This document shows positions 1 through 32,108 of a stretch of DNA of 32,108 nucleotides, in pieces; positions within the stretch are counted from its first letter, which is position 1, and each line of letters begins with the position of its first letter. The position numbers and the translations under genes were made by a program. The stretch covers positions 1 to 32,108 of the forward strand of contig PAZA01000043.1 of assembly GCA_002715375.1 (NCBI GenBank), read 5' to 3'. Source of the stretch: Halobacteriovoraceae bacterium (lineage in GTDB: Bacteria > Bdellovibrionota > Bacteriovoracia > Bacteriovoracales > Bacteriovoracaceae). The notes beneath the pieces were generated by a model. That model had not been told where the DNA came from and did no database searches. It was given only the letters and a program-made list of their open reading frames with translations.

Positions 1-150
1 AAGAAAAAAGCTGCTAAAAAGAAAACCACTAAGAAAAAAGCTGCTAAAAAGAAAACCACTAAGAAAAAAGCTGCCAAAAAGAAAACCACTAAGAAAAAAG
101 CTACTAAAAAGAAAACCACCAAGAAAAAAGCCACTAAAAAGAAGGCAACT
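1..150 (+). repeat. 30-nt tandem repeat (about 5 units, 15-nt sub-period) encoding KKKAAKKKTT
   Basis: aagaaaaaagctgctaaaaagaaaaccact repeated at 1, 31, 61, 91 and 121, with mostly synonymous or A/T-residue drift in later units; continues off the left edge. Confidence 0.95.
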
Positions 151-777
151 CCTTCAAAAGCTGAAAGAAAAAAGTTACTTCAAAGCCTTTTTAAAAAACA
201 TGAAAAGGTTGCAAATAAAAGTCATGAAATCTTTCAAAAGTACTTTTTCGTTGACGCTATTGCTGAAAAATTAGGGGTACTACCCGAGAAAATAAAAGAG
301 TGCTTCAACCTCATTCTGGAAACAGAAGACGAGTTTATGAAAAATCTTGGTGATGTCAAATCCTCATTTCGTCAAATCAATTGGTTTGGGGAGTTTGACC
401 TAGACGGGGAAGTTACTGCTGCTAAAATTACAGATATTAAACAAAGAGCGAAAAGCTTTTACGGTAACCACGGCACAGAAGGAAAGTTTGCTGGCTATAT
501 CGATATTGAGGATGATGAAGATCAAAAGGGACCTTTTTGGAGGGTCGAAGCTAAAATGATTCGATCCACCCTAGGAAATGAAAAAATAGAAGGCGCTCAT
601 AAAGAAGACCTTATTCAAGAGGTTGTCGCCTTTGCAGAGACTCTAACTTTCATCCTAACAGGCATTAAAAATAGCAGATTTCAAAACCTAAATGGCCTAG
701 ATCAAGGCGAAAGTGAAGCTCTTACAAGAAGCGAAGACAACTTAGCGAAACCTTTTAAGCCCCTCAAGAAAAAATAA
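1..777 (+). CDS. Lysine-rich (histone H1-like repeat) protein, 5'-truncated by the window edge
   Basis: Frame 1 is open from base 1 through the stop at 775-777. The ATG at 337 in the ORF track is internal. The upstream part translates as KKKAAKKKTT repeats, then TPSKAERKKLLQSLFKKHEKVANKSHEIFQKYFFVDAIAEKLG... Confidence 0.85.
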   Translation, partial: KKKAAKKKTTKKKAAKKKTTKKKAAKKKTTKKKATKKKTTKKKATKKKATPSKAERKKLLQSLFKKHEKVANKSHEIFQKYFFVDAIAEKLGVLPEKIKECFNLILETEDEFMKNLGDVKSSFRQINWFGEFDLDGEVTAAKITDIKQRAKSFYGNHGTEGKFAGYIDIEDDEDQKGPFWRVEAKMIRSTLGNEKIEGAHKEDLIQEVVAFAETLTFILTGIKNSRFQNLNGLDQGESEALTRSEDNLAKPFKPLKKK

Positions 778-780
778 AAA

Positions 781-815
781 AAGAAGGTCAGGGTCTGTAT
801 GGGCCCTGCTTTCTT
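781..815. terminator. Probable hairpin terminator between convergent genes
   Basis: AAGAAGGTCAGGG...CCCTGCTTTCTT imperfect inverted repeat right after the stop at 777 and before the minus-strand gene end at 833. Confidence 0.4.
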
Positions 816-832
816 CATATAAACCTATTCAA

Positions 833-2011
833 TCAAACCAGGCTCATTTCAAAACTAGGGGGCACAGTGCCTATATCTGGCATGGGGTCATCTTCTCCAA
901 TCTTTTGTCTTCTCTGTACAAGGTAGAGCAATAAAGAAGTTGAATGCTTTATATAACCACTTAAGTTATCAAGAGCTGTCCCTTCAAAAGCACAATAGGA
1001 AAGAGCATGGTAATCCCTAGAGATTGGGAGGTCATAAATATAGTTAATCAGGGAAGAAAATAAAAACCGCTGCTCAACTTGTGATAATGAATTTCGAACC
1101 TCCAAAAAATTTAAATAAAGAACTTCGAGTTCACCACCTTCTTTAGGAGACTTTTTAAACATTTTTTGAAGATAAAAATACAGTTTTAAAGAAACTGGCA
1201 GCTTATCAATCATTATTTTTTTTGATGGTGAGGGGCTCCATAAAAGAGTCAGGGCCATAATTTTACCCTCCGCATCTTTTGCCACGATAAAATTTTCCAA
1301 AAGAGAATTATTCCATTTTTCCAGTCTAAAGTTTATTTCATCAAACTTCTCTTCAAAACAAAAGCCAAAGGCCCTGTCTTTATTTTGGCCCTTCAAAAAT
1401 TTAGTTATTTCTGCCTTATCCTCCAAAGAGCCTCTGGAAAACTTTATTTCTTTAAGGTTTTTTTTAAATATATTCTTTAGGCCATGCCCTGGGTAGCGAA
1501 GTAAAATGTTAACCATCTTATATTGGGCAAGTGGAAAATATTGAAAAGGATTTTTTTTGTTATAAACAAGTGCATTTAAAGCCTTTCGATTTTCCCTTAA
1601 AATACTTGTATAGAAAAATTCACAACCACCAAACTCCTCAATTGATTGAGCATGATCCATCAGGTCACCATAAAACTTCCGCCAAATGACACTGGCACGT
1701 GGCCCAGGTTGAATTCTAAGGTCTCCCAAATAACCTACCCACTTTTGCTCTCCCATTATAAAACCAGGTCTTAAAACTAAAGTTCCAACACCACAAATTC
1801 CTCCCTCTTTCTTAGCTCGTACAATAAAAACATAAGAAAGAGGCCCACAAAAAGATAAAAACTTAAAGAAATCAGGTTTCCGGTCATAACTAATCGCAGT
1901 TTTTGTGCCTTCCATTGGTAAAGTAGAAAAAAAAGAAAGAATTTCATCGTTATCTTCTTCTTTGGCCAAAGATACTCTAGGATGTTTTAAAAAAAGATCT
2001 TTCAATTTCAT
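833..2011 (-). CDS. GNAT-like acyltransferase-type / conserved hypothetical protein
   Basis: 392-aa ORF; N-terminal region (VGYLGDLRIQPGPRASVIWRKFYGDLM) resembles the GNAT acetyl-CoA-binding strand/helix. Confidence 0.6.
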   Translation of the reverse strand: MKLKDLFLKHPRVSLAKEEDNDEILSFFSTLPMEGTKTAISYDRKPDFFKFLSFCGPLSYVFIVRAKKEGGICGVGTLVLRPGFIMGEQKWVGYLGDLRIQPGPRASVIWRKFYGDLMDHAQSIEEFGGCEFFYTSILRENRKALNALVYNKKNPFQYFPLAQYKMVNILLRYPGHGLKNIFKKNLKEIKFSRGSLEDKAEITKFLKGQNKDRAFGFCFEEKFDEINFRLEKWNNSLLENFIVAKDAEGKIMALTLLWSPSPSKKIMIDKLPVSLKLYFYLQKMFKKSPKEGGELEVLYLNFLEVRNSLSQVEQRFLFSSLINYIYDLPISRDYHALSYCAFEGTALDNLSGYIKHSTSLLLYLVQRRQKIGEDDPMPDIGTVPPSFEMSLV

Positions 2012-2035
2012 TTAACTGACCTCACAAAACCGACT

Positions 2036-3109
2036 CTAAATCCAAAACGATATTTCCTTTTTACCCTCGTAAGTCATGAGCTTAGAGTCTCCTTTGACTC
2101 CATAATGGCGAAGCCTTTCAATTTCTTTATGGACTTCATCTGCTTCCGTAGAACGGAAAGTTGTTTTGAAATCGGACCTCAGGCAATCGCCCTGGTTTTT
2201 CATTATGACGGTATCTTGCTGAATGACCTTTCTTGTATAAAAAGAAATGATAGGCTTAAAAAGCCTTCCAAAAAGAGGAACCTTATAAGCAATATAGGTG
2301 TAAACTCGGCTTTTTAAAGTGCTGACTGGCGATATCTGAGAGTTAATAATAAAGCCATTTTGTGACCCAAAATTATAATCAACCCTGGTTAAATTGGGCA
2401 TAATAAATTGATCTGTATGAGTCATGGGATGCCCACCCGGATTTAAAAGCATTTTTGCACCCCAACTAAACTCATCTTCCTCCTGAAAATAAGTAACCGT
2501 TACAACTCCATTTGAAGTTTCAACAACTGTGGGAACTTTTTTGGGGACGGCCTTTTCATCTCTAAACCAACCCCTATGAACAAAAATCGTGTGAGGAACA
2601 TCAACAAAGTTTTCAGCAAGGTTTGTAACCTCATTTTCAAAGTCCGTAATCATGAAATAGCTAATCCACTTAGGGTTTAGGGCCTCTGGAAACCTCCAAG
2701 GAGGTGTGTTTGGGCAAGGAATATCAGACTTTTCATCCCTCGCCCCCATCCAAACCCAAATCACTCCATCTTGCTCCACACAGGGAAATGATTTCAATTT
2801 TAAGCTTTGAGAGGGTCTACTTTTCGGACCCTCAGAAGGAACACAATTTACTTGCCCAGTTTGATCATACGACCAGCCGTGATAGGGACAAACTAATTTC
2901 CCTTTTAATACTTCTCCTTGGGATAAAAAGGCGTGGCGATGAAGGCACCTATCGTGTAAACAGGAGGCCTTACCTTCATTATCTCTAAAAAGGACCAGGG
3001 CCGTATCGTATAAAGTTCTTTGTATTGGCTTTTTACCAAGCTCTCGGCTTAGCGCTGCAATATACCAGTTCTTTAAAAGTAACCCATCCCTTTCACTTAA
3101 AGATTTCAT
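2036..3109 (-). CDS. Rieske [2Fe-2S] non-heme iron oxygenase, alpha-subunit type
   Basis: Rieske motif CLHRHAFLSQGEVLKGKLVCPYHGW (C-x-H...C-x2-H) and mononuclear iron motif NLAENFVDVPHTIFVHRGWF. Confidence 0.9.
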   Translation of the reverse strand: MKSLSERDGLLLKNWYIAALSRELGKKPIQRTLYDTALVLFRDNEGKASCLHDRCLHRHAFLSQGEVLKGKLVCPYHGWSYDQTGQVNCVPSEGPKSRPSQSLKLKSFPCVEQDGVIWVWMGARDEKSDIPCPNTPPWRFPEALNPKWISYFMITDFENEVTNLAENFVDVPHTIFVHRGWFRDEKAVPKKVPTVVETSNGVVTVTYFQEEDEFSWGAKMLLNPGGHPMTHTDQFIMPNLTRVDYNFGSQNGFIINSQISPVSTLKSRVYTYIAYKVPLFGRLFKPIISFYTRKVIQQDTVIMKNQGDCLRSDFKTTFRSTEADEVHKEIERLRHYGVKGDSKLMTYEGKKEISFWI

Positions 3110-3122
3110 TCAAGCTTAACCT

Positions 3123-4712
3123 TTAAAGGCCATGTACCTTTGTCAAAAGATCAATTTTTATATCCCCTTCGACCATTCCTGATTTTTTTTTCAAATCTAA
3201 ATAATAATCAGTCGCCTCTGGGAAAACTTTGACCCTAAAATGACCTAATTGGTTAAGTTCTCGAGCTAATTTGTAATGAAAATGATTAAGTAATACCTCC
3301 TCACCTTTTTGTTCCAGACTACTTATTTGCTCCTCCTCAATTTCTTCTCCTTGAAATAACGCCAGATAAAAAGGCCTCTTCTCACCATTGAGAACTCCCA
3401 AAAGGGAAACAGGGCTTTTTCCATCATCTCGTAAAGAATCGAGGAGTCCTTTTGCAACATCTTCCCCCATTTTTTCACCTACCAAATCCAACCCCTCAAC
3501 GCGTCCCTGAAAAACAAGTGAAAGAGGTGATGAAACCCCTTTTTCTACTCTCAACTCATCCTTTAGATGATATCTAAGCAGGCCATTTCCAGCACTAATC
3601 AGAGGTGAAACCCTCATCCCTACTTTAAGCTCCCATGATGGGATGACCTCATTAGTCTCTAGAGAAAGGAACTCATAAAAATGGCTACGGTAGGCAAGTG
3701 TATAGTCCCCCTTAAATGGAATTGTTACAACACCTTCTGTTGCAAAAAGACCTTTCCCCTGAATATGGGCATTAGGGAAAAGCTCTTGCAGTTTTTTTGC
3801 ATAAATTAAAGAGGTTCCAGTATCCCAACAACTTATTAAAGATAAACGAGGCCAAAGCTTCATTAAATCTTCCGAGTTAAGATTTTTCTGAAACCCTTTT
3901 AAAAGACGGGCCGACTCCTTATCTTTGATTGGCTTAATAACCTCCAAGTCAGGACCGAAATCTTCCCAAGAGCCCTTTTCCAACATTGAAACGATTGATT
4001 CTTTACGATCCATCATAAACTCAATGAGCTCGAGGAAAAATGTGGGCCCCCAAATAAAGATGAAGGTCAAGTTCCTTGCAGCAACCAAATAAACACAAGT
4101 GGCCAACCTGGAGGCCTCCACTGTCTTTGCCAAAGTCACAGAAGATGGTACACATAAACAATTTCCTATAAGCCATCGATGAATTTTTGGAAAATAGGAT
4201 AAATCATCGTTAGTCCTCCCTTTTTCCCTCATGCTCGTTGGTAACCAAGACAAAGACCAATAGTGATCGCCCTTACCAATTTCTGGAAATTGCTTAAAAA
4301 GGTCAAAAAGCCAAGGGAAAATGGCCTCTTTAAACTCACCCATCATAGATTGAGTATAAGGGATCCACTTTTCCCTATGAGAACTCCCACTTGTAGGCTG
4401 ATAAAGAAAAGGTTTCTCTTTAAAAACCCGCTCCCCTTTTTTTTCCCTTTCAACGAACTCCAACCAATCATTGTATTGACTCGGTTTGAAAACTTTTACA
4501 AAAGAAGAATAATTAATGGGCCCATTTGGGTCCAATCTATCCTTGAACTCTGTCTTCTGAAGACCGTCAAGGAGTGTATTTAACTTCTTTTCTTGGATTC
4601 TCTTGAGGTTCTTAAAATTATTCCTAAAAAGGAAGTAAGATGGAAAAATGGCCAATTTCAACAAGGGTATAACAAAGATCCTCAGGGAGAGCTGCCGGAA
4701 AAACCGTTTCAT
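3123..4712 (-). CDS. GH3 auxin-responsive-promoter family (acyl-adenylate/amidosynthetase-like) protein
   Basis: 529 aa; LYQPTSGSSHREKWIPYT resembles the GH3 ATP-binding TSG(S/T)(S/T)xxxxK-x-IP motif; C-terminal GH3-like layout. Confidence 0.8.
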   Translation of the reverse strand: MKRFFRQLSLRIFVIPLLKLAIFPSYFLFRNNFKNLKRIQEKKLNTLLDGLQKTEFKDRLDPNGPINYSSFVKVFKPSQYNDWLEFVEREKKGERVFKEKPFLYQPTSGSSHREKWIPYTQSMMGEFKEAIFPWLFDLFKQFPEIGKGDHYWSLSWLPTSMREKGRTNDDLSYFPKIHRWLIGNCLCVPSSVTLAKTVEASRLATCVYLVAARNLTFIFIWGPTFFLELIEFMMDRKESIVSMLEKGSWEDFGPDLEVIKPIKDKESARLLKGFQKNLNSEDLMKLWPRLSLISCWDTGTSLIYAKKLQELFPNAHIQGKGLFATEGVVTIPFKGDYTLAYRSHFYEFLSLETNEVIPSWELKVGMRVSPLISAGNGLLRYHLKDELRVEKGVSSPLSLVFQGRVEGLDLVGEKMGEDVAKGLLDSLRDDGKSPVSLLGVLNGEKRPFYLALFQGEEIEEEQISSLEQKGEEVLLNHFHYKLARELNQLGHFRVKVFPEATDYYLDLKKKSGMVEGDIKIDLLTKVHGL

Positions 4713-4731
4713 AGATTTATCCCAATTTTAC

Positions 4732-4757
4732 AAAAAAAAAGCCCCATCCATGGGGCT
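4732..4757 (-). terminator. Rho-independent terminator of the HU gene
   Basis: Plus strand AAAAAAAAAGCCCCATCCATGGGGCT; on the minus strand an AGCCCC/GGGGCT stem followed by a run of 9 T, just downstream of the HU stop. Confidence 0.85.
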
Positions 4758-4796
4758 ATGTTTAACAGAAAACAATTAAAAAGGGTTTTCTATTAT

Positions 4797-5072
4797 TTAA
4801 AGCATTTCTTTCCAGGCCTTCCCTGGACGGAATTTTGGAACATTTTTGGCTTTTATTTTTATTTTCTCACCAGTTGCTGGGTTAACACCAGTTCTGGCCT
4901 TTCTTTTAACTTTGCTAAAGCTTCCAAAGCCAACCAAAGAAACATCTTCACCTTTTTTTACTGTCTTTTTAATAACGTCGATGGTCGTTGCAAGAAAGAT
5001 ATCTGCATCCTTTTTAGTGATTTCAATATCAGCTTCTTGTATGATCTTATCAATTAACTCTTGTCTGTTCAT
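4797..5072 (-). CDS. HU family DNA-binding protein
   Basis: 91 aa with MNRQELIDKI...VGFGSFSKVKRKARTGVNPATGEKIKIKAKNVPKFRPGKAWKEML, the HU/IHF signature. Confidence 0.96.
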   Translation of the reverse strand: MNRQELIDKIIQEADIEITKKDADIFLATTIDVIKKTVKKGEDVSLVGFGSFSKVKRKARTGVNPATGEKIKIKAKNVPKFRPGKAWKEML

Positions 5073-5444
5073 AAAGCCTCCAACCTTCTTAATATTAAAT
5101 GTTATTAATTCAAGAACAATTATAGTCAGCTAAATTTCTTAAAGACAATCATTTTTTTATAAAAACAAGGATTTTAGAACAAGAAAAATTTAATTAAAGC
5201 CTAAATTAGCCATCTTTCTCATAAGGGTGAAGAAGGAGCCACTTTAAAAGAGATTTTTTCATGATTTTTCATAAAGCTTTAACAAAATAAGCAATTGGCC
5301 GAACTATTGAAAACCTGAGATTTTCTGACACCCAGACTCGGTCTTTTTTTTTCCGCCACCCATAGGAAAATCAAAAAAGAATAAAGTTTCATAACCAATT
5401 TTTACTCACTATATTTTTGAAAAGATTTAGTTTAGGCTGAATTT

Positions 5445-5894
5445 ATGATGATACTTAAAAAAGAAGACGATTATAAAGCTCTTATTGTTGATGATCATGA
5501 AGATGTCTGCCAAGTAGTGGAAGCACATCTCTGTCAGAATGGCTTTAAAGCGCACCTGATAGACAAAGCCTATTCTGGACAAGAAGCTCTTCATCTCCTC
5601 AGGTCCACCTCGTACTTCTTCATTTTTCTGGACGTTAAGCTGCCTGATTTGGATAGTACAAGCTTAATAGAGCACATAAGGAAAGATGACTCAAGAAATA
5701 AAGATGATATTCTCATGATGTCATCAGGCCAAGACTTAGATGAAATGATCAAAGAGTACTTAAACCAAAAAATTGAAAAAGATAAAGTTGATATTTTTCT
5801 CCTCAAACCTTTCAACCAAAAAGATTGCGATAATTACTTTGATCTAGAATATATTCTTAAACAACAGCAAAAAAGAAGAGAAAAGTTTAAATAA
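5445..5894 (+). CDS. Standalone response regulator receiver (CheY-like) protein
   Basis: KALIVDDHEDV acidic pair, FLDVKLPDLD phospho-Asp region, FLLKPF switch Lys; no output domain. Confidence 0.88.
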   Translation: MMILKKEDDYKALIVDDHEDVCQVVEAHLCQNGFKAHLIDKAYSGQEALHLLRSTSYFFIFLDVKLPDLDSTSLIEHIRKDDSRNKDDILMMSSGQDLDEMIKEYLNQKIEKDKVDIFLLKPFNQKDCDNYFDLEYILKQQQKRREKFK

Positions 5895-6085
5895 TATTAT
5901 TCTAACCTCTCAACCCAAGATACCAAACCTTTTGGCCAAAAAGCTAATTCTTCAACCTTAAAAAGATCACTCTAGACCTGAAGGTAAGCGACTATAAGCC
6001 GTTAGAATTTTTCCTCCTATCGACAAAATCAATAAAGAATTACTATAAACTTTAAGGAATTTCCCTTGGGGATTGGAACAATTCT

Positions 6086-6418
6086 TTGAAGATAAATATT
6101 GAGGTTACAGAAAACAGAAATATTTTCATTGTCGAAGGAGAAGTTGACTCCTTCTCAATATCTCATTTTGTCCAAGAATTAGAACTTCTCGAAAAAGTAA
6201 GCGGTCAAAAGATTGTAATCGACCTATCAAATATGAAGTCCATTAACTGGCGAGGGCTCTTAATCCTTTCAAATAAAATACTTGAAGCGAAGGATAGAAG
6301 TGACGAGTTTACTTTGGTTTGTAAAAACGATGAAATTATAGAAACTCTATCGCTTTTCACCCACCCCACAAAACTATCTTTCTTCCCAACGTTGGAGGAC
6401 CTTCTTGTATCCCTATAA
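6086..6418 (+). CDS. STAS-domain (anti-sigma-antagonist-like) protein
   Basis: 110 aa with alternating beta/alpha pattern and IVIDLSNMKSINWRGLLILSNKILEA; TTG start; overlaps the following gene. Confidence 0.65.
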   Translation: MKINIEVTENRNIFIVEGEVDSFSISHFVQELELLEKVSGQKIVIDLSNMKSINWRGLLILSNKILEAKDRSDEFTLVCKNDEIIETLSLFTHPTKLSFFPTLEDLLVSL

Positions 6419-7841
6419 CTTATTTAAAAAATGGGTAACCCCCTATAAAGTTTTAGTTTGCATTTCAGCTTTATTACTAAATTCCCATATTTCCGAGGCC
6501 TCTGGAAGTAAAAAGCCAAAAAAAGTATCAAAAGGTAAAGTCTACAGTTTCAAATTTTTTCACGACCAGCTCTTACTTACAAATGATGAGCTAAAAATGA
6601 AAAAAAGGGATCGGATTTTAGCGGAAGAAAACCTCACAGTTTCAAAATCAGGCCATTATCCCAAATTGGACTTAAAAGTTGGCGCAAATGGAGGAAGTGA
6701 ACAAGAAGCTAGTTCATCAAGTGTAGATCCATCTGGGGGCGCGGGGAAAATGGGACTTTCCGGAGGCTCTGCTGGAACATCCAATTACAAAGTAAACTCT
6801 GATTCAATATCTGGAAGCTTGGGGTTAACCTATAATGTATTCTCAAGATTTGCTACCCATAACTCTATTTTAAATGCTCAAAATGGAGTTAATCAAAAGC
6901 TTTTGGAAAGAGACCTTTTACTTGATAGGAAAAAAAAGGAACTTATCCACTTGCTTCTTGAAATGCAATCCTTACTAAAGATTAAAAAGGTTTTATTAAG
7001 AGCAGAGTATTTACTAAAACGTCTTGCCTATAAAAGTAGAAGTAAAACAAGGCGGTTATTTTTTGGTTCAAGTAGAGGACTTAAAATCGATAAAAAGTAT
7101 AAGGAAATTCTTTATCAAAAAACAAAGGTTACAGAATATATTGAGACGGGGCACTTGGCCCTAAAAAACCTAATACCAAACTATAGACCATATTGGTTAA
7201 AAGGGCTTAAGAAATTATCAATTAGTTACAATTTACCTTCTTTTGATGATGCCTCAAAAAAGTTTTTGAAAAAATCAAAAACATCTAAAAACTTATCACT
7301 GGATATTCAAAATTATAAAAATATCCATAATACAACGACATGGGAAAGGGCCTGGATTCCATTAGCTTTTTTATCTGCCAGTCAAACGACCACACAATCA
7401 TTAAAGACAAAAGAAGTTTCAAATGGCTGGAGTGCTAGCCTTGTTTTCCAATTCAACCTTTTTGATGGTTTTTATTCTAGCGCGAGAAGATCGCAGGCAT
7501 TCAATATGTATAAGATAAGCCAAATAAAAAAAAGAGATCAACTTTCAAAAGGAGTTATTCTTTTGAGAAAAGATTATGCTCAAGTGAAAACATCTTCAAG
7601 AAAGAAAAACTTTATCCAGGCCATAATAAGAGAAAAGAGATTTAAAATAAAAAATATAAAACAAATAAGAGAAAGAGGCGTCTCTACCAAAACTGAAGAA
7701 AGTTTTATGCTACTTGATTTGGCCAAAAAGGAAATGGATAAGAGAGAAGCGCAAAAAAATTATGAAATCGCCCTTTTAAACATAGCCACAAATATAGATG
7801 AACTGAATAAGGTAAAAATATATGAATCAACAACCCTATAG
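6405..7841 (+). CDS. TolC-family outer membrane efflux protein
   Basis: 478 aa with N-terminal signal-like segment; two coiled/TolC-like halves (LTYNVFSRFATHNSILNAQNGVNQKLLERDLLLDRKKKELIHLLLEMQ; LVFQFNLFDGFYSSARRSQAFN). GGAGG RBS 6 nt before the TTG start. Confidence 0.8.
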   Translation: MYPYNLFKKWVTPYKVLVCISALLLNSHISEASGSKKPKKVSKGKVYSFKFFHDQLLLTNDELKMKKRDRILAEENLTVSKSGHYPKLDLKVGANGGSEQEASSSSVDPSGGAGKMGLSGGSAGTSNYKVNSDSISGSLGLTYNVFSRFATHNSILNAQNGVNQKLLERDLLLDRKKKELIHLLLEMQSLLKIKKVLLRAEYLLKRLAYKSRSKTRRLFFGSSRGLKIDKKYKEILYQKTKVTEYIETGHLALKNLIPNYRPYWLKGLKKLSISYNLPSFDDASKKFLKKSKTSKNLSLDIQNYKNIHNTTTWERAWIPLAFLSASQTTTQSLKTKEVSNGWSASLVFQFNLFDGFYSSARRSQAFNMYKISQIKKRDQLSKGVILLRKDYAQVKTSSRKKNFIQAIIREKRFKIKNIKQIRERGVSTKTEESFMLLDLAKKEMDKREAQKNYEIALLNIATNIDELNKVKIYESTTL

Positions 7842-8523
7842 ATCATTCAAGTCAATCTTTTTATTGATGTCTTTTTTCTTTATAACAATCCTTTTTTTTT
7901 CCAATAAAGGAAAAGCAGAGTCTTTAAGAGAATTGATTCCCTCTTATGGAGTTATCAAACCAAAATTTGTTTCAACCCAAGTAGCGATAGGCAATGGAAT
8001 AGTTCACAAAATAAAGTATAAATTAGGCGATAAAGTTCGAAGAGGTAAAGTTCTTATTAGTATTATTGAGAGAGATACCATAAGAAATTATAGAAACACC
8101 TTAAAGGGAACAGTTGCTAAAATTCACGTTACACCAGGAGCTGCCATAAGTGCAGGGATGCCCCTTGTGACGATTGTAAATTCTGATAAAAAATATATGG
8201 AAATTGCTTTTTCTCCTGATGAATCAAATAAAATTTCAAGGGGTTTAAGTGTTTTATCTCAAAATAAAAAGAATAAAATTGGAATAATCAACCGACTCTC
8301 TCCGATTGTCGACCCAGATACAGGGACTGTACTCTCATTTGTCGACCTTAAATCTTATGGTAGACCCTACAGGATCGGTGAAGTACTCCCAATATTTATT
8401 GAAGGTAAATTAAAGAAGTGCAAAAAAGTAATTGGATTAAAAGAATTAGGACTTTATACAAACGGATATAAAGTTAACTTCATTGCCGGGGACAAAGCTT
8501 GCCTGGATGCAACAAGTCCCTAA
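7822..8523 (+). CDS. Short RND periplasmic adaptor (membrane-fusion/biotinyl-lipoyl type)
   Basis: Hydrophobic N-terminus; GIVHKIKYKLGDKVRRGKVLISI and GTVAKIHVTPGAAISAGMPLVTIVN half-lipoyl motifs; overlaps the preceding gene. Confidence 0.8.
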   Translation: MNQQPYRSFKSIFLLMSFFFITILFFSNKGKAESLRELIPSYGVIKPKFVSTQVAIGNGIVHKIKYKLGDKVRRGKVLISIIERDTIRNYRNTLKGTVAKIHVTPGAAISAGMPLVTIVNSDKKYMEIAFSPDESNKISRGLSVLSQNKKNKIGIINRLSPIVDPDTGTVLSFVDLKSYGRPYRIGEVLPIFIEGKLKKCKKVIGLKELGLYTNGYKVNFIAGDKACLDATSP

Positions 8524-8555
8524 ATAATAATTTAATTTAAAAGAACTAAAAAACT

Positions 8556-11513
8556 ATGGTTCAAACATTTATAAAAAAAGGGGTTTTCACTGTTTGTTTA
8601 AACCTGCTCATCCTTTTAATTGGCTACTTTACAATACCTAAATTATCTAACGAATTTATTCCACTTGTTGAAGTTCCAGCTGTCGCTGTAGTTATCCCTG
8701 CACCTACAATGAGTGAGCAAAATATAAAGCGAAATATTGTTTATCCTCTTGAAAAGGCCCTCCTCCGCACAGGTGAATTAAAGTCAATTGAAGCTGACAT
8801 TGAAGAAGGGAAAGCCGTCTTTAAACTTTTTTACAAGTGGGACTTTCTACCAGAGGAGTGCTTAAGAAAAGCAAGGCAAACAGTTGAGAACTTATCTCTC
8901 CCTGATGGAATCATGGACCCTATCTTCGTTTTATATAAACCTAGCAATAATCCAATTCATAGGGTTGTCTTTTATGGCGTCAATATAGAATCTCTTTCTT
9001 CCCATGTACTTAAAATAAAAAGCCAGGTTGAAAGGATACCTGGTATCTCAGAAGTACTAATCGCAGGTCAATACCTTGGAAAAACCTACATAAATGTAGA
9101 TAATAAAAAACTTTCTCAATACCAAATTAGCTCCAAAAGCATAATTGATGAAGCTTATAACACATGGAAACTTAAAAAATTTTATAAGGGAACGCCACTC
9201 AACCATACTCTTTCTCTACCTATAAAAAAGCCTGAGGATATGAAACTGCTTCCCATATTAAATTATGAGGGCAGTCAAATATATATGAAATGGATTGGAA
9301 ATATTTCAAAACCACCAGGCAAGGCACAAGTTATTTATGGAAAAGAAAAACCTGCTGTCATTCTAGAAATCATAAAAGCCGCTGGAGCAGACACCATTTC
9401 AATTATAAATAAGGCCCATAAGATCATTGAAAAATCGAAAAAATCTTCAATTCAAACTGAAGAAATTTATAATGAGGCGATTAAAATAAAAGAAAGTCAA
9501 AATGGAGTTTTTACGAATTTTTTCATTGGGGTCATTTTAAACTCTATGATTCTAATGATATTCCTAGGATCCACAATTGGTGTTTTAGTTGCCTCTGTTG
9601 TCTTTCCAACGGCTTTATTAGGTACATTTTTTACAATGGATCAGCTAAGCATCTCAATAAACCTCTTTAGCCTTAATGGTTTCTCTCTCGCGGTAGGAAT
9701 GATCACGGACGCTTCGACTGTAGTTCTAGAGTCTATAACCCAGAGAATAAACAGAAAAGAGCCTCTCTTTTTGGCCTGTTGGAAAGGAGTTAAAGATGTC
9801 AGTCTGGGAGTTCTGGCATCCACCTTAACAACTGCGGGGGTCCTTTTACCTATTGCATTCCAAAAAAATGTATCCAGTAAACTTTTTTCAGACCTTAGCC
9901 TCACTGTTGTTTCAACTCAAATTTTTTGCCTTATCGCTGTCTTTAGTCTTGTACCTTGGCTTTGTTTTAAAATGCTAGGAAAAAACAAAAAGCCTCCCTC
10001 TCTCATTCATTACCTCTTTAAAAAATCTGATTTTCTCGTAAAAAGTATGATTAAATTGGCCCAAACAATACAAATTATCTGTAGAAAAAAATTTTTTTTC
10101 AGGTTGGTCATCCCAGGTAGTGTTGTTTTCTTGAGCCTCGGCTCAGTTGTTTTTTTACCGGACATGGAGTTTCTTCCTCAGGTTTCATCACGTGTTTATT
10201 CCTTAAAGTATCCAATCAACTCATCTAGAAAAAGTGTTGAAGGAATAGAAAAAAGAAACCTAGTGGCCTCCACCTTAAAAGAATGGAAGGAAGTTGCTTG
10301 GTCTGTTTCCTCATTTAACAAAAATACCGTAGATATACTTTTTTCTTTAAAGAAATCTTTTCCTTTGGAAAAAATAAAAGAGAAATTCAAAGGAAAAAAT
10401 CTAGATTTTGACAAGGTTAATATCTTGCCTGTAGGGCCGGCACCTTCAGGAGAAGCATTTGGTTATGACGGCCTTTACTTTATTAGCCAAAACTTGCCTG
10501 ATGATAAACTTAAAAGTCTTATAAAAAATTTCTGTGAAGACCATACTGTCAATACCTGCTTGGGGCCTGAGCTCACAAGAAGCTATAATTTTCACCTAAA
10601 GCCTGACCACTTGACTACATACCGAATGGGACTTTCAACATACCATGGTCTCAGTCAATTTTTTATTCCGTTACAAGAAATTAACTTGTCCTCAATTGCA
10701 GATTTTGATTTCAAAAACCCATCAATTCTTAAAATTTCATTTAAAAACTCACTATTAGACTTACCAATTATCAATTCCAAGGGAGAAAGAAATATTATCA
10801 GTGAGCTTTATAACCATAAAGTGGAAAAGTACGATACTTTAGTAAAGAGAAAAAATGGTGATGACTTTTTTCCACTATTTTTCAAACTCAAAAACTCTAC
10901 CATTGGTCTGGCCGATAATAGTATGAGTTCTATAAGAAAAAAACTAGGTATCAAGAAAAAAGAAATTATCGGCATGGGAACTCTGGAAACAATGAATGAA
11001 AGTTTTGGAGGTCTCATAAATGCCCTTACAATCTCCGCCTTTATTGTTTTCATAATCCTAGTGATCCAATTTAACTCCGTTAGGCAAGCTTCAGTCATTA
11101 TGGGAACAATTCCCCTTACCCTTGGAGGAGCGATCTGTGGACTCATTGTTATGGGCGAAACTGTAAATGCAAGTGTTTTGGTAGGTTTCATCCTCCTTAT
11201 AGGAATTGTTGTCAATAATGGGATCTTTTTAGTTGAAGCAACTAACCAAAAGCTGTTTTCTGGAGGCACTAAAACAGATGCCATAAACTGGGCAGTTTCT
11301 AGCAGAACCAGACCCATTTTAATGACCTCATTTTCAACAATTTTGGGAATGTTGCCTACTTTAATTATTGGTGGTGAAGGCTCAGAATTATATAGAGGTA
11401 TGGCCATTGTTAACGTTTTTGGAATGATAACAGGAACTTTTCTTTCTATTGTTGTCACACCTATTTTTATAGAGTACTTAGGCCTGCCTAAGAACATCAG
11501 TGGAGAACGATAA
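8556..11513 (+). CDS. Efflux RND transporter permease (AcrB/MMPL superfamily)
   Basis: 985 aa with RND layout: porter region, TM4 GFSLAVGMITDASTVVLESI, SSRTRPILMTSFSTILGMLPTLI near TM11. Confidence 0.93.
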   Translation: MVQTFIKKGVFTVCLNLLILLIGYFTIPKLSNEFIPLVEVPAVAVVIPAPTMSEQNIKRNIVYPLEKALLRTGELKSIEADIEEGKAVFKLFYKWDFLPEECLRKARQTVENLSLPDGIMDPIFVLYKPSNNPIHRVVFYGVNIESLSSHVLKIKSQVERIPGISEVLIAGQYLGKTYINVDNKKLSQYQISSKSIIDEAYNTWKLKKFYKGTPLNHTLSLPIKKPEDMKLLPILNYEGSQIYMKWIGNISKPPGKAQVIYGKEKPAVILEIIKAAGADTISIINKAHKIIEKSKKSSIQTEEIYNEAIKIKESQNGVFTNFFIGVILNSMILMIFLGSTIGVLVASVVFPTALLGTFFTMDQLSISINLFSLNGFSLAVGMITDASTVVLESITQRINRKEPLFLACWKGVKDVSLGVLASTLTTAGVLLPIAFQKNVSSKLFSDLSLTVVSTQIFCLIAVFSLVPWLCFKMLGKNKKPPSLIHYLFKKSDFLVKSMIKLAQTIQIICRKKFFFRLVIPGSVVFLSLGSVVFLPDMEFLPQVSSRVYSLKYPINSSRKSVEGIEKRNLVASTLKEWKEVAWSVSSFNKNTVDILFSLKKSFPLEKIKEKFKGKNLDFDKVNILPVGPAPSGEAFGYDGLYFISQNLPDDKLKSLIKNFCEDHTVNTCLGPELTRSYNFHLKPDHLTTYRMGLSTYHGLSQFFIPLQEINLSSIADFDFKNPSILKISFKNSLLDLPIINSKGERNIISELYNHKVEKYDTLVKRKNGDDFFPLFFKLKNSTIGLADNSMSSIRKKLGIKKKEIIGMGTLETMNESFGGLINALTISAFIVFIILVIQFNSVRQASVIMGTIPLTLGGAICGLIVMGETVNASVLVGFILLIGIVVNNGIFLVEATNQKLFSGGTKTDAINWAVSSRTRPILMTSFSTILGMLPTLIIGGEGSELYRGMAIVNVFGMITGTFLSIVVTPIFIEYLGLPKNISGER

Positions 11514-11515
11514 AT

Positions 11516-11806
11516 ATGAAAGCTGTCATGCTGCTTTTTGACTCAGAACTCGTCGAAGAAGCTCTTCTAATGATAAGGATATCAAACATACAAAATTACA
11601 CACATTTTACAGGACTGCATGGTTCTTCTAAGGCAGGTAAAAAAGATGGGTCCGCGGCTTGGCCAGGCACAAATGAAATTATAATGATTTTATTGGATGA
11701 TATTAGCCTAAAAAAATTAAAAAAAGTTATTGGTGATTTTAAAATCAAGCACCCGGAAAGGCCTCTTCTCTTTTTTAATTGGCCTTTAAGTGAGGTAGTT
11801 ATATAA
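11516..11806 (+). CDS. PG0541-like transporter-associated protein (PII/ferredoxin-like fold predicted)
   Basis: 96 aa, MKAVMLLFDSELVEEALLMIRISNIQNYTHFTGLHGSSKAGKKDGSAAWPGTNEIIMILLDD..., between two RND genes with near-zero spacing. Confidence 0.7.
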   Translation: MKAVMLLFDSELVEEALLMIRISNIQNYTHFTGLHGSSKAGKKDGSAAWPGTNEIIMILLDDISLKKLKKVIGDFKIKHPERPLLFFNWPLSEVVI

Positions 11807-14476
11807 ATGTTAAAGTTTCTCCAAAAAGTTGCAGAATATAGAAGAATTGTTCTCATTTTTCTTTTTGTACCTATATTTGCCGTTTTTCTAAACTTATCCA
11901 AGGGTCTGAGGTTCTTTCCTGAAGATAGTTTTATAAGGTTTAAGATTGAGTTTTATGTTCCCAGTAAACTAAGCTCAGAAATAGAAAAAAAAGTGACAAC
12001 CGTTGCTGAAAAAACGTTTAATGGCCTATCAAACCTAATTTCAATTGAATCACTAACAAATCATGAACACTCAGAAATAAACCTTATATTTGACAGATTA
12101 AATGATCCAAATAAAATTCTTCTTTTTATCCAGGAAAAGCTCGATCGATTAAAAGTCACTCTCCCAGGAGATGTTAAACAAATTAAAGTAACCCATTTAA
12201 AAATACCGTCCCCTCCGGACTTTACAATTAGCACACACAAAGACTTTAATTTAATAAAATTTAAAAACTATATTAAAAGTTTAGATCAATCTATAAGAAA
12301 AATACAACCTGAATTAGAGGAAGGTCTTAATTGGAAAATAAAGCTAAATCCAAAAAACCTTTTAAGATACAATATCTCTATAAACCAGGTTTGGCATTCT
12401 TTAAAAATAAATGGTTTTGCATCACGCTTAGGTTCAAAAGATGACTTAAGTTATTTTGTAGAATCAAATTTTAGTTCTCTTCTTGAATTAAAGTCCACAA
12501 TTATAGGTGCAAAATCAAATACTCCAATAAAACTAGTAGACATCGCAAACATTTCACTTATCAACCCCACAACCCCAAAACAAATAAAGGTATGGTTTAA
12601 TAAAGAAAATGTAAATTTAAGCAAAATTGAAAATGATATAAAATCTTTATTTCCGTTGGCAAAAGTTGAAAAAACCAATGTAAAGCTCTGGTTATCATTA
12701 TTTCAAAAGCCTTTACTCTTTTTTTCAATTTTTACAATAATTTGCTTTTTAATATATTATTTTGTTTTCAAAAACATTAAAGCTGCAGGAAGCTCAATTA
12801 TTTTTAACTTCGGTTTTTTTATTCATTACCTCTTTTGGTGCTTTATAATTACAGATAGCTTTACGTTATTTGACTTCTACTCATTAATCTTAGGCCTCAT
12901 TTTTGGATCATTTTTATGGCTCGTCCTTCTTAGTAAAATAAGAAATTCATTTTATCACAAGAACAAAACTGGAGAAAAAATAACAATCCAGCAGTCAATT
13001 CTTTTTGCTCTTTCAGAACTAATCCCAACTTATTTGATTTTGCTTACGCTATTTTATTTGTTTTCTCTTCCAACACTTTCCAATACGATTAGCTTGCCTT
13101 CTTCGAAGGTATTACAGCACTTTTTTAAAATTTCCATACCCATAATCTTCTATTTTTTAACGATCCTTTCAGTTTTTAGCCCTTTAAACTGGGCCACGAG
13201 AAAGGGACCAGAAAAAAAGCCCACCCGCCTTTTTTCAAGAAATATATTTATTCCTCCATTGATTGTTCTTTTTATTCCAATAAGTATTTATTTCTGGCCA
13301 TTAAAACCTTTGGGTATGAAAGATTTTAAAAATGGCCACAAAAATAAAAACTTTAATTCTAGTTTAGACAAATACAGAGGCCACAAACACGCTCTCACCT
13401 ACCAGAGTAAGACTGGTCAAGTTCCTAAAAATTACAATCTGGTATCAAAGAAGTTTCTTGAAAAGGAGTGGGTCAATCAATGGGAAGTAACAGCAAGCGG
13501 ACTAAGGTCCCTTCCCAAACTTGATATCTCGAGCTTTAAAATGGCCATGGAAGATATACAGCAGGAAAAAAGGCTTTCCTTTTTTAACTTAGAAAAAAAT
13601 CAAAGTAAAACATCGATCCCCATAAGACTTGATCAATTAGTTTTAGATGAAAGAAACTTTTCTCACCTTCTTATTGGCAATCGAAGCTCAGGTCAAAAAC
13701 CAAGTCACCTTGGCCATATCACAAAAAAAACAATCGTTTCAGTCCCAAAAGTTATATTTCATGAACAAATTAATAGAGTTGATCAATTTTACTTTAAAGA
13801 TTTAAACAAAAACCAATCTAATTTTTTAAATAAACCTAAAAATGATAAAAACTTTAAAGAAACATCTCTTACCAAGTTCTGGAGAAAACATCATAGGAAC
13901 TTCATTTCCAGTCACTTAGTTTCATTTATCTTCATTTTCACCTTCCTCTCCCTCTACATGAATTCTTTTTACAGAGGTTGGATTATCACGGCAATTTGCC
14001 TGGCCCAATCTGGCCTTTCAAGTGGTATTCTCTTTTTATTAAAAGATGTTATACCACTTGATACTTTGTGGCTTGATAACTTGCCACAATGGTTATCTAT
14101 AGCCATCATTTTAGTTTTAACAAGACCTATGGATTTAGAAAGGGTTAGGGGTCTAGATATTGAAGTTGCCTTAAAAAAACTTAAAGACTTTTATGCTCGT
14201 GCCATCTTAGCAGCTGCCGTACTCTTTTCTTCTGGTCCTATTATCTTAGGTATTTTATCCATTCCCAATGAAAGTATCATTCCCATGTCAAAGCTTTTGA
14301 CTCAATCATCTATTTTTATAGGTATCTTAACTCTATTTTTAGGTTTAATTAGTTACCGTTTTCTGTTTTTTAGCTTTTATATAAGTAGTGAGAAAACAAT
14401 AGATAAGATAAGCCTATTTCTTTTGAAAAACTTTTATAAGATAAAAAACAGGAAATCAAGCAAAGCCATTTCTTAA
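11807..14476 (+). CDS. Divergent, degenerate RND-transporter-like membrane protein
   Basis: 889 aa; TM1, a periplasmic porter-like domain, a TM cluster, a second periplasmic region and a second TM cluster as in RND proteins; starts 1 nt after the preceding stop. Confidence 0.7.
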   Translation: MLKFLQKVAEYRRIVLIFLFVPIFAVFLNLSKGLRFFPEDSFIRFKIEFYVPSKLSSEIEKKVTTVAEKTFNGLSNLISIESLTNHEHSEINLIFDRLNDPNKILLFIQEKLDRLKVTLPGDVKQIKVTHLKIPSPPDFTISTHKDFNLIKFKNYIKSLDQSIRKIQPELEEGLNWKIKLNPKNLLRYNISINQVWHSLKINGFASRLGSKDDLSYFVESNFSSLLELKSTIIGAKSNTPIKLVDIANISLINPTTPKQIKVWFNKENVNLSKIENDIKSLFPLAKVEKTNVKLWLSLFQKPLLFFSIFTIICFLIYYFVFKNIKAAGSSIIFNFGFFIHYLFWCFIITDSFTLFDFYSLILGLIFGSFLWLVLLSKIRNSFYHKNKTGEKITIQQSILFALSELIPTYLILLTLFYLFSLPTLSNTISLPSSKVLQHFFKISIPIIFYFLTILSVFSPLNWATRKGPEKKPTRLFSRNIFIPPLIVLFIPISIYFWPLKPLGMKDFKNGHKNKNFNSSLDKYRGHKHALTYQSKTGQVPKNYNLVSKKFLEKEWVNQWEVTASGLRSLPKLDISSFKMAMEDIQQEKRLSFFNLEKNQSKTSIPIRLDQLVLDERNFSHLLIGNRSSGQKPSHLGHITKKTIVSVPKVIFHEQINRVDQFYFKDLNKNQSNFLNKPKNDKNFKETSLTKFWRKHHRNFISSHLVSFIFIFTFLSLYMNSFYRGWIITAICLAQSGLSSGILFLLKDVIPLDTLWLDNLPQWLSIAIILVLTRPMDLERVRGLDIEVALKKLKDFYARAILAAAVLFSSGPIILGILSIPNESIIPMSKLLTQSSIFIGILTLFLGLISYRFLFFSFYISSEKTIDKISLFLLKNFYKIKNRKSSKAIS

Positions 14477-15447
14477 ATCGAAACCTTCTTTTTTATTTTA
14501 CGATTCTTCTTTGATAAAAAGGCCAAGACCTCTCGGATTGTTTTATCATCTCTTAAAATCTTATTATGACCTAATCCATGTGAGATTTTTAAAAGGCTCT
14601 TTGGAATCACTTTACTTAGTTTTTTTGAGTTCTCAACTTTCGAAGCACGGTCGTCTTCATCATGGAAAATTAAAACGTGCCCTTTAACCTGTGGGCCTAT
14701 TACACAAGGGTTAAAATCATTGAAGCTTCTATTATACTTGGACTCCAAACTACTTATTAAAGTATCAAAAAAATCTTCACGTACTCCCTCCTGTGCTGCC
14801 CAACGTTTAAAATCATCTTCCACATCATAATTAGGAGCAAAAAGAACAATTTTTTTAATTTTTAGAGTATTCGCCAGAGAGAGGGAAAAACAACATCCAA
14901 ATGAATGCCCTACAAAAGCATATATTTCTCCAACCACATTAACAACACTCTCTGCTGCCTCTAAAACCTCAAGGGCATTTGTCATAAAACCAGGGGACTG
15001 CCCATGAGAAGGAGCATCAAAGACCACCACTGAAAAACCTTCGCTTAAAAGCCTGGGTATAAATTGACAAAACTGAGTGCCACGTCCGGCCCACCCATGG
15101 GTGAAAAAAATACAAGGGCCTTTCCCCCACTTCATGCCAATCACTTCTCTTTTAGACTTGGGAAGAATCACTTTAAATGTTTGGGCCTTTTTTTGCCATA
15201 AGATTTCAGACTCACTCGGTTTGTAATGCCTGGGCCTAAAAAAGATCTTTTCAGCAACGTCCTCTACCTGTGAAGGGAAATAGTCCCAAGTTTTATTTAA
15301 TGTTTGAACAACCGCTCTCTTTCCAAAAGCCTGTATTTCATTAGGCATAAAGCCTAATAAATCGTTCTTAATCAGTTTTATCTTGGCCTTCGCCTCTGCG
15401 ATTTTTGATTCCATAAAACACCCATTTAAAATTTTAAAAAGTTTCAT
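14473..15447 (-). CDS. Alpha/beta hydrolase
   Basis: FFTHGWAGRGTQF oxyanion loop, VGHSFGC nucleophile elbow, LIFHDEDDRAS and SHGLGHNKIL acid/His regions. The start may be the internal Met at 15414. Confidence 0.88.
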   Translation of the reverse strand: MKLFKILNGCFMESKIAEAKAKIKLIKNDLLGFMPNEIQAFGKRAVVQTLNKTWDYFPSQVEDVAEKIFFRPRHYKPSESEILWQKKAQTFKVILPKSKREVIGMKWGKGPCIFFTHGWAGRGTQFCQFIPRLLSEGFSVVVFDAPSHGQSPGFMTNALEVLEAAESVVNVVGEIYAFVGHSFGCCFSLSLANTLKIKKIVLFAPNYDVEDDFKRWAAQEGVREDFFDTLISSLESKYNRSFNDFNPCVIGPQVKGHVLIFHDEDDRASKVENSKKLSKVIPKSLLKISHGLGHNKILRDDKTIREVLAFLSKKNRKIKKKVSI

Positions 15448-15458
15448 TATGATTTTTT

Positions 15459-16046
15459 CTAAGCATTTCTGGCGACCAGATCCCTAAATGATTTCCTTAA
15501 TTTTGTTTTTGCTTTTTCCTGATTCATAAGACGAGCGAAAATATGAAAACCAATCATATATGAATAGAGTTCATAAACAAATTGATCAGTATCCAAATCT
15601 TCCTTAAAATGTCCCTCATCCACAGCAATAGAAACGGCTTTATTAAAACCATTAAGCATTTCTTTTTGGAGAATTTTTACGTGGTCTCTTAAAGAACCTG
15701 GTCGGTCATCAAATTCAATAATTGCGGTCACAATAGGGCAACCTCCTTGATGCTTATCTGTTGACCAGGTAATCCAATTTTCAACAATAGCATTAAGTCT
15801 CGGAACGCCTCTCGACTCTTTTGTCGAAGGTTTAATGACTGTTTGTACGAAATTCATTGAAGCAAGATCTAAAACCATTTTTTGAAGAGACTCTTTTGAT
15901 TTAAAATGTCCAAACAAACCACTCTTACTCATTCCTACGACCTTGGCCAACTCACCAATGCTCAAATTAACCAAGCCCCACCTAGAGCTAAGGTCTAAGG
16001 CGACTTCTAGAATCTTTTCTTTTGTTTGGGATATAGCTTTTGTCAT
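15459..16046 (-). CDS. TetR/AcrR family transcriptional regulator
   Basis: N-terminal HTH KEKILEVALDLSSRWGLVNLSIGELAKVVGMSKSGLFGHFKSKESL. Confidence 0.93.
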   Translation of the reverse strand: MTKAISQTKEKILEVALDLSSRWGLVNLSIGELAKVVGMSKSGLFGHFKSKESLQKMVLDLASMNFVQTVIKPSTKESRGVPRLNAIVENWITWSTDKHQGGCPIVTAIIEFDDRPGSLRDHVKILQKEMLNGFNKAVSIAVDEGHFKEDLDTDQFVYELYSYMIGFHIFARLMNQEKAKTKLRKSFRDLVARNA

Positions 16047-16070
16047 AGTCTCATAATAACACAGGTCAGC

Positions 16071-16078
16071 ACGATCGT
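16071..16078. promoter_or_regulatory. Candidate TetR operator core
   Basis: ACGATCGT palindrome (context GCACGATCGTTC) about 25 bp upstream of the minus-strand TetR start. Confidence 0.35.
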
Positions 16079-16155
16079 TCGTATTTTTTAAAAAGTCCTA
16101 TTTATTAATAACTTAAAGCTGTATTAAACACTGATTAGCTTCATTTTTGGCGGCC

Positions 16156-16190
16156 AAACAAGCTTTTTATGAGTTTCCTAAAGCTTGTTT
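16156..16190. promoter_or_regulatory. Perfect 11-bp inverted repeat between divergent TetR genes
   Basis: AAACAAGCTTT (16156-16166), 13-nt spacer, AAAGCTTGTTT (16180-16190). Confidence 0.5.
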
Positions 16191-16299
16191 AAAATCTGTC
16201 TAATTTTGGATTCTTTACTCAGGAAAAGACTGATTTTACAATTCTACTATGTTCGTTTTTTTAAGTTAAAAGTTAAATATCAAAGTTTAGGAATACGGA

Positions 16300-16914
16300 A
16301 TGCCTGATAACAATAAGACAAAAGAAAAGATTTTGACCGTTACTGAAGCGCTCATTTTAAATGATGGCATTGAAAAAGTTTCTATAAGAAGTATTGCCAA
16401 GCAAGCTTCTGTTAACATTGCCTCAATTAATTATTACTTTTCAAGTAAAAGAGACCTTTTGGCAGAAATACTTAAGCGCAAACTCGATAATTTAAAAGGA
16501 GACCTTTTAAGCTCTCTTGTTGATACCAAAAAATTTGAAACTCAAAACCCCCCTGAATTTATAATTTCTCTTTTTGATTGCTTCTATAAAGAGAAAGAAA
16601 CTTATTTCGGCCACTATAAGATTATATTGGACCCGGATGTTCAAAACTCGTCTAGGCTCGAAGACTGCGAAAAAGAGCTGTATTTCCCCATAGGCCAGGA
16701 GTTACTTCTTAAAAACTTGAACCATTTCTTCCCAAAGATGGAAAAAGCTGAAACAAAAAGAATATCTTTTCATATTTGGGGAATTATTCACCACTCTCTC
16801 TTTCTCATGTCCCAACCTCTGTATCAGACAAATGGAAATTCAGAGGACTTTTCACTAAACTTTGTTAAAACCTCACTTAGACAAACCTCATTGGCCATCC
16901 TAAAAGAGCTATAA
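16300..16914 (+). CDS. TetR/AcrR family transcriptional regulator
   Basis: KEKILTVTEALILNDGIEKVSIRSIAKQASVNIASINYYFSSKRDLLAEILKRKL HTH region. Confidence 0.93.
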   Translation: MPDNNKTKEKILTVTEALILNDGIEKVSIRSIAKQASVNIASINYYFSSKRDLLAEILKRKLDNLKGDLLSSLVDTKKFETQNPPEFIISLFDCFYKEKETYFGHYKIILDPDVQNSSRLEDCEKELYFPIGQELLLKNLNHFFPKMEKAETKRISFHIWGIIHHSLFLMSQPLYQTNGNSEDFSLNFVKTSLRQTSLAILKEL

Positions 16915-17012
16915 AACAAAAGAGGGTATAAAAAAGAAGAAAACCCTTCTTTTAAATCCTTTAATTTAAAAAACTATTTGAATATAATAGATATAAATTT
17001 TGTCAGGAGCAG

Positions 17013-18038
17013 ATGCAAAAGATGGGCTTTATTTCTATTTTAAAGAGAGTCTTAAAATTAAAAGGAATTTTAATTCTACTAATTCTTGTTAATACGCACT
17101 ATTCCTTTGGCCAAAAACTTAAATCTAAAAACATTTCAAAGCTCTATCAAGCCAATAAAGTTATTTTGGGTAAAGAAAAAACCCCGAATTTTTTTTTTAA
17201 AAGCCTAAAGCCTTATAAAATAATCCTAATTCCAGGAGTTCTCTCTGAGTCTTTTTTTAAAGAAGCAAAGCAAAAAATAAAAATCAACTTTATAACCGGT
17301 AATATTTTTGAAGACCATGAAGACTTTTTAAATAAGCATAAAATGGACTATCAAAAGCTTGTTTTGGAGTCAGAAGACACTCCCCTAAAAAATAGTTATA
17401 ATATAGAAAAAGCTATTCTTGCTTCAAAGAAAAAAGTCCTCCTCTTTTCTCACAGTAAAGGGGGACTCGATACTTGGGAAGCCATTAAGAGAAACCCATC
17501 TCTTCTTTCAAAAATTCAAGGGTGGGCAACAGTCCAAGCTCCTTTCCGAGGAAGTGCCGTAGCAGAGTTTTTCGACCGCCATAAACCTACTCAGAATTTA
17601 TCAAAATGGCTCTTCCAATTTCTTGGCGGAAGCCTGGAGGGATTCCAAAGCCTCAGTATCAAAACCCGGGCGCCTTATATGAATGAAATTGAAAACCAAA
17701 AACTGACAAAAGTAATTAATAAAAAGATAACCTTTATTAATTTTGCCTCTGTAATGCCTAATGAAAAGGGATGGGACTCACCTCTAGAGTTTTTTAGGGA
17801 TTATGCCTATTTCAAAAAAGGAAAAAATGACGGTGTCGTACACATTGAAAGTGCTCTTTTGCCAGGAGTCGACTTCATCATTGAACAAAATGTTGACCAC
17901 CTTCTTACAGTTGTCAATTGCAATAAAATAAAGAAGGTTTCTTTCAAAAAAAAGGTATCACTCAAAAAAAGATGGCCCTTTGATAGGGTAAGTCACTTTA
18001 AATCAATCCTTTTAATTTTAACCAGAGCGAAAAAATAG
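17013..18038 (+). CDS. Exported lipase-like alpha/beta hydrolase
   Basis: N-terminal signal segment; IILIPGVLSE; LLFSHSKGGLD nucleophile elbow; GKNDGVVHIES and NVDHLLTV as acid and His; AGGAG RBS. Confidence 0.75.
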   Translation: MQKMGFISILKRVLKLKGILILLILVNTHYSFGQKLKSKNISKLYQANKVILGKEKTPNFFFKSLKPYKIILIPGVLSESFFKEAKQKIKINFITGNIFEDHEDFLNKHKMDYQKLVLESEDTPLKNSYNIEKAILASKKKVLLFSHSKGGLDTWEAIKRNPSLLSKIQGWATVQAPFRGSAVAEFFDRHKPTQNLSKWLFQFLGGSLEGFQSLSIKTRAPYMNEIENQKLTKVINKKITFINFASVMPNEKGWDSPLEFFRDYAYFKKGKNDGVVHIESALLPGVDFIIEQNVDHLLTVVNCNKIKKVSFKKKVSLKKRWPFDRVSHFKSILLILTRAKK

Positions 18039-18165
18039 TCTGAGATTAAAAGTAAACCTAAAGCTTTTTTAGAATTTTCTTTGCGTTTGACTGGCCTATC
18101 TGGAATGATAGCCCCGAAATGACAATCAAAAAACTCACTTAAATCTAATTAGGGAGTTCATCATT

Positions 18166-18939
18166 ATGAACCTTAGAAGCATTAGAGAAAAAGAAAATAA
18201 ACTTAGAAAAACAATGATTCAAATTGCAAAACTCACCTATTCTAAAGGAATGATTGCCGCCAGTGATGGAAATATGAGTGCCAAAATAGCCGAAAACCGT
18301 TTCCTTGTTACACCCAGTGGACTTTTTAAAGGGTTTTTAGAAGAAAGCGACTTAGTGGTTATAGATCAAAATGGGGACGTTATCGAGGGAAATCATGGGC
18401 CATCTTCCGAACTTATGATGCATTTGAAAGCCTATGAAATGAGAAGTGACATTGAAGCAGTCGTTCATGCTCACCCCCCTGTTATAACTGCGTTTTCAGT
18501 GGCAGGAATTGACTTGACCGAAGCCATTCTACCAGAAACTATTTTTATTTTAGGCGAAATCAAATTTGCCCAATATTCAACGCCCACGACAGAAGATGTT
18601 CCCAAAGCCATTGAAAACCTTATTCGCCAACATGATGCCTTGGTTCTTACAAGACATGGGTCTCTGACGGTAGGAAAGACCCTTGAAGAAGCTTATCAAA
18701 AACTCGAATCCCTTGAGCACACAGCAAAAATTATCAGCGAAGCTGTTAAGCTTAGGGGTGGAAAAATGGTGGCCCCTCTTCCCTCAAATGAAATTGATAA
18801 GCTCTGGGAAATAAACGAAAAGCTAACAGGGAAAAAAAGACCTGGAAAAATAAATGATATTTCAAATGAAGGACCAATATCCCATGAACTGATCGCTAAA
18901 ACTGTTATGGATGTCTTAAAAGAAATGAACTTTCAATAA
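18166..18939 (+). CDS. Class II aldolase/adducin family protein
   Basis: SDGNMSAKI, SELMMHLKAYEMRSDIEAVVHAHPP, LVLTRHGSLTVGKTLEEAY are fuculose-aldolase-like motifs; GGGAG RBS. Confidence 0.9.
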   Translation: MNLRSIREKENKLRKTMIQIAKLTYSKGMIAASDGNMSAKIAENRFLVTPSGLFKGFLEESDLVVIDQNGDVIEGNHGPSSELMMHLKAYEMRSDIEAVVHAHPPVITAFSVAGIDLTEAILPETIFILGEIKFAQYSTPTTEDVPKAIENLIRQHDALVLTRHGSLTVGKTLEEAYQKLESLEHTAKIISEAVKLRGGKMVAPLPSNEIDKLWEINEKLTGKKRPGKINDISNEGPISHELIAKTVMDVLKEMNFQ

Positions 18940-18959
18940 AGTTAAAGCTTGTTTTTTAC

Positions 18960-19322
18960 TAAAGTGAAGATTTTAGCTGTCTTTCATTCAAGGCATGTAC
19001 CTGAAATAAAAGATATATAAAAGATATCAAAAAGGTCATTGCCCAAGAAGAAAAAACCCTTATTACCTCTACCAATAGGTCCTCCATAGGCCATACGATG
19101 GGCCTTGGTGCTGCCATAGAGCTTGTTTTTTCTTTGCTTGCTTTGAAAGTGCAAAAACATTCTCCAACCATTGACTTAGAGAATCAAGACCCTGAATTTG
19201 ATATCAGCTGCTCTTTCAATCAAAGTCTGCCTTTTAATTCAGGGCTTGCCCACACTAATTCCTTTGGTTTTGGGGCACCAACACTTAGAGCAAGTCGGCT
19301 GTCTAACTTTTGTCTACCATAG
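18960..19322 (+). pseudogene. Decayed C-terminal remnant of a beta-ketoacyl-ACP synthase (KAS II/FabF-like)
   Basis: Frame of 19098 reads ...KACT*NKRYIKDIKKVIAQEEKTLITSTNRSSIGHTMGLGAAIELVFSLLALKVQKHSPTIDLENQDPEFD...LAHTNSFGFGAPTLRASRLSNFCLP*. This matches the KAS C-terminus (AHGTST..NDK..IKKVF, STKSxxGHTxGAAGAIE, PTINLENPDPECD, NSFGFGGTN). In-frame stop at 19002; no N-terminal half. Confidence 0.82.
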
Positions 19323-19431
19323 AGGACCCACAAATAACACACTTTGCTATCTTTAAGTCTTTCCTCTTCATGGCCACTTAACTAGACTTAGGTCCGTCAG
19401 CCAAATTTACTTGAAAAAGGATAGGACTTTT

Positions 19432-19890
19432 ATGACTGAAGAAACACAAAAAGAGGTTTTAGATACCCTTTACCATAGACCACCCTACCTTCAAATCGAA
19501 AGTTATGAACAAATTGAAGGGGAAACCATCACTGTTAAGAAAACTCTATGGCCAGATACTTTTTACTTCAAAGGACACTTTCCTGGAGCTCCTGTTGTTC
19601 CAGGTGCTATGATGTGTGAGATGATTTTTCAAACATCTTGCCTTCTTCTCACAAAACTTCACCCAGAAGATGAAAAGAAAGGGATGGCCATAGGAGTTTT
19701 GACTAAAATTAGAGAAGCAAAATTCAGGTCTTTTTTACGCCCACACGACAAAATAACCATAAAAGTTAAAGTCGTTTCAAAAGTTGGAGATCACTTTCAA
19801 ATGGAAGGACAGATATCCAAAGATGACAAAACAATCGCCTTAGTAAAATTTAACTGTTCTAATATTGAGTCATCCTCACTCCTTCACTAA
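19432..19890 (+). CDS. FabA/FabZ-like 3-hydroxyacyl-ACP dehydratase (hotdog fold)
   Basis: WPDTFYFKGHFPGAPVVPGAMMCEMIFQTS motif. ORF track starts at TTG 19411; ATG at 19432 behind an AGG-rich sequence looks better. Confidence 0.88.
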   Translation: MTEETQKEVLDTLYHRPPYLQIESYEQIEGETITVKKTLWPDTFYFKGHFPGAPVVPGAMMCEMIFQTSCLLLTKLHPEDEKKGMAIGVLTKIREAKFRSFLRPHDKITIKVKVVSKVGDHFQMEGQISKDDKTIALVKFNCSNIESSSLLH

Positions 19891-19899
19891 AAAAATTAA

Positions 19900-19921
19900 A
19901 GGCCCTTTAATTTAAGGGCCT
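19900..19921 (-). terminator. Hairpin terminator between convergent dehydratase and FecR genes
   Basis: AGGCCCTT-TAATTT-AAGGGCCT; T-rich tract on the minus-strand side (TTTAATTTTTTTAG). Overlaps the FecR-gene stop codon at 19907-19909. Confidence 0.65.
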
Positions 19922-20824
19922 ATTCCTTTTATGAAACTCATCTTGCTTTAAAACTCTTTCCATCTCTTTTATGGAAGCCTCTAAGGGGTCCACCTTTCCA
20001 GGTTTCCCTTGTTTTTGTAGGTCTTTAGTTGAATAAATAAAAGAACCTACCTCAAAGCCCCTTTTTTTGGATTGCTTCCCCGAAGGCTTATCAGATGCAG
20101 GCAAACGGCCAACTGAAACTTGGGGTCTTTTCTTAAAAAAAGAAGCCAATTCATAAAGAAAGAGTTTTCCCCCATCAACCCTTGGGGTTAAAAGAAGCTT
20201 AAAGACCTTTCTTGGAATCATACCTCTCAAAGGTGCTCTTAAAAGGTTTCCCGATCCATTATGGTAAAAAACCATACTTTCTTTATGCTTCAAAACAAAA
20301 GGCTTCCTCCCCATTTCACTAAATAAGTTTAACTTCACTTTTCCTCTAAAAACTATAATTTGGGTTCTAAAAAAGTTTTTATAGGGAAAAACTCTTACAA
20401 GAAAGTCACTCCCTTTGTACTCAACATCCAAAGCCGAAGTTCTTATTAAAGAATTCACGGAGCTCTTTTGATGATAAGAAGCAACCCTAACGACCCCCTT
20501 ATAGAGTCTAAAAAAACTCTTTGCCTCCATAGAAACAAAGGAATCAATTCGAAAAAAGGTTTCAGGACCCATGTAAATTAAAGAATTATCGATAAAAAAG
20601 GCTTTCAAAGCACTAAGAGAAGTTTCCAAACGATCCCCTGTAAAAAGGGGGGATTTCACTTTAAGGGGCTTACCATGACCTAACTTATTAACCTTACCAA
20701 CAACCTCTGCTACAAACCCCACTGGTTTACTGGGTAGATTTGCACAAATACCTTGGGGAACAGATGTCAGGATAGACGATGTAAATAAAAACAATTTAAC
20801 CATATTTTTAAAGCGCAACCTCAT
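19907..20824 (-). CDS. FecR-domain-containing exported protein
   Basis: Signal-like N-terminus, then GFVAEVVGKVNKLGHGKPLKVKSPLFTGDRLETSLSALKAFFIDNSLIYMGPETFFRI, the FecR pattern. Confidence 0.85.
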   Translation of the reverse strand: MRLRFKNMVKLFLFTSSILTSVPQGICANLPSKPVGFVAEVVGKVNKLGHGKPLKVKSPLFTGDRLETSLSALKAFFIDNSLIYMGPETFFRIDSFVSMEAKSFFRLYKGVVRVASYHQKSSVNSLIRTSALDVEYKGSDFLVRVFPYKNFFRTQIIVFRGKVKLNLFSEMGRKPFVLKHKESMVFYHNGSGNLLRAPLRGMIPRKVFKLLLTPRVDGGKLFLYELASFFKKRPQVSVGRLPASDKPSGKQSKKRGFEVGSFIYSTKDLQKQGKPGKVDPLEASIKEMERVLKQDEFHKRNRPLN

Positions 20825-21088
20825 TGTAAAACTTTCCTTTTAAAAAGGTTCATTCTAGTCCTCTATATATGAAAAAAAGTAAGCTAAGCCTGATTTTGTG
20901 GTTTTTCTTTATCGTCCTTGATAAAACTTTCCTTGAAGAATTCTCCTCAAAAAATTGAGTTTTTGAGACCTGAAAAAGTGATGAAACTGAGGCTTGACTA
21001 AAAAACTTTAATACAAAAACCCAGTGCTTTTTTCGAATGTGCTCCGGTTTTACATGAAGAAACATTTTTCAACTGAGGCAATACCATT

Positions 21089-22558
21089 ATGAAAAAAAGC
21101 AAGAAAGAAACGTCATCTTCAAAAAGCTTAATAGCTTCAACTGCAAGAACTTATGCCTTTAAATCCATTCTTCTTTTTGCAACACTTTTTATGGTGTTTC
21201 CAATATCTTCATCTTTTTCATATTACGGTCGCTATGCAACAGAAGCAAAGCTGACTTTTAAAGCAGAAGTCGAGTTTTTCTCAAAAAAAAGAGTCACGTT
21301 AAAACTAGTTAAATCAGATAAAAGATTAAATAGACATATTCATAAGGTCATTAAGAAGCAGGTAGAACACCTCATGGGTTACTTCCAAAGCAGCTCTGTA
21401 GGTAAAATTATTGGATCGAAAGGCTCTCCTGGTGAAGAATTCACGATAGACACTTTATCGGTAAAAAAAAGCAGATCAAAAAATAACTGGGTTTTAACCT
21501 ATTTTTTTGACGGCAAAGCCGCCTTTGAAAAAAAGGTTTTTGGTTCGAAAAAATCGATTCAAATTCCCCTCCGTCTTCCAAAAAACCCAAAAACAATTTA
21601 TAAATTATCTAAAAAAGGAACAAAAACTCCCTGCACAGATGAAGAATATAATTCCCAAGAAGACTTTTTTTACTTTTGGGACATCTATAAAAAGGGGTGT
21701 CCTTTAAAGAAAGATTTTAAAAATGTTCCTCTTATAACCGCATCTTTAAAACCTCTTAAAAACACCAGGTGGAGTTATCCAGAGTATGACAAAATCTATG
21801 GTGACAATGGAAATGGACGAGACTTAATTATATACACATTTTTCGGCTATATGGATTCCCTGAAAGACACGGATAGACCAAATAGAAAAGATGAATCGTA
21901 TCAGGCTTATCAAAAGGTGAAAAAAACGCTTATTAAAAGAGGAATGAAAGTAGTAAGGCAGGAAGATTCTTTTCGAATATACCCAGAGGATGTCCCTTAT
22001 TCAAAGCGCTTCAGTGAAAATGAAGACTTTGATATTTATGATGGGGCGAACTATATTTCAACATTATCCAAAAAGATACGTTTTCGTGGAAAGTCAATAA
22101 ACCTTAAGATCAACCTCATTTTGGCAGATACAGATATTAACTCAGAAGATGAAACATTTCATCATTATTACGAAAAGGCCTTAAGAAATGCAGATATCAT
22201 TGAATATGAGGGTCATTCAGGCCTAGGCGCCAATTTAAGTCTTAAGAAATTAGACATAAAAAGGCTCAATAAAAAGAAATATCAACTCTACTTCTTTAAC
22301 GCTTGTAGTACTTATAAGTACTTTAATAACGAGTACTTAAAGGCAAAAGGTGGGTCTGAGAACTTAGATATTATACTTTCTGGTCTTCCAACTTATGGAG
22401 ACAGCGCATCAAACAATTCACTTGCATTTTTAGAGACTTTTTTAGAAGCTAAGTCTTTAACTTTTCAGACAATTGTCTCAAGGATCGAAGACTCAAGTGA
22501 TGGTGGGCCTTATCTCTACAGTGTTGTAGGAGACCACGATAACACTTGGAAACCCTAG
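21089..22558 (+). CDS. Exported protein with a possible clan CD (caspase/CHAT/gingipain-like) His-Cys dyad
   Basis: N-terminal hydrophobic segment; ADIIEYEGHSGLGANLSL followed by YQLYFFNACSTYKYF, beta-strand-H-G-like and beta-strand-x-A-C-S motifs. Confidence 0.55.
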   Translation: MKKSKKETSSSKSLIASTARTYAFKSILLFATLFMVFPISSSFSYYGRYATEAKLTFKAEVEFFSKKRVTLKLVKSDKRLNRHIHKVIKKQVEHLMGYFQSSSVGKIIGSKGSPGEEFTIDTLSVKKSRSKNNWVLTYFFDGKAAFEKKVFGSKKSIQIPLRLPKNPKTIYKLSKKGTKTPCTDEEYNSQEDFFYFWDIYKKGCPLKKDFKNVPLITASLKPLKNTRWSYPEYDKIYGDNGNGRDLIIYTFFGYMDSLKDTDRPNRKDESYQAYQKVKKTLIKRGMKVVRQEDSFRIYPEDVPYSKRFSENEDFDIYDGANYISTLSKKIRFRGKSINLKINLILADTDINSEDETFHHYYEKALRNADIIEYEGHSGLGANLSLKKLDIKRLNKKKYQLYFFNACSTYKYFNNEYLKAKGGSENLDIILSGLPTYGDSASNNSLAFLETFLEAKSLTFQTIVSRIEDSSDGGPYLYSVVGDHDNTWKP

Positions 22559-22656
22559 TTTGAATTTAAATAAAAAGAAATTTTCCTCTAAAGATTACAT
22601 CTTTGAGCTGGTGGAAAAATTTCTTAAAAATTAACTTTATCGAGGACAACAAATTT

Positions 22657-23754
22657 ATGCAAAAACTTGGTCTAAACCTCTATTTTGCCTTTACCCTCTT
22701 ATTTCTGTTTTCTTGTAGCCCTTCTACTCATCAGGAGGATAAGTCAGATATATCCTATGCGGCGTCTAAGATTATGAACGGGCTAAAGGTTGCCCCAGAA
22801 AATTTTCAAGAAGTTGTTGGTGTAGTCTCTAATGATTCGATCATATGCTCAGCAACTGCCGTTAGAAAGAAATTACTCTTCACTTCTGCACACTGTTTTA
22901 TAGATTTTGACGAAGTTAGAGTTGAAGATGGTGACTCTGAGCTCTTTGACGAACTCTTTGAAAACCTTGGAGAAGATTATTGCCAATCATACCAAGAATG
23001 CCTTGAGGAATTGGACCATATCGGTTGGAAACCATCAAAAAGACGTTTTTTAGATGACCACATTGATGAAGTTATTAGACTAACTTTAGAAGAAATCACA
23101 ATTCATCAAGGAGTAGGTAACCCTGGCGGTGAAGTAGAGGGAGAGGATATTGTTAAGGAAATCAGTTTTGACCCTGAATGGATTAATTTAATTAAGCTTA
23201 GACTATATGAAACATTTGATGTTCTATCATTTGGTCAGTCCCTTTACCTTAAAAGCTTAACTGAGTATGATGAATATTCTTTTGATTATGCTCAAATTCA
23301 CTTAAAAACAAAAGTAAAAGCCTCTCATATAACCCCAATGTTAAAACAAGAAAAGCTTGAAGAAGGCTTACCTGATGGGAGTAAAATAGTTCTTATTGGA
23401 TTTGGACATCAGCTTCCAACCGAAGGTGATGAAGATGAAAATGAAGATGAAGTTGAAGATGATGCTACCATTGATACCTATGGTGAAAAAATGTATACGA
23501 CTTTGCCCATATCTGGCTTGATAGAAAATGAATCAGGCTCTTTTGTCATTGCTGCAGGAGAAGATGAGGGGGCATGTGAAGGCGACTCAGGTGGAGCTGC
23601 ATACGTGAAGCTTCCAAATGGCAAACTAAAATATATCGGAATCATAACCGCAGGTGCAGACAATTGTGGTGATCACATCATGTGGGACACTGATAGTGGC
23701 TCTATACAAGGTAACACTATTATTAATGTTCAATTAGACCCATCAAGAATTTAA
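22657..23754 (+). CDS. Trypsin-like (S1) serine protease, probable lipoprotein
   Basis: MQKLGLNLYFAFTLLFLFSC lipobox; FTSAHCF, FDYAQIHL, CEGDSGGAAYV triad motifs. Track start 22603 (TTG) is less likely than ATG 22657. Confidence 0.85.
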   Translation: MQKLGLNLYFAFTLLFLFSCSPSTHQEDKSDISYAASKIMNGLKVAPENFQEVVGVVSNDSIICSATAVRKKLLFTSAHCFIDFDEVRVEDGDSELFDELFENLGEDYCQSYQECLEELDHIGWKPSKRRFLDDHIDEVIRLTLEEITIHQGVGNPGGEVEGEDIVKEISFDPEWINLIKLRLYETFDVLSFGQSLYLKSLTEYDEYSFDYAQIHLKTKVKASHITPMLKQEKLEEGLPDGSKIVLIGFGHQLPTEGDEDENEDEVEDDATIDTYGEKMYTTLPISGLIENESGSFVIAAGEDEGACEGDSGGAAYVKLPNGKLKYIGIITAGADNCGDHIMWDTDSGSIQGNTIINVQLDPSRI

Positions 23755-23757
23755 TTA

Positions 23758-25611
23758 TTAAAGATAAATGGGAAGGCAAATCACAAAAGTGGTTCCTTCC
23801 TCAATTTTTGAGTGAACCCTTACAGAGCCCTTCAACTTAATGACTTCATTTTTAACGGCTTCGAGACCAATTCCTCTTCCCGAAACTTCATCAACCTTCT
23901 CTTTTGAAGAAAACCCCTGTTCAAAAATAACTTGAATATAATCTTCGTCCTTCAAATTAGAAAACCTCTTTGCTAAACCTGAAGAAGATTGATTAACAAC
24001 TTTTCTCAACTTCTCTGGATCAATCCCACGACCATTATCTTCAATTGTTATCTTGATTTCATTTTCATTAATTTTACTTATATCAACCTTAATGAGCCCT
24101 GAAGGATCTTTATTCTTCGAAACTCTTTCTTCAATACTTTCAATTCCATGATCAATAGCATTCCGAAAAATATGAATGCAAGAAGAGACAAATGGTCCAT
24201 ATAAATCTTGGTTAACAACCACCGAACTTTCTGAAACAATAAACTCTGTATCTTTACCTTGAGTTGCTGATAATTGTTTGATTAAAGAAGAAAAGCCTTT
24301 AAACCTCAAGTTAAGCGGACCTAATAAGAATTTATTTTTGAAGCTTGCATAATGCTTAGAGTTGACACCAAGCTCTTTTTCTAAAAAGTCAGAAATTGTT
24401 TCAATTTTAACTGTTCTGAAATTCCCCTCCTCAAGAAAGAAAACCTTATTGGCCAATTCCAATAAATTTTTATTTTCAGTTTGAAAGTCTTCAACAACTT
24501 TTCTCAAAGATATTAAGTGCTGTGAACAAAAGCCCCAATCATCATTATCCAAGCTTTCTTTTTCCATTAAGTTTGACAAATACCCTTCAAATGCATGTGC
24601 TTTTTTTACAAAGTCACTCATTTTAAAGTAAGAAAAACGCGCTTTTAAAGTGTGTATCTTCCTAAAGACCTCTTCTAAATGAATACGATTTTTTTCTTTT
24701 TCAAAGTACAATTGAATATTCCAAAATGAATCCACTGCATCCATCATCAGATCAAGGAATTCAATAGTATTCGTAATAATTAAATTGTATGTTATTCCCC
24801 TCTCCTCCTCCTTAAGGGCCCTCTTTTTTAACTCCCATTCCTTGGTCTTATCTGAAGCGATACAAATCACCCTTTGAATTACTTGTTTATCATCTTGTTT
24901 ATAAATAGGTCTGTACTCAAGTGAAAAATAAAATTCATTGTTCTTTATATAAGTCTGAGGGGCCAAAGCAACTAAGTCTTTGAAGTTTATTTTTCCAGTC
25001 CAAACATTTTGACACCATTTTTTAAAACGTTTTCTTTCCTCATCATTTAATTCAAAAATATCTGCCAGGTTTTTCCCGGTAGGGTCTTGACCAAAAAAAG
25101 TCTGTACTATTTTTGTTGAACCAGGTTTGACAACTCCTTCCTCATCAAAAATCATAAACCCTTGACCTAAGTTTTCAAGCAAAGTCGTTGTTTCTTTTCT
25201 TTGATTTATGAGTTTTTCTTTTGTTTTTTTTATCTCCAAATGATTTTGAACCCTGGCGATAAACTCTGCCTCATTTAAAGGTTTCGGAATGAAATCTATA
25301 CCACCCATTTTAAAACACTTAACAATATCATTCGGTTCACTTTTTAAAGTTATAAAAATGACTGGAATTTGTTGAAGCTCAGGGTCCTCTTTCAACTTTT
25401 TGCAGACATCAAAACCATCCATACCAGGCATCATGACATCTAATAAAATCAAATCCGGTTTTATTAAAGTTGTAATTTTAAGAGCTTCTTGACCATTTTG
25501 TGAAAGGCTTACCCTATAACCTTTTTTTTCAAGGCTTTTCCCAGCGACTTGAAGGTTTTTCAAATCATCATCAATTATCTGAATAAGTTGCTTTCGTTCC
25601 TTCTTTTCCAC
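23758..25611 (-). CDS. REC-PAS-HPt-HATPase hybrid kinase, CheA-like core
   Basis: Receiver (IIDDDLKN, LILLDVMMPGMDG, IPKPLNEAEF), PAS-like middle, HPt-like FRKIHTLKARFSYF, CheA-type IFRNAIDHGIES...IEDNGRGIDPEKL...GFSSKEKVDEVSGRGIGLEAVK. Confidence 0.88.
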   Translation of the reverse strand: MEKKERKQLIQIIDDDLKNLQVAGKSLEKKGYRVSLSQNGQEALKITTLIKPDLILLDVMMPGMDGFDVCKKLKEDPELQQIPVIFITLKSEPNDIVKCFKMGGIDFIPKPLNEAEFIARVQNHLEIKKTKEKLINQRKETTTLLENLGQGFMIFDEEGVVKPGSTKIVQTFFGQDPTGKNLADIFELNDEERKRFKKWCQNVWTGKINFKDLVALAPQTYIKNNEFYFSLEYRPIYKQDDKQVIQRVICIASDKTKEWELKKRALKEEERGITYNLIITNTIEFLDLMMDAVDSFWNIQLYFEKEKNRIHLEEVFRKIHTLKARFSYFKMSDFVKKAHAFEGYLSNLMEKESLDNDDWGFCSQHLISLRKVVEDFQTENKNLLELANKVFFLEEGNFRTVKIETISDFLEKELGVNSKHYASFKNKFLLGPLNLRFKGFSSLIKQLSATQGKDTEFIVSESSVVVNQDLYGPFVSSCIHIFRNAIDHGIESIEERVSKNKDPSGLIKVDISKINENEIKITIEDNGRGIDPEKLRKVVNQSSSGLAKRFSNLKDEDYIQVIFEQGFSSKEKVDEVSGRGIGLEAVKNEVIKLKGSVRVHSKIEEGTTFVICLPIYL

Positions 25612-25703
25612 AGTTCTTTTTCGGCAAAGAAGGCCCTAAACTTAGGTCGCTTTTTATAAAATGAAATAATTTTTATTTAATTTTAGTTTAACAGATGGGA
25701 ACA

Positions 25704-25733
25704 ATTGAAATTGAAATTGAAATTGAAATTGAA
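25704..25733. repeat. ATTGAA hexanucleotide repeat, 5 exact copies
   Basis: acaATTGAAATTGAAATTGAAATTGAAATTGAActt. Confidence 0.97.
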
Positions 25734-25736
25734 CTT

Positions 25737-25922
25737 TTAGAGATCGTCTTCATTATTTGCCAAATCATTTTTAAAGTATCTGCCATCAGAGTGTTGATAA
25801 AGGTCCCTTCCTTTTTCAAAAACAGGAGAATTATCAACAACTGTATTAAAACCACCATTTTGAGGCTGGACAATATCCACAAGCCAAATCGTGGCCGGAA
25901 TAATCAGTAAATACCAGAGCAT
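25737..25922 (-). CDS. Small putative membrane or exported protein (61 aa)
   Basis: MLWYLLIIPATIWLVDIVQPQNGGFNTVVDNSPVFEKGRDLYQHSDGRYFKNDLANNEDDL: hydrophobic N-terminus, polar tail; GGGAG RBS a few nt upstream of ATG. Confidence 0.6.
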   Translation of the reverse strand: MLWYLLIIPATIWLVDIVQPQNGGFNTVVDNSPVFEKGRDLYQHSDGRYFKNDLANNEDDL

Positions 25923-26218
25923 TTTGTCTCCCGATAAAGTTTTTTATTTTTTAGACCCTCTAAAAATTCTTAAAAACGAGTTATCAAACCATCTATCATT
26001 TTGCAAACTGAGATTAAACTTAATTAAATTTAATTTAATTTAAATGAGGGTAACTACTCTAATTTCTTAAAGGTCATTAAACTTAAACCTTGTGAGTGGT
26101 CATAACCTTTATAAATAAGTTCTATTTTTTTTAAAATTAAAACATAAATTATTTAACTTTTTTTCCGAAGTTTATAAACAGGTAAGCCGAAATATAATCC
26201 TTAGAGGAGATTTGACCA

Positions 26219-27160
26219 ATGGCACAAAGGAAAAAGAAAACTAAAAAGCAGACAAACCAAAGCTCAATCGGCTTAACCCCTAAAGAGGTATCTAGCACAA
26301 AAGGACAAACTCAAAAGTTAAGAAACCTAATATCAGATATTGAGGAAGACGGTGGTCAAGTTTTATGTTCTTATAAAGAACCCCTCGGAGGTCATTGGGT
26401 TTTATTAACATCACTTCCATTAAAACAGGTGGAGCCAACACCTTACCAAAGAAAACTTTCCTCTCCTCATGTAAAAAACCTTGCCAATGTAATTGAAAAG
26501 ATTGACAGGTTTTTAGATCCGGTCATTGCTATAAGGGTTGGTCCCAAGTCATACCAAGTACCAAATGGGTATCATAGATTAGGAGCACTAAAACAATTAG
26601 GTGCCAAAACGGTAACGGCCCTTGTAATGGTTGATGAAGAAATGGCCAGGATGATTTTAGCTCTCAATGTTGAAAAGTCACATAACTTAAGAGAAAAGTC
26701 ACATGAAGTTATTTCCCTTGCAGAACATCTCGTAGGTGAAGGTAACTATAAAGAAACAGACCTTACTTTAGAATTTGAGTCACCAGTTTTTTTAACATTA
26801 GGTCTATGCTACAGAGAAAATGGAAGGTTTTCTGGTTCTATCTATCAACCCTTTTTAAAAAGAATTGACAAATTTCAACGGAAGTTACTGGACCGCTCCA
26901 TAGAACAGAGAATAATTTGGGCCAGCATGCTTTTAGAGGTAGATGAAAGGGTTTCTGAAATTGTCATCGAACTCAAAAAAAGAGGATTTGAATCACAATT
27001 TTTAAAAAATTTTGTATTTTCCAGAATTAACCCATTAAGGTTTAATCTGAAAAGAAACCATGGCCTAATAATGGAAACTGGACTTAAAAAACTTTTAGAG
27101 AACATATCAAAATTCAATTTAGAAAAAGTATCAAAATCAGATTTTTTAAAGGCCGGCTGA
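26219..27160 (+). CDS. ParB/Sulfiredoxin-like domain protein
   Basis: PLKQVEPTPYQRKLSSPHVKNLANVIEKIDRFLDPVIAIRVGPKSYQVPNGYHRLGALKQLGAKTVTALVM; Lys-rich N-terminus. Confidence 0.82.
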   Translation: MAQRKKKTKKQTNQSSIGLTPKEVSSTKGQTQKLRNLISDIEEDGGQVLCSYKEPLGGHWVLLTSLPLKQVEPTPYQRKLSSPHVKNLANVIEKIDRFLDPVIAIRVGPKSYQVPNGYHRLGALKQLGAKTVTALVMVDEEMARMILALNVEKSHNLREKSHEVISLAEHLVGEGNYKETDLTLEFESPVFLTLGLCYRENGRFSGSIYQPFLKRIDKFQRKLLDRSIEQRIIWASMLLEVDERVSEIVIELKKRGFESQFLKNFVFSRINPLRFNLKRNHGLIMETGLKKLLENISKFNLEKVSKSDFLKAG

Positions 27161-27163
27161 CTT

Positions 27164-27775
27164 TTATTCTTTAATTTTTTTTGTAATAACTAAATATTTA
27201 TCGAGCAAATCTTCAATTGAATCTATTTCGAAGTTCCCTGTTTTTATTTTTATCTAACTCGTTTTTTGTTGATATATAGATAGGAAATAATAAAGATGAA
27301 AATGATTTTACTTTTATAAAATAAGTTTGTTTTTTGTTAATTCTTTTTAATTTAAAAACAAAGTTTCTATTTTCAATTTCTCTAGAATGAAAAGGCTTTG
27401 AACCTCCAGTAATTGTTTTAAGCCACTTACCTTCTTTATGCCTAAAAAAGGTTATATGATCGATTGTGGGTTTTTCTAAAGTTAAAAATAAATTTTCCTC
27501 CAATTCAGTTTTAGATTCATTTAAAATAACTTTAAACCAGAAAGTAGATCCACTAAAGAAGGTTTTAAAAAGTTTAACATTTTTAAATTTTTTATTTCTT
27601 ATTTCACTGAATTCTGTATGGCCCTCTTTATCTTCAAAGAAGCTTATACTCATTTTTTTTTATCTAATGAAATATCTTTTTCTTTTGGAAAAATAGGATT
27701 AAAAAAAAGAAATAATAAAATAACTAAGCTGATTAATTTAAATATAATAATATTTTTTTTATTAAATTCTAGCAT
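27164..27775 (-). pseudogene. Frameshifted remnant of a 7TMR-DISM-type sensor (signal peptide + DISMED2-like domain)
   Basis: Minus strand 27775-27662 encodes MLEFNKKNIIIFKLISLVILLFLFFNPIFPKEKDISLD, then A9 and TGA. ORF 27653-27213 encodes DISMED2-like SISFFEDKEGHTEF...GSTFWFKVIL...NPTID-like KPTIDHITFFRHKEGKWLKTITGGSKPFHSREIENRNFVFKL..QTYFIKVKS. A further off-frame segment runs to 27164. Confidence 0.65.
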
Positions 27776-27910
27776 CTTAAATCAAAGCTAATTAAGTCTT
27801 TTCTGACTTATATTGTCGGTCTCTTCCAGCTATTTAATTAAGTTATTCTATGAACTTAAGATGTAAATTTAGAAGCATTTAGTTTTTTGTTTGCCGAAGA
27901 AAAAGATTCC

Positions 27911-27942
27911 AAAAAAAAAAGGCCTCAATTGGCCTTTTTTTT
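27911..27942. terminator. Bidirectional rho-independent terminator
   Basis: AAAAAAAAAAGGCC-TCAATT-GGCCTTTTTTTT, downstream of the minus-strand gene ending at 27978. Confidence 0.85.
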
Positions 27943-27977
27943 AAAATAATCTAAACGATTTCTATAAAATTAATTTA

Positions 27978-28235
27978 TTAATTCCAATCTAATACTTTTT
28001 TCGCCCAGGATGATTTTGTTTTCTCAACCCAATTGCAGTCTTTTAATTTTTTACTTACAAATTTCTCTAAAGCATCAGGTCCGTCCGCATCAACCCATAA
28101 AGTAAGGTCCCACTCACCCATTGTTGACCAAGCCCACTTTACTTCTTTCCACTCTTTAAGAAAAGACCAGTCCCAATCTGAAGTAGCTTCACCTTTCCAC
28201 TTAACATCAACCTGGGCATACCATTTAGTTTCCAT
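27978..28235 (-). CDS. Small Trp-rich protein resembling a standalone AsnC/Lrp RAM (effector-binding) domain
   Basis: EVKWAWSTMGEWDLTLWVDADGPDALEKFVSKKLKDCNWVEKTKSS resembles the Lrp/AsnC ligand-binding core (xxxVTGxYDLLLxVxxxDxxxLxxFVxxxLxxxxGVxxTxS). AAGGAG RBS. Confidence 0.6.
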   Translation of the reverse strand: METKWYAQVDVKWKGEATSDWDWSFLKEWKEVKWAWSTMGEWDLTLWVDADGPDALEKFVSKKLKDCNWVEKTKSSWAKKVLDWN

Positions 28236-28267
28236 AAAATTTTTCTCCTTTTAAATTTTATATTAAT

Positions 28268-28729
28268 TTACATATCAAAAAGAAAATGAATTGCCTTGGA
28301 AAAGCACTTCCCAGCTCTTTCACCAACCTCTTTTAATTTATCACCTGTACTTATATTCTTCCCTTCAACTGTACTAAACCTGATAAACATATCCAAAAAG
28401 ATTGGGTCTTGAGGGTCTTCACTATGAAACACCTCTAAATCCAAATCAAAAGAGTTATATATCCAAGTATTGGCAGCTCCAAAATCAGGGGCCCTTAGAG
28501 TCCTAAGTCGCTTTAATATGGTCTCTTCTTGACCCCCTGGAAGGCCCTTATGCGCCTTTATTGCAATATTGAAGTCTATTTTATTATCACCTTGAACAAC
28601 GTGAAGCTTGAAATCTTCAGAAAGACCTGAGCCCTTTACTCCTTCTAAAAAAGAGTTTACCAGACCTATTGCATTTCCATCTTCCCCAGCTTCTGCATCC
28701 CTCCACAAAAACTTTATTTCTTCGCTCAC
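28268..28729 (-). CDS. Hypothetical protein
   Basis: 153-aa ORF, GTG start with AAGGAAGGT upstream; just upstream of the Trp-rich gene on the same strand. Confidence 0.7.
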   Translation of the reverse strand: MSEEIKFLWRDAEAGEDGNAIGLVNSFLEGVKGSGLSEDFKLHVVQGDNKIDFNIAIKAHKGLPGGQEETILKRLRTLRAPDFGAANTWIYNSFDLDLEVFHSEDPQDPIFLDMFIRFSTVEGKNISTGDKLKEVGERAGKCFSKAIHFLFDM

Positions 28730-28853
28730 CGAATTACCTTCCTTTAAAAAGAGGTTCTACATTTTACTCTATTCTAAAAAAAATTAGTCTGAAAAAAAAG
28801 GAACTCTTTCTTTGCCGATTGCAGTTATTGCTTATTTGAAATGCGAAGGAAAA

Positions 28854-28925
28854 ACCTGACTAAGGACTCTGGTTATAAAAGCCTAACTAAGGACTCTGGT
28901 TATAAAAACCTGAGTCCTCAGTTAA
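28854..28925. repeat. 27-bp direct repeat pair followed by an inverted partial copy
   Basis: CTAAGGACTCTGGTTATAAAAgCCTAACTAAGGACTCTGGTTATAAAAACCTGAGTCCTCAGTT. Confidence 0.9.
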
Positions 28926-28938
28926 AAGTCATCGGGAA

Positions 28939-29583
28939 TTATTTTAAATCAAATCCCATCTTTATATTGTAGTTGCGAACATTACCAGTTATATCCATTC
29001 TAATTACACCCAAGGCTGGAACAGAAGGATGTGTTACAACGATAGCTTCTATATCCCTAACTTCCTCTGATAAAAGGTCCTTTTCATTAAGTATGCCCAT
29101 TTCAAAGGCCTTTAAAGCGATCATCTCTTTTAAACTTTTTTCGTCGCTTCCTTTTATATCAAAAAACCTTAGAACTGGACAATCTTCGTAGGCTACTCCA
29201 TTGTGCCTAACCAAATCTTTAACTTCTTGTAATTTAATTTTTAGATTTGATGTTTGAACAACCCCTCTTCTAACCTGACCCCAAAAGGAATCTCCGAAGT
29301 AACTTTGAGGAACCATTAAAGTGATCACACCACCCCTGTCTCCATAGAAAGAGACATTTATTTTAAACGAATAATCTATTTGATATTCTTCACCTTTTTC
29401 AGTTGCATGCAAATCTTTCACTTCAAAAAAACCGTGGCCTTTTTTGATCATACTAGTTGTTCGCGCTCTGTCTTTAATCAAAACCATTTCGCTTTTTTCA
29501 CCAATCGGCGTCGCAGGTTCATTCGAAAAACTTGTTGTAATAAAACTTAAAAAGAAGCAAAAAATAAGAATTACTCTTGCCAT
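28939..29583 (-). CDS. Exported hypothetical protein
   Basis: MARVILIFCFFLSFITTSFSNEP signal peptide; GAGGTGG RBS supports the ATG at 29583 rather than the longer track start at 29622. Confidence 0.75.
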   Translation of the reverse strand: MARVILIFCFFLSFITTSFSNEPATPIGEKSEMVLIKDRARTTSMIKKGHGFFEVKDLHATEKGEEYQIDYSFKINVSFYGDRGGVITLMVPQSYFGDSFWGQVRRGVVQTSNLKIKLQEVKDLVRHNGVAYEDCPVLRFFDIKGSDEKSLKEMIALKAFEMGILNEKDLLSEEVRDIEAIVVTHPSVPALGVIRMDITGNVRNYNIKMGFDLK

Positions 29584-29655
29584 AAAACCACCTCGGTCAT
29601 TCAATATTAGTATTTTAAACAATAAGGGTATAAATGTTCTGGTAAAATTGTCAAA

Positions 29656-30981
29656 TTAATCAATACCATTACGTCTTATTTCTTCATCCAAAGGACCTCG
29701 ATATTTTTTCATTGCCCGGACCCAATTAACTCGAGAACCCCATCGTCGTAACTTTAAAAAAAGTCCCAAAGTTGAACGGTCTAATAAAAAAAATTCTTCC
29801 CGTGGAAATTTCCTTTTTTTAAGGTCAACTGTTTTTATAAAGTCTTTAACTTTTAAAAAAGGATTCACTTCTAAAAGGGGATAAGACCCCTCTAATGTAT
29901 AAGGGTTATAAGTCTCTTTAACCAATTCAAAATGCCTTTGAAAGAGTTCTTCGGAATCAGTCTTTAAAAAAACTCCCAGGTCAACAATGACTTTTTTATA
30001 TAAGGCAAAATCATCTTCTTCCATGGCCAATAGTATTGCCGCATATCGTTTAACGAAATCGGCTGGAAACTCTCTCGTACTACCGTAATCTAAAAGCTTT
30101 ATATTTTTTTTTGAAAAAAAATAATTTCCATTTTGGGGATCAGAATGAATTTTTCTTTTTTTAAAAAGAGAATAAATATAAGAATCAAACAGTAATTGTC
30201 CTAAAAAATCTCTTTCTTCTTGAGAATATTTAAGAGATTCCTCAAAGTCATCACCCTCAAGAAACTCCATCGTTAAAATAGATTCTGAACAAAAGGCTTC
30301 AAAAGTTTCTGGAACGTGTATATTGGGGAAATCTTTGGCAAAAGAGCTTTTAAATGCAGCCATTTCACTTCTTTCCTTCACATAATCGCACTCCTGGAGA
30401 AGAGACCTTTTCATTTCAGTAACTAAATTGGTAACATCAACAACCCCAGGAAAAATCAAAGAGAAAAATTTTTTTATCTGATCAATATTTTTAAAATCAT
30501 TTTGGGTGGCCTTTAAAATATTAGGGTATTGCACCTTAACTGCAACATCCTCACCTGAAGGCAATACAGCCTTATGCACTTGACCAATGCTAGCAGCGGC
30601 CAAGGGCGTTCGATCAAATGATTTAAAGAGACCTTCAGGAATCTTTCCAAAACTATTTAGAAACACTTTATCGAGGTCTGATCGAGGCATAGGAGGAGCA
30701 TCTTTTTGGAGCTCTTTAAAAAGTTCTGAAATTTCTGGAGGTAAAATTAAGTCATCACTAATAGATAACATTTGGCCCATTTTCATGAAAGCGCCTTTTA
30801 ATTCACCCATCGATTGAACGATATCTTTAGCAACATCAATTTTAACTTTTAAATCTCTAGCTTCTTTTACCGTACGGTCAAAAGTTTTTTTGACAAAGAA
30901 TTTTCCCGTGGCCTTGGCCAACGTTGTGCCCATCTTTGTAAGCCGAGCAATTTTAGTCGTTTTAATCGTTTTATTTCCCAT
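29656..30981 (-). CDS. ABC1/AarF/UbiB-family atypical kinase
   Basis: ELKGAFMKMGQMLSISDDLILPPEISELFKELQKDAPPMP; PLAAASIGQVHKAVLPSGEDVAVKVQYP; KIHSDPQNGNYFF; KLLDYGSTREF. Confidence 0.95.
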   Translation of the reverse strand: MGNKTIKTTKIARLTKMGTTLAKATGKFFVKKTFDRTVKEARDLKVKIDVAKDIVQSMGELKGAFMKMGQMLSISDDLILPPEISELFKELQKDAPPMPRSDLDKVFLNSFGKIPEGLFKSFDRTPLAAASIGQVHKAVLPSGEDVAVKVQYPNILKATQNDFKNIDQIKKFFSLIFPGVVDVTNLVTEMKRSLLQECDYVKERSEMAAFKSSFAKDFPNIHVPETFEAFCSESILTMEFLEGDDFEESLKYSQEERDFLGQLLFDSYIYSLFKKRKIHSDPQNGNYFFSKKNIKLLDYGSTREFPADFVKRYAAILLAMEEDDFALYKKVIVDLGVFLKTDSEELFQRHFELVKETYNPYTLEGSYPLLEVNPFLKVKDFIKTVDLKKRKFPREEFFLLDRSTLGLFLKLRRWGSRVNWVRAMKKYRGPLDEEIRRNGID

Positions 30982-30984
30982 AGC

Positions 30985-32001
30985 TTACAATACTCTTCCA
31001 ACAAAAAATGATTCCAGTTTGGATGTTATCTGGGCACTTAATTTTTGCATAAGACCCTTCGATTCTTTGACATAAGATAATTCATAAATATCATGAGTTT
31101 CAAATTTGGAAAGAAGATAATCATCACTCGTAATAACTTCATCAATTAAATTTAAATCCAGGGCCTGTGTTCCGTACCAATGCTCCCCTGTTGCCACTTT
31201 ATCTAAATCTAACTGGGGTCTTGCATCTTTTACAAAGGACTTAAATAATTTATGAGTTTCATCCACCTCATCTTGAAACTTTTCACGGGCCTTTTCTGTA
31301 TTTTCGCCAAACATAGTTAAAGTTCTCTTAAACTCTCCTCCAGTTATTTGTTCAAATTCAATGTTATTTTTCTTTAATACCTTGTTAAAGTTTGGAATTT
31401 GGGCCAAAACGCCAATTGACCCCACAACAGCAAATGGTGAAGCTAAAATTTTACTTCCCTGACAGGCCATCATATAGCCTCCACTTGCAGCAACCTTATC
31501 AATAGATATAATTAAAGGAATTTTTCTATCTCGAATTCTTTTCAACTGACCAGCAGCAAGACCATAACCGGGGACTATTCCTCCTGGACTTTCTAAATGA
31601 ACAAAGACTTCATCTTTCTCTCTTATCAAGGTCAAAAGTGCCGTAACCTCTTCTCTCAAGGAAGCAGCTTCTTTTGCCTTAATATCCCCTTGAAAATTAA
31701 GAACAAAAAGCCTGGGTTTATTTTCTCGAGAATTCTTTTTTTCCAATTTGCTTTTTTCTTTTTTTTCTTTTTGATATTTTTTAATCTCTTCTTTTGTAAA
31801 AACCTCCGTTTGAAGAGTTTCTTTAACTTCTTGAAAACGATTATTTAAGTTTTTTATTTCAAGACTACCCTCTTTCGGCTTTTTCTTACGTGAAATCATT
31901 GTCACACCGGCAAAAAGAATAAGAAAACCAATAACAACCGTCCCTACTTTAGCAAAGAAAAGGAGAAATTGCCCTAGCAACTCCATAAAGTTTATCATCA
32001 T
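30985..32001 (-). CDS. sohB: S49-family protease SohB-like
   Basis: N-terminal TM; FVHLESPGGIVPGYGLAAGQLKRIRDRKIPLIISIDKVAASGGYMMACQGSKILASPFAVVGSIGVLAQIPNFNKVLKKNNIEFEQITGGEFKRTLTMFGENTEKAREKFQDEV. Confidence 0.92.
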   Translation of the reverse strand: MMINFMELLGQFLLFFAKVGTVVIGFLILFAGVTMISRKKKPKEGSLEIKNLNNRFQEVKETLQTEVFTKEEIKKYQKEKKEKSKLEKKNSRENKPRLFVLNFQGDIKAKEAASLREEVTALLTLIREKDEVFVHLESPGGIVPGYGLAAGQLKRIRDRKIPLIISIDKVAASGGYMMACQGSKILASPFAVVGSIGVLAQIPNFNKVLKKNNIEFEQITGGEFKRTLTMFGENTEKAREKFQDEVDETHKLFKSFVKDARPQLDLDKVATGEHWYGTQALDLNLIDEVITSDDYLLSKFETHDIYELSYVKESKGLMQKLSAQITSKLESFFVGRVL

Positions 32002-32108
32002 CGATACCTCTTAGTTATTACCTTATACATTTTAAAAAAATTAATAATTTAATAAATAATAAAACCATTTCAGGTATTCATTAAAAACACTCAAAAAAGA
32101 AGACTCTT

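Follow-up and report, generated by a model that had tools for sequence, protein, structure and literature searches.

A conserved RND operon with a relay-less second permease and a predicted PII-like protein in a Halobacteriovoraceae bacterium

Organization and distribution of the gene cluster

The stretch of DNA analysed here, referred to as the window, comprises 32,108 nucleotides and represents contig PAZA01000043.1 (G000:C43) of an incomplete genome of a Halobacteriovoraceae bacterium (72% complete), the nearest relatives of which include the assemblies Bacteriovoracaceae bacterium UBA7317 and Bacteriovoracales AH-558-A13. The window contains a cluster of six genes, all on the forward strand, in the order STAS protein, TolC-type channel, adaptor, RND1, PG0541 protein and RND2, with RND2 being the last gene. 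The first gene (6086..6418) codes for a STAS-domain protein (STAS, 1.7e-8), for which the alignment revealed no SSG phosphorylation motif, and the second (6405..7841) for a TolC-type outer-membrane channel (OEP, 8.6e-13), which is syntenic in relatives. The third gene (7822..8523) codes for a periplasmic adaptor of 233 aa (HlyD_3, 5e-12), which, as seen in the alignment, lacks the alpha-hairpin. RND1 (8556..11513) is an RND permease of 985 aa, identified by Pfam ACR_tran (2.8e-112) and by the relay alignment, with orthologues in 9 of the 129 genomes of the family. It is followed by the gene for a PG0541-family protein of 96 aa (11516..11806), for which a PII-like fold is predicted, and by RND2 (11807..14476), which codes for a relay-less RND pseudo-permease of 889 aa.

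The last three genes are tightly spaced. The spacers had originally been given as 3 nt between RND1 and PG0541 and 1 nt between PG0541 and RND2, and have to be corrected to 2 nt and 0 nt. Across the homologous loci, the spacers among these genes range from -28 to +3 nt, the large negative values hinging on the start codon chosen. Upstream of the STAS gene, the window and genome G001 contain a response-regulator gene (5445-5894), which is not located at that place in the other relatives. At the other end of the cluster, a convergent gene for an alpha/beta-hydrolase (14473-15447) shares 4 nt with the end of RND2; this gene adjoins RND2 also in G001, and not in G002. A search for a link to anti-phage defence gave no PADLOC hit.

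The distribution of the genes was surveyed in 129 genomes of the family, representing 48 genera. RND1, PG0541 and RND2 were identified in exactly the same nine genomes (6 of the 48 genera), and the set is also present in two genomes of family f11. For two identical sets of nine, random placement would give a chance of ~5e-14, or of 8e-8 by genus, figures which are illustrative only since the genomes share ancestry. It had been proposed to survey the gene neighbourhoods for cases in which the second permease gene is absent or decaying; instead, all homologous operons identified contain RND2, which is under purifying selection. As in MdtBC-type systems, the pump operon contains two RND genes that are adjacent and conserved together.

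RND2 and the proton relay

The RND-like character claimed for the 889-aa protein was borne out, since 11807..14476 is an intact open reading frame whose product is related to RND proteins. Pfam ACR_tran (PF00873) matches residues 33-275, corresponding to the N-terminal third, at 4e-16, and a profile of 11 RND2 homologues compared to solved RND structures matched AdeB at 3e-15. The hydropathy of RND2 is compatible with the RND layout, in which 12 transmembrane helices (TM) form two repeats, with two large periplasmic loops. The AlphaFold2 model, obtained with a shallow alignment, has a mean pLDDT of 62.5 and a pTM of 0.53, and is poor at residues 466-700. With this model, the best 50 PDB matches in Foldseek were all RND structures (top match 1e-16); the structure prediction, in which a missing RND fold would have spoken against the assignment, gave an RND-like fold. 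For the C-terminal half, comparison by sequence gave no significant match to other RNDs, short motifs aside: a weak profile match was obtained at the TM10-TM11 motif only (E 5e-4, probability 32%), and the end of TM8, L-Y-x-N-S-F-x-R, resembles by eye the Q-F-x-S motif of RND1. Since this half is hardly recognisable by sequence, its identity as RND rests on the layout, the motifs and the fold match. The second periplasmic part had been described as shortened and of low complexity. It is indeed shortened, with 199 residues in RND2 compared to 283 in RND1 and 311 in AcrB (180-199 and 283-286 residues in the RND2 and RND1 homologues, respectively). The low complexity was not confirmed; the part is rich in Lys and Asn, yet its mean entropy is 3.76 bits compared to 3.62 bits for RND1.

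In AcrB-type pumps, D407, D408 and the lysine of TM10 are essential to proton translocation (PMC12802153). For the relay alignment, 11 RND2s, 10 RND1s and the permeases of family f4, a family of the same phylum, were compared to AcrB, MdtB, MdtC and CusA. At the positions of AcrB D407, D408, K940, R971 and T978, RND2 of the window contains F, L, A, Y and A, and all five relay residues are absent in 11/11 RND2 homologues. The loss of catalytic signatures stated in the original prediction was therefore found as described: the TM4-like and TM10-like segments are present, without the relay Asp or a (K/N)NxI motif. The TM4-equivalent (residues 357-380; 12875..12946, + strand) has no Asp and carries an invariant I378-R379 at its cytosolic end. 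The TM10-equivalent with the adjoining cytosolic loop (residues 759-784; 14081..14158, + strand) has no K/N relay residue, and contains the conserved motif R-x-x-D-x-E-R-x-R-G-x-D/E. Because the relay is absent in all 11 homologues, RND2 is considered an RND-related protein that does not work as an RND antiporter of the known type.

RND1 had been regarded as a normal-looking pump, which holds for the Asp at position 407, but not for positions 408 and 940, which are occupied by Ala and Asn; the equivalents of R971 and T978 are present. The equivalents of D407, R971 and T978 are kept in 10/10 RND1s, in which position 408 is Ala or Ser and position 940 is Asn. The second f4 permease has a reduced relay of this type as well (D, A, N, R, T). 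Judging from this conservation, RND1 would be energised, and the relay residues of RND1 and RND2 are consistent with the pair of one active and one inactive partner that had been suggested. The first permease of family f4 (L067 in G039, 4214-7399) contains an Asp at the position of AcrB K940, an unusual relay variant identified in 5/5 f4 genomes.

The open reading frame of RND2 is intact and free of stops in 11/11 homologues. The dN/dS values are 0.085 for the window compared to G001 and 0.058 compared to G002, ratios which are rough because dS is saturated (1.4-2.9); between the window and G001, 362 of 887 codons differ at the third position and 75 at the second. RND2 diverges faster than RND1 and forms long branches, with identities between the window and G023 of 32% for RND2 and 51% for RND1. 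The best-conserved stretch of RND2 is TM10 with its cytosolic loop, with a mean pairwise identity of 0.47 compared to 0.22-0.36 elsewhere (0.34 in the first and 0.26 in the second periplasmic part), and 19 columns are invariant in the first periplasmic module. In the RND topology, the TM10-TM11 loop lies on the cytosolic side, as does the end of TM4. The loop motif of RND2 parallels R-x-R-G-x-D-R in both permeases of family f4, and is not present in RND1.

The PG0541 protein and the related operon of family f4

The PG0541 protein passes the curated cutoff of NF045581 (47.6 bits versus 45), a family whose name refers to an association with transporters in general. As in this family, the protein of the window is encoded beside an RND gene; here, however, it lies between two RND genes, the second of which is relay-less. 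Its AlphaFold2 model (pLDDT 85.5) shows the order beta-alpha-beta-beta-alpha-beta, with a T-loop-like segment at residues ~35-52 and a low-confidence segment (43-47) inside the long loop. Using the model in Foldseek, 50/50 of the best PDB matches were PII or PII-like proteins, with SbtB first and with CPII and GlnK also among the best (E 2e-5), at a sequence identity of only about 7-17% to the matched structures. A PII-like fold is thus predicted for the PG0541 protein, in line with the PII-like nature that had been assigned to it. In Pfam, no P-II match was obtained for the protein of the window, and its f4 orthologue scores 23.5 bits, below the gathering cutoff of 25. The PG0541 profile weakly matches a protein encoded beside the SbtA gene in G022, and both this protein and the f4 orthologue match Pfam P-II at about 1e-4. 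In G022, a genome of the same family, the gene for the SbtA-type bicarbonate transporter (L074, 8259-9551) has the PII-like gene 3 nt behind it. Plasmid-borne relatives of PG0541 were not found at the sensitivity of tblastn, and in the literature PG0541 was encountered as a single line in the gene list of one paper.

PII proteins are described to cap and inhibit trimeric transporters through the T-loop (PMC8352866, PMC10710835). The window resembles the SbtA-SbtB and AmtB-GlnK systems by a PII-like gene beside a transporter of a trimer-forming family and by the T-loop-like segment (PMC8352866, PMC10710835). It differs in that the neighbouring transporter is an RND protein and not SbtA or Amt, and in that it is known from genes and a predicted fold. 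For RND pumps, the available part of a 2023 review of transporter modulation lists AcrZ, YajC and WatS1, and does not mention a PII protein (PMC10710835). The literature available for this analysis yielded neither a PII-regulated RND pump nor an RND pump with an inactive subunit, so that PII gating is proposed here by analogy.

In family f4, the operon consists of the genes for an RsbW-like kinase, the STAS protein, a SpoIIE-type phosphatase, the channel, a full adaptor, RND, PG0541 and RND, in this order. The operon shares with the window the two RND genes and the order of STAS, outer-membrane protein, adaptor, RND, PG0541 and RND. It differs in that the second RND is full length, relay residues are present in both RNDs, the adaptor is full length, the STAS protein contains SSG, and RsbW- and RsbU-like genes are included. 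In the clade of the window, the adaptors comprise 214-238 aa, and in 7/7 of those compared a linker of about a dozen residues connects the two lipoyl halves, in contrast to the adaptors of f4, AcrA and MdtA; two C-terminal cysteines are conserved in these hairpin-less adaptors. The STAS protein lacks the SSG phospho-serine motif in 9/9 genomes compared, and genes for an RsbW-like kinase and a SpoIIE-type phosphatase are missing beside the STAS gene. An adaptor without the alpha-hairpin is also present in BesABC of Borrelia (PMC3807786), which, however, belongs to another lineage; in the window, the adaptor is shorter, and a second RND and a PII-like gene are added. Because f4 combines the same gene order with a normal adaptor, an RsbW-STAS-RsbU module and a second RND that is full length and bears the relay, the clade of the window looks like a specialised derivative with a pseudo-permease, a hairpin-less adaptor and a STAS protein devoid of the phospho-serine.

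In the phylogenetic tree, RND2 forms one clade (100/100), and RND1 groups with the first permease of f4 (91/90). A grouping of RND1 with the second permease of f4 was rejected (p = 0.025). The corresponding grouping of RND2 was not rejected (AU p = 0.20) and is the least disfavoured of three pairings, a placement which is not established because of the long branches. An origin of RND2 as a recent duplicate of RND1 was considered and found no support, since its profile is closer to the permeases of f4 (E 2e-18 and 5e-17) than to RND1 of its own operon (4e-8). As the simplest, albeit unproven, reading, RND2 originated by loss from an f4-like ancestor. The ancestral state of the arrangement was probably a two-permease pump with both permeases energised, of the kind still encountered in f4.

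Possible roles of RND2 and the PII-like protein

MdtB and MdtC form an active B2C heterotrimer (PMC7015380), and relay mutations were shown to hurt more in MdtB than in MdtC (PMC4338810), so that a trimer with unequally energised members is not without precedent. MdtABC and MuxABC share with the window two adjacent RND permease genes with an adaptor, and unequal roles of the permeases (PMC7015380, PMC4338810). However, MdtB and MdtC are both full length and keep D407, D408, K940, R971 and T978, none of which is present in RND2 with its about 890 aa, and their genes are not separated by a gene for a PII-like protein as in the window.

We favour, with a probability of about one in two, a heteromeric pump powered by RND1, in which RND2 would be a non-energised structural or regulatory subunit docking the PII-like protein. 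RND1 and RND2 would assemble into a mixed trimer, like MdtB and MdtC. The ion gradient would be used by RND1 alone, with RND2 holding the asymmetric trimer together. The conserved cytosolic patch of RND2, at the ends of TM4, TM8 and TM10, may be where the T-loop of the PII-like trimer docks, and the PII-like protein may throttle or release the pump in response to a nucleotide or metabolite, comparable to SbtB acting on SbtA and GlnK on AmtB. By this analogy, the PII-like protein and the cytosolic patch are the obvious candidates for the regulator and its docking site. The more complete version, a PII-gated tripartite efflux pump with a mixed RND trimer in which the relay-less permease is the regulatory subunit receiving the PII-like protein, is put forward tentatively.

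RND2 might also be a structural or specificity partner in the heteromer, while the PII-like protein acts on RND1, on another target or as an assembly factor. This alternative, which we consider rather doubtful, shares the heteromer precedent (PMC7015380, PMC4338810) and agrees with the naming of the PG0541 family for association with transporters generally. Since PG0541 of f4 sits between two relay-bearing RNDs, the PII partner would moreover be independent of a dead RND. On the other hand, R-x-R-G-x-D is present in both f4 permeases and in the clade of the window was kept by RND2 and not by RND1, which fits docking to RND2.

It is unlikely that RND2 is a stand-alone pseudo-transporter outside the RND1 trimer, serving as a sensor or receptor that perceives a periplasmic ligand and signals to the cell interior via the PII-like protein. 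Such a role would account for the retention of the first periplasmic module, with its invariant columns, and of the cytosolic motif despite loss of the whole relay, and the adjoining PII-like protein could carry the signal. However, RND2 strictly co-occurs with RND1 and the two genes are tightly coupled, which favours a stoichiometric assembly, and the ancestral role of the second RND was probably transport, because the second RND of f4 still has the relay residues.

We regard it as highly improbable that RND2 is still an active transporter with its coupling rewired to other residues. Some charged residues of RND2 close to the membrane are invariant or nearly so, among them the invariant E404 and D752, but none of them occupies a relay position known from TM4, TM10 or TM11; the R773-D784 cluster is not a new relay, since it is part of the TM10-TM11 loop and is similar to this loop in the f4 RNDs. 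Finally, a functionless decaying duplicate, to which the long branches and the lower identity of RND2 might point, can be dismissed in view of the 11 intact open reading frames without stops, the dN/dS of 0.06-0.09 and the presence of RND2 wherever RND1 and PG0541 occur.

Judged by its sequences, the cluster is a real, conserved and unusual variant of a two-permease RND pump, in which one partner lacks any relay. The link of the RND1-RND2 operon to PII signalling, proposed from the analogy to known PII partners, is testable. According to the current view, the three protomers of an RND pump cycle through different states, and each is energised through a relay of its own. A natural pump in which a relay-less protomer is kept over long evolutionary times would be a clean experiment of nature on the number of protomers that have to be energised, which has so far been studied in engineered mutants and MdtBC. 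For this question, the clade of the window and family f4, with its relay-bearing second permease, offer a before-and-after comparison. With a PII-like protein fixed in this operon, PII control, which is established for Amt, SbtA and some ABC importers, would be extended to efflux pumps, and a role is suggested for the PG0541 family.
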